Below are positions 1-64,000 of a stretch of DNA of 64,000 nt, piece by piece. Below the pieces are notes generated by a model. It saw nothing but the letters and a program-made list of their open reading frames with translations. It did not search any database and had not been told where the DNA came from. Location: NCBI RefSeq assembly GCF_016097555.1, contig NC_054706.1:59289921-59353920 (forward strand), given 5' to 3'. This DNA is from Gigantopelta aegis (Eukaryota > Mollusca > Gastropoda > Neomphalida > Peltospiridae). Each line of letters opens with the position of its first letter. Positions within the stretch are counted from its first letter, which is position 1. Both the position numbers and the translations under genes were made by a program.

Positions 1-1660
1 TATTTTTTTTTAAACCTTTCCCTGGGTCTGGCTATGATATTAGCAAATATATTAGCTTGGGTATTATTAAGGTTTTAAGACCTGTTATTCTCCCAAAAAC
101 CGTCAATTTTCTAATGGATCATAATTTTATTAATTTTTTAATTTCCAGTATTTTAATATCATAATTTATATGCATGATATGTTCCAAGGTAACTGAGAAA
201 TTAATACCAAGTATACAAAAATCTGTTGGAGTAACTATTATTAATAGACCGTACTATAAAGTGACCGAGATCAGTCTAGAAGAATTTAAAGAACTCTGCA
301 GTAAATCTATCAGATCCAGGACGTTTATCGTTTTTCATAGTTTTGAGAAAAGCTAGTACTTTTGAGTATTTCAATTCATCTTCTAATTGTTCAGATTCTT
401 CATCAGTTAATTTATTAAAGTTTAATCCACCCATTTTTTTCTATCATATCGTTGTCATCTTGTCCTGGTGCGGAGTAAAGTTTTTGATAGAAAGCTCTAG
501 TTTCTTTAAGAATTTCTTCCTGATCTCGGATTTCTTTTTCATTTTCTAAACGTATTCTTGAAACAAGTTTGCTAAAATAGTTCCTTGATTCTAAGTTACA
601 GAGATATTTTGTTGGTTTTTCTCCCATCCATTTTGCACGTGGCCGGATATAATAACCTTTAAGCTTTTCTCTTCGCAGTTCTATTAATTCATGTTGTTGT
701 TTTTTCAATTTCTTTTGAATCAATATTTTCTTCTTGCTCCAAACGTTTAATATCATCGCACAAATTAGTTTTTAATTCATTATTTTTTTTTTTTTAAAAA
801 GCTGCATAAGATATTGTTTTACCTCTTATTTCCATGAGCAGTATTTCTAAGAAAAGTTGGTCGTGTACAGAAAAATGGATTTCATCATCCGAAATCAATT
901 CTAGTTTTTCATAATTATATACTGGTACTGCATATTGGTATTTAATTTTTATGATTGTATCCTTTACTAGATTAACATAAGCTTTACATAATAGCAATGG
1001 ATTATTGAATTTCCACAGACCTCTACTTGTTTTAAATTGGTTTAGCTGCATAAATAAAATTACTGCCAAGTGGTCTGAGCGATAGCTATTTTTAACCATT
1101 ATTTTCTCTGCAGTTGGTATTAATTTATTTGTTATAAGAAAAAAATGTAATCTGGTTTGTTTTGGCGGTGTCTTTTTTCTCCAAGTATATCGTCTAAAAT
1201 TTGGATATAACATGGGCGGATCCAAGGGGGGGGGGGACCAGGGGGACGCGTCCCCCCCAAAAATTTTTCAAGTGCCCTCAAAATGTCCAAGTGCCCTTTT
1301 TGTTTGTAGATTTTTTTTTTTTTTAAGTAAACAATAATTATATTGTAGATAAATGAAATCAAGATTTTCGTGTACATGCGCAAGCTTGCAGATATGTGTC
1401 TGTGTTATTGAGTCTCAATGGGGCCCCATTGAGGTTCTAACGCGAGTGACGCCAATTTACTTCATTATTGCTAGTATATTATGACGAAGAACTGTAGGAA
1501 TTCATATTAATTGTAAATATCAAAACTTGTAGTAAGGTGCTCTTTTGACGAGTCAATGTGCCCTTCTTTTTTGGTCCCCCCCTAAAAATATTTCCTGGAT
1601 CCGCCCATGTATAATGCTCTAAATGCATCCTTTACATCAAACATTTCCATATTTTCAACA
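1..1660 (-). mobile_element. Decayed LINE ORF2 fragment (endonuclease end and start of reverse transcriptase)
   Basis: Read on minus from about 1660 downward, interrupted by the MITE at 1211-1609. The first part resembles the C-terminal half of an APE-type endonuclease: FRRYTWRKKTPPKQTRLHFF, then a YRSDHLAV stretch and LWKFNN. From 756 to about 415 comes the linker before the RT domain, with GEKPTKYLCNLESRNYFSKL and an FYQKLYS end. From about 414 to 280 the start of the RT can still be followed (KNDKRPGSDRFTAEFFKFF). The last 100 bases (1-100) resemble the end of the RT region (RITGLKTLIIPKL). The middle RT with the catalytic YxDD box is missing, so there is a large internal deletion, and stops and frame changes divide the pieces. 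It is a dead non-LTR retrotransposon of an L1/I-like group; the exact clade is not settled. Confidence 0.8.
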
Positions 1661-1807
1661 ACTACTTAAAAGAAATCTTGCTACTAATGGAAAAATGTAA
1701 CGGATTTTCTCTATATAGATGTCAAAAATTACTATTCTTTTTCTTTCAACTTTATTAGAGTGCCTATATCCAAAAGAGGTTCAGACACGTCCCTTCTCTG
1801 TGGCTGG
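1166..1807 (+). repeat. Direct repeat, copy A (contains the MITE)
   Basis: Apart from the MITE at 1211-1609, this block matches 3494-3729 almost base for base. It contains part of the LINE endonuclease, a short SINE-B piece (about 1677-1733, plus) and a tail ending CTCTGTGGCTGG. Sequence outside the two blocks differs on both sides. The copies enclose the coiled-coil ORF region 1808-3493. Confidence 0.85.
1211..1609. mobile_element. 399-bp MITE with 5-bp target duplication
   Basis: The ends are inverted repeats starting CATGGGCGGATCC and ending GGATCCGCCCATG. The flanks carry TATAA on both sides (1206-1210 and 1610-1614). The paralogous block at 3494-3729 lacks the insertion and reads GGATATACTGCTC across the site, so an empty site is present in the same window. 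The inner ends carry G- and C-runs. No coding capacity is seen. The superfamily is not assigned. Confidence 0.85.
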
Positions 1808-3493
1808 AAAGATGGCGACCGGTGGTCAACCACCCGGTATACGCTCTGATAACAATCTTGATAATTCAAGTTCTATAGCTACTGCAGATTGTCATACCCA
1901 CACTACTCGAAGAGTTAACCCGTCAGGTATGGATATAGTTAATGTACCCCAAACGCCATTTTTTTTATGACTTTTCGTACTTTTATATGGGCGACTTGCG
2001 AGCCCTTCTGGGGGTAGCATGACATACCCCATTGTCGACACAACTGATTTTCAAACAAATCAATGTTTGCATAGTCAAGTACCAAGAAAATGCTGTGATC
2101 TGCTACAGTTTATCTTCAGTGACTTGTCATGTCTACCTAAAGATGTGTTTAGTGATCGCCTTATCGAAATTGTCAAAAATGATAAAAATGAATTAGAAAT
2201 TCTACGCCATGAATTGTTAAACTTGTGCAAAAACAGTGAACAGTTTGAGCACAAAACGGCTGTTAAAAAAAAAGATATGAGCCGCGAACAAGAACAGGCG
2301 AAAGCATGATTAAAAAACTCGCAAAAGATTGTTTCATATTATTTCGATCTTCACGGGGAGACATGAACGAAGATTTGTTTGATGTAATAAACATGTCCAA
2401 ACGTCAAACCCTTACAACAGACAGTGAGCAGTGTTCAGGCGAGGTTCAGAGCGACATATCGGGCATTGTGTTCCGTGAATCGCTTGCTCGTATTGAACGC
2501 GACCCGATTACGCTTCGCGGTGAACTGATTCAAGACATCGACTGTTCTCGCAACAAAATAGAAGAGCAAGCCAAGCAACATTCTACTCTTAAAACAGAAC
2601 TGTCGAACTTGCGACAACAATTAAATAACCAAAAAGAACTGTATGCACAATTACAAAATGAAAATCAACAGTTAAAAGAAACAGTAATTACTGTTCAAAA
2701 AAAGCTGGAGAAGCAGTCAATAGATCATAAAACTATGTTAAAACAAACTCTGGGAGAATTTAAAAAGGTTTATGAACAAAATAAAAATCTCAGGTCTGAC
2801 ATTGACAAAAACAGCACCGATATGAAATCTCACATCCAAGCATTTGATGATTTAAAGAGTGCAGTTGTTTCTTTAAAGAAATTAGAACAAACAACCGGAA
2901 AAATTAAAACTTCACATGATCATTTGCAGAAAGATTTCAACTGTCTTAAACAGAAAGTTGATAATGGTTGTCTTAATATTTCTCGTCTAGACGACGAAAA
3001 AAGTATGGGAGTTTCATCAATCAAATCGAAAGTTCAGATAACGAACACAAAAGTGAAAGACAGAAGAAAATTTGGATGAGATGACAAAATTAATAAAGTC
3101 AGTAACAACCTCAACAACTGATATGCGGAAACGCGTGTGTTTATTGGAAAAAGAAATAAAAAATGTTTCGGCGAAGAAAAGTTACCGAGAGGCAATAATA
3201 CGTAACATATCAACAGAAACATTCAATACATGCGATTCAACCGCGAGTGCCGTGAATGACAAACCGCGTACACACATCGAGTGTAGCACGTTACTGGCGT
3301 CCCATAGCGTGAGTGAATCGACTGTACTGGATTCATCAGACCTCAATACAAATTCAGGTAACGGTACTGTCCGTCAGGAGCACTAGTGCCTTGCCCGTCT
3401 ATGAGCCGGTCACCGAGACATACAACTCGGATCGGGACTTGTCCCCCGGGACACACCACACCCAGCATGATCGGCCCACCGTGACACACCACA
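1808..3493 (+). other. Unassigned coiled-coil ORF region, broken, between two direct repeats
   Basis: Protein-coding sequence of unknown family spreads over several adjacent plus-strand frames. The N-terminal part (from about 1810) reads KMATGGQPPGIRSDNN. A middle part (2019-2309) has a CCDLLQFIFSDLSCLPKDVF segment, and a long part (2306-3079) is a clear coiled coil rich in E, K, Q and L, including LRQQLNNQKELYAQLQNENQ. The C-terminal part (about 3072-3493) is Thr/Ser/His-rich and stops abruptly where the second direct repeat begins. Coiled coil followed by a low-complexity linker is typical of the first ORF of some retroelements, but no catalytic or zinc motif is visible. It looks broken in a few places. 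I do not recognise the family. Confidence 0.5.
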
Positions 3494-3729
3494 CGGTGTC
3501 TTTTTTCTCCAAGTATATCGTCTAAAATTTGGATATACTGCTCTAAATGCTTCCTTTACATCAAACATTTCCATATTTTCAACAACTACTTAAAAAAAAT
3601 CTTGCTACTAATGGAAAAATGTAACGGATTTTCTCTATATAGATGTCAAAAATTACTATTCTTTTTCTTTCAACTTTATTAAAGTGCCTATATCCAAGAG
3701 GTTCAGGCACGTCCCTTCTCTGTGGCTGG
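3494..3729 (+). repeat. Direct repeat, copy A' (empty site for the MITE)
   Basis: Near-identical to 1166-1807 minus the MITE. It carries the same LINE endonuclease piece and SINE-B piece (about 3599-3655). Small differences are present, for example one A/C change at the MITE site and a 2-bp length change near 3700. Confidence 0.85.
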
Positions 3730-3805
3730 GCATCGGACGGAACTTGATTTATAGGGATGATTTAGACTTAATATTAAAAGAGAGAAGATATAATTTGGAA
3801 GGAAA

Positions 3806-4085
3806 TAAGGAAATGTTTAACGACGCACTTAATACATTTTATTTACGGTTATATGGCGTCGGACCACACAGGTATTGAGAGGAAACCCGCTATCGCCACT
3901 TCATGGGCTACTCTTTTCGATTAGCAGCAAGGGATCTTTTATATGCACCATCCCATAGACAGGATAGCACATGCCACGGCCTTTGTTACACTGGCTGAAG
4001 CGAGAAATAGCCCAATGGGCCCACTGATGGGAATCGATCCCAAACCGACCGCGCATCACCTCTCGGCTACGTATCGCCATATACA
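3806..4085 (-). mobile_element. SINE family A copy
   Basis: tRNA-derived SINE on minus. The 3' tail reads, on plus, as TTAACGACGCACTTAATACA with ATTTTATTTACGG. The body includes the motif AGCAGCAAGGGATCTTTTAT, and the head has a box-B-like GGGAATCGATCCC. In this report family A means the tail with ...GTGCGTCGTTAAATAAAACA; family B means the tail with ...CTCTAGTGGTGTCGTTAAAC. Both share the tRNA-like head and central body. Confidence 0.85.
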
Positions 4086-4267
4086 ATTTGGATGGTGTGG
4101 TGCAAATATTAATAAAACAAATATAACATTTATAAATTTTAACGCCAATTTTGTACGGGTTATCTAGGTAAATTAATAGAAAAATTAAAAAATATATATC
4201 ATTACTATTCAATAGCCGATGATCAATAAATGAATGTGTTCTAGCGGTGTCGTTCAACAAAACAAAC

Positions 4268-4450
4268 TGTTCAACGTAAACGTGTCGAATGTGCTATGCA
4301 CACACCTCCGCTATCTGTCCAGGACAGAGGGTTAGTTGTTATTAGTGGTCCTAAAAACTCGCTGTGGGTGGGAGCTGGTACTGGGCTGCGAACCCATGAC
4401 CAACCAGCCGATGGCTTTGTTCAAGTGTTTTAAGTATAAAGGCCAAACGC
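4268..4450 (-). mobile_element. SINE family D fragment
   Basis: Minus-strand fragment of a third SINE type, here called D. It has the core CCCACCCAGAGCGAG-like segment, a tRNA-like GGGTTCGCAGCCC box and the later segment with GTCCTGGACAGACAGCCC. On plus it appears as GCTATCTGTCCAGGACAG and GGTGGGAGCTGGTACTGGG-like sequence. Confidence 0.6.
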
Positions 4451-4521
4451 AATAACGTTCATAGGCCTAATATAATCAATCACTGAATAAACATCTTGCC
4501 AGTTACCCCATAACACGACTT

Positions 4522-4832
4522 GAAGGAAGGAAATGTTTTATTGAACGACGCACTCAACACATTTTATTTACGGTTATATGGCGTCAGACATATGGTTAAG
4601 GACCACAGGTATTGAAGGAGGAAACCCGCTGTTGCCACTTCATGGGCTACTCTTTTCGATTGGCAGCAAGGGATCTTTTATATGCACCATCCCATACAGG
4701 ATAGCACATACCACGGCCTTCGATGTACTAGTCGTGGTGCACTGGCTGGAGCGGGAAATAGCCCAATGGGCCCACCGACGGGGATCGATCCCAAACCGAT
4801 CGCGCATAACCACTGGGCTACAGCACGCCCGC
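4522..4832 (-). mobile_element. SINE family A copy, near full length
   Basis: It runs from the GGAAGGAAATGTTTTATTGA tail (plus view) to the head ending ACCACTGGGCTACAGC. The central body and box-B-like GGGGATCGATCCC are present. A family D SINE follows at once, in the opposite orientation. Confidence 0.9.
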
Positions 4833-4851
4833 TACGACTTAAAAGACAATG

Positions 4852-5048
4852 AACCGGCCTCTGTCGTCGTCGTGATCAAGACATCGGACAAAGCTGCTAG
4901 GTACAGGGTTCGCAGCCCGGCGCCGATTCCCACCCAGAGCGAGTTAAGACCACTACACCCCCTTTCCTCTCACTAACCCAGTCCTGGACATACAGCCCAG
5001 ATAGCAGAGGTCTGCCCAGGACAGCGTTCTTGAACCGTAAAAGGTTAA
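4852..5048 (+). mobile_element. SINE family D copy
   Basis: Plus-strand copy with GGTACAGGGTTCGCAGCCCG (box-B-like), CCCACCCAGAGCGAG, CACTACACCC, and the later CTGGACATACAGCCCAGATA and GCCCAGGACAGCG segments. The promoter head is partly degraded. Confidence 0.75.
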
Positions 5049-5169
5049 AAAAGACCAGGTCCCCACCCAGCACATAAACCCTGGCCACGCCAATGACGTG
5101 TTCCGAATATACTTTTAAAATCTCTTCAAAGGAAATGACAAACCAAAGGAAGCACCCGTTAACAGAGAC

Positions 5170-5460
5170 ATGCGTAAACTGATGACCCCACTAGGGTATC
5201 CCGAGTACGGACAAGTCACTAAACTCATTTAATTTTCTTGCGTCATTTTGCCATATGTTTTCCCACTCGTTACATTACTGGGATACGAAACATGAAGAGA
5301 AAACAAGTTAAATGTGCAATGCTATACAATGGCATGATTTGGCATCAATGTTAAGCGCTGGAATCAAGACACATAATACCATTTTACTTTATTCCTCATT
5401 ATCATCTAGTGCAAGTGTCGGCTCCTGGTCGAGTTTGAACCTAGAGTAGCCTACTAAAAG
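5170..5460. repeat. Dispersed repeat, two copies in the window
   Basis: About 250 bp matches 56015-56320. Shared landmarks are TCATTTTGCCATATG, ACAATGGCATGATTTGGCAT, a TTATTCCT...TTATCATCTA segment and GTGTCGG followed by a GTCGAGTTTGA/GTAGAGTTTGA end. No ORF is present. The right side is interrupted by the fold-back element that starts at 5467. Confidence 0.65.
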
Positions 5461-5466
5461 TATTGT

Positions 5467-6385
5467 CGGAAATAGAATAAAACCGATTTTCGTTGATTAG
5501 GTCTTTCATATTAAACTGACATGTACATACTTTGTAAATATCCATTTAATGATACTCTACCCAATTTAGCATTTACTTGTTTGGGTTCTCATTGATGTAC
5601 CAGGTGGCGTTTACTCTTGAAATTAAAAGAAAGATGTCGGTAAACAGGTGATTTGTGCAGTTTACTGGAACTATAAAAAAAATTTGATCGACATGCGTCA
5701 ATTTCATTGGTTGCAATATGCAAGAGACCGGCTCCGATGACTGTTCAACCATATCCATTTCCAAAACAAAATATTTGTAGACATGTCGAAGTAACATTTG
5801 AGCAAAACTGTCAACCATTCTGTGTGTGACCTATAATACCGGTATTAAAGATGCTATGTATTAAAGGTGCAATCTCCAAGTTGCATAATGAAAGCTGCTG
5901 CAAATAATTGTTTTCAGTTAAATTTTGCTAATAGAAAATAAATTTTTATTGGAGAATCGGTCTAAAACAGATGCTCACATAAAACTATGATATAGCAACT
6001 TTAAGTGATTGCAAGATTGTGTAAATTTCTAATGTACTTATATGAATTTATATTCACTAAATAAGCTGATCTTAAAATAATTTATGCTGCAATTCAAATA
6101 ATCAGTTAACTTGCTGTTTTAAATTTTAAGTTTGTTCAAGGGTAAATGAAACTGACATGTCGAACACAAGGTGTTAAAGAGTGTTCCAATGAAGTGCACA
6201 AATCGCCTGTTTACAGATATCTTTTTAATTTCAAGAGTAAACAACCGTGTACATCAACGAGAGCCCAAACAAGTAAATGCTAAATTAGGTAGAGTATTAT
6301 TAAATAGATATTTACAAAATATTTACTTGGTCACTTTAATAATGAAAGAAATAATCCGATGACAATCAGTTTTATTCTATTTCAG
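5467..6385. mobile_element. Fold-back element with ~205-bp inverted arms
   Basis: The left arm 5467-5672 is the imperfect reverse complement of the right arm 6181-6385. Matching marks include GAAATAGAATAAAACCGATT against its complement near 6364-6383, TTTGTAAATAT, AATTTAGCATTTACTTGTTT and CTCTTGAAATTAAAA. About 510 bp of AT-rich DNA separates the arms. No transposase is seen, so this is a non-autonomous long-TIR or foldback element. Confidence 0.75.
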
Positions 6386-6438
6386 ATACTACCAGTCTAA
6401 TATTTTGGACTCGTGTAGGTCCTAGACCCCAACCACCA

Positions 6439-6545
6439 GGGCCAATTCCACGAAGCGATCTTAGCCCAAAATCAACTCTAGTGCATCGAGTAGCTATGCG
6501 CTTAAAGTAATCTTAGGGCCAAGATCGCTTCGTGGAACGGGGCCC
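6439..6545. mobile_element. 107-bp hairpin MITE
   Basis: The ends are GGGCCAATTCCACGAAGCGA and its near-complement around 6519-6545 (AAGATCGCTTCGTGGAAC then GGGGCCC). The whole unit can fold into a single hairpin. No ORF. Confidence 0.75.
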
Positions 6546-6917
6546 AGACAAGTATCATGGCAGAGCCGTAGTTATCAGGGAGCACACACTAATAAAATAA
6601 AAATAAATAAATTTAAAAAATGACAATACAAACATTTAAAAAAATCCTCTTCTCGACAGTTTGAAAAGTTTTAGGTATGCGCAGAATTAATCTTCTACAT
6701 TACATTTGAATATTAAACTAGCCGTCCCCCTATAAAAATGGGAACCCGTACCTGTCAAAAGGCGGATGGGCTACAATTTTCAAAGAACTTTTTGCCAAAA
6801 TTTGGACTATAATTGTATAAGCAATATTGCCAAACGGCTATATAGGGATGCAAATTAATATTTTTTTTAATGTATATACACGATTACAAAAAGAAAATGG
6901 ACATACTGTGAAATGGA

Positions 6918-7240
6918 ATGAAGGAAATGTTTTATTTAACGACGCACTCAACACATTTTATTTACGGTTATATGGCGTCAGACATGTGGTTAAGGACCAC
7001 AGATATATTGAGAGGAAACCCGCTGACGCCACTTCATGGGCTACTCTTTTCGATTAGCAGCAAGGGATCTTTTACATGCACCATCCCACAAACAGGATAG
7101 CACATACCACGGCCGTTGATGTATCAGTCGTGGTGCACTGGATGGAGCGAGAAATAGCCCAATGGGCCCACTGACGGGGATCGATCCCTGACCAACCGCG
7201 CATCAAGCGAACGTTTTACCACTGGGCTACGTCCCGCCCC
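6918..7240 (-). mobile_element. SINE family A copy, full length
   Basis: The tail TTTATTTAACGACGCACTCA lies at the left and the head, ending CCACTGGGCTACGTCCCGCC, at the right. The body is complete, with AGCAGCAAGGGATCTTTTAC and GGGGATCGATCCC. A second, truncated copy in the same orientation abuts it at 7241. Confidence 0.9.
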
Positions 7241-7392
7241 TGGAAGGAAGGAAATGTTTTTATTTAACGACGCACTCAACACATTTTATTTACGGTTATA
7301 TGGCGTCGGACATGGTCAAGGACACACATATCGAGAGAGAAAACCAGCTGTCGCCACTTCATGGATTACTCTTTCCGATTAGCAGCAAGGTA
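7241..7392 (-). mobile_element. SINE family A copy, 5'-truncated
   Basis: It starts with GGAAGGAAGGAAATG tail sequence and ends inside the body at AGCAGCAAGG. The head is absent, as expected for incomplete reverse transcription. Confidence 0.85.
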
Positions 7393-8886
7393 TTGACAAT
7401 TGTGAAAAGGTGTCACGCGAACTCATTTTGCCAGAATTTCTTTTTTCCAAATTCAGTGGTTGAATTTGGTTCTTTGGAGTAAGACTTAAATAGCAACACA
7501 ATGCAGCATTCCTTTATGCTATTGAATACAAGTTACAAGGTCAAATTTTTAACTCTGAAATGACAGGGGTGTTGACTGAAAAAAAAAAAAACACCCACAA
7601 GACATTGCTGACCCAGTGACACCACCAAAAACAGCAGCAATGGCAGCGCGTGTGTGATTGAATGTGGGTATGGACACTATTTTTTAAAATTGTTTTTTTC
7701 TTGGTAGGTCAACTGGATAAACATAGCTGGATTTAGTAGCCGTGTGCTAACTGAATTGGTAGAAATATGTCAAATAATTATGATACCGCAGGTGTGCACA
7801 TTTAATAGAATACTTGTTCGGCAAGCAAAGCACAACCTGAAAATGAGCACCGAAGTCCTACTTCCTTAGACACCATGCACCAGTATACGAGAAATGTAAG
7901 ATATTTGCACAAACACCTACACAATTTAGCAGTTGTCTTGTTTTTCTAGGTTTGAGCATTCAACAAGATCAGACATTACCAAAAAAAAAAACCATTCATA
8001 AATAAGAGGACTTTATATTGCATTGTGAAAATTAATAACGGGAAGCCTGTAACCATGAATCTCATCTGCATATTCAGATTTCAGCGACTATGCCACATAT
8101 ATCACAATATGCCTCATAGCAAGTAATCTGGAGCAAATGGTGTAAAGAGAAAAAATATGGTGTCATTAAAATAATAATAAATATTAAACTGGTCAAAAGT
8201 GCAAAAAAAGGGAATTTTCATCAAAATGAGGGCTAAATAGGGACTCATAAAAAAAAAAAAAAAAAGTAGGATACTCGACGGCCTTGGTTCAGACGACAGC
8301 CCACCTTCCCCATAAATTCGATCAAAACGTTCTATTCGCTTTCGAATTTTGTAAAAATAGTGTGGAGTTTAAATGTTTATCTATTCACAATTTACAATTT
8401 ATCGACTCACTTTCGACGCAAACAGCCTCTCAACAAGATGAGCAAATTGTCATAGAACAAAATTCAGCGTGGATTCAGAACAAAAACCCTATCCGTTAGT
8501 GTCCGGTCAATAATAACGTAACGCAACACTTGGCAATGCCTCCATATTAAACATTTTATAAATGAATGGCCAAAGGTCAGTGATAAAGCAATCGTTAGGT
8601 AAACGTCCAAAATGCCTATAGAAGACCAGGGCGGCAATCTTTCATTTCAAACCTGCCATGAGACTGCCAGCCAATAATCGGTACCATTCCTCGAAAGGCG
8701 TTTTTATATTCTCAATTTTGGAGTAAAAAATTATATTTAATACACAAGACTAGATATTAATTTGAATTATTCAAATATGTAAAAATCAAATCAATAAAAC
8801 GTTGACCTACACAGGTCGTACATGCCCATCAGCTTGACGTTAACGCCAGTGATACATCACAAAGGCTTTGAACATTTAAACAATTT
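7393..8886. other. No recognised gene
   Basis: AT-rich DNA with A-runs (for example 8251-8266). A 71-codon open frame at 8284-8499 has no recognisable domain. Nothing else could be assigned. Confidence 0.5.
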
Positions 8887-9121
8887 ATTTAAATTTAATA
8901 ATTAAAATCATCAAGACTAGAAACGCCAGAAGTCCATCTGAAAAGCTTGAAAAGATGTTTACGGGCTCCAACATCAAGATATGCGAAGCAGATTTCTTCT
9001 CAGGTATGTAGCAACTCACGATACTGGAAATGGACCGTTTCTACATCTCTTAACAAAGGAGTCGAGACGAGATCTCTCCCAGGAAGTAGTTATGATCTAG
9101 CAGGAGGGAGGATAGATCTGA
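8887..9121 (-). other. Possible non-coding exon downstream of SRSF2
   Basis: A patch clearly richer in G+C than its surroundings. On minus it begins after a good acceptor, GGATTTTCAG at about 9122-9131, and runs ATCTATCCTCCCTCC onward. No long frame is open. It has the same orientation as SRSF2 and lies 2.3 kb past its stop, so it could be a spliced 3'-UTR or alternative exon; it could also be unrelated. Flanking DNA at 9122-10189 is AT-rich with nothing recognised. Confidence 0.25.
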
Positions 9122-10189
9122 AAATCCATTAATCATTTACAGTGTACAGATCTACTCTTAACATTGGACAGGTATAGTGAGAGGACAGTGAAAATAATGG
9201 TCAATATTTTAATTGAAATGTAATGCATAAAAATAAAATGTACCAACTTAATTAACTTATTAAAATTTACACAGCTTGTGCCATTACAGGATTTCCAAAT
9301 TATCACACCAAGGAGTATATAATTATAGTACTCATTAGTCAACAGTTCCACAAATTGTATTTACTGGCAAAGGTTACTTTGTATGGTGGTAAAGTTCACA
9401 CTTTACACAAAGACTAGTAGAGGGATAAACATCAATTTTACACACAATAGATTATAATTTCTATGTACTTACAATTCTATGTACAAATTAAATTATCGGA
9501 CCCAGTATCACTGAATGCACCAGACGCCGATCAACAAAGTCACAATGACAAAGCTTTATAGTGTCCTTACCTGGTCAAAAATGGTTAAATTCACTGTGGA
9601 CTAAATTGCCAGACAACACTGGTAAATAAAAGTTAATTATATCATAAAACTGCTGTAGTCCCCTCTCCCAGCTACTCTGCTTTCAGCCATCACCTTTGAC
9701 CCCTTTATTAAACAAAACCCACCACACATGGCTAAAAACCCAACATGGTAAAAATATATATTTAAAAATATATATATAATTAAAAAATACCATATGTAAA
9801 ACAAAAAACTATTTAAAATCTTGAGCCATTTTTTTTAAATCATGTTATAAAAATGCATTGTATAAAGTGGCAATTTTTAAATTCAGCAGTGAATAAATTA
9901 AAATAGTAAAAATAAGTTAGTGTAATGAATGTCCATAGTTGAATCTTAAAAATCTGTATTATTAATCTGTTTATGTACCAAGATAGTGTTTAGTATAAAA
10001 TTATTTCATTAAAATTAAATTGTATTGAAAATAGTATATCAGCAAAGGATGCTGGAATATTTTTTAAAAATTAAATTTAACCAAAGAAACTGCTGGATAA
10101 ATTTAAGCCAAAATAAAACATGTTGATGAAGGAAATAAAGCTGTAGTTGTGGACCGATCAAAACTGCAGCGAGAAAACTGTCGCCATTT

Positions 10190-10419
10190 CTAGCCAGCAT
10201 GTTTGACTGGAAGAGCTGGTGATGCAATCAGCACTGCCCATGCAGCTTGGTTAGCTCTCGACTCAACCACAGCAAGACCTCGATTCTCGTGAATCTTGAC
10301 TAACGCTCTCTTATTCTCGATTAACACCTGCCCAGGATAACCCGCACTGACTGCAGACAGGCACCCAGCACTGATAACATTACACGTGCCACTAACAACC
10401 TCCGCCCTCCTAGACACCA
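10190..10419 (-). other. Possible exon downstream of SRSF2
   Basis: A G+C-rich patch in AT-rich DNA. On minus it follows a plausible acceptor (GCTGGTGTCTAG) and stays open for about 74 codons to a TAG at 10190-10192, reading RRAEVVSGTCNVISAGCLSA and on. I do not recognise the peptide. A possible donor GGGCAG/GTGTTA lies inside. It may be an alternative SRSF2 3' exon, a piece of another minus-strand gene, or non-coding. Vertebrate SRSF2 is known to use alternative 3'-UTR splicing to limit its own level, which is why the position is of note. Confidence 0.3.
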
Positions 10420-11411
10420 GCAAAGAGGAATAAAAAACAAGGGTTAAAAGATGCAATTTAATAAATTTAAAATACTTTAAACAAATTTCTCACAAGTGAA
10501 GAAAACACAACAAAAGCACAGTATTCAAATTGAGATTTTTAAGAGAAATTTTTTTATGACAAGCAAAATACGAGATTTAATGAGATGAGCAACTAAAAAA
10601 ACAAAAATTAAAACCATGACAAAAATGTATGGCAATAATGGATACCAAACCAACTTTTAAACATGTTACTTATTTAGCTCACAAATTCAAACGTTTAACA
10701 TAATAAAAAAAAATGTATGCCGAAACACAAATTGATGCACCAGTTACACAAAACATACCATCACAACACAAATATTAGTTTAGTATGCAGTAATTTGAAT
10801 ATACTAAAACCATGTCAACATACTAACAAAAAATACTGGTGGGGAGAAAAAGATGACGATTCATGTAATGCAAGTATTAAATTAGTTCTACAGCACAATA
10901 CATGTGACAGTACTTCTGTAAAATAAAGAATGTACCACCATGTATACATATAACATGGTAGATGTTTGAACGAGTAGGAATTGGCATGATTTAATAAAGA
11001 CACCGCGGGGAAACTAAAATGCAGTTGTGCATTCAACTTTCTAGACATAACCTAACTCCCGATATGCTATTTTACACAATCTATGTGAAATATTTTACCA
11101 AACCTGACTGTAGATGCTAAAAAGTGAGACAAATTGAAAAAGTATCTATAAGTTTTGAAACCTCCAATTCAAAACTAATGTTCTCACAAGCAAGTTTTGT
11201 TCATGATTAAACAATATGCACCTACTACAACAAACTCCCGAATGAAAAAAAAAAAAGGAGTCAACAATGGTAACTTATAAACTGGTAGTAAAGTTACATT
11301 GCAATGAACGTCTTATTCAGGAAATATTAACCTTTTCATAATCAGGAGAGTACACCAAGAGTATCTCTCAGCATATCAACAAGTGTGGCTCCACAGAAAC
11401 TTCCCAGTTAA

Positions 11412-13299
11412 TCAATCCTTTTCACCAACAGAATGATCAGATTTGGCTGGTGAACGAGATCTGGAATGTCCACGGTCGCTTCCTTTGCTCTGGCTTCGAC
11501 TGCGGGATCTGCTCTGGCTCTTTGGGGACCTACTTCGGCTTCTGCTGTACGATCGACTTCTCCTTGATCTACTATCTGAACGTCGTCTGCGATCTCCTCG
11601 TCGGTCTCTGGATCTTGACCTCGACCTGCTTCTAATCAAAATAAAGAAGTAGATTCAGCGAAGAAAAGAAAAAGGGTACTTGTAACAAATCTTAGGACTT
11701 AAAAAAAAAAAAAAAGTAATTAAAATTCAGCAGAGCCACAAAGATATTACCATATTAATTTACATGCGGAGCTAAAAATTACTCTCCTTCAAAAAATTCA
11801 GTATTGATAGCTCCCCTTAAACAGTGAAATGTATCAAAATATCGAGAGAAAAAAACGTGTAAATGGTATTGATGATGATCACATGGGTTTGATGTCTTGT
11901 AAAAAAAATTCTTCAAAAACATGCTGGACATTATTAAAAGTGCATTCCCCAATTAATATGTTGTGCTGTTATACACAAAACTCACAGGAAGCGATTTATT
12001 AACAGGAAATGAAAACAAGTCAGCTTCCCGGGTTTTTTAAGAATTGTTTTTTCTAAAGGGATTATACTTTCGAATTGAAAGGTGTTTCTTGGCAAGTATT
12101 TTCGTTTGACAACAATGGCGACACATCACAGTAATTTTTAGGGATCAATAGCAGATTGTGATAGCTAATTTCATAATAAATTTGATAGATTTACCAACAG
12201 AAATCGCCAAATATTAGGATATGAACAGTAGTTTATTCAATGATGCAACACTATTTATGGTTATATGGTGTCCGACCAAACATATTGAGGCCGGAAACCC
12301 ACTGTCGCCACTTCCTGGGTTACTCTCTTCTATTAGCAGCAAAGGATAGTTTATATGCACCACCCCATAGACAGGATAGCACATACCACAGCCTTTGATA
12401 CACTGGCTGAAGCAAGAAATAGCCCAAAGGGCCCACTAACGGGGATCGATCCCAAACAGACTGTGCATTGAGCAAGCACTTTACCACTGGACTACGTCTC
12501 ACGGATATTTTTCTTCTTATATCAAACCAAATTGAAATTATTTACAAAAAAAAAAAACCCAGGATGGGATGTAATATTGACCAATAATAAAATAAATTTT
12601 ACACCCATAAAAAAAAAAAGGTACCACTGAATAAAAATTGCCCGATCCTACTTCTCCAAAGTTATAAAAAAAAAAAAAAAAAGTTGCAAAACCTATTTTG
12701 ATTATGGTGGTCACGTCAATTTTAGAAGTCATTAACAAAATTCACCCGGCATTCCTGTGGCAAAAACATCTATCAACCTCCCCAAGTAGTAAATTGAGAC
12801 GATATGGTGTTCAAAGATAGATATGCAGGCAGGGATCACTATGTAACAAACTTTACAAAGTAATACTTCTCACTAAAAAATCGCACTTTAAACAAAGGCG
12901 ACCCTCTTCACCCGCTCTAAAAAAAATGGAACACAAAAACACGTACCTGCGATCTCTATTATTTCGACTGTACCCTCCTCCATACCGTCTCGGTGGGCCA
13001 CCGCGTCGTGTGTCTGGTCTTCCGTACCGTGCTGTCTGCACTCTCAGTTCGCGGCCGTCAAAGATGGCACCATCCATGGAATCCATTGCGTCTTCGGCAT
13101 CCCTCTTGTCGTAAAATCGGACAAAGGCAAAACCCCTACTTTCGCGTGTAAAGCGATCGCGTGGGATATAAACATCTCCAACATCGCCATACTTTTCAAA
13201 TGCCCTTTTTAAATTTTCTGGTGTGGTTCTATAGGTGAGATTATCCACTTTGAGGGAAATCATTCCCTCAGAATTTGGAGGACCTCTTCCGTAACTCAT
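11412..13299 (-). CDS. SRSF2: Serine/arginine-rich splicing factor 2 (SC35-like)
   Basis: Two coding exons: 13299-12947 and 11631-11412, joined at CGCAG/GTACGT and TTGATTAG/A, giving 190 residues. Residues about 14-90 are an RRM: the RNP2-like stretch [12 protein letters not shown] and the RNP1 octamer RGFAFVRF are intact. A short RGG/RY hinge ([18 protein letters not shown]) follows. Exon 2 encodes the RS domain, alternating Arg-Ser and ending SDHSVGEKD. Human SRSF2 is 221 residues, so the RS tail here is shorter. The family binds exonic enhancers, recruits U1 and U2AF, and acts in nuclear speckles after phosphorylation of the RS domain. The ATG is the first in frame, and the peptide MSYGRGPP is typical. 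The intron (11632-12946) holds a SINE A copy. The first exon lies next to a GGCCATTTTT motif (minus) just upstream. Family certainty is high; SRSF2 against close paralogues is slightly less sure. Confidence 0.95.
12215..12500 (-). mobile_element. SINE family A copy in the SRSF2 intron
   Basis: Diverged copy with a TTTATGGTTATATGGTGTCC tail section, the AGCAGCAAAGGATAGTTTAT body, GGGGATCGATCCC and the head end TTTACCACTGGACTACGTC. It is more diverged than the copies near 7 kb, so probably older. Confidence 0.85.
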
Positions 13300-13469
13300 C
13301 TTGCAGCGTACAGAGAATACTAAAAAATGGCCGATTTCTTCTCCGACGTGGTGAACAAAGCGCCCTCTATCGTCAATATGTCAACCAATCAAATGGCACC
13401 TTCTGACTCAGGGTCTAAGCGCCCTCTCTTGTCAAAATGTAAACCAATCAAAATGTACTCTAACACATT

Positions 13470-13622
13470 TAGGCGCCAATGTAGTTACATAGGTACTGGG
13501 TTCGCATCCTAGTACTGGCTCATATCCAGAGAGTGTTAACGACTCAGTGGGTGGGCCTAGGTGTTAAGTCACAACACCGACCTGTTGCCGATTGAACCTT
13601 AAGTGGATATAAGCATTAAGTA
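13470..13622 (+). mobile_element. SINE family D fragment
   Basis: It carries a GGTACTGGGTTCGCATCC box-B-like piece, GACTCAGTGGGTGGGCCTAG, CACAACACC and the TTGAACCTTAAGTGGATATA tail. The middle is shortened. Confidence 0.65.
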
Positions 13623-13629
13623 TATATAA

Positions 13630-14185
13630 ACAGGCATGTTCAGGGGCCTGCCCTCCCCGCCCCCAATTTTTTTGCGAGTTATATATATATATTTTATTTT
13701 TTTATTTTATTATCTTTTTATATGTATATATATGTTGGAGAATCCGAGGGTTCCCTTCGGGAACATACCAGATCGGATCTGGAGGGGGCAGAGGCCCGGT
13801 CACCCACATAATTTTGCGTTAGTTATAATTTTATTATATATTAATTCCCGCCTCATGTCATTTCCCCCACCCCCACCCCCCCCCCCCCATAATGGATTTT
13901 CTGGATCCACCACTGCATACTGTAAGCCTAATAATATATTTCATGTTAATGAAGAGTTACAAGGAACCTGAAATAGAATATTTTAATAAAATTATGGAAA
14001 TTCATGTTAAAAAGGCCTCAGGTTTTGCCCGAACATCTCGTTTTTGCCTCAGTATTAGGTGGGGGTGGGCAGAGGCGGATCTGGAGGGGGGGGGGGGGGC
14101 AAGGGCCTGGGCATCCCCTAAATTTTGCGAGTTATAATTTTATTATATATTAATTTTCATCCCTCCAAACCTCCCCCAAAGTTTC
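13630..14185. repeat. Fragments of a G/C-run MITE family
   Basis: At least three partial units share GGATCTGGAGGGGGC, the phrase TTTTGCGAGTTATAATTTTA, and C-runs. The clearest starts at about 14068 with GCAGAGGCGGATCTGG. A reversed piece with TTTCTGGATCCACCACTGCA lies near 13892-13918. The ends resemble hAT-type CAGAGG termini, but no duplication could be confirmed. Confidence 0.5.
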
Positions 14186-14189
14186 AAGT

Positions 14190-14640
14190 TGCATTAACGG
14201 AACAAAATGGGGTTATAGTATTTTTCTCTGTTAAATAATCCAAAGGAAAAATATACACTATTAGGCCAATTGATATGCTACGTTGGAGCAAAAACGACAA
14301 CCCACGATACCCAAGTGATAATTTTCTTTTCTTTGGGACTACGTAATTGGTCAGTTCTGTGGTTTTAGATGGAACAGTCTACTTAATCAATAGTTTTACA
14401 GAACTATTTACAGTAATAAACCATGTCCATTACCATTTTAGGGGCGACAGGTAATATTCCAGAATACCGGTAGGTATTTTTGTGTCTAGACAGCGTCAAT
14501 TAATTAGCTCGTCTGGTTACCAATCAAATACACACCTGCCAATCAGGAATCACAGGTAGAAGCAACTAACAGCATAGACCAATTAACTAAGAAAACACTC
14601 CGTGTATCATTTTACTATGTAGGTTAATGCATGCACAAAA
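14190..14640 (+). repeat. Copy of the inner part of the Kolobok-like repeat
   Basis: Matches 48175-48610 (plus) and, inverted, 18511-18800. Shared marks are AATGGGGTTATAGTATTTTT, ACGATACCCAAGTGATAATT, TTACGTAATTGGTCA-like sequence, CACACCTGCCAATCAGGAAT and GACCAATTAACTAA. There is no ORF. The ends of this copy were not found. Confidence 0.7.
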
Positions 14641-15057
14641 CATTTCGACTTGTTGTGTAGCCACTTTGACAATGGTATTTTATTTTGTATTGAAAAATAA
14701 GATATATATATAGTGCTGAATATACTTATTGCTGGCTTACTGGGATGTGTATTTTTACAGAACATTGCAATGTATGACTATTTATCATCCCGCAAAAACC
14801 AGGCAGATTGTGTTTCTCTAGTTCTAAGGCTCATTCCTGACGTTACGCGTTAAATATTACGTAACCACCAGCTCGCCAGACGGCGTACTCAGTGAGATGG
14901 TACAAAATGGCTGCGCCCATTATATATAATAGCCGTCACATTTAACCGTTTTATTAATTAACTATACGATTATACTTGTTGATATTAAACAATAATGTGC
15001 ATTATATATCGTTGAATATGCATACCAGGTCAAATGCCTCAATTGTCCCTTCCTTTA

Positions 15058-15350
15058 TGGCTAGTAGGTAGACTACAGGGTTCGCAGCCCGCTACCGGCT
15101 CAAACCCAGAGCGAGTTTTAACGACTCAATGGGTAGGTGTAAGATCACTATACCCTCTTCTCTCTCACTAATCACTAACAAACTGTCCTGGACAGACAGC
15201 CCGGATAGCGGAGGTATGTGCCCAGGACAGCGTGTTTGAACCTTAATTGGATATACGCACAAAAATAAGAAGAAAAAAGATGAGCCATGATGATGAGGTT
15301 TTTCCCAAGGACAGCGTGCTGAACCTTAATTGGACATAGGCCCCAAGCAC
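15058..15350 (+). mobile_element. SINE family D copy with duplicated tail
   Basis: The body runs from ACAGGGTTCGCAGCCC through CCCAGAGCGAG and CTGTCCTGGACAGACAGCCC to TTGAACCTTAATTGGATATA at about 15236-15257. A second tail piece (CCAAGGACAGCGTGCTGAAC) follows at 15304-15345. Confidence 0.75.
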
Positions 15351-15370
15351 GGTACAAGATCATGTTTCAA

Positions 15371-16600
15371 TATATAAATCTTGATTCCACTATTCTTTCT
15401 GGAAATCAAAATAACACACGAGAATGAAGTTATGGTTAAGGTTACTCAGAAGTTTATTATTGAAAGTAAACGGTTTGATGCATAATGTAAAAATATTTTC
15501 CTCTTTCTCTCTCTCATCTTTTTTTACTTAATAAATAACAAGGTGCTTTAATTTTATATCACTTGATTGTTGCATCTGTATATTCTTTATGATGTAATGA
15601 ATAGGTCTTAATATAGGCATAGCCTGTTGACCGATCCATGACATTATAATTTGGTAACAAATATGTTTAAAACTATAAACAAAACAAAAAACATTATCAA
15701 CAGCCTGTTACGACTAATTTGAATTATCCAAAACAGGTGTTACATAACATACAAACCAAACAATTTCTCGCATAGCTATTACACTTTTGGTGGGGAGATT
15801 GGTTTATTTCGCCTCATGTCCGATGCCTTATCCACCGAGGCCGGTAATGAACTGCAATACATGACCCATAAGTGCACATCCGTACTGGTTTACTTTTGTG
15901 ACAGTGATGCCCAAGACGCTATCGTCAGACGTCTGTGGAGACTTCTTCTTCTTTCCATTGTGCAAGTTGTGATACAGGTTTACCAATAAGTGTTGAAGTA
16001 TGCTACACTCGTTGCAGTTAAAAATAGATTACCGTTGTAAATGCCAATTTATCGTCACCACCCGCTGAGCAATGTTGTCGATTCAATGCATTTGACGACT
16101 TAGGTGGGGTTGGAGTAATACACGATCAATATGAAAGGACATACCAAAAGTATTTGGTTTTCTATTTACTATACCTACACCTTTCACTCTATCCTCTCCT
16201 CTTCTTCCTCCTTTAAATCTACTATAGTCTGTGGTATCTAAACATGTATCCCCATGTAAATTGTAGGGAGAGGTCTTAATTAATATAGGCTAAGCCTGTT
16301 GACCAATCCCAGTATGTTGTTTTGGCAAATAAATATTATTTAAACCAGGAAGGGGTTTTGAGCCCGAAAACCATTTTAATCCACTCCCGATTGTGACATT
16401 TCACTCAGATTTACAGAAAATTATAGTACCAAATAACATTTTAAAAGACCTACTCACTACAGATTAAATCATGAGATGTTAACAAGTATGGTTTTTTTGC
16501 ATATTCTGTCATTTTCCCTCAAGATGTGTTTTCATTGTCATTTTATAAATTAAAAGGACGGAACAGAAATCAGAACAGAAGCATTTTCTTTTTAATGTCT
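15371..16600. other. No recognised gene
   Basis: AT-rich intergenic DNA between the SRSF2 upstream region and the RPL34 3' end. The phrases AATATAGGCATAGCCTGTTG (15613-15632) and AATATAGGCTAAGCCTGTTG (16280-16300) suggest two diverged copies of a small repeat. Confidence 0.4.
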
Positions 16601-16605
16601 TTTTT

Positions 16606-16611
16606 TTTATT
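16606..16611 (-). terminator. Polyadenylation signal of RPL34
   Basis: AATAAA on minus, about 14 bases after the RPL34 stop codon. The very short 3' UTR is typical of ribosomal protein genes. Confidence 0.6.
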
Positions 16612-16625
16612 TTCACATTTCACAG

Positions 16626-19600
16626 TTATTTCTTTGATGCTTCTTGGGCCTTCAGTACACGCACCACAATTTTCTGTTCTTCAATCAAGAAGGCTCTGAT
16701 TATCCTGGTGAAAAAAAAGGAGAAACAAAATTAAGTTTTAACATTAAATTTTATAAAATATAGATTACTGCTGAACCTGTAGAAGTGAACCTTTGTACAA
16801 CCACTACAATAAAGATGTATCCCTTCTAAAAATAAAGGCATTAATATTGACAGAGTAGCCATCTAATAAAGACCATATTAAATTTAAAATATGCCATTTA
16901 AAGGGAATAATATAAGTGATCAAATATTAAGATGTTGCCAATAGTTAAAGTTTGTTTTCTTTAACGACACCACTAGAGCACATTTATTAATCATCAGCTA
17001 TTGGATGTCAAACATTTGGTAATTTTAACATATAGTCTTACGGAAACCCACTACATTTTTACACTAGTAGCAAGGGATCTTTTATATGCACTATCCCACA
17101 GACAAGATAGCACATACCACAGCCTTTGAATAACCTAATAGGCCCACCGATGGGGATCGATCCCCAACCGAACATGCAGCAGCACTTTACCACTGGGCTA
17201 CGTCACACCCAACACACACATTTTAATGACTACAATTGCACATTAAATACATTTTTCTGAAGTGGCTGTATATTAAAGTGTAAACATTGACAATGTAGAA
17301 AACAAAAATTTATATGAACAAAATTATTGGGAGATCAAATCCAGTTTGTGCTACTTACAAACATTAGGACGACAAGAAACACACTGAACATACAGACATT
17401 GATATTGTAAATAAAAAAATAATATTTAATGTTATTTGAGTTGGTAAACAATTTCTATTAGTCAGAAACATCTTAAAATGGCAGCCAACCGTTCCTTTAT
17501 GTGACTAACAGACTCCAATGAAAGTTAAAGTTTGTATAACAGCACAGATTTATTAATCATCATCTGTTGGATGTCAAACCAGGCCTTCTAGAATACGGTG
17601 GCCCGATGCCCGAGGCCAGTGGTTTTTGGATTCGGGCCAGTAAAAGTTACTTTGTGCAATCCCGATGGCAAGTGGTAAATTTTTTTTTTTTAAATCTACA
17701 ACGCTACTTCCTACGATTATACAAAAACAAAAGAAACATCTACAAGTCACTTGTTTCGATTTGCAATCACATGCAATATTTCACTAACAAATAGTTGGCA
17801 ACCAGTAATCTTTGACCCATCCATGACATCAATATACCTACTAATATAACTTTATTAAAGTTATAAAGTGTAAACATTGGAAAAACAAAAGTTCATTGTT
17901 TTGCCGCCATTTTTTTTTTTTACACTGAATTCCAAAGATTTGTTATTCTAATACTAATAATATGCAAAACGGTAACCAGTCTTTTATTAGTTTTAAAGGT
18001 TGCACGTCACTATTAAATGTGTAAATTATTAATTTAATTTATAAAATATAACATAATTGCAAAAAAGTTGTGTGTTTTTTTGTTTTTTTAAAAAGTTTAA
18101 GAACACAGTATCACAAACCTGACCAAAAGAAAAAGAAAGAAGTGTTTTATTTAACGACGCACTCAACACATTTTTATTTACAGTTATATGGCGTCAGACA
18201 TATGGTTAAGGACCACACAGATTTTTTTAGAGGAAACCCGCTGTCACCACATAGGCTACTCTTTTATGGCAGGCAGCGAGGGATCTTTTATTTGCGCTTC
18301 CCACAGGCAGGATGGCCTTTGTTGAACCAGTTATGGATCACTGGTCGGTGCAAGTGGTTTACACCTACCCATTGAGCCTTGCGGAGCACTCACTCAGGGT
18401 TTGGAGTCGGTATCTGGATTAAAAATTCCATGCCTCGACTGGGATCCGAACCCAGTACCTACCAGCCTGTAGACTGATGGTCTGCCACGACGCCGGTCAA
18501 ACCTGACCAATTATGTCATCCCAAAGAAAAGAAAAGTATCACTTGGGTATCTTGAGTGGTAGTTTTTGCTCAAACGTGCCCTACCAATAGGCCTAATAGT
18601 ATGCATTTTTTCTTTGGATTTTTTTTAAAAGAAAAATACCATAACTCCATTTCGTTCTATTGATGTAACCTGAAATATATTTAGTTAAATAGTTTATTAT
18701 ACTATCAAGTCATTTATGTTGTTTTACAAGTCAGGTTGATGAAAGCGAAGCACCTTGTCGTAAATTAGAGCGTTTGTTTCCACTGTGCATAGCGAAGATG
18801 GACGAAGCTGACGTCACTTCGCCCCAAGCTATACCACCGGACGTCACAGAAACTAAACAAAATGGCTGCCCCCAGTTAGCGGGAATAATCATGTTTTATT
18901 AACTCTAAAATTACATGTTTTTCTTTGTTAAAGTGTCAGTATGTGTTGGTGGTCCGGGTATGCATCTTTACAACACATAAGGCTCTTGTTTGAGTTGACC
19001 CTACCTTCAACCACAAAATGCCATATGGAATTTATACCAAATGACAAAACAGAATTAGTGATGTACACACTTTGTTTTTTAGATGTTGAAATGAATCAAC
19101 CAAATAGTTCGAGATAATGGTGCTGCAAGATAAACAGATGAGCGAAAATAATGCCAAATGCTCGACTTTGAGATACTATGGGTTCACAATAACAGAGGTT
19201 TGAGACAACAGTGTTTGACTGTAGCTGAAAAGCCCAGATAACAAAGTGAATATATACACCCCCACCCTCTCTATTTACCTTTCTCTGACACACTTGTGAC
19301 ATCTGGACCCTCCATATGCACGTGTGACGGTCTTGTGGCGCTTTGACATGGACATCAATTGAAGAGGGCGGGCTGCGGTGATCTGTAAAGAAAAAACTTT
19401 TTCTAAATTTTCCAAAAATAAAATGTTGAAATAGCATTTGCAGAGTATTAAGCATAATAACAAAATCACAAACATATTAAATGACACTCCAAAACCAGAG
19501 ATGTTAAGACAAAAGAGGTAAAACGTAAAAAGAAAAGAACAATACAAAATTTAAGTGCAATGTAAGGTATTTCCAACAACTGAAGCAAGTAAGCAATGGC

Positions 19601-22600
19601 AAATTAAAAAAACAAACCCAAAACCTCCAACAATAATAATAAATAAAATACATCAGTGAATATAAATAAGGCATCTTACTATATCAACTTCTGTCCCAAA
19701 TTTTATTTCCCCAATATTTTGTTGTAATAAAGTTCATAAACCTGTTATCAACCAATTTTACATGATCTTTTAAGTATTTTCAAAGATTTTTCTGCTATCA
19801 AAATAATTTAATAATGTAATTTTTAGATATAAATTATTATCTTTTTGAGGAATTTCAAATGGCAAAATAAAATTAATTATTGACTAATTTTCGTCTTTTT
19901 CTTACTAGCTGTCAAGCTTGGTTGGATAACTGGTTTAACTTCTTTCCAGTAATAAAACACTAGCCATGGGAATCAGGGAACAATATTTCGAAATCTGAGG
20001 GAACCGGAAGTTGGTTCACGTTGTTTTTACCTAGGTAACCAATTGTTCGGTTACGTGAATTATATTTGCCTAACCTGTGGGTTACCTGATCGGTTACCTC
20101 AAAATTACGTGGAAATTGTATTTTAAATACAAGTTTTTAGCTTAAACAAAGTTAAAACAAATACAAAAGAAAACATTTAAAAAAAAGAAGAAAAAAAGAA
20201 GTATTTAATCATTTGGAGGGATTCCTTTTTGCGTTTTGCAGTGGCTATGCTACTTTCACTTTATTGATGGTACTTCTATACTACAGTGGCCTTCCAAATG
20301 TTTGTTTTTTTAAAGCTCATTATGCGATGTTAGTATTTTTAAATTTTTGTGACACTTTTGGATTCCTGTTTAAGTTAAAACTGTTTTTAAAGGGACATTC
20401 CTGAGTTTGCCTCACTGTAAGATGTTTCCGACTAATAAAATATTTCTACAATTAAGCTTACATATTAAATATACTACTGGAAAAAAGTTCCTGTGCATTA
20501 CTAAAAGTGGTGTGATTTTCTTATTTGTAAGTAAATCAACACAATTATTTGACACATTATTTATTTGCTATTTACGATCAATACCAAATCCAGAAAAAAA
20601 CCCATCTGGCATTGTCGTTACAAATCTCTGGGGTCATGAAGAGGGGTGGAGTCGAAAGTGAGTTCACAATGTCAATACCATGTATGGCCACCATGTGCGT
20701 GCACACAGGCCTGACAACGACGTCTCATTGATGACACCAGATGGTTCAGAAACCCTTGTGGGATGTTGTTCCAGACCTGAACAAGGTCACGACCCAGTTG
20801 GTTCACGGTCAACGACTGGTTTGGCAGCGTACGGCAGTCACAATCACCAACTGCGTCCTCCTGTGTGATGTGATGCCTCCCCACACCATGACGCTCCCAC
20901 CGCCAAAACCTGCACGCTGCACAACGCAAGTGTCAGCGTAGCGTTCGTTACACATCTGTAGACTCGATTTCGACCGTCACTACCGTCCAAATGGAATCTG
21001 GACTCGTCGGTGAATAGCACACCTGACCAGTCGCGACGGGTTAATCGTAAATGCTGTCTACTCAATGCTAGACGCGCATTTCAGTGACGTCGTAGCAGAA
21101 TAGGATGTACTGCTGGGCGTCGCAGCCTGATGTTGTGCTCCAATAAATGGTTGCGAACTGTCCTGGCACCGATTACTCTCAACCCAGGGATGGTTCTGGT
21201 CGCCCGAAATCGATTCAGAAGATGTGTTACCCGAATATGGTTGTCCTGTGCTTGTGACGTCACATGCAGGCGACCTGGACGTGGTATGTCTCTGGTGTTG
21301 CCCTGCTGTTGGTAACGTTGCCATAAATTCTGTATCGTGTTTTGATGCATGCCAAAACGTCTTGCGACCTCGTTATGTGCCATTCCAGTTTCGAGCATAC
21401 CAACCGCATGGTGACGTTCAAATTCAGATAGGGGTGGCATGACGTCAACGTCAACAATTAATCAGTTGTTTTTCTAGCCAGTGGTTTTGTCCTCTACTGT
21501 TTTCCGTTGCAAAATGAACAAGGACATGTGTACCTGTACCACGTGATCAGGAAATCAGGTTACGAATCGTGCACGTGCGGCACATGAACAACATGTGTGA
21601 TTGCAATATCAAGGATAAAGTTTTGAACATAATGGTTGGACACATGTCTCCTGAAAATTTTATTATTTTACAACTTGCATTATGATTTTATTCAACTTTT
21701 TACCATGCACAGGAACTTTTTTCCACTAGTATATATTTTCTTGTTTAAAATATCAGTGTCTGTATATTCTATGTGTTTCTGGTCGTCTTAATATTTTTAA
21801 GAAGCCCAAATTGGACTTCGTCTTCAAATAATTTCGTACGTACGAAAAAATATATTTTAGGAAATAAAAGGAAATTTAACCCAATACAAATATTAGAATG
21901 ATCAGAAACATGTTTAATATACAGCCACTAATATTTTATGCAGGAAAATATATTTGATATTTAATTACAATCGTTAAAAAGTCTCTGTTAGTCGGTAACA
22001 TCTTAAACATTGCAGCAAACTCAGGAATGTCCCTTTAACATGTGTAAAATTATAGGCAATCCAATATCATGTCTACATATATTCCTTTAGAGCTAAAATA
22101 GCAGCAGATTAGCCGTCCCCAGCGGTCAGAGCACATTTCTTTAAAACTTTTGGCTCGACTTTATACTGAACATTTACTTTAGACTGGTTGCAAATTACAA
22201 CTGCTGAAATATAACGTTGTTTACTGATGTGCTGCGCATCAAGTATCTAAAATTCAGCCTAAAACATTTGTCGAAATACTAGTAGTATGTCTGCGTGAAT
22301 AAATGTCCTGTAATCGTGAAGTTTGCAAGTTTTAATTCCTGAACATTTACAGGTCATGATGTAACTAGTTTGCGGTTCACGTAAATTTAACTTTGTGTAA
22401 TCGACACTTGAACAGAACAGCGGTTTGCGTGAAATATTGTGCCACGGGAATTGGACCACTGTATTCCGGATACCCTGGACATTCAGATGTTCAATTCATA
22501 CCCTCTTTCTCTTCTAACCATGATTATTTTGAGAAGTGATTTTCACAACCTTACAATTTCAAAGAGCGTGATTTATCAAATATGTTCTCCAGTGTTTTTC

Positions 22601-23941
22601 ATAAATTAAAGTTTATGATTATACTTACACCACAGAGTTTTCTTTTACAGTCTCCGCATTTTGGGATGCTACCAAGTTTCTTTGTGTACAAGAAAACAAG
22701 TTTCCCACCTAAAACAAAACAGTAAGAATGAACACAGTAATTTAGTACTGGGTGGAGGAGTGTGGGAGTATAGCGAGACCTTAGAGAAATCAATAAATTA
22801 TATCAATGTCGCAGTTAGTAAATATTAAAATAGTAGTATATACAGTTCACAATTTATAATGTTTAAAGTTTGTTTTGTTTAACACCACCACTAGAGCACA
22901 TAATCATCGGCTATTGGTTGTCAAACATATGGTAATTTTGACAGTCAGAGGAAACCTGCTACATTTTTCCATTAGTAGCAAGATATCTTTTATATGCACC
23001 ATCCCACAGACAGGGTAGCACATATCACTGCCTTTGATAGACCGACCACGCATCAAGCAAGTGTTTTACCACTGGACTACGTCCCTCCCCTTGTGATGTT
23101 TAAAAACAAATTGTAAGAAATTGGAAAAAGAAGAATGTAAACATATGCCAGTGAAAAAAAATTCTGAAGGAGGCGCCTTAATATTCAAGATCAGAGGAAA
23201 AAGGTTCAAAATAGCTGCCTGTGAAAAGCAAAAAGAAATCTATTTGTTTTTAGACCTAGCAGGTAAAATAGAAATTAACCTGATAAATAAAAAAAATTGT
23301 AAAAAAAAAATTAAGAAACTGATTTGTAAAAAAAAGAAGAAGTCTGTTTTAATTATCACCTCCACTATGCACATCGATTTATTAATCACTGGCTATTGGA
23401 TGTCAAACAATTGGTAATTTGACGTAGCCTTAGAGAAGAAACCCACTACATTTTTTCATTAATAGCAAGGGATCTTTTATATGCACTATCCCACAGACAG
23501 GATAGTACTAACTACAGCCGTTGATACACCAGTCTTGGTGCACTGGTTGGAACAAGATATAGTCCAATGGGCCCACTGACAGTGAGTGCTTTACCACTGG
23601 GCCACATCCCGCCCACAAACTGAATTGAGCATGATTATCTAAACTGGTATTTAGCTCAAGATTATGTTATAGTTTAATTCCATAATGCTTTAAAAGACAT
23701 CTCAACGGTCCTAGTGTTTCACACACTATCCCAAACCCCATGCCATTTTATTTCCAGCAGGCGCTGCACCACACCCTTCAAAAAAAAAAAAAGGAAATGC
23801 TTCCTTATCATACATCGTTTGTGTTGGTTGTGAAAAGACATACTCCTTATTTTGCCTCTCATTATTTGGTACAAAAAAGTTGATATGAAATACAAGCCGA
23901 CTCATGTTGTGATAGTTGTCGGTGTGACATTCATGTTTTTT

Positions 23942-23989
<48 letters not shown>

Positions 23990-26900
23990 GGGGGGGGAGA
24001 AATTCTGGTTATTTTATTTCCATCTTCATCGAATAAATCATCGCTTTGATATTGCCAACTGATAAAAAGTAGTTTCGTTTTTGGAAAGACGGTGTATATA
24101 TTATTTGGCACACAAAATAAATTATTTTAATTATAAACACTACCGTACCATTTCCGTTGTAAGTGGTGATATCTCCACAAAAATTTAAATTTTATAATAT
24201 TTTATAAAGAATTGCTGAATAAACAGAAATGACAGAAAGTAAAATTTATTAGTTACAACCAATTAAATCTGCAACCGACGTCAAAATATCAGACGATAGT
24301 TAGTGGAAACAAAAGACAGAATGACCGATCTGATCACGTGACAAGTTGTTTTTCAGTCTGAGATTTCAGAATTGCTAGCAAATAAAATGTAACTTTTATT
24401 GCGTGTATCAAAATACAAATGGATACAGGTATGGGACAAAATAGAGGCTGTTAAAAATAATCTTAAATTATGTTACGGTAACTGTCGCAGGCTACTGAAG
24501 TTTTCCCCGTCAGTTGCTTTTTCGTACACACAACGCGGGTTGTTTTCTCTGATGTCCAGTGTGCTGAATTATGATTATTTTTGTGTGGACAAAAGTGTGC
24601 ATTTGGAAGTAGTGGAGAGAGGTGCTGTAAAATATAGTATGGTACAGGAAAATAAAGAGGGTCGCAGAAAAATAAAGGATGACGGCAAAATGCAATAGTG
24701 GGCTGCCCTGGTTAAATGGAGCAGCAAGAACACTGGCAGGCCATATTTTAGTTCCTATTTAGAGCCCTGCTTCCACAACAAGTTAAAATTAATCTCCACA
24801 CACACGTGTGTGTGTGTGTGTATATATATATATAAAATCATCATGAATTTAATTGTCAATACTAATGAAAATATGATTTACTAACCTGGAGTTTTAGAAC
24901 TGTATAATCACCAGATACATGGAAAAAAGAAAAGAAAATGCATATGTTGAATACATTATGAATTGTAACTTAATATGAATATATCAACTTCAATTAATGT
25001 AAAATACATTCTATTACAATTTATAGGCTTAATTAGGCGTATAATAAAATATTGTTTGTTTCCGGTTACCCGACCGACCCTAATTTGAACCTGCCGACCC
25101 TAAAACTTTTTTTGTATATTCAAATTTTTTTTTTTTTTAGTATAACAACCATTTCCACGAAAACATTCCAAAACTATCACAAGCACTAATTTGGTGTCAT
25201 TTAGGGGATAACCCTACTGTGTTTTCCGATTTGTGGACGTATATCGGTGGTTTTACTGTCACAAATTTAGTTTTATTGGTGACCCGTTAGCCACGAAATG
25301 TTTTCTTCTAACAATTGATTGATGGAGTTACTTCCCTTCAAATTATAATTCGGTAACTTTCGTGATATATCGGGCGAAGAGTCGGAAAATTGTTTTCATG
25401 AATATATGTGATCTTTTCCGATTTATTCTACATCTAGGGGAGGGAATGTTTACTGATACTGATGGAGTTTACTGCCAAATCAAATGATTAAATATGTCAG
25501 TAAGATCTCGATGCGTTTCGTTATTTTTTGTAAGTGGTCACTGGGAACTTCGCGGGTTTTCTCTAAAAACAGTGTCAGAATGACCATGTGTTTGACGTCC
25601 AATAGCCGATGATATTAAAGATAAAAATCAATGTGCTCTAGTGACGTCGTTAAATAAAACAAACTTTACTTTCAACATTCGTTTGAGCATCCTGAGCAAT
25701 TGTCCTGCATTTTTATTCATTGGACCAATTGATTGCTTCAAACCAAGTGTGTACTTTAATACTGGATGCATACAGAATAAAACTAACATTGCAAATTATA
25801 AAATTTCTTAGGTACACTAGGAAAGATAATATTCATTAAAAAAAAATTTAAATGTTATTGTTGGACAGATAAATATAGAACCCTTCTTTTCAGTTTTCAT
25901 TAAAAGAAATTGTTATAACTTATTTACTGGTTTCTATCCAATTAAGGTTCAACCAAGTCTGTCCTGGACCAGTACAGAAGTTATGTGTTAGTATGAGAGT
26001 AAACCTTCTGCCTATTATTAAACAGCAAGGGGTCTTTTGTATGTACTCTCCCACAGATAGGTTAGCACCATGTTGCCCTGAAAATCAAAATGCCTTGCCT
26101 TTTATAAATTTATAACTTGCCCATGTAAAAAGAAGCCTTTAAACACACCTATGTAGATAGTACTACATATTTCCTTTTTTTAAATTAAGTTATGAAATAG
26201 ATATAGAAAATAAAATGGCCATAAGGTTTTTGTCCTTTTGAAAATTGTATAATGGAAAAAAAGCCCTTATATTTAAAACTGCACATAAAATATGCCCCCA
26301 AAACGTCACTTTACCATGCCTTACTTCATTTCTAGGAAAAACACTGTGATGAATGGTATTGTTGGTTTGCATAATGCATTTCTATACATGCAGAGGTTAT
26401 TTTGGATACCGGTAGTCAACACCTTATTTAATATCCATAAATAAAATTATTTTCCAAAATAAAATGTTTTTCCTACCTACCTACCCTATATTTTTCCAGC
26501 ATGTAATAGGAAACAAGTAAATTATTTTTTTCGGCCTTGTATACATTATATTTAAAGAAATCTCAAAAATAAAACGGATAATAAAACATGCTGAACAATA
26601 TTCCCCATCATTAATTTACATGCAAGTGAAATTATTTTGTAAATGTCCATCATTTTAATGTTTACCAGAACAAAAATTTGTAATTTAGCCAACTCATAGT
26701 ATGGTTATTATCTCTAAACCCAACCTTTTCACACATAAGAAGTTTAAGAACTGTTTATGCTGTCAAGATACTGTATGATATATGCCTGGGCTCAATTTCA
26801 CAAACCGGCCTCGGTGGCGTTGTGGCAGGCCATCGGTCTACAGGCTGGTAGGTACTGGGTTCGGATCCCAGTCAAGGCATGGGATTTTTAATCCAAATAC

Positions 26901-28983
26901 CGACTCCAAACCCCGAGTGAGTGCTCCGAAGGCTCAATGGGTAGGTGTAAACCACTTGCACCGACCAGTGATCCATAACTGGTTCAACAAAGGCCATGGT
27001 TTGTGCTATCCTGCCTGTGGGAAGCGCAAATAAAAGATTCCTTGCTGCTAATCGGAAGAGTAGCCCACGTAGTGGCGACAGCGGGTTTCCTCTCAAAATC
27101 TGTGTGGTCCTTAACCATATGTCTGATGCCATATAACCGTAAATAAAATGTGTTGAGTGTGTCGTTAAATAAAACATTTCTTTATTTCAATTTCACAAGA
27201 CATCGTAAGCCTAGTTTTACATGTAAATGTAAATCTACGACTAAACCACAATTTATATTATTATTAAAAATAAAATATTGTTTGAAGTACACATATTTCA
27301 TTTTCTTTTCTTCTTAAAATGCTCAATCTTCTGTAATGATGTAATTCTCTGCATGAAATAGACGTCAGACATGTGTAAACATATGACACGTATAAGTTAC
27401 TACTATAACAGCTAGTCGCAGACGTAAACTTACAATGTTTTGTGAAATGGGACCCAGGTCTTCAGATTTTATCAGAGTATGACAAATATTTTGAAAAGTC
27501 ACTAGCCACAGGGTTAGTGGGTTTGTGAAAACCACTAGCCCACCAAGATAAAGCACTAGCACAAATTCCTGATCAATTATAACTGGATTTTTATACAATT
27601 TTTTTGTAACATTACACATTTACGAGTATAACAGTAAAATAAAACAAACACTTAAATCATGTTGTAACTTTCAGTTTTTTGTCGTGTTGTACGTTTGGTT
27701 TTTTGTCAAGTGTGATCCATCGTCATTCGCGTTTGCCCTCCCCCTGGGGAAAAATAATTGAGCAAACTCATGGTTGATATCTAAACCCACTATCAAAATA
27801 ATTAAATTTAAATGAGGGTACGACAGTGTGACACACGGTAATAGATGGTTCAGTGTATTCGGTAGTGGGTTATACATTTAGGGCCCTACTATTTATGTCG
27901 CCAGGAACGGTGATGCCAATTGCTCAAATACAGGGCATTATCCCGTGTCAGACCGATATCAAAAGAATATAACGGCGACATCTAATCCGTTGTTAATTGA
28001 TGAACAAAAAAGGTATCATCTTGTATCGGCAGCTGTGACGCATTATCCAGACCGATACACAAATAGGTCAAGCAGTCATTGCATGTGCGTTACCATTAAA
28101 GTAAATTGTTTTCCTGATTGCCGATAACCACATGTCAGCGAAGTGTAAAATTAGAAAACAACAGGTAAATAAAACAAACACTGAAATTCAAAGCATGACC
28201 GGGGTTTACTTGATTGAGATTAACCTGTCGTCGCAATTGGTGATTTCCAAGTTCTTAAGTGCGAGATTTCCAAGTTCATATGTGCGAGATTAACTACCAC
28301 GTGATGTGTCCAACCAATCAAAACACGCATGTCATTAAACTTATTTCCTGTGCCAGAAACTTGAAAGGGAAAAGTAAACAATGCATGCTGTAACTGTGGC
28401 GATGTAGAGATAGCATGTTACTGCAGTTTGCAGACCTAGTTCAAGTGGATTATCATTATATACTGATTGTGTTGTTGATATTATTCGATGACAAACGTCA
28501 CAATCAATTTTATTAAACGAAAAAAACAACAAAAAAAACAAAACACGATCGAGCGATAAGGAGGGGGGTGGAAACCACTAGCCCTGTGGGCTAGTGGTTT
28601 TGCGGATCTCACTAGCCCGAACTTAAAAACCACTAGCCACGGGCGTCGGGCTAGCAGATTTGTCGAACTCTGTTTTATACAAATGATATTTCTGGTAGTA
28701 TGTTGGAGGAAAAAATCACTAAACCAAATGTCCATTACCCATCATAATGTAACTTAACATTAATTCACCATCAGCACAATTACCAAAAACCTAGTTGCAA
28801 TGGGTTCCGGTGATCATAGGGCATGGAACCAAAAACATGTTTTCCTTAAAATTTAAAAGCTTGGGCCCTGGTTTATATGGTATACATGTACACTGCTATC
28901 CCTCCATCTCATACTCACACTCTTCGACGATTTGATTTTGTGTTGTAAGACAAACGACGTCGGAAGGTTAATCTTTGTGCCAT
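16626..28983 (-). CDS. RPL34: Large-subunit ribosomal protein eL34
   Basis: Five coding exons on minus: 28983-28919, 24899-24886 (14 nt), 22708-22629, 19382-19279 and 16704-16626. Together they give 342 nt, or 113 residues; human RPL34 has 117. The protein starts MAQRLTFRRRLSYNTKSNRR and ends RAFLIEEQKIVVRVLKAQEA then SKK. Two Cys pairs (CGDC and CHKC) are kept, as in zinc-binding eL34 proteins. It is a structural protein of the 60S ribosome. The ATG lies directly after an AG acceptor, so a separate 5'-UTR exon must lie upstream, between 28984 and about 31290 or further. All splice sites are GT-AG and the phases agree (2, 1, 0, 2). The 12.4-kb span is large for a ribosomal protein gene and is due to repeats in every intron. 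Confidence 0.98.
16945..17215 (-). mobile_element. SINE family B copy in RPL34 intron 4
   Basis: The tail reads TTTAACGACACCACTAGAGC with GCTATTGGATGTCAAACATT; the body AGCAAGGGATCTTTTATATG; the head ends TTACCACTGGGCTACGTCAC. A short tail-only fragment of the same family lies at 17523-17580. Confidence 0.85.
18127..18498 (-). mobile_element. SINE family C copy with 12-bp target duplication
   Basis: Family C shares the family A tail and body but has another tRNA-like head (TGGTAGGTACTGGGTTCGGA then TCCCAGTC, and CCTCGGTGGCGTCG at the very start). This copy is flanked by AAACCTGACCAA on both sides (18115-18126 and 18499-18510), so its limits are firm. It is inserted into the Kolobok-type repeat. 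Confidence 0.9.
18511..18800 (-). repeat. Kolobok-type repeat, inverted copy, split by a SINE
   Basis: Reverse complement of the 48045-48330 segment. Marks are ATCACTTGGGTATCTTGAGT, TTATGTTGTTTTACAAGTCA and ATTAGAGCGTTTGTTTCCAC. The part before the SINE (about 18000-18114) contains AAAGGTTGCACGTCAC next to a TTTTAA site, which may be the element end. Confidence 0.65.
20391..22034. mobile_element. TTAA-flanked MITE hosting a Tc1 element
   Basis: The terminal inverted repeats are AGGGACATTCCTGAGTTTGC and its complement at 22015-22034, with TTAA on both flanks (20387-20390 and 22035-22038). The two halves also share an inner GATGTTTCCGACTAA-like inverted segment. Without the Tc1 insertion the element is about 382 bp. 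TTAA targets are used by piggyBac and Kolobok among others. It lies in RPL34 intron 3. Confidence 0.85.
20472..21731 (-). mobile_element. Tc1/mariner-type transposon, defective
   Basis: 1,260 bp with inverted ends starting TACTACTGGAAAAAAGTTCC (one mismatch to the right end) and TA on both sides (20470-20471, 21732-21733). The minus-strand transposase begins at 21440 with MPPLSEFERHHAVGMLETGM, then a helix-turn-helix (VARRFGMHQNTIQNLWQRY) and the PRPGR linker. The first catalytic Asp sits in VLFTDESRFH, in another frame, after a frameshift near 21070-21090. The second-Asp region around 20850-20900 is rearranged (a GEASHHTGGR-like stretch), and the frame breaks again further on. It is about the size of a full Tc1 element but cannot encode a working enzyme. 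Confidence 0.92.
22863..23095 (-). mobile_element. SINE family B copy in RPL34 intron 2
   Basis: The tail has TTTAACACCACCACTAGAGC, the body ATCTTTTATATGCACCATCC, and the head GACCACGCATCAAGCAAGTG then TTACCACTGGACTACGTCCC. The middle of the head is shortened. Confidence 0.85.
23345..23620 (-). mobile_element. SINE family B copy in RPL34 intron 2
   Basis: Diverged copy: TTATTAATCACTGGCTATTG tail part, AGCAAGGGATCTTTTATATG body, and head end GCTTTACCACTGGGCCACAT. The box B is lost by a small deletion. Confidence 0.8.
23947..23998. repeat. GT microsatellite running into a G tract
   Basis: About twelve GT units followed by a run of some 24 G. A second simple repeat (TG then TA) lies at 24798-24834. 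Confidence 0.9.
24886..24899 (-). other. RPL34: RPL34 micro-exon of 14 nt
   Basis: On minus the site reads GATTATACAG, then 14 exon bases (TTCTAAAACTCCAG), then GTTAGTAA. Joined to the exon before (ending in GT) and after (starting GT), it supplies V-S-K-T-P-G, matching the L-S-R-T-P-G of human RPL34. Without it the frame is lost and these residues are missing. Both splice sites are plausible. Confidence 0.92.
25586..25675 (+). mobile_element. SINE family B tail fragment
   Basis: Contains ATGTGTTTGACGTCCAATAG, CAATGTGCTCTAGTGACGTC and GTTAAATAAAACAAAC. A small family D tail piece (CCAATTAAGGTTCAACC) lies at 25939-25985 and a B body piece at about 26025-26070. Confidence 0.75.
26789..27454. 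mobile_element. MITE split by a SINE
   Basis: The ends read GGGCTCAATTTCACAA and, at the right, TTTTGTGAAATGGGACCC; these are inverted relatives. Inner segments CATCGTAAGCCTAG and GTAAACTTACAATG also pair. The SINE C at 26804-27187 sits just inside the left end. Confidence 0.75.
26804..27187 (+). mobile_element. SINE family C copy with 11-bp target duplication
   Basis: Flanked by CAATTTCACAA at 26793-26803 and 27188-27198. The head is CCGGCCTCGGTGGCGTTG...GGTACTGGGTTCGGATCCCA, a tRNA-like promoter. The middle has CTCAATGGGTAGGTGTAAAC, then the shared AATAAAAGATTCCTTGCTGC body and the family A tail GTGTCGTTAAATAAAACATT. Confidence 0.92.
27473..28672. mobile_element. 1.2-kb DNA element with 6-bp target duplication and CACTAGCC repeats
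   Basis: The ends are CAGAGTATGACAAAT and ATTTGTCGAACTCTG (inverted), flanked by TTTTAT at 27467-27472 and 28673-28678. Near both ends the motif CACTAGCC recurs in both directions, as expected of subterminal transposase-binding sites. No intact ORF is evident. The size and structure match the element at 34431-35444. Superfamily unknown. Confidence 0.8.
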
Positions 28984-31290
28984 CTACAAATACAAATCAA
29001 TAAATTAATATAAAACATGTATTAAGCAAAATGTAAATACAATGAATGTTTAATTTTGGCATTATGTCTTAAAGTTAACTGACTTACAAAACATTAGAAA
29101 TATTTAATAATTGTCTTTATCATTCTGGCAATAAGTATGTTGCAATACACAAGACAGCAAAGTAGGGCTGTTCCAAGTTATACAGTGATTCTTGACAAAC
29201 CCCCTCCCCATCCCCATTTTGAGACAATTCAGTGGCTGTGGTAATGCTGCGTTCATTTGCAGATTTGGTGCTCATGAATTCACAAGATTCAAATTGTGAA
29301 CACTTTCAATAAGTGGAAAGTGTTCAGGTGAATTATAGACAATGTGCACTGTCATCCAATTTGGCACGAGTTCGACCCATACCCTCCTTTACAAAAAGTC
29401 CTTTCAATGGTTAGGGTAGTTTTAGGGAAAGGGTTAGTCTTTAGAGCCTTTGTTTTAGAAGAGTACGGGTCAAACTCTTTTTTCAAATTCCACGCACCCA
29501 AACTCATAATTTGTTCACCCATTTTTTTTTTTACAAGTTGTGAAGATTAAAGACAGAAAATCCTACATGGTACACCGTTCACAAGTTCTGAAGTTGTTTG
29601 CAATTTATTTCGCCACGGCAAATGAACGCTCTTCACGTGTGAATTGGGGAAAATACGATATACACTTCGAATGAAACAGCATTATAATGAAAGAATTCTG
29701 TTCAGTACAAATAAAGTTGTAAATATTTGTAAATTCTACAAAATTTATTATCAAAATTCATGTTTCAATTTAATTTTTCCATGCTATATTTATTATACTG
29801 AACACCTCTACAGTTTAATCTTTTTACGTCTAAATATTACATTCTGTAAAAAAAATTGGTATTTAGCGAAAGTGTAAATGTATTGTTGTTGATATATTCA
29901 TTGTGTTTGGTTTAAATATAGGTATAATGAGGGATGATTGCAACGGATTTTAAAAACAGGTTTCCAACCTTTGCACAAATTAGTATGAAAAGACTGATAC
30001 CGGAAGTTTATCGAATGAGGTCGAAAATAGTGCTGTTTACTAAACATGCATTTTTATTATAAGAACACAAACATCAATTGATTGCACAGGGCACAGCATA
30101 TCTTTAGACTACCACCCCCCCCCCCCCCCCCCCCCAAAAAAAAACAAAAAACAAAGAAGAATAAAAAGGAATATTAATTTTGTTTAATAACACTTCAAGA
30201 ATTTGTTTGGTCAACTACTGCTATTTGGTGTTTACTGCATTGTTATTTTGACATTCGATGAGAGAGGAAACCTGTTGACGTTGCCACAACATAGGTCACT
30301 CTTTGACCAAAAAAAAAGAGAAAAAAAAAGAAGAAGAATAAGTCATCTTTTATGTCCACAGGGTAGTACCGTTAAGCCCATAGGGTTCAACTGAATCTCT
30401 AGAATTATCAGTCTTTAAAAAAATTTCCATTTTAAAGTCCAGAGCATATTGTTGTGGTCAACCTACCAACGGCCAATTTTATTTATATATAACTATTTAA
30501 TATCTTGTTTCTTTATGTACACATGAAAACAAATCGAAACTGGAAGAACAATTATTATAAAAATGTCCCACTCGATTATGAAGTTTCATAATCGATCATC
30601 ACATCGGTAGAGCAAATCCGGTCAATTATCGATTATAATCGATCATTGGAACATCACTATAGTATATACTGAGGTGTCAAACATGCCATGGCTTACGATG
30701 TACTGGCCCAGATGGGAAGAACCTCAAGTCGATCAAGAGTAATTGATCCTTCGACTCATAATGGTTACGAGTTCCCCAGGCCTCCTTTTCACCATGTATT
30801 TCCTTCAAGCTTCATTCTACCCACAATATTAGCTGTTATCCATGTAAAAATACTTAGTGATTCGTTTGCAACCATATATAGCTATTTGGCAGTAATGCTA
30901 AATGAATAAATGTTGTTATCCTGATTCTGGCATTTTCGTTTAATTTGTGCAAACAAAATTCAACCTGCCGCATACTCATACAAAAATGGCAGCCCGTACG
31001 TCTATGGTGAATTGCCTCTTACTCCAGGGCTATAATTTCGAGCCTTGATATCGTTATTAACTTAAAATAGAAATTGCTTAAAAAGCAAACTACGTTACTA
31101 TGACCTTATATTTAAAAAGCTAATAGTCTAAATAATATTATTATAGAAAACGTCTTACAATGTTGTAAATCAAGCAACTGACACTTGGTATGTTATAAAT
31201 ACCATTTGCCGTAACGTTAGTATAACTTTAGTCTTGGTTCATGTTAGTTTATTTTTATAATAAAGTGGTTTAGATAAATGAGGTTTGATC
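28984..31290. promoter_or_regulatory. Head-to-head interval between RPL34 and VTI1A
   Basis: The two genes point away from each other. It must hold the VTI1A promoter and probably the RPL34 5'-UTR exon and promoter. A small G+C-richer patch near 30980-31035 contains AAAAATGGCAGCCCG, which resembles the YY1-type motif common at housekeeping promoters. On minus the same patch ends GCCATTTTT/GTATGAGT, a possible RPL34 leader donor. No TATA box is claimed. A 381-bp MITE (29249-29629) and a C tract (30115-30136) also lie here. Confidence 0.3.
29249..29629. mobile_element. 381-bp MITE
   Basis: Exact 12-bp inverted ends GCGTTCATTTGC and GCAAATGAACGC. Inner TTCACAAG and GTTCACAAGTTC segments echo each other. 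No ORF of note. Confidence 0.65.
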
Positions 31291-34200
31291 ATGGCGAGTT
31301 TGTTAGATTCCTATGAACAACAATATTCTTCTGTTACAGCTGACATAACGTTTCATATTGGCCAAATTTCAACCAATCATGGAGGTGAGTAATCTTAGCC
31401 TTTTTTTTCAGGTTTAAAATGGTATCCATCGGCGTAAGTAGGTTTTCAAAATTAAAGAAATAACTACCAATATTGACAGTCGCAGATAAATTCCTGCAAA
31501 TGACAGTCACAATGTAACATTGTTTTTCAATGTTTGGTTTTTATTTTTAGTACCCCAGCGGAATGGAACTATTTACTTATGTTTCCAGTTGTCCCACATA
31601 TATATATTTTTAAAACTTTTTTTGTATTCAATGCCTTCAGGTATTGAGCAGACATTTTGCACCTAGCTTTATGGTGTAGAGTTACAGATCATGTTTGAAT
31701 CTTTCATCAGCCAGATGATCAGGGCTCACATACTGGAATGAATTTTACTTTAGCCAATTTTTAGATTTATAGAGTATTTTCTTGAAAATTGTTAAAATGT
31801 GGATAATTTAAAGCCGCACACCCTAGTTCCATCCAGCGAAAATAAATTATAATTTGGTTAATCTACAAACCTGTAACACACTTAGATCACGTTTTTATCA
31901 AATGGAGTGAAAAAGCAGGTTTTATATCAATAAATACCATGGGAATCCCCATGTCCCAATTGCTTGAAATAATTTTGAAAGTTAGTATTCTGATGTCACC
32001 GGTAGATGTCGCTCGAAGCACAACAATGCCTACGTCACGACAAATTTCACAGACTTGGGGTGCGTTCCTTTCACCTCTCCTGGACATGTTCCAACTGTTC
32101 TGTCCTGGTTGTATCCCCTCTCCAGATATCGTAAGACTTAGCAAAATTATTGGTTTTAAGGGTTTGTAACGTTTTGTATTGAGACACTTACTTGTCTGAA
32201 CTTTATTGTTACTGAAGATGTTCACGAACTGTGAAGAAAAATCTCACAAATGAACAACAACAAATCGGATGTTGATTGCGCGAACCGTGCACGAGAAAAC
32301 AAACCGAACCTAAATGATAACGGTCACGTGGTATACCAACGTCTGTGACATTGAAATCGAAATATTCCCTCTAAAAATATATTAGACCTTGTCTGCTCAA
32401 CGTTTTTTTCTCAGAGGTGCGTGCCATTTTATGAAATATGAAAAATGCATTTTGTGGTATTACAAAAACCAGGATTACCAAAAAACACTTCAGGTGAATG
32501 GAAATGTATATTCTAAATAATCAACAGTAAGTAAAGTGCAATTTTATTTGTGAAAAAATGGGTTTAATAGCGAAAAACAACGCCGTAATGGTTAACAACT
32601 AGCCGTAACTAGGGTGTGTCCCTTTAAGAAACATTTTATTAGCCAAAGACTAAATGTTGTAGCCATTTTGTATTAAAATTAGCATTCGGCTAATTTGGCA
32701 ATGGACAGGATGAACCCAGTTTTTGACAGTTAAAGTCCGAACTACGTTGTTAACAACTACGATAAATTATTCTTACCTTTAATTACCTTTAGATTTCCCT
32801 AACATTTTGTCCAGACAGAAATCGTAAAAAAAAACCTACATTGCAATGACACAGATTCCACACACTAGATATGGTAACCATGTCACATATATCAACTTCA
32901 CTGAAATCTCCTAGTCCTAGGACAAAAAACATGTAGGCTGCCGTTTTGCTTTTATATCGAATACTCTCCAAGAGGAGTGGAAGGATATAACATAATCTAA
33001 CAATGTATTGACATGTTATGACTTCATATTAGTTATGTCAAATTCTTCGGAGGCTTCCACCCCTCTTGAAGAGTATTCCATAAAAAAAACCCCTGGCAGA
33101 CAGCAAAAAATTACATACTTTTTGTCCTAGGATAAGTCAGCGATATAGGTGACATGGTTACATTTTAGTATTTAGTATGTGGAATCTATGATAATGTAAT
33201 GTTTTTTTTCACAATTTTTGTCTTGACAAAATGTGGGAGAAATCTAAAGGTAATTAAAGGTAGGAGAGTAATTTATTATAGTTATTAACAATGTGGTTCA
33301 GACTTAGCAAGTTTAGGAGATATGAAATGTTTTTGAGGCCGGTATGGATAATGTATTGCTTTAACAGTAATCTCAGAATGTTTGTTATTTGTTATTATTT
33401 TTAATATTGTTTTTAAAAATAACATTGGGGTGGAGGGGGCGAGGGGGCAAGTAGTAAGGTTATAATGGTTGTTTGTTTGAGGTTAGGTTCATGTCTATAG
33501 ATTTATGTCTGAAGGTGATTTGACCATGTTTGCCACATTAATTAACAAGTTTGCACTATGTGCCAACCATTCTGCCATGTTCCACCGAGAAAAGTTAGGG
33601 TCCAAGCAGAAATCCTTTCCAAACAACATTTTTGTTAATCATGTAACTTAAACATCCTAAAAATAAATTCCCAAATTCAATGCCTGATGTCTAATACATT
33701 TAAACCTTTTTCACTTTCAGCCGAAAAACAGACTAATATTCGCCAAGCAGATAAGCTGTTTGATGAAGCATCTGAATTGGTGAGAGATGTAAATTTATGA
33801 TAGATGACTGAGTACAAAAAGGCTGATTTGGTGATCATTCCATTATGCATGCTGGAATCAGTATTTTTTCACTTTTTGTTAGTGCACAAATTAAACTACA
33901 CAAACAGGGCAGGACATGCACAGTCAGTGCTCCACAACTGGTATATCAAAGGCTGTGGTATGTACTATCCTGTCTATGGGATGATGCTACTAATAGAAGA
34001 AAATGTAGCGAGTTTCCTCTCTAAGACTGTCAGAATACCAAATGTTTGACATCCAACAGCCGATGATTAATAAATCAATTTGCTCTAATGATGTTGTTAA
34101 ACAAATAAAAATCCAAAGGTTAAACTACACAAATATAATTATATATATACATAATTATGATGCAAAATAAGTTAATCATGTAAAATATAGAAGACTTCTA

Positions 34201-37200
34201 TCTAAAGTAAGACAGTACATGTATGTGTTATAAAACTAAATTTATGGTATATTTTCAGTTGGAGCAAATGGATTTAGAGGTACAAGAATTGGAAGCTCGA
34301 GATCGACAGAAATACACAACACGGGTGAAGAGTTACAAGGCTGAGTTATTAAAACTACAGGCTGATATGGTTAGTAAGCAGATAGAGGCTTTAATTACTT
34401 GTAGGACATTATCATTATATATACATTATACAGGGTGTGCACTTTACGGTCGTCCGATCACCCATGGCGAGTCAAATTAGCGTTGGGCAAGTCGAAACCT
34501 TATTACATGTCACCTATTAGGCAACCGAAAATTTCAGCATATTGTATTATATATCAAAATGCAAATAACTAATGTCTGTAAGAGATCGGAAAGTTATTTT
34601 TTATTTATTGTTTTCAACTGGTTTCCTATTAGTATCTGTGCAACTAAACCCATATAGGACATAATAGCGACCACTTCCCCAGTCTATCGAACAGTCTAAA
34701 GCCATTCAGAATGCCTCCGCCGGTTTTGATTACATACTCGGAAAACCTCGGTCACGTAAATGTATTCATAGGTTCAATCAGAACACCTCGGCCATGTCCG
34801 TCTTTACAATCTGAACAACTCGTCACATTCTGCTACGCTATGTTTCACAGAAAGATTTTGTTTAGGAGCCTGAAGTTTTCCGAAGTTAATTGTGTTGGAA
34901 AGTTTTCGTTTCTTAAGGAATATACCGAGTCTCCTATACCAAACACCCAAGCATCACTGTAACCGATGTCAACAGCTATCATTGCCTGTGGACGTGCGAG
35001 TGTTGTTAAATAATGATTATGCCTTTAACTTGTGTTGTGTGTTTATTTCTCTAGTGGATGTGATTATTGGTTGTATAGATTGCTGTCAGCTTAGTATTTT
35101 TTTTAATTCCTTGTCATACGGCCATAAAAGCACCTTATTCATTCCAAAACCGAGCCATGGTAAAACATTCCAGATGTTTGACAGTGTGGGTTCCGTGACG
35201 ACATACTAATTATAATTTAATTACAAGTTTGTAATAAAACTAAAACAAGTTCTGTTTCCTTCTTTTGTGTTGTTATTATTGTTTGTATAATATGATAACA
35301 TGTTTTTTAAAGTGCAATTCAAGTAAGTTTTTTTTTTTAAACGAAATTTGGTCGCGGGCCATTCAAGAGTTGTACGGGCAAGTCAGAGTGTTGCTGTGAG
35401 TGGCCCGATTGGCCAGTCAAAAAAAATCCCAAGTGCACACTCTGATTATACATACTGTATATAAAAAATATTTAAGTTGAGGAATAATAAGTTATATCAT
35501 GACAGAATATAGTACATTTGTCCTCAAATTTATATTGATAGCAAAATTAATTATAAATTGCAGGTACATGTGTAGAGGAGTGGGAGGATTTGGGGTAGAA
35601 ACTCTCCTGTTCCAAGCAAACTTTAATTTGTTTTCAATGTATTTTCTAGGAGAGCATGACCTGAAACCCACACACACCCTAAAAACTTGTCTTGCCAGTC
35701 TAGACCACCCCCTGCACAATTTCCTGCACACACCTTGAATTGTTATTTGAATATTTGTTATAAAATTTTATTAGTATTGATTAATCAAGCACTGTCAGAT
35801 TTACTGTATGTTCAAGAATTGCCTTTTTATGCATGATCTGTTCAATTAATTGAAGGATACACTGTGCATAATAACTAGAGTTTAGCTTCTGATCTAGTTA
35901 TTGTATAACTTTAACATTGTATGATGTACAGAAAATATAAACTCAGGTTACATTAATTTTTTATATTTATTTATTTTATTACAGAAAAAAGCCAAGCTTG
36001 GCATTGATGCCAACAGAGATGAATTGTTTGGTGATGATACTCATGATTCTGAAGATATGGTAATATGCTGTGAAAAGTGATATAAATTTTAGTATCAAGG
36101 ATGTGAGAGCTACGCAGAAACGCGTAAATGTACTTTTCCATTTCATATAAAGAAACAAAAACACGATGTTCAATACTGTTGACCACACACGGTTCATTTG
36201 CATGTTTTCACGGTTTCAAGTTTATGATATGTGCCTTATGCTATAAGTTATGACCAGTTTAGATTTGTTAGCAATGAATGCAATTTTTTGCAGTTCCAGG
36301 GGTTGCAAGCAACAATTTTCTTTCAGGGGCCCTTAAGTAGCCCCTGGACCCCGGCTGCAGTAAACTTTTTTGTTCCAGCCACTCTCACATCCCTGTAACA
36401 TGAACTCCTTTAGGACATCTATTTATAGAAATTTTAATCAGAAATGCTGTAAAAAGCTAGTAGAAAATTCTGAATATAAAGTACTGTCAGCTTTTTTATC
36501 AAGGCCTTTTAATTTGATTTGTACACCTACATGTATTGGGCTATTTCTCTTTCCAGCCAGTCCTCCACAACTGGTGTAACAAAGGCAGTGGTATGTCATA
36601 TCCTGTACAATGCTGCATGTAAAAGATTCCTTGCTGCTACTCAGAAAAAGTAGCCCATTGCGTGGTGGCAGCGGGTTTCATCTCTCATTATCTGTGTCGT
36701 CCGTAACCATTTGTCTGACGCCTAATGCCGGTCGGTCTAGGATCGATCCCCGTCGGTGGGCCCATTGGACTATTTCTCATTCCAGCCAGTGCACCACAAC
36801 TGGTATGTGCTATCCTGTTTGTGGGATGGTGCATAGCGGGTTTCCTCTCTAGGACTGTGTCAAAAATGACCATATGTTTGACATCCAATAACCGATGATT
36901 AATAAATCATTGTTCTAGTGGTGTTGTTAAACAAAGCAAACTTTTATAACAGTAAATTAAATGTTTTGAGAGTGTCGTTAAGTAAAATATTCCTTCCTTC
37001 TTGTTGACATTAGGACAACTTAAATCACACTGCCTATACACAGTTGAATATTTTAGGCAAGACGTTTCTAGCAGAAATATTGTAGAAAGTTCTTGGAGGA
37101 TTGTGTACCTTTAACATTAGATTACACATTTTAATTGAGTGGTTTTTGGTGAGTTTGTTCTAGTTTGTTTTAGTTTGTTCATTACATTTTAAAATTCTTT

Positions 37201-40200
37201 TCAGAGAACAAGATTGCTAGATAACAGTGAACTGCTAGAACGTTCGTCTCGGAATCTAGAGCACGGGTATAGGGCAGCAGTGGAAACAGGTATAATCTTG
37301 ACACAGTTAGTCAGCTCCTTTAAAATATATCGGGGGCAGATAAATTTTATCAGACTCAAACAGTTTAGTTTTACTTTTTAATAGATGTTTCCCAAAGGCT
37401 CCACCAACCAGTGCCCCATAACTGGTATATCAAATACTGTGGTATGTACTGCCCTGTTTATGGGAAAGGGTATGTAAGAGATCCCTTGCTGCTTTATCAG
37501 TAAGAGTAGCCAGTATGGTAGTAGTGGGTTTTCTCTCAATCGAACAAATGTCAAAATAACCATATATGTGACCGTCTATGGGAAAACCCGGCCAAAGTCG
37601 CCAATAGGAATTCGCACACAATGCCATTTTAAGTAATTAACACAAAAATAGTCCCTTTTTTTTAATCAAATAAATAATACAAAACATTATCTTTTCTTTC
37701 TGTTTGCGAAAAATATAAGGGCTACGAACATTCTGAAAGGCTTAAAACAAGTTTGTTTGTAGTCATTATCACTAATTAGTAATCAGAATTTCGCTAAAAC
37801 AAAGGTAGAAAATGTATTTTGTTTTATTGTTTTCTTCACCAAGATTGCGCATGTATACTACTTAATTTGGCATGCTTCGGTTCAAGAACTATTTGGTTAC
37901 CACAAAATTACGATACAGGTGTATTACTACATCGCTGTGACATGCTTTTCAATGTTTTAACATCACACTGAACTTTGCCATTTTTGGTTTGCGACTTTGG
38001 CCGGGTGAATGTTATGGTTACAAGTTTCGATGATACGACACGATATTACTTGATTCAACGATATACTATAAAGGATTCATCAAATATTAATTGTAATGAA
38101 CAGTTTTAAACAAAATGCTAGTAGTTTTTCGATGTGAAATATTGTTTTTGTCGGAATTAGATGTGACCCAGAAATGACAAAAATATTGGTGAAACAAAGA
38201 TGGCGTCGCGAAAAAACAATGCCGAAGTTGCCCATTACTTAAACCAGATAAAGGCGCTAAATTTGCAGGGAATTGACACAGAGGATGCCTTGACTACTTT
38301 GGTGGAAGAATACTTCATAGGCCAAGAAAATGACTCAGAAGGAATTTCATCTGATGACGAATTATTTTCCGGTAAGCTGTTTATTTTTAGAGTAGGCAAT
38401 CCTGTCTGTCCATGAACCGTGGCATTAACGGGATATGGCTTCTATGCACACGCATTGTAATAGCACGGTCAATTTGAAGTATTAATAGTTTACCTTATTC
38501 AATTTACTACAGAAATCGAGCAATAGAATGTATAAAACCTTACCAGTTTAATTTGTACATAGATGAAATATGCACAGTCGAATGTTGACATTTTTAAGGG
38601 TACCCCTAAAACCGTGGCATTTTTTTTTACAACAGTGATGTGTGGCAAATGACTTCATCAAAACTATCTCTGCCGTAAACTCATGCTTATCTAGGTTTGT
38701 TTAGCATGTTATTCATCAATTAATATAGTGACCTGAACTATCGAATAGTGCCCCCTTTCAAAACTCACCAAATTTCAATTTGGCATTATTTTAAAATAAA
38801 GAACATAAACACAGATTTTGTGTTTAGCAAACATTCATTTGTTTCGCCGACGGCACATAATTTGGAAATACTGCGTGCCTTTGCCATGTAGGACGCTTTT
38901 CGATCAAGTTTGTATCCATAACATTTGTTTAGTTTTTTATTTGGAAGTTTTGTTCAATCAAAGATAAAGTATTCCGATTTAAACCATTTCAAGGTTCAAA
39001 CGTGCAGATTGGCTAAAGACGAGCCGAATGTAAATACCCACGGTTCACGGTTTTGCACGGAAAATTCCGACACTGCGATCGTGTTTATACAAAAACACTA
39101 TCAATGTTGATCAGCAAGTACGTCATGTTCAGATTACTGTGATATTTTATAGTCTACGGTGTATTTGCTAAGTATAAGATTTTGTAATAATATGCCATAG
39201 CATGCATAAATATTAGTTTGTATGTATTTTACAATAATAAGTGTAAACCCATGGCTAATGTTTCTGTTTTATTATAAAAAAAATTCTTCACTGCTTGCAT
39301 TCTCTGTGTTACTGTAAAGCATGGCAGGTCCCGGACATTATTTTACAAGGAGAGGACCAATGTTAAAATGGCACATAAGCCAACATTCCCAATTACAAAA
39401 AAGTAATTGGAATTTGTTTAGTTGGGGGGGGGGGGGTCAGGTCACTGGGATCAGTCTTTGGTAAAGTTTACGGAATGACTTTCGCCCACTCCCTTACCTG
39501 CATATCGTATTTACGTTACAATGTAAGGGTTGCAGACGTTTCGTCCCCCAGTCAGATCGCCCCAATGTGTTTGTTCGCCCCCGGTTATTTGTTAGTTCGC
39601 CCCCCTTTTATACAAGTGTTGTCAGTTAATAAAGCTGATAAATATTATTGGAGTGTGCACTGTTGTAGAATGACTGCTTCCATGTTATGTTAGCACAAAA
39701 TAGTTTATTATTGTCTCTTTTTCGACAAAATTGGAAGACGGGATAAAAGCGACATTATTTTTAAAATAACATGTAACACAAAAACCTGCTTGTGAATTTG
39801 GTTATTGGAAAGCCAGATTGTGCATTTTCAGAGGCATTTTCCGCCTGTCAATTTCGAGCCTTGTCGAATTTAATACCTGAAAGGAAAATTACATATAACA
39901 TCTTTGACTGACCTACATTCAAGATGTGAATTATAAAGCCTAATGTCAATATTACAAATGGTGTTGAGGCAAAGTTACAAATATGTTGAGGTGAACCGAC
40001 ATGTGGGGCGAACTTCCTTGGCTTTGGGGGAAAACATCTGGTACCCCTGAATAATCTAGAATCTATTAAAAATGTAGTTATGATTTAACTCGACTTAGGA
40101 CACAATACATGTATGTATTAATGGAAAGAAGTGATTGTAGCTTTAATGATAATAAGCACCTCCTACTTTTTAATTGTTTTAGATGAAGATGGAAAAGATG

Positions 40201-43200
40201 AAGGGGAATTCACTTTCATTGAACCCGTGTTGGACATTGCATGTAATGCAGAAAAAGAGAATGAAGAGATATTTAGCCCCAATGCTGGTAAAGTGGATAA
40301 AAAGCTTTCAGGACATTTTGTTTGCAAATGCAAATTACAAAATGGTGGACCATGCTCAAAGCATTTTGACCAGCAGAAACTAATTGATAATCGCACAGAC
40401 CATCTAGCCATGGATTCGAAGGATTTGGATATGTGCATCTTAAGCCAGATTTCTGCCCACATCCATTGAGGCGAGACTACTGCCAAGTCCAAGCGGCAAG
40501 TTCAAACATTACGCACTAAATCAAGGATGGATTACATGTTAGAATCAAAAAAGATTTGTCGTGATACTTTCATGTTCATACATGCAGTTTTCAAAGACCG
40601 GCTGTGTTCACTCACTCGGTATTATTTGGAAAATGGACTCACTGCACGCACACATGGCAATTCATGTAAAACTCCCCAAAATGCTTTTTGTATTGATGAC
40701 ATTCAGAGGGTTGTGACATTTGTTAAAAATTTTGCTGAACAGAATGCCATTTTGCTTCCGGGTAGAATACCAGGTTACAAACGTGATGATTTGAAACTAC
40801 TGCCATCATCTGTTAGCAAAGCAACAATACATCGCCTGTACGAAGAATCATGCTCAAGTTTCGGAGTTCGGGTGGTAGGAATCAAATCCTTCTATGTGTT
40901 TTGGAAGCAGTATGTTCCGAACATTTTACCAATGAAACCCATGTCAGACTTGTGCTGGACATGCCAGAAAAACAGCAATCTTTTAATTAAAGCTGCAAAT
41001 CTGCCATTAGAGTTGAAGACTGCTGCTGTAAAATCTGCTGAGGAACATCTCTTCCGAGCCACCCAGGAGCGATCACTCTATACAAGTAAAGTGAAAAGCT
41101 GTAAAGATGTCTTCACAATGGAGGGCATCACAGATCTGGAAGCTCCTGGAAATGTCGTTGCTGATTGTTCTCGCACATTCGAGGTATGTATAGTGAGATC
41201 ATTTTAAGATAATATAATTTTTTAATGTTCACCTGATGAGCAAGGTCACCAGTTAGGGCCTCAATTTCACCAAATCAATTTGGATTGGTGATAAATGTAG
41301 GGTTTTTTGTGAGGTGGAATTATGTGCCTCGTTCAGTTTTCAACCAGTGATTAATAAATGTGTCACCATTTTGCAATCTGCTCCAGTGCAACTACTTTAT
41401 GTTAAGAAATAATTATAACCAAAAAAACTTTATTCAGTCATTTGGTATCATTAGGGTGATTTTAAAATACTGGTGCATTAATGTAATTATTTTTCTTCCT
41501 GTCCTCTCCATACCACCACCACCACCCCACCCCCCACCCCCCTTTTCTTTTATGATTATTGGAAAATTGGTTTATAGATACTTGTGATTTTAGTTTCAAA
41601 ACACTGGTATAGTATTTTACGGTGTGTATTTTTAATATAAATTGAATTACTGAACTAGTACATAATTATTTATTTTGTATTTGTCTCTTTCAGGCACACT
41701 ACAGCTTTGATTTTGCTCAACAGATCCACTATCCATACAACCCCATGCAGCCCGGACCAATTTTTTTCAAAACCCCTAGGAAAATTGGTGTTTTTGGGAT
41801 GATGACAGAAGGACTGGCCAAAATGGTACTCTTTCTTTTGGATGAGGCATCGTCAACAGGTAAAGGGGCAAACTGTGTCATCAGCCTTCTGAATTTCTTT
41901 TTCGAGAATTATGGATTGAAAGAAACAGTGTGCCACTTACATGCCGACAACTGTTCAGGCCAAAATAAAAATAATGCAATGATGCATTATCTAGCTTGGC
42001 GGGTGATTACGGGAAAGCACAAGAAGATTACTTTGTCCTTCCTTCTTGCCGGCCATACCAAGTTCGGCCCAGATTGGTGTTTTGGACTGTTTAAGAAAAA
42101 ACTAAAGTCATCGAAAGTGGATTGTTTAAAGGATGTTAAAACTGTGGCCAAACAGTCATCCCCAGCAGGCATCATTGTTCCACAGCTGTGCGGCGATGAA
42201 GGTGGTCGAGTGTTTACTCCAATGTACTCTTGGGACTCTTTCTTCTTTCCTGGCATATTTAGAAAAATGCCTGCCATAAAAAACATACACCACGTGGAGT
42301 TTTACCCCGATGGGAGAATTTTGTGCAAAGACTTTGCTGATAGTGAGACGGTGGAGCATAACATTTTAAAAGTTCAGCCATCCGAAGTACCGCGTGAACT
42401 ACCACCCCAAATATTTCCATCTGGACTGTCTGTTGATCGGAAAAACTATCTGTTTAAGGAAATTCGCCCTTTTGTGGCAGAACAATTTCAGGATCTAGTG
42501 TGCCCTAGACCTAGAACGGACATGGATGAGGCAGTGCGTGGCCCTGGTCGTCGTCTCAAAAAAGCAAAGGGACTTGCTGCTAGGAAATGAATATTCTGAC
42601 ACTCGATGACTGCGAAAACTATTCATTTTATTTTGTATATATGTTTTAAGACGTAATATAGTGTTAATATAAAATAATTTTGCCAACCCTGTGTTATAGT
42701 TATTTTTATAGCAGACAGAATAAGCTTTCTTTTGGTATATTACAATATCTTGTAACAATTCTGGATTTTGAAATATGTGCTTTACAAGTTCATCTATCTT
42801 TAGATAATAAATTCTCAAAATGGCCGCTTTCGGATCCTTGGAGATATGGGGTCTTTAAAATGTAATATTTCTTTTATTATTAAAGGCCGAATAAAATCCT
42901 TTGGCCAGTACATTACTAACATAATACTAATGGGAAAAACATAAAAATAATAGTTTTTAATTTTTTGTACTTTGGCTGGGTTTTTGCATAGACGGTCACA
43001 TATTAGACCTTACAAAGGCGTAGGTTAAAATGTGCTATGTGTAGTTAAACAAATATTCCTTTCCTTTCCAAAGGCTGCATTGAGGGTAATGTATCTTGTG
43101 ATCCATTGAATCGCAGGAGAAAGCTCTACAACAGAGTTGCACTGGTTTCTGGTGCTTAGTTTTGTGATGAAACAATGAGAAAATTATATAATAGAAATCA

Positions 43201-46200
43201 TTTACTCTTTTTTTTTTTGTAGAACAAATGGGAGCTCAAATAATGGATGATCTTCACAAGCAGAGACAGACAATAGGCCGATCAAGAAACCGGGTAAGAT
43301 AGCTGGAGTAAAAACACATATATCTATATCTATATACTGTAGATCAACAAATTAACGGGTCACTAAATTGATGCGAGTAATGCGGGTCAGACTAAAATGT
43401 GACTTAAGTATTAATGTGAGTGGCCTCCCTTGAAATATTAGTTTTGTAGCAACGTATGTTTGCATACCCTTTAGTTATTTCTGAGGTAGAAACATCTTCA
43501 GTGAAATCCACATTCTAATGATAACATAACATATTTGTGTACCCATCAACATAATTTCGAAGTGATAAATGAATGAACAATTCACAAAAGTGGTATGCAG
43601 TCAGTATTGCAAACAATCTAAACAATAAAAACAAACAAATAGTCACCCTTTAGATTAGTGTACTGATACCCATTCATGCGTGGTGGATCTTATCGGCTTG
43701 TGACATGGTGGCGAAAGAGACTGCAACCATCCCACTTGGCTGGCAGCTTGCTGAATTACTAATTCAGTAATTAGACTTTTGTTACATACCTAATATGTTA
43801 ATGTGAATAACAGTTGTTTAGCATTAAAATCATTATCGCATTAATTTCAGGATCTACAGTATTTCTTCTTGTCGAGTTGTTAATCTTTTGGAGTGGGTGT
43901 GAATCAAACAATGATTAATGAATGAATGAATGTTTAACAACACTCCAGCACGAAAAATACATCGGCTATTGGGTGTCAAACTATTGTAATGCAAACAAAT
44001 AAAGTGATGATCAACATTAATATAAAAATTCACGAGTCAAATAAAACTGTAAAGAACTGTGCAAAAATACAAATATCACAGATAGATCAAATTAAAATTT
44101 AAGTAAAAGTCCGTATCACGTAAAAATTGTAAAACTAGTTCTGGATGGAATCAAAATGAGGACAAAGTAAATTATTTTTAAAAATCTTGGGAGAAGAAAA
44201 CTATTATCTTTTTAGGTTTTTTACTTGACAGCTGAAATAGGGGCAGGATTTAGCTCAGTCGGTAGGGTGGGTGCGGGACGTAGCTCAGTGGTACAGTGCT
44301 CGCCTGATACACTATCGATCTAGGATCAATTCCCACCGGTGGGACCATTGGGCTGTTTTTCATTCCAGCCAGTGCTCCACAACTGGTGTAACAAGGGCTG
44401 TGGTATGTACTATTCTGTCTGTGGGATGGTGCATATAAAATATCCCATGCTGCTAATCGAAAAGAGTAGCCCATGAAGTGGTGACAGCAGATTTCCTCTC
44501 TCAATATCTGTGTGGTCCTCAACCATAAGTTCAACGCCATATAACCGTAAATAAAATGTGTTGAGTGCATTGTTAAATAAAACATTTCCTCATTTGGTAG
44601 AGGGCTCACCTGAGATGCTTTGTAAGCAGGATTTAAACTCAGGCAACTTTGTTAGCAGGATTTACCCACAGGCATTCAGGTCCTGGTTAGTGTTTCTAGG
44701 TGTACGAGTAGTACCAGTAGATTGAATCATATATGTTCTTATTTTCAGCTGGAAGAGATGAACACTAACCTGGGTAAGAGTTCCAGAGTACTCTCAGGAA
44801 TGATGAAACGGTATGTTTTCTTAAAAGTGTGTCAGAGTTTAAGCTGGACACAAAACACTTTTCTTTTTTTTTTTGTAATTTGGTGAATTTGGTCAGAAAA
44901 TATGTGGCCAAATTTAAATTTGAATTAGCTACCGGTGCCCCATGACTAGTTTATTGAAGGTCATGGTATGTGCTGTCTTATCTGAGTAAATGTTTATAAA
45001 AAAATATCTCTTGCTACCAATGGAAAAATGTAGTGGGTTTCTTATGAAGACTATATAATAATTATCATATGATTGACATTCATTAATCAATGTTTTCTAG
45101 CGGTGTTGTTAAACAAAATTGTTTGGGGGTATTTCAAATTAGCTGTTTAGTAAAAATTACACATATGGCAATAACATTTTTTCATTCACTTACTGAATCC
45201 AGTGGATTCTGAGTTATATTGTCATCAGTATGGCAGTGTTAGAAACTGTAAAAAACCCACACAAGAATTATAACCACACACACACCCCCACCCCCACCCC
45301 CCACCAAAAAAAAAGGTGTCCTTGGTCTGAATAAAAGATTTAACAAAGTCAATATTTTGCTTTTAAATGTTACATATAACTATATTAAGATGAACAATTT
45401 TTTTACTTTGTAACTTTCTTTATATGAGATTGCCTTTAAGAAACATAAAGCTGAAATAAAAATAATAAAAATCCTTTTCTTTACAAAATATTTACATATT
45501 CTGACTGGCTTTGTTTTAAAACTGTGCACCTTTTAAACATCTACAGAATGAAAGTTGTTGCTGTAAATATAAGTGTCAAAAACCAGTATAAAATATGTCA
45601 TCATATGATTTACATCTGTAGTATTTATTTTGGTCTTCATTCAGAGGGGCGAGATGTAGCCCAGTGGCAAAGCATTCGCTTAATGCGAGGTCGGTCTGGG
45701 ATCGATCCCTGTCAGTGCGCCCATTGGGCTATTTCTCGTTCTAGCCAGTGCACTGTGACTGGTACATCAAAGGCTGTGGTATGTGCTATCCTGTCTGTGG
45801 GATGGTGCATATAAAAGATCCCTTGCTGCTAATCGAAAAGAGTAGTCCCTGAAGTGGCGACAGCGGGTTTTCTCTCTAAATATCTGTGTGGTCCTTAACC
45901 ATATGCCCGACACCATATAACCATAAATAAAATGTGTTGAGTGCGTCATTAAATAAACCATTTCCTTCCTTCTTTATTGAATGCCATATGTCCGACGCCA
46001 TATAACAGTAAATAAAATGTGTTGAGTGCGTCGTTAAATCAAACATTTCCTTCCTTCTTTATTGAATGCTATATGTCCGACGCCATATAACAGTAAATAA
46101 AATGTGTTGAGTGCGTCATTAAATAAACCATTTCCTTCCTTCTTTATTGAATGCCATATGTCCGACGCCATATAACAGTAAATAAAATGTGTTGAGTGCG

Positions 46201-46926
46201 TCATTAAATAAACCATTTCCTTCCTTCTTTATTGAATGCCATATGTCCGACGCCATATAACAGTAAATAAAATGTGTTGAGTGCGTCGTTAAATCAAACA
46301 TTTCCTTCCTTCTTTATTGAATGCTATATGTCCGACGCCATATAACAGTAAATAAAATGTGTTGAGTGCGTCATTAAATAAACCATTTCCTTCCTTCTTT
46401 ATTGAATGCCATATGTCCGACGCCATATAACAGTAAATAAAATGTGTTGAGTGCGTCGTTAAATCAAACATTTCCTTCCTTCTTTATTGAATGCTATATG
46501 TCCGACGCCATATAACAGTAAATAAAATGTGTTGAGTGCGTCATTAAATAAACCATTTCCTTCCTTCTTTATTGAATGCCATATGTCCGACGCCATATAA
46601 CAGTAAATAAAATGTGTTGAGTGCGTCGTTAAATCAAACATTTCCTTCCTTCTTTATTGAATGCCATATGTCTGACGCCATATAACAGTAAATACAATGT
46701 GTTGAGTGCGTCGTTAAATCAAACATTTCCTTCCTTCTTTATTGAATGCCATATGTCCGACGCCATATAACAGTAAATAAAATGTGTTGAGTGCGTCGTT
46801 AAATCAAACATTTCCTTCCTTCATTTCAGAATAATCCAGAACCGAGTTCTAATGTTGGGAATCGTCCTGATCTTACTCATTGTGATATCACTTGCAATAT
46901 ATTTCACCGTGAAGAAGCATTCTTGA
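31291..46926 (+). CDS. VTI1A: Vesicle transport v-SNARE VTI1A (Qb-SNARE)
   Basis: Eight exons: 31291-31384, 33721-33779, 34259-34369, 35985-36059, 37205-37289, 43223-43293, 44749-44810, 46830-46926. They total 654 nt, or 217 residues, equal to human VTI1A. All introns are GT-AG with matching phases. Residues 1-90 correspond to the N-terminal three-helix domain and include LEQMDLEVQELEARDRQKYT. Residues about 120-185 are the SNARE motif (LLDNSELLERSSRNLEHGYR...TEQMGAQIMDDL...LGKSSRVLSGMMKR). The C-terminus is a single membrane anchor (IIQNRVLMLGIVLILLIVIS then LAIYFTVKKHS), as in tail-anchored SNAREs. The family acts in endosome-to-Golgi and intra-Golgi fusion with syntaxin 16/6 and VAMP4. Similarity to VTI1A is much stronger than to VTI1B. 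Introns 1, 3 and 5 carry DNA transposons, and intron 7 ends in a SINE-tail array. Confidence 0.97.
31812..32623. mobile_element. 812-bp TTAA-flanked MITE in VTI1A intron 1
   Basis: Left end AGCCGCACACCCTAGTT, right end the complement of AGGGACACACCCTAGTTACG. TTAA lies at 31808-31811 and 32624-32627. The inside holds short open frames only (for example 31887-32225 minus), none with a recognised domain. Confidence 0.8.
33905..34115 (+). mobile_element. SINE family B copy, head lost
   Basis: Runs from CAGTGCTCCACAACTGGTAT through CTATCCTGTCTATGGGATG, TTGACATCCAACAGCCGATG and TTGCTCTAATGATGTTG to TTAAACAAA. In VTI1A intron 2. Confidence 0.85.
34431..35444. mobile_element. 1.0-kb DNA element with 6-bp target duplication in VTI1A intron 3
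   Basis: Inverted ends CAGGGTGTGCACTT and, at the right, AAGTGCACACTCTG. ATTATA lies on both flanks (34425-34430, 35445-35450). Two open frames (34711-34962 and 34892-35209) show no recognisable domain. The terminal CAGRG and the 6-bp duplication match the element at 27473-28672. Confidence 0.82.
36541..36998 (+). mobile_element. SINE B inserted into a SINE A
   Basis: A family A copy starts at about 36541 (GCTATTTCTCTTTCCAGCCA). It is interrupted after CATTTGTCTGACGCCTAATG, and its tail resumes at about 36948 (ACAGTAAATTAAATG, GTGTCGTTAAGTAAAATATT). Between them, 36724-36943 is a family B copy with GGTCGGTCTAGGATCGATCC at its start and GTGGTGTTGTTAAACAAAGC at its end. In VTI1A intron 4. Confidence 0.8.
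38200..42590 (+). CDS. Transposase-like protein with RNase-H-type DDD pattern, one internal TGA
   Basis: Three exons: 38200-38371 (donor G/GTAAGC), 40183-41183 (donor GAG/GTATGT) and 41694-42590 (acceptor TTTCAG), totalling 689 codons plus stop with phases 1 and 0. The N-terminus is acidic (EDALTTLVEEY...SDDELFS). A Cys cluster follows (FVCKCKLQNGGPCSKHF), then a basic region, a helical stretch with NAILLPGRIPGYKRDDLKLL, and a D-x-C-x2-C motif (SDLCWTCQKN). The last exon has YSFDFAQQIHYPYNP, LHADNCSGQNKNNAMMHYLA and GHTKFGPDWCFGLFKKK. The Asp residues of FDFA, HADN and GPD are the likely catalytic ones. The C-terminus is basic. I recall this layout from animal proteins labelled DUF7869 or uncharacterised. 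An in-frame TGA at 40467-40469 lies in exon 2 (HIH-stop-GETTAKSKR), so this copy is probably inactive unless read through. Position inside 31-bp TIRs supports a transposase role. Confidence 0.8.
39532..40041. mobile_element. Possible MITE inside the transposase intron 1
   Basis: The left end GCAGACGTTTCGTCCCCCAG and the right end (read inward) CCAGATGTTTTCCCCCAAAG are imperfectly inverted. TTCGCCCC and GGGGCGAA repeats occur inside both ends. The flank duplication is unclear. Confidence 0.45.
44262..44595 (+). mobile_element. SINE family A copy inside another tRNA-like repeat
   Basis: Near full length, from GCGGGACGTAGCTCAGTGGT to TTGTTAAATAAAACATTTCC. It sits within GGATTTAGCTCAGTCGGTAG (before) and TTTGGTAGAGGGCTCACCTG (after), which together read as one tRNA-like head. 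The GGTAG-like piece is repeated on both sides as a target duplication. Confidence 0.85.
44930..45122 (+). mobile_element. SINE family B copy, diverged
   Basis: GGTGCCCCATGACTAGTTTA, ATGGTATGTGCTGTCTTATC, CTACCAATGGAAAAATGTAG and TCTAGCGGTGTTGTTAAAC mark it in order. In VTI1A intron 7. Confidence 0.75.
45645..45985 (+). mobile_element. SINE family A copy whose tail starts the 85-bp array
   Basis: The head is GAGATGTAGCCCAGTGGCAA with GGTCGGTCTGGGATCGATCC; the body is AAAAGATCCCTTGCTGCTAA; the tail is complete to CATTTCCTTCCTTC. It passes straight into the tandem array, of which its own tail is the first unit. Confidence 0.9.
45901..46820 (+). repeat. 85-bp minisatellite of the SINE tail, about 11 units
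   Basis: Units begin (ATATGTCCGACGCC) near 45986, 46071, 46156, 46241, 46326, 46411, 46496, 46581, 46666 and 46751, preceded by the parent SINE tail at 45901. Two unit types differ at CGTCATTAAATAAACCA against CGTCGTTAAATCAAACA and at GAATGCC against GAATGCT, and partly alternate. The last unit ends in ATTTCCTTCCTTC, nine bases before VTI1A exon 8. Confidence 0.95.
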
Positions 46927-47241
46927 CACTAACCTGTAACAGATATGTTCTTCTGACCACTTCTCATCCACGACGTTAGTGTTGTTATCCATGACGGAAA
47001 TCACAGTGTCTTTAGAATCATTCCTGCCACGACAGCAGTTAACGGCAATTTCAGTGTGATTCTGGAAACTCATTCATAGACTTGTCTTTTTACATATCCT
47101 AAATGTAATACAGGTCAGACAAATTATACATCTTGTGGAACAGGGATTCTGGTTTTATATGACTCTAATTGATCTAGGGGCAGGTTCAGAAATTTAAAAA
47201 AAGAAGAGTGGGTGAGTGCAAAATGTTGGACATATTTTAAA

Positions 47242-47293
<52 letters not shown>
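47242..47293. repeat. TG microsatellite
   Basis: An uninterrupted run of about 25 TG units, about 320 bases past the VTI1A stop and possibly in its 3' UTR. Confidence 0.9.
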
Positions 47294-47295
<2 letters not shown>

Positions 47296-47385
47296 TGTTA
47301 ATATACTTGGGATAAACAAAAGGAGGGTGGATGGGTGCAAATGCCATGAACCCACAGAAATCTGCCTATGTGATCACTTAGTTAA

Positions 47386-49520
47386 AGGAAACATGTCACG
47401 TAAACCATATTTGGCACCAACCATGTACAATTAATTATAAATTGAATCACCTAAAAAAAAAAATTATAAAAAATTAATTACTTAAAATATCTCCATAAAA
47501 GAACCCCAGATACGAGCTCTTAGCGGAAATTGCCGATCTTTAATGAGCAGGGCAATCACGAGGTCCGTGACGTCAGAGACGCGTCGCTTGATCTGACGCC
47601 TTACACTTAAAAGCATTAGTCCGTACCACGCATAAAGAATCTAAGACTTGCACAGCTTACCAAAACAATGAGTGTTCGTTCGCAAAACGTTTTGCCGTAT
47701 CAATATGAGCTGTTAGTAAATGAAGAAAGACACACATTTACTTACAACAGTGATACTGAAGAAAAAACGGATAGCGAGTCGGAGAGTGGAGAAACTGATG
47801 GTGCCAGACCAGACCGGTCGACCAATTTACAGCCCGGAGCCCGAAAGTAACCCGGAGACAAAACCAAAACTCGGATGCTAATGCCGAGGTGTATACTGTT
47901 CATATTTAGCATAAAGATACACCTCGATATGATGTATTTAAATATGTAAAAAATATAAATGTAGGACAAACATTTTTGGGTGGGTTTTTTTAGAAAATAT
48001 CGCATTTTTTATGTTCGGGCTGTACATAATGAAATCTGTATGCACAGTGTAAACAAACGCTCTAATTTACGACAAGGCGCTTCACTTTAATTAACCTGGC
48101 TTGTAAAACAACATAAATGACTTGAGAGTATAATCAACTTTTAAACTAAATATATTTCTATTTGCATCAATAAAACGAAATGGGGTTATAGTATTTTTCT
48201 CTCATAAAAAAAAGTAGCATATTATTAGGCCTATTGGTTGGGTGCGTTAGAGTAAAAACGACCACTCACGATACCCAAGTGATAATTTTCTTTTCTTTGG
48301 TACTACGTAATTGGTCAATTTTGTAATTTTAGATGGGAAAGTCTACTTAATCAAGGGTTTTACAGCATTATTTACAGTAATGAAGCAGGGCGGCTGATAA
48401 TGTCCATTAACATTGTACTATAGTCGCGACAGGTTACGCCACAATACCCTGTGATCTTAAAAAAAACTGGCACGTATTTTGTACGTATGTCTAGACCGTG
48501 GTAATCACTTACCTGGTCGATACCCTGCAATATACACCTGCCAATCAGGAATCACATGTGCAGGCCACGGAAAGAAAGGACCAATTAACTAAAACAACAC
48601 TCCGATTCTCAAGTCAGCCCGTGGATGAAACATAATAGTTATTTCGACACCGACAGTAGTGGTTTATTTTGTATTGAACTTCGTGTTGCTTTGGGGCTTC
48701 GGGCGATGAGGAACGTTTTTGTGACGTATTCCGCCCGAAGATTAAAAACATTATTTAAAATTATTATTGTTTTCTACACGTTTTTTAACCTCAATGTATC
48801 CTCATGCTAAATCCCATTTTTGTATATGCCATATTTAATTACTTATTGACGTTTCCTTCTTCGCACAGTGAATACAGATTTTGTTATGTAGGCCTACAGC
48901 CCTAACATGAAAAATCTTTTTTTTTCCAAAAAAATAAATAAATAAAAAATTCTACATTTTTGTTTTAACATATATAAATACATCATGCTGAGGTGTATCT
49001 TTGTGCCAAATATGTACAATGTACACTTCGGCATTCGCAACCGAGTACTGTATTTGTCTCCGGGTAACGTTCGGGCTCCGGGCTGTAAATAGGCTGACAC
49101 CAAAGTACTATGCGGTGTTGGTGTCCAATCTTTTCTTTTGCGATAAAATACACGCGTCTTTCTTCGGATACAATCCTTTGGAAAACCATAAAAAGACAAT
49201 CCCGATCGTTTAAAGTGTTTATTTTTACACCCAAAGGCCGCGCAGTACGGCACTGTTGGACTGGAAAGATCGTAAGCCCCTTACTCCATATATAAACAGT
49301 TAACAACAATGGAAGAGTACAGCGGCTCTGACGTCACTTCCCTTTTTTTCCGAACGCTCACGAAGAAATATGCATAAATCGTACTTTGATACTGATTAGC
49401 GTAATTTCTTCATTTTAAGTTAACTACACGTATTTTATTGTTATAAAGTTATTTGTATATTATTTTTATATCATTTTTCTTTTAAAATGAGCTATAATAT
49501 GGTCTCGTGTCATGTTTCCT
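47386..49520. mobile_element. 2.1-kb Kolobok-like element with TTAA duplication
   Basis: The ends are AGGAAACATGTCACG and, inward from the right, AGGAAACATGACACG. TTAA flanks both (47382-47385, 49521-49524). A damaged THAP domain is encoded on minus near the right end. TTAA targets plus a THAP domain is the known pairing for Kolobok. Inside, 47826-48060 and 48850-49095 form a ~235-bp imperfect inverted repeat. The part between (48045-48610) is also found at 14190-14640 and 18511-18800. No full transposase remains. Confidence 0.75.
48894..49253 (-). pseudogene. THAP-domain remnant
   Basis: Starts MPYCAAFGCKN and continues with GLSFYGFPKD and RKDWTPTPHS, the signature of a C2CH THAP zinc finger. 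The later Cys-x2-His pair is replaced (LVSAYLQPGA), so two zinc ligands are lost. After LRMPKC the frame has no similarity I recognise. THAP fingers bind DNA at transposon ends. This is an inactive piece of the Kolobok-like element. Confidence 0.7.
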
Positions 49521-49524
49521 TTAA

Positions 49525-51929
49525 GTGAATTATTCTTGTGTAAGCAGTTGAGCTGATGGTGCACTTGCTGACAGATTTGTTTTTGAGAAATATTGTAATG
49601 TGCGTACTAACAGACTATTAATATTTGTGCCCTGTAAAGTAATATATTACATTAGATAAAATTTTGTTTTAGTGTCGGTCCTGCACCAACATCGTAAATG
49701 AAGAATCAAAGGGATACACAATTTTGTTTTATTCATGACTATGAAATTATCACACATTAATTGCAATGAATGCACTGACATCCAAACATGATGGGCATAA
49801 TTTGCAAAGCCAGTCTTATACGCGTGTAACTACATACATTTTTAATGTTCAAACACCTACGTTTAAGAAAAACAGGCTTTGTAAATGTGGCCCAATATGT
49901 CAAAAAATATTTTGTCAGGTTTTAATAACAGCTGTTATAGACAGATGTATCATTTTTTAAAAGGACAAGGATGTGCATGTGTTAGTCTAGTAATGCCATT
50001 AAGTTCAACAAAATAATATGTGCCTAAATATATATAACATTTCTTATTACGGACATAAATTCAAGCCATTCAACATCATATTGTAATGTTTATACCACAT
50101 CCTTGATCAAATATGAAAAAAATACACAATGTATTCGAAAATCACGGGTTTGTAAAAACAATTCCAAAAAACTTGATCATGGCTTTATACAAAAGCTCTT
50201 GTTTGTCAAAGACTATGCAAGTATACATATTTTAAACTTAAGTATTTGTAATTTCATAATTTCATAATTCTTTACAGTATAATGGATTGAAACATTGTCA
50301 TAGTCAGGATTTTATATTGGATGGGGTATCCACACTGTCGTAGGATGACAGGCAAATATAACAGGTGGTAGTGGGAAAAAGGGGTCGTAGCTCCCATGAC
50401 CAAACCTTAGCTATGCCAGTAGATGCTAGTAAATTTCAATGGCCAATCAGTTGTGACAGTCAAATGCTATTGGCAGTTTAAGAATGGAGTTAGATGACAA
50501 AGTATTTTTATCTTTCCCTTTATGAGTATGATCATGACCAGCATACCTCACCTCTGCTTAAAATGAGAGTTCATCTTTTGTCATTCACCGTTTATTTGTT
50601 AATTTTGTGATTCTGTCACTTAACACATCCATATAAACAAGACTTTATTTGAAACATTTTATACTTGTCTATATTAGGAAATTTGAGCTTTAAGCACATC
50701 TCACTAACATTTACAGGTTAACTAAAGGATCTGTTTGAAAACTTTAAAAATATTAATTCATTTGATACACTGAAGTATCTTATAGTTCATTATCAGTTTC
50801 AGCTTACCAGAAAATATAGCTATTCTGGAGAATTTGGTTTGATAATGTGGAGCAAAATTCAGTGTTATTATTTATTAAGTTAAAAGTGCTAAATCACAGT
50901 TGAACCAATATAATACTTCACTTTGACATTTATTTATAATAAATAACTACAAATCAATTGATCCCACACACAATCTTTGGATAAATAACTTGAGATTATA
51001 ATAATTGTAATGTGCTTGAGTTTTGATCAGTATGATTAATTTCCTGTCTTGTCATTTTGTATGAAATTGGGCAAATACAAAAAATCTGGCAGTTTAATAT
51101 GTCAGTAGCTAAATTAGGCTGTCGGAGACAGATGAGTTGCACAAAGACAGCAAACTTGTCGACAACATCAGTGTGGCATAACATTATGTACACATCTAGT
51201 TCTAAACATTCTGCAATATTTCTTTTTTCTTCCTACCAGTAAATTTCATTATTTGGTTTTAATTATTATAGACTCATAGTTCAAAGTACAATGTTTACAT
51301 TTCAAAGCAAATGTTTATATTTGTTTGTGTCAGGAAGCCACCATTATGCAGCTTTGAGATAACACCTTTAATTGTTTGGCATATATAATTAGATCAATTT
51401 CTGTTCTTCATTATCAACTTTAAAAGGGTCATTTCATATAAGGTGCCCCTTTTTGTCCTGTCCGAAACTGTTTTATTGCAAATAATTTTAAAAACTAAAA
51501 CATTGATTCAAACTTGTGTAATTAAGTAATTATTCATATACCCAGTGCTGTATGCATACAGCTTTTGGTTTGTCACATGTTTAATTATTTGTAATAAACA
51601 GAGTGTTTATGACAGGACAAAAAGGAGAACCTTACATTAAATCCTAATAAATGGCCCATGAAACCCCAGTAAACTTACGAGTGTTTATTTTTGGTGTATG
51701 TGCAATACGTCAGAATGAAGTGTTAGTCATGTTGTTTGTTATGTTTTATAGACTGTGTTATTTTAGAATGTTATCACATTTCAGGTATACTTACACCACT
51801 CTTACTTTGACAAAAGTATGCAATAAATCTGTAAAACCGAACCTTTTTTTAAAACCCCACCTTTCACTGAGCCAAACTTTCTTATCATATCATGCAGTGT
51901 TACTTAGGAGGATTGTACTAGTCAGTTTC
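49525..51929. other. No recognised gene
   Basis: AT-rich DNA downstream of VTI1A, without recognisable exons or SINEs. Part could be VTI1A 3' UTR, but no convincing end was found. Confidence 0.4.
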
Positions 51930-52107
51930 TGTGTAAACTTACTTGTGGTATGCATGGTTATTTGCACATTTTCGATTGTTTTGATTGACAGCAGATAGAC
52001 CCACATGTGGTTGTACTTGAGACTATCCGCTGTCAATCATTGAATCAATTGCTAAAACATCAAGAGAAAGTGTACAAATAACCATGCATACTAGAGTTAA
52101 GTTTATG
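51930..52107. repeat. Large imperfect palindrome
   Basis: The left arm (51930-51998; ATGCATGGTTATTTGCACAT, TTTTGATTGACAGCAGATAG) pairs with the right arm (52023-52107). The right arm has about 15 extra bases. The ~24-base centre contains CCACATGTGG, itself a palindrome. No ORF. Confidence 0.8.
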
Positions 52108-52525
52108 TGGTAAGTTTAACGTATGACATCAAAATGAGAGAGATTTATGACCGTGACATTTCCGAGATGTACTAGTGTATAATAACTAGTTTTATCTGCA
52201 GGGTTCACACGTCCTGAAATTCCTGGAAAAATCCTTTTCGTGATTTATAGAATAGGACATTGATTGATGATTTGGGTAAATGAGGAACAAGACAAATTAC
52301 CAGGGATGTCGCAGTGTGGTGGGGCTAAGAGGTGTAAATGAACCCTAACTGGATTTTTTTATTTTTTTTATTCACTTTTTTGCCTTCGCAGAAATGTAAA
52401 GTTATGCTATAAAATCATCATGAACTATGGGGGATGTCCATGTAAACTATATTTGGTGCATATTGAAACAGGGCATTTATACATATAGCTCATTTTTTAA
52501 ATTACAGAAGAGTGATAAACTTAAA

Positions 52526-52808
52526 AATTAGAGTTTGTTTTGTTTTAACAACACCATCGGCTATATGGTAATTCTGACTCGTAGTCATTAGAGGAAACTC
52601 GCTACATTTTTTTCTAACGCAGAAAAGGATCTTTTTTATGCACTTTCCCACAGACAGGAAAGCACATACCACAGATTTTGACCAGTTGTGGTGCACTGGT
52701 TGGAATGAGAAAACAAACAATAAGGTGAATGAATCCACTGAGGTGGTTTGATCCTGCGATGCAAGCACCTCAAGTGAGCACTCAACCGACTGAGCTAGAT
52801 CCCACCCC
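52526..52808 (-). mobile_element. SINE family B copy with a different head
   Basis: TTTAACAACACCATCGGCTA tail part, TTTTTTATGCACTTTCCCAC body, GACCAGTTGTGGTGCACTGG. The head ends CAACCGACTGAGCTAGATCC, as in the GCTCAGTCGGT tRNA-like head at about 44250 rather than the usual GCCCAGTGGTAAA. Confidence 0.75.
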
Positions 52809-53768
52809 TTAAAAATTAGAATTCTTACACTTATGCATGGTTTAAAAATACAGCTTTCTTACACATACATTAATGGGACAAATTTGTTATTGTTGCTGAT
52901 AGACTGAGAGCACCTTTTTCTGACAACCACCTTTTTCTAAAGGACTCATCTGAATTGTCCATTAAATGTATGTATTTTACCACCAGCCCAAAATGTCACA
53001 TTTAACAACCGTTTTGGGTGGCCTTTGTAGACAGGTTTATATATACATGTACATACTTGTAGCCAACTTAAGTGTATAAAAAAAAAACACCCTAGGGTCT
53101 AATAAGGTGGCATTTATGAAGAGGTGATTTTTTTTTCATAGAAAGGTAAATACATTCATTTGGTGTATGGAACATGTGAACTGCCATTTAATATTATATA
53201 TATTGTTAAAGAGGTGCATCTTCTAGCAAGTTTGACTGTGTAGGTATTTCCACCAGCCACCCACGCAAAAAAACAAACTGCTTTAAATATATTATTTACA
53301 GTAGAAGTACTGGATGTTGTTGCTGTCATTATGTTTGTTACTATGTATTTGTACATGGAGTAGATGTGTATTGTTGACATGAAGTAATTCACATGACAAC
53401 TGTAGACAAAGTAGCACTGTTGTTTGATGTACATTGTAACATGTATGCTTTGGTGACAAAACAAAAAACTACAGCAACATTGTGTTGTCTGTGTTTTTGT
53501 TGAATTTGTAATGCAACATACCAATATGATGGATCAAGTTTATTTGTAATCCTAATGGTACTGATTGATTGAAACATTTTATTGCTTTAAAACCCCCACA
53601 ACAAATGGATTAGCATAGGTTATACAATTTAGAAGGCCATCTCCATGACTACTGATGGTACTGATGGATCAAGCTTCCTGTAGACAGTAGTCTGAGGTAA
53701 GTATTCTTTCTTCAAAGAAAAACATTCAGATTTTGTCCATACTTTATGTATTAATTATAAATAGAGGA

Positions 53769-53856
53769 GTGTCTCATGATATCATAATTTATTAGCACGA
53801 GTTGATTTTTATACTTTTATCAACAAGTGCTGATAAATTATGAAATCACAAGACAC
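53769..53856. repeat. Hairpin repeat
   Basis: GTGTCTCATGATATCATAAT and TTATTAGCACGAGTTGAT pair with ATCAACAAGTGCTGATAAAT and TATGAAATCACAAGACAC. A second hairpin (GCGATATCTCCT / AGGAGATATCGC) lies at 54047-54083, perhaps in the same element. Confidence 0.7.
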
Positions 53857-54699
53857 GAGGGGATATTCTTTTTATCATCCATTATCATTATTTTCATTTG
53901 CGACAATTGTAAACAATGTCAGTATTGTGGGTTGAATGTCACTATATTTGGCAGCAGTAGACTCGTTAACTAGCAGAACGATAGTGGCGTGACATCACTA
54001 ATGATAGGTTTAGTTCTGAAACATACACAGTGAAGTAACAAAAGAAGCGATATCTCCTAGGAGAATGTCACAGGAGATATCGCAAATTATAGTGCCAGCG
54101 ATATCTCCTACAAAAGCCTTTAATGGATGATAATATAGTATTAACATGCTTCACCAAAGATGAATGAAATGATGCATGTTGCATTCCTTGTATTTATATT
54201 GCATTTTAGGACAGTACATTCAAATGTTATACAGTGCTTGCCAAAATTCTAATAATGAAATTAAGAAATATTAATTTTTAAGTATAGACATTCGAAGAGA
54301 TCCCCACTCCTCCACGATTCTTAATATTGTCAACGAATTGCATAGGTAACTAAAATCTTAGTTTGGCTTTGCTCATTACTAAACCTTTTGACCATGGCTT
54401 AATATTACATACAATGTCATATATTTACACAGTTATATGTAGCCTACATTATGAGCCATGGGGAGGTTGTGCAGTCTGCCCCAGCAAAAATCTCTATGAA
54501 TATGCAGTGCTCATGTTTACAGGCTATAGCTAAATTTTACACTAATTCCTAACATTTGGTCGGATATGCGATCATATTTTTCATTTGGCAACTAAAGCAT
54601 TTCATACTATCTATATAAAAATACGAATAGGCGACATCTAGCTCCTAGATGGAAAAAGTCAAACGTAGACAGCTGTTTATATTTATTTTTGTACTTATG

Positions 54700-54932
54700 T
54701 CCAATTAGGTTCAAGTATGCTGCCTTGAGCACACCCACCATGGCTTTCCAGGCTGTCTGTTCAGGACAGTGGGTTAAGTGGTTAGTGTGAGAGGTAAGTC
54801 TATGTAGTGGCCTTACACCTACCTAATGAGTCGTTAAACTTGCTATGGGAGGGAGCCAGTACTGGAAGGTGAACCCAGTACCTATCAGCCTTATGTTCGA
54901 TGACTTAACCACTACACCACCACAGCCTGTAT
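54700..54932 (-). mobile_element. SINE family D copy
   Basis: Minus-strand copy: TCCAATTAGGTTCAAGTATG tail, CTGTCTGTTCAGGACAG, TTACACCTACCTAATGAGTC and a head near GGTGAACCCAGTACCTATCA. Confidence 0.75.
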
Positions 54933-54989
54933 CTCATGAAGACACACGCGCCCCCCTTGTACACAGGGTCTCTAATTTTAAAACATCAG

Positions 54990-55345
54990 GTATCTAGAAT
55001 TTGTATAAAAATCCACTAGCCATGGAATCGGTGATTTTAAAAGTGTACCAACCACGATATAAAAATTCACTACCCTACTTTACTTTTATGTTAGTACAAT
55101 TTTACTATATAATAGTAATAATCAGATGTGTCACCTAAAGAGGGAGAAAGAGCTTAAAAACACGACTTTGGGGGGTTGGGGTGGGGACAGGATATTCATG
55201 TTTACTAAATAGATTTAACTGCAACATTTGACCAAAAAAACAATTCACTAGCCGTCGGGTATGGCAATAGTAGTTATTTACTAGCCCAACATTGAATATC
55301 ACTAGCCATAGGAGTAGGGCTACCATAATCGAGATCCTTGAACAT
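54990..55345. repeat. CACTAGCC-type repeat, diverged relative of 27473-28672
   Basis: ATCCACTAGCCATGG, AATTCACTAGCCGTCGGGTA and TATCACTAGCCATAGGAGTA recur here and match the subterminal motif of the 27473-28672 element. No clear terminal repeats or duplication. Confidence 0.45.
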
Positions 55346-56014
55346 TGAACATTTTCACTGCACTACTAACAGTTTTATTTACATTTTCAGCAAGCTTTTA
55401 ACCACTTAGCAAGCAACCCGTACAAAATTAATGTGGCTTTTATTTTAAATAATACTTAACAACAGTATCAAAATTATCACTGATCTGCATATTATTTTGT
55501 TATTAGATGTAATTTATGTATGAAATTTTAAAATATATTTTTCTTATGCATTGTATGATAAGTGTATGTTTGTTGTTGAAATGTTGTACAGGTTATGTTG
55601 ATCAAGCACAATTGACATTAAATTATTGAAAAGTGTTGCTTGTTTTCACCTCATTTTTTTCATAATAAACTTTTTCTCATGAATATACCCATATGTAATA
55701 TTGGCTCTGAAAAATTGGACACCAGAGAAATGAAGATTTGCAGTGATATTACAAAAGTTACAAAAGCTGATTCTAGTATAAAACTTACAAAAACAAAATT
55801 AAAAAAAACAACCCACAAACAAAAACACCATCCCAATAAACACCCAAAAAAATGAATCTCATGGTTTTGTTTAAATAACACAAATATGTGTATATGAATA
55901 CCGAGATGATTGGTGAAGCTGCATAATTTAGGTTTTTTTTCTCAGTTTAGGACTCGTTAACAGGGTCATGCTCCTTGATTACCGACAGTCGAGCCATTTT
56001 CTAAAGTATTAGGG

Positions 56015-56320
56015 TCTCCACAAGTACTCTGGCATGGGTAGAGTCTAGCAAGACTCGAGTCCGTTCACAGGACTTAACTACATGTACCTGTGCACTCTCA
56101 TTTAATTATATTTTTACATCATTTTGCCATATGCTTGCCGCTGGTTACATTATAGGGCTATGAGAATGTGTGAAATTCAATACAATGGCATGATTTGGCA
56201 TCCATGTTCAGTGCTGAAATTAAGATACATAATGCTATTTAATTTATTCCTTTGTCTCGTTATCATCTATATTAAGTGTCGGGTACTCTGGTCCGGGTAG
56301 AGTTTGACACCCTTCTTAGT
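56015..56320. repeat. Second copy of the 5170-5460 repeat
   Basis: Same landmarks as at 5 kb. Here the ends are more complete: GTACTCTGGCATGGGTAGAG at the left and GGGTACTCTGGTCCGGGTAG at the right, which are direct relatives, plus GACTCGAGTCC inside. Confidence 0.6.
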
Positions 56321-58052
56321 ATCATCTGAACCCAACATCCATGGTATCTACAGCGTCCCATTTGGTGCATTAATCACACCTATGAATGTGAGAAAAGCTT
56401 GGTGGATACGACCCTTTTGAACCCTGGGTGAGGAGAGCAATCTCTCTGGTTTGAAGACTGAACTTGATTGTAAAAATCCTTGTTTGATCCTATCAAACTT
56501 GGTTTATGGTGATTTCTTTTCTAACACAGGAGTGCGTTAATGATAAAGACAGGTATTAAAACAGATGAAACACATCTGAAATTACAAAAATTATAAAAAA
56601 TTTAAATGTAGAAAGGTCTTACTAGGATTAATATCAGTCAATAAATGTGGTGTAAATGAAACAAACTCGAGAGGCAGGTATTACAAATATACATTTATTA
56701 TATTTTTTAATTACAAGTTCAAATATTAACAATTGGTGATAACAATAATTACATTTGATATTTCAATAATAAATACCTACAGTTAATTTTTATTCTTTTA
56801 CATTTAATAGTTATTTTTTTTAGTTTTCAAATTTTAATAACTGCAGATTTTATATTCCATAATCTATTATATAAAAACATTGTCAGAAACATGAAAAAAA
56901 GTACAATTGAATATGACTGTCAAAACATTTTGAAATTAAATTAAGTTTTTGGTGACGGTGATGAATTGAGATTTAATATTAACCAACAAACTGAAAAGTA
57001 CGTTATGTAAGACATGGGTTTATCTTTTTCGACAGTCCGACTGAAATAATTTCTCACAATACAACTATGGTAAAATATATTACATTTCAGGATCCAATTC
57101 CAGTCACATCACGAGCAACAAATGTTCTATGTTCATCGGCTATGCACTTCTTTTTAGCATAACAGACCTGTACATGTATAATTTCTTCAATGAACAGTTT
57201 TGGCAATGTATCTTTCTTTTTTATTTATTTTTTATTTAAAAAATAAATAAAAGGTTATGCAAACCAAAATAAGATATGTAAATTTTTGGTGGGGTATAAC
57301 CCCTTTTTCAGGTGATGTAAATATTGAATTTGTGGATGCCTGAATTAAGCTTCCTCAGTTGGAAAGATCATTCCATGGGACAGCCCTCGGAATTCAGACC
57401 ATCTGGAAACAGCAATACACATGTAGTACAAATAAGAACATAGTAAATACCTGATAATGATAAAAATGCTGTTGTAGATCAATTTTTGCACAACTAACTT
57501 GCAAATTTGGTACTTCAATTCAAATCCTTATGTTCATATAATTCTAACTGATTGTGTTTGGTTCAAACTGATCATACCCAATAATGTATTCTGAAATTCC
57601 AATCGATTCCCAACACTAATGGACGCATGATTAAAAAAAAATCCCAAGTGGTTAAAATTGTCTCTGTCAGATTTCTACACTGGAATTAATTTGATATACC
57701 CGGTACATGAAAATGAAAACAATATCACAAACAAAAACAGTTTAGATTTTCAACTTAATTCTTGAACAAAACAGATATATAAATTTTGTTAAGTAAACAA
57801 CAGAATTAGACATTTTGAGAACTAACTTATTGGAAGCATTTTTGCAAGAAACATAACTTTTAAAATTCAGAAATTCCAAAATGTAGAAGTTAAAACAAAA
57901 TTGTTAATGTATTTTTCTTAAATATGTACTAGTAGTCTTTCATATTGTATGTCTTCATTTGCCGTATAAAGGTCTGTAAACCCAAATACAATAACCATTT
58001 CCCCATCACAGTATGTATACAATGAACAGTTTTAAACATTAATACACTGTCT
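56321..58052. other. Region past the NME5 stop, no certain gene
   Basis: Very AT-rich. It probably includes the NME5 3' UTR on minus; a minus-strand AATAAA lies at about 56692. Two short open stretches on minus (57341-57403 and about 57096-57230) were looked at and not accepted as exons. Confidence 0.35.
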
Positions 58053-61000
58053 CTACTTTGGTTCCTCCACAATCATCTGTGCAACACGTGGCTTATTGGG
58101 GTTGTTTTCTATCAGCCAGTCAGCTAACCATATCTGTAAAGAAAGGAAAATACTGTACATTTTTAACAACACCTCAGCACATTTTAAACTCTGGCTATTT
58201 GTCTAACAATGCTACTGTCAAGATAATGAGAAAACCTGCCGTCATTATAACAGGGATAATACAACATATTAAGTGACTGATAGATACTATTTATCTTATA
58301 TAAAATTGTTTCAAAACGTATCTAATGAGGTCGAAAGATGTAATACATTTTTAAACGAGTTATAAGATAAATCTAATGAACACCAATGTAGTCTTATTTT
58401 TTTTACATATCCTAAAAAAAAGTTTAAAATAAATTTAAATGTCTTCCAACTAAAACTTATTTAAGACGCTTATGCTTGCAATTGACTTATGTATCATAGA
58501 ACAGTTAACCTTTGTCACAGAGCAATCAATTTAGATAGTGCTTATTTCATTGGATGGTAACATGGTCATGATCTAATAGCTGCCAACTGTAAGACTTTAA
58601 ATTAATATCACATTTGTGATATTATAAATAATGCATCATGTTCTCACCAATGAGTTTGTAAGAATGTTGGTGCTACAATTTGTCTAGCAGTGAGAGGGAA
58701 CTTGCTCCTACTAAATCATCATTCTGTTCGTATATTGGTTATGCAGATTTAAATTAATGTGAATCCTTGATAAACCGGTACACCAAGTATCAAAGAAACT
58801 ACTCTTTAAAGATTTGCAATAAAATATTTTTATTTTATATATTATTTTGCTTAAATTTGCAGTGTTAGGTGAAAATGCTATCATAAAAATATAACTTTAT
58901 TGCAAGTTTGAGGTAATTAAACAGCAAGGCTAGCTCTGGCACTCGCCAAATTTGCCAATTTTAAATTTTTAAAGCAGTTGGCGAAATTTAATTTTAATTT
59001 GGCAAAATAATTTCTAAAAAATAATTGACTTTTCAAAAAAAAATAAAAAAATTGATTTCTACTAATTTTTGAAGTTTAATAGACAACTTGGTGGATTTTG
59101 TTTTTGCTCACCCAGAGCTTGCCCTGAATAGGTTACATAAATATAAATCACGTAAAACCAAACAATTGGTTACTTAGGTAAAAATCATATGAACCAAATT
59201 TGGTTACCATAGATTCTTTAAATATTGTCACCTGCAAGATACATGATGTATCATGGTTGTAGAGCAAAGGATTGAATGAGAACAGCTTGATGGGTTAACT
59301 TAATGGAACTGATTCTCAGACTCAAAACACATAATAATTGGTGCTCTAGCCATTGAGCTACATCCCAGTCAATACTGGATGTATAATTTCAGGCCATAGG
59401 ATTTCAAATTTCATGAGAAACACTTTTTCAGTTCCGTGCCTTGTGATCATGCGAACCCATTGGTAACAATTTAAACAAAATAATTATATATATAGATATT
59501 ATTTTTGTTGAATAGTCATACTCAATATAATAATCATGAGAAACAAAAAACATTTGGTTCTGAGGGCCTGTAATTTGTATAGTTTTATGTTGATTTCAAA
59601 TTAGTCAATAACTCTAATAAGCTAATTATTTTCTCTCTTTTTAAGTGTGGGGTAGGATCTATTCCAGTGGTAAAATGCTCGCTTGATTCATGGTTGGTCT
59701 GGGATCAATCCCTATTGGTGGACCCATATTTTGCTATTTCTCGTTCCATCCAGTGCTCCACAACTGGTATATCAACGGCCCAGACCTGTCAACCCTCCCG
59801 GATTCCGCGGGAGTCTCCTGGTATTTGATCAAATCTCCCACACCCTGCACGGGAGACAATTTCTCCTGTTAAATGACATTTTTTTGTAAGCATAAAAAAA
59901 AATCTACCCCATTTTGCCAAAATAACATAAGGGAAGTAACTCGTTCTCATTCGAAAAATGTCAACTACTTTCGGTTTCCGAGAATGTAACAGGCCGAATT
60001 GTCCCGACTGTTTAACCTTTGCCGAAATAAGACTTGTGGGATATTTATATTGTTAAAAAAGCCCATGGAGTTTATAAAATGACGTGTTATTATAATGTTT
60101 GTTGTCATCGTAATGACTACGAAGCGTGTTGCCGCTAATTCAACAGGCTGTGTATTGACATCCAGTGTTGCCATATATAAAACTATCCAATTTAGTTCTA
60201 ATAATGCCTCTGAATTGTAAAATGTCTTCCCACTAGATTACATAATGCAACTATGACAAATCTGAAGTGCCAGAGTTGACAGCTATACACACGATGCATG
60301 TCAAAATCACATGTCACAGCAAGACAATGAAATGACCAATTATCTCTATAAACTGTGTCAGTTAATTTTGTATGTTTGTGCAGTAAAATGTTGACAACAA
60401 GCGTACACTTCGAGATTATTTTTGTACAATTAATAAATGTTGTGTTTGACATAAAGTTACTCACGGAAATGGGTATAATTCCGGTAAATTTCACACGATG
60501 TCCGTAATGAGGTTTTACTTATGATTAATGGAAATAAAATATTTATTGCATCATTATAATAATTTTAAATAAGTACCATGCCACTGTTCCTCACAATAGT
60601 AAAAACTGAATATTAATTTATAAGATTTAGTTAAATTTGTCTTGGGTACTTAGCTACACTAACCACAAATGATGATGTAACGTAACCTGTAAGGCTGTAA
60701 GTGTAATACCGTAAATGTACTAATACATTTTTTTATTTCTTGTTCGTGTTCTTAACATTTTTGGATAAAAGAAAGAAAGAAATGTTTTATTTAACGACGC
60801 ACTCAACACATTTTATTTACGGTTATATTGGCATCAGACATATGGTTAAGGACCACACAGATTTTGAGAGGAAACCCGCTGTCGCCACTACATGGGCTAC
60901 TCTTTCCGATTAGCAGCAAGGGATCTTTTATTTGCGCTTCCCACAGGCAGGATAGCACAAACCATGGCCTTTGTTGAACCAGTTATGGATCACTGGTCGG

Positions 61001-62610
61001 TGCAAGTGGTTTACACCTACCCATTGAGCCTTGCGGAGCACTCACTCAGGGTTTGGAGTTGGTATTTGGATTAAAAATCCCATGCCTCGACTGGGATCCG
61101 AACCCTGTACCTACCAGCCTGTAGACCGATGGCCTACCACGATGCCACCGAGGCCGGTTTTTTGGATAAGAGTTTTTATTTTTTTTAAATATGTATTAAA
61201 TCATAATAATATTTAAACTTTAAAAAAATTTAATAATATTTTTTTATTTTTTTTAAATGCCAAGATCTAAGGTTAACAAGTATATCTGACATTATGTAGT
61301 GTTCATATAACTTATTGTAATATATATATATTTTTTTAATCTTGCGATTTTGGGTTAAACTGTTAATTTAAAAAACCTCCTGCTTTTTCAACACACACCT
61401 CCTGTTTTCTCTTGACTAAAGGTTGACAGGTCTGCCATGGTATGTGCTATCCTATCTGTGGGATGGTGCATATAAAAGATTCCTTGCTACTAATGGAACA
61501 ATGTAGCGGGTTTCCTCTCTAAGACTACATGTAAAAATTACCAAATATTTGACATCCAATAGCCGTTGATTTATATAAATCAATGTGCTCTAGTGGTGAC
61601 ATTAAACAAAACAAACTTTTTTTTCCTGGGTTTTTTCTTTTATGTGTTTGTTTTTGTTGATAAAATGGTACTGTACAAAGATAATAAAACATGGAGGTGT
61701 TTGTTTTTGTTTTTCGTTGATAAAATGGTACTGTACAAAGATATTAAAAAATGGAGGTGTTTGTTTTTGCTTTTTTGTTTTTTGTTGATAAAATGGTACT
61801 GTACAAAGATATTAAAACATGGAGGGGTTTGTTTTTGTTTTTCGTTGATAAAATGGTACTGTACAAAGATATTAAAAAATGGAGGTGTTTGTTTTTGCTT
61901 TTTTGTTTTTTGTTGATAAAATGGTACTGTACAAAGATATTAAAACATGGAGGGGTTTGTTTTTGCTTTTTTGTTTTTTGTTAATAAAATGGTACTGTAC
62001 AAAGATATTAAAACATGGAGATTCTTACCACTGGATCCTCTGGCTTCTGTTTGCAGAGATTCGTGAGACCCTTCAATAAAGTTGGGTTGACCGTCTTTGA
62101 CAGGTAGTCTACTGCAGCCACGCCAGTAGCAACAGGTTCTATCACACCTACAACAAAACAGTAATCGTTATCATGGTTCTGCCTAAAAAACAAAACCAAA
62201 ACCATGTTGTAACCTGTGCCCAAGACATACATGTGCTACAACAGCTTGAACACTAAACAAGCACATTACATCTTTTCCAAGTCCAGGTCTGAGCAGACCA
62301 TCATGAGCAGAACACTAGATCAAAGTTTGGGGTTTTATTAAAAATAATGGTTCAAATGTGACCAGCTCATAAAATTACTATTGTACATTTTTCTGTAAAA
62401 ATTCCTCCTTTTTTCTCCTGTTTTCAAGAACATTAAAATAGTGGGCCTAGCTGGGAGTTTTAAAGGGTTTTTTATTTTTATTAGTTAAATTAAACCATGC
62501 TAAACATACTGTTTGGGAAGAAGAATCTGATTTCTCTCTGTGCTGTTGAGAAACAGTCACTTCCATGCAGAGCATTTCTTTGGTCATCTGTTCCATAAAT
62601 TGCACGCAAA
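58053..62610 (-). CDS. NME5: NME5, C-terminal part (last three coding exons)
   Basis: Exons on minus: 62610-62510, 62147-62029 and 58133-58053, with matching phases (1, 0), giving the last 99 residues. They read LRAIYGTDDQRNALHGSDCF...REIRFFFPN, then SVIEPVATGVAAVDYLSKTV...LLKGLTNLCKQKPEDPV, then IWLADWLIENNPNKPRVAQM and IVEEPK. This matches the human NME5 end closely (NALHGS, REIRF, LCKQKP, WLADWL, NNPNKP, IVEEP). NALHGS holds the conserved active-site His region of the NDP-kinase fold. The following segment is the Dpy-30-like helical pair used for docking in axonemal complexes. NME5 is a radial-spoke-associated protein of motile cilia and sperm. Earlier exons are beyond 64000. The 3.9-kb intron before the last exon holds a nested repeat stack. 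Confidence 0.94.
58134..59648. other. NME5 intron, left half, no recognised gene
   Basis: AT-rich. A CTAGCTCTGGCACTCGCC segment at about 58929 and CCAGAGCTTGCCCTG at about 59111 may be the ends of a short element. The phrase CAATTGGTTACTTAGGTAAA near 59163 echoes ACCTAGGTAACCAATTG near 20030. Confidence 0.35.
59781..61434. mobile_element. DNA element with 14-bp inverted ends and 2-bp duplication
   Basis: Ends CAGACCTGTCAACC and GGTTGACAGGTCTG, exact inverse, flanked by CC (59779-59780, 61435-61436). Subterminal segments GGGAGTCTCCTG and CCTCCTGTTTTCTC look related. Short open frames inside have no domain. It carries a younger SINE C. Superfamily not assigned. Confidence 0.82.
60769..61158 (-). 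mobile_element. SINE family C copy with 11-bp target duplication
   Basis: Full length, flanked by TTTTTGGATAA (60758-60768, 61159-61169). The tail TTTATTTAACGACGCACTCA is at the left and the head ending CCACCGAGGCCGG at the right. Little diverged from the copy at 26804-27187, so young. Confidence 0.92.
61650..62020. repeat. Minisatellite beside an NME5 exon donor
   Basis: Six units of about 60 and 67 bp, each with GATAAAATGGTACTGTACAA and AGATATTAAAACATGGAGG, differing by GTTTTTGTTTTTC against GCTTTTTTGTTTTTT. The array ends eight bases from the donor of the exon 62147-62029. Confidence 0.9.
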
Positions 62611-63280
62611 CTGAAAATATTTGAATAAAAGCATGTCAAAATCTTCATTTTACTTAGGTTTTTTTAAAGATAAATTTATAAGTCGTCTAACTGTTGACAT
62701 CTTCCTAAAATAATTGGTATAAAATATATTAAAATTGTATTAAAGCGGCAGTATCCGGAATATTTTTATTATTTAGGCATATAGAACAGAAAATCCAATT
62801 ACATTTGGTGCATATATGATGCCGCACTCCGCACTGGTTTCATTACTTTGGCTTATCCAGGTCAAAAACAAAGCCAGTATTTTGAAAGTGGAACACTTTT
62901 GACGGGCACCTACCGATATCGGTTTTCATTGACTTATCACAAGTGTGGAATTCCCCAAAAAGAGATCACATGAGATTTCGCAATTTTTTGACAAATTTAA
63001 CTGTCCTGATTGAGGGGTCGTCTCATATCTCCAAAACATATTTATATCCATAGAGGTATGGTACAACACCTTTCCAGGGGTCGGCGGGTGGGGGATTTGC
63101 CTTGAAATTTTTACAGTGGCCAGTTGTTGGCATACACGGTACATGTAAGGGGGTGTTACTAATTACGTAAAGCTCTAGGGGTAGAGGAAGAGAGTACTGT
63201 GTTCGATTTACGTAACATTTTTCAAGACTATATGTTATTTTTATTCATTACTTAGACCTAAAAAGGTGTTTTTTGGGAAA
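62611..63280. other. NME5 intron, no recognised feature
   Basis: The next upstream NME5 exon was looked for on minus to the window end and not found. The open frame at 62926-63144 has no NME similarity. Confidence 0.4.
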
Positions 63281-63735
63281 TGCGCGGTCAGTCTAGGATC
63301 GATCCCCATTGGCGGGTATATAAAAGACCATGGTATGTGATATCCTGTCTGTGGGATGGTACATATAAATGATCCCTTGCTAAAAAAAAATGTAGCGGGT
63401 TTCCAAGGCGCGTGTGCAGGGATTTCAGCGGGATTGGGGTTATAGACTGTGTTGAGCGAAGTTTATATGGGGCCATGCTCCCCCCAAAAATACATTTCAA
63501 TTTGTTTTAAGCTTGGGCAAGTAATGGTTTCGACCTCAAATACTCTCCCCCTGCACATGAACCCGATTCCTCTCTAAGATTATATGTCAAAAATACCAAA
63601 TGTTAGACATCCAACATCTGATGGAAGGAAGGATAGGATATGTTTTATTTAACGACGCACTAAACACATTTTATTTACGATTGTATGGTGTCGGATGATT
63701 ATTAAATCAATATGTTCTAACTTTGATGTCGTTAA
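63281..63735 (+). mobile_element. Fragmented SINE B with two later insertions
   Basis: Pieces in order: head GCGCGGTCAGTCTAGGATCG, body ATATCCTGTCTGTGGGATGG, CGGGTTTCC; then a foreign ~165-bp piece (63403-63567) bounded by GTGTGCAGGG and CCCTGCACAT; then TCTCTAAGATTATATGTCAA and GACATCCAACATCTGATGG; then a reversed family A tail (about 63620-63692); and finally CAATATGTTCTAACTTTGAT, GTCGTTAAACA. Nothing was recognised at 63736-64000. Confidence 0.6.
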
Positions 63736-64000
63736 ACAACCCCCCACCCCTAACATTACCCTTTCCAAATGAAAGAATATTTATTTGAATTTGTCGATTT
63801 TAACACGTAAAATTAAGAAGTGAAAACATTCATTGTCTACTTTAGTATATTTTATTTTTAAAATATATACATGATTAATGTGTTACTAGTATACAAACTA
63901 AACTTTGAAAGTTCTACTAACACTTTATAAAATATTAATTCTGAAATAGGAAGGTACGATTGTCGATAATACGTTGTCAAGATCAAACCGTTTTTAACGA

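Follow-up and report, generated by a model that had tools for sequence, protein, structure and literature searches.

Background

The closest described systems are the Sola DNA transposons, which according to an excerpt of PMC10741241 encode a DDD transposase, duplicate 4 bp on insertion, occur in bacteria and metazoans, mostly measure 2-9 kb and carry terminal inverted repeats (TIRs) of 11-1124 bp. Excerpts of two further papers report the Sola2 duplications ATAT, AAAT and ATTT, written AWWT (PMC3627910), and a mean length of 5445 bp for Sola1 of bivalves (PMC10294476), and Kolobok and piggyBac are both stated to duplicate TTAA in part of PMC9587614. The locus considered here lies in a window of 64,000 nucleotides from Gigantopelta aegis, meaning the whole stretch of DNA analysed, and comprises an element of 5,432 bp (37568-42999) with TIRs, ATAT at both flanks and a three-exon gene inside. 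The third exon belongs to Pfam PF25273 (DUF7869), a family without a function in Pfam, to which we assign the catalytic role in a transposase. That the element is a cut-and-paste transposon with a DUF7869 transposase seems to us close to certain, and taken as a whole the best explanation of the single copy in the window, which we consider likely, is an autonomous cut-and-paste DNA transposon, probably inactive and most likely of the Sola superfamily.

The element and its gene

The features of the element are as follows.

37564-37567, no strand: likely left copy of the target-site duplication (TSD), ATAT, read at the boundary
37568-37598, plus strand: left TIR, GTGACCGTCTATGGGAAAACCCGGCCAAAGT, 28 of 31 positions alike with the right end
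37586-37604, plus strand: CCCGGCCAAAGTCGC, the inner stretch of the left end and one arm of an inverted repeat in subterminal position (19 nt, 95%)
37988-38006, minus strand: second copy of CCCGGCCAAAGTCGC, inverted, within the left end, pairing with 37586-37604
38200-38371, plus strand: exon 1, ATG at 38200, splice sites by eye, GT-AG
38372-40182, plus strand: intron 1, GT-AG
40183-41183, plus strand: exon 2, Cys-rich N-terminal part with SDLCWTC motif, no Pfam match
40467-40469, plus strand: in-frame TGA in exon 2, codon 153, from translation of the spliced frame
41184-41693, plus strand: intron 2, GT-AG
41694-42590, plus strand: exon 3, which encodes the DUF7869 domain (RNase-H-like, putatively catalytic) and the C-terminal part, from PF25273, conservation and model
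42969-42999, minus strand: right TIR, inverted match to the left end
43000-43003, no strand: likely right copy of the TSD, ATAT, read at the boundary

The initial annotation had described 31-bp inverted ends alike at 28 of 31 positions with ATAT on both sides, and both observations were reproduced at the coordinates listed; with ATAT included, the inverted match (37564-37598 with 42969-43003) spans 35 nt at 91%. Since ATAT is its own reverse complement, a TSD is in the window alone indistinguishable from an extension of the TIR. Furthermore, inverted pairs of such quality are not rare in the window, where 190 diagonals hold a 31-nt stretch with at least 27 paired positions among about 60,000 diagonals scanned (part of the window's total), so the 31-bp ends alone are not decisive; by eye, the 25 inverted pairs listed look like dispersed repeats and an 85-bp array. 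Apart from the partner end, nothing in the window matches the initial 19 bases of the end at more than 14 of 19 positions. Relatives that share the gene and have comparable ends give the element stronger support than its own ends in the window do. The CCCGGCCAAAGTCGC subterminal repeat is possibly a putative transposase-binding repeat.

The gene was found as first described, with FDFA, HADNCSGQNKN and GHTKFGPD in the last of three exons, the Asp codons of these motifs lying at 41709, 41946 and 42072 (D397, D476 and D518 in spliced-frame numbering). With splice points chosen by eye the frame comprises 689 codons and a stop, but the 689-codon product that had been proposed stands only as a spliced frame, since the TGA at codon 153, previously overlooked, means that it cannot be made from the window copy as written; this copy is probably disabled. 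Introns mark the gene as eukaryotic, presumably of animal origin. The Pfam profile search that the initial annotation had called for matched exon 3 to PF25273 (E 1.9e-15, 57.4 bits, above the curated cut-off of 26 bits), and DUF7869 in exon 3 is the sole domain found in the Pfam scan of the exons. No Rfam family reached its gathering score in the window.

Putative catalytic domain and predicted fold

An RNase-H-like DDD core had been proposed for the last exon, and conservation together with a model of fair confidence speaks in favor of it, whereas the fold matches stay below significance. Across 12 aligned sequences, two of the exon 3 aspartates, D85 and D127, never vary, and the third, D6, is almost invariant. 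An AlphaFold2 model of exon 3 made with relatives (pLDDT 78.9, pTM 0.80) has strands at 2-13, 29-38 and 43-50, a helix at 59-72, a strand at 79-85, a helix at 90-105, a strand at 111-117 and a helix at 130-138. D6 falls on the first of the strands, the fourth strand ends at D85, and D127 immediately precedes helix 130-138; this predicted order of elements supports an RNase-H-like fold. A fold of exon 3 from the single sequence was useless (pLDDT 34). Foldseek returned no match at E <=0.001, and its weak matches, none of them significant, include integrase, Argonaute and piggyBac transposase as well as unrelated folds. The viral fold library likewise gave none at E 0.001 (best 0.0025), and searching the PDB by sequence yielded nothing for exon 3 alone and just three chance-level matches with a profile.

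Bacterial relatives

Scanning prokaryote contigs for the motif returned 12 loci, of which 11 have a related reading frame; the remaining pattern match, L004, was a chance match and was dropped. Stop-to-stop frames of 635-668 codons occur in seven loci (L001, L003, L005, L007, L008, L010 and L012), and in these as well as in L006, whose gene is broken, the gene lies between inverted repeats of 39-64 nt. The two-ended set does not include L009, where a stop interrupts the frame, L011, whose left end falls outside the contig, or L002 and L023, for which no second end was found. In the catalytic part, eight bacterial proteins are 39-44% identical to the window protein, L006 30% and L023 27%, and all three bacterial proteins given to the PF25273 profile exceed its curated cut-off. 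Exons 1 and 2 are 21-25% identical to seven full-length bacterial proteins over 328-354 residues, and 16% identical to the divergent L023.

The bacterial elements, among them those of Desulfocicer vacuolatum (L005) and Thiomargarita nelsonii (L006 and L007), are comparable to the window element in end layout and target. They differ in that the gene-bearing ones measure 2.0-3.5 kb against 5,432 bp, in that their frames are intronless whereas the window gene is spliced, and in that their ends start with GG or GA and those of the window element with GT. One bacterial bin holds the same right end with three different flanks (L051, L055 and L057), two of which follow the same shortened element copy. 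The original proposal of a DNA transposon with a DUF7869-like transposase is thus supported, and on stronger grounds than it first had, since the genes of the bacterial relatives also sit in elements with TIRs and one bin has an end at three sites. The presence of DUF7869 relatives within small bacterial mobile elements with comparable ends marks the family as one of transposases. In each of three short copies, L047 (484 bp), L048 (460 bp) and L061 (71 bp), the two 4-bp flanks match each other exactly; these copies were found by patterns containing the AAAA block described below, two of them through a regular expression that also required A..T flanks, and they therefore lend no independent support to these traits.

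On L002, a contig from a sponge-symbiont bin, AATT followed by GTGACCCTCCAAGGGAAAA adjoins a DUF7869 gene, and this end is identical to the left end of the window element at 16 of 19 positions and to the right end at 14 of 19; it is probably the end of a sponge element. No relative was found in IMG/VR by protein, pattern or alignment, in phages when either the window exon or L007 served as tblastn query, or in plasmids when L007 was the query.

End layout and target site

In the window element and the eight bacterial elements found through inverted repeats, all 18 ends start with G, 16 of them have AAAA at +16 to +19, and 17 are flanked by AWWT. Across the 24 flanks of all 12 two-ended elements we find AWWT 21 times, AGTT twice, ATGT once and TTAA never. 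The two flanking 4-mers are identical in 7 of the 12 (shuffled mean 2.4, P ~0.003) and differ in L003, L005, L007, L010 and L012; omitting the three pattern-found short copies leaves 4 of 9 (shuffled mean 2.0, P ~0.10), and the eight bacterial elements alone give 3 of 8 (P ~0.19). With shifts of -3 to +3 and lengths of 2 to 9, the boundary at 37568 and a length of 4 score highest over the 12 elements, and the only equal score comes from the inner dinucleotide of that 4-mer. A 4-bp TSD thus has moderate statistical support. Seven one-ended flanks read at G, which were not counted in these statistics, comprise five AWWT (ATAT four times, AATT once) and two others (GAAT and ATTC). The left flank of L005 falls within a gene that encodes an integrase-core (rve) domain, presumably of IS3 type, and no continuation of this gene was seen by eye in three frames of the right flank; a rearranged flank is a plausible cause of the missing duplication.

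Superfamily and alternative explanations

The initial label "Sola-like", given for the 4-bp duplication, fits the features observed, with ATAT on both sides in the window and identical flanks in 7 of 12 two-ended elements. The 4-bp duplication, the TIRs (28 of 31 in the window, with a length inside the published range) and the occurrence in bacteria and metazoa, as seen in the bacterial relatives and in a window gene of inferred animal origin, agree with Sola as described in the excerpt of PMC10741241, and the conserved Asp triad, which sits on the expected elements of the RNase-H-like model, may correspond to its DDD set; the AWWT duplications are those reported for Sola2 in part of PMC3627910, and 5432 bp is close to the 5445 bp excerpted from PMC10294476 for bivalve Sola1. 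By analogy of features rather than sequence comparison, we therefore regard Sola as the most probable superfamily, with a confidence lowered for the weakness of the duplication statistics once the three short copies are set aside, and the features compared do not distinguish Sola1 from Sola2 for this element. Sola3 targets TTAA, which would not fit the AWWT of the window element. Kolobok and piggyBac are likewise DDD/E transposons with a 4-bp duplication, and piggyBac is among the weak fold matches, but their TTAA target (PMC9587614, in part) contrasts with AWWT and occurs in 0 of 24 flanks, so that membership in either was rejected.

Alternatively, the elements might form a separate DNA transposon superfamily, not yet named in Repbase, defined by a DUF7869 transposase, G..AAAA ends and AWWT duplications and present in bacteria and animals. 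DUF7869 is named nowhere in the literature searched (whose coverage leaves out most subscription papers), the string GQNKN retrieved irrelevant titles only, and in NCBIfam three scanned proteins gave no family over the cut-off, with two chance-level matches to bacterial proteins and none for the window protein. The published Sola traits, however, fit the elements (PMC10741241 and, for ATAT, AAAT and ATTT in Sola2, PMC3627910, both as excerpted), and we consider a separate superfamily unlikely. More doubtful still is the further-reaching idea that DUF7869 is a lineage separate from Sola1-3 that kept its enzyme, ends (G at +1, AAAA at +16 to +19) and AWWT target from bacterial insertion sequences to animal transposons, the animal elements (the window's and the probable sponge one) stemming from within bacterial diversity by cross-domain transfer.

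A host gene, domesticated or ordinary, caught by chance between an inverted repeat pair might be entertained, given that DUF7869 is uncharacterised, that one copy was seen and that inverted pairs are common in the window, but the end layout agrees with that of bacterial elements carrying the same gene and with the probable sponge end, which adjoins a DUF7869 gene, and an internal stop is not expected under selection; this explanation is very improbable. A TA-target, mariner-like element with ends TGTGACC.. and a 2-bp TA duplication, which fits the window alone equally well if the T of ATAT is taken as the first end base, is scarcely credible either, since the inner two bases in relatives are often not TA (AAAT, ATTT, AATT, AGTT) and no other Pfam domain was found in the exons scanned; with inner bases AA, TT, AT and GT in the relatives, Mariner/Tc1 membership was rejected.

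Proposed mechanism and implications

For the Sola-like transposon that we favor, the transposase would bind the ends via its Cys-rich N-terminal part, at the G..AAAAC block and perhaps also at the inner CCCGGCCAAAG repeats, and the RNase-H-like core would cut and join DNA using D397, D476 and D518. Insertion would take place at AWWT, the duplication arising from a cut staggered by 4 bp. Proteins with DUF7869 now bear the label "domain of unknown function"; once the domain is read as a transposase's catalytic region, to which ends, a target and related bacterial elements can be assigned, annotators could rename such proteins transposase-derived. For experiments, the small intronless bacterial versions (about 640 residues, in elements of about 2.1 kb) should be more tractable than the animal gene with its introns.

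Distribution among prokaryotes

The DUF7869 family is rare among prokaryotes, as searches in rings of genomes (centre genomes included) found it in 1/395, 6/291, 5/291, 2/42, 2/369, 1/235 and 1/6, where the 6/291 and 5/291 draws overlap and one match of the 2/369 lies over the cut-off. On L021, a second contig of the sponge-symbiont bin, the aligned copy is without the stretches around D85 and D127 and seems to have decayed.

The element and its gene

The element at 37568-42999 of the window is a real transposon, as was held by the initial annotation, which described a DNA transposon with a DUF7869-like transposase; bacterial elements have the same gene between inverted repeats and comparable ends. 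The features concerned are:

37568-42999: element, 5,432 bp, with 31-bp inverted ends (28 of 31 alike)
Directly outside both ends: ATAT
38200-38371, 40183-41183 and 41694-42590: exons of the element gene, with GT-AG introns
40467-40469: in-frame TGA, codon 153 of the gene

Re-alignment of the ends reproduced the annotated agreement, ATAT was seen at both flanks, and the gene between the ends can indeed be read in three exons with all introns GT-AG. The length of the annotated 689-codon product is likewise right, but the TGA had been overlooked and, judging from its sequence, the window copy is probably disabled, since codon 153 is a stop. A Pfam profile comparison, which had been proposed initially, covered exon 3 and, in two parts, exon 2; exon 3 matched DUF7869 (PF25273, E 1.9e-15), and neither part of exon 2 gave a match. 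By themselves the element ends are a moderate argument, since 31-nt inverted matches of at least 27 occur on 190 of the approximately 60,000 diagonals scanned in the window, the 25 of these that were listed having the look of dispersed repeats. Apart from the partner end, nothing in the window matches the first 19 bases of the element end better than 14/19.

Bacterial relatives and the transposase

Scanning a GTDB-based contig collection for the motif DNCxGQNKN gave 12 loci, 11 of which encode a relative; L004 was dropped as a chance motif match. Stop-to-stop frames of 635-668 codons are found in seven loci (L001, L003, L005, L007, L008, L010 and L012), the frame of L011 is cut by the contig start, that of L009 is shortened, the L006 gene is broken in two frames and the L002 gene seems broken up. 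Most loci other than L005 stem from metagenome bins. L005 is taken as bacterial and not as contamination, since it comes from an isolate, Desulfocicer vacuolatum DSM 3385, on a contig of 147,846 bases, and has as neighbours genes for a sigma-54 regulator and for proteins with an integrase core. L002, from the bin of a sponge symbiont, is probably sponge DNA, given a gene that seems broken up and ends that resemble those of the window element. The DUF7869 cut-off is exceeded by all three bacterial proteins scanned with Pfam, and also in eight genomes searched by family, which were picked for holding these loci; in wider draws of prokaryote genomes the family is rare.

D85 and D127 of exon 3 (D476 and D518 of the spliced frame) are invariant over 12 sequences and D6 (D397) nearly so, being missing only from L009, which starts later. 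Identity to the window in the catalytic part is 39-44% in eight bacterial proteins, 30% in L006 and 27% in L023, a further relative. AlphaFold2 gave a mean pLDDT of 78.9 and a pTM of 0.80 with the above 12 sequences (L023 not included), compared with 34.2 and 0.22 without relatives. The predicted model has the RNase H order of elements, in which D6 lies on the first strand, the fourth strand ends at D85 and D127 precedes the last core helix. Among the 50 of 517 Foldseek matches to the PDB that were listed are the HTLV-2 integrase core (probability 0.90) and furthermore Argonautes, piggyBac, NurA, UvrC and RNase HI. Nocturnin, Tdp2, acetyl-CoA carboxylase and other unrelated enzymes are listed as well, and none of the 50 has an E of 0.001 or better, the best being 0.052.

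A tree was built from 12 proteins, without L009 and L021 and with an arbitrary root; in it the window protein groups with L002 (97/94), and the pair joins proteins of Nitrospirales and Bpl_7 (96/96). The tree program warned that the window and L002 form long branches. The direction of any transfer is not readable from the tree.

Ends, target and mobility

The gene is enclosed by inverted repeats of 39-64 nt in eight bacterial loci, and the bacterial DUF7869 loci are transposons too. Together with the window element these eight give 18 ends. With +1 set at the base that adjoins the flanking 4-mer, the first base is always G (18/18) and AAAA occupies +16 to +19 in 16, the exception being L003, with AGAA at these positions in its left end and, in its right end, an AAAA that starts one base earlier. 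The 4-mer is AWWT (W being A or T) in 17 of the 18 and ATGT in the remaining one. Three further short copies were located by pattern:

L047: 484 bp, exact 4-bp repeat AAAT
L048: 460 bp, exact 4-bp repeat AGTT
L061: 71 bp, exact 4-bp repeat AAAT

With these, AAAA is found in 22/24 and AWWT in 21/24 ends, counts that are not independent since the copies were chosen partly by these very traits. The left 4-mer equals the right one in 7 of the 12 elements, compared with a mean of 2.4 when the right 4-mers are shuffled, 7 being reached in 0.3% of shuffles. Statistical support for a 4-bp duplication is moderate rather than strong, since without the short copies the count is 4/9 (2.0 expected, P ~0.10), and 3/8 for the bacterial elements of the nine alone (P ~0.19). 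The elements without identical 4-mers (L003, L005, L007, L010 and L012) still have A and T as outer bases, and their mismatches may reflect rearranged flanks or mutation.

The end of the window element reads GTGACCGTCTATGGGAAAACC and that of L002, preceded by AATT, reads GTGACCCTCCAAGGGAAAAGG; the latter agrees with the left end of the window element at 16/19 positions and with the right end at 14/19. Within 507,752 bases of loci, scanned on both strands and with overlaps between loci included more than once, matches of at least 15 to the end of the window element were confined to the L002 contig, which has two such places, and to L020 and L035, which repeat this contig. What the bacterial ends share with those of the window element and L002 is G as the first base and, at equal distance, the AAAA block. 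The L002 contig has another GTGACC..GGGAAAA end at 3750, oriented like the first and preceded by TTAT, which suggests the start of a further copy.

In the bacterial bin that is home to L011 (G437), three unrelated flanks adjoin one and the same right end and diverge shortly after CCCC; two of the three contigs have an identical starting stretch, in which the end arrives early after coding sequence, as in a single putative internally deleted copy residing at two places. The Desulfocicer element, around L005 4578 (L046 2066-2596), interrupts a gene that has an integrase-core domain, and no continuation of this gene was seen on the other side. The non-autonomous 460-bp copy at L048 1643-2102, with AGTT on both sides, contains a further end at 1862, ATTT and then GGGGTGTTATCTGAG, which looks like the insertion of one copy into another.

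Probable relationship to Sola

Our search of the literature available to us found no paper naming DUF7869, and a search for the string GQNKN returned irrelevant titles only. The present comparison adds that DUF7869 is the transposase of the window element, and that enzyme, end layout and target are common to the bacterial elements and the window element. The latter probably belongs, as a disabled member, to the Sola superfamily, a label derived from features and not from sequence similarity. Sola elements are described as having a DDD transposase, 4-bp duplications, an occurrence in bacteria and metazoans, mostly 2-9 kb in length and ends of 11-1124 bp (PMC10741241). For Sola2 the reported duplications are of the form AWWT, with ATAT, AAAT and ATTT among them (PMC3627910), and a mean length of 5,445 bp is given for curated Sola1 elements of bivalves (PMC10294476). 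All of this fits the window element, for which a DDD catalytic set is predicted.

Other features of the window

A tandem array at 45899-46822 consists of 10.9 copies of an 85-bp unit at 95%, inverted matches to which are also found near 6934 and 7262, and it looks like a dispersed repeat amplified in tandem. Another array, at 61647-62020, has a period of 68 and ~5.8 copies. A reading frame at 12853-13380 on the minus strand, which encodes an RNA recognition motif (PF00076, E 1.6e-22) and a tail that by eye is arginine-rich, is probably a host splicing-factor gene.
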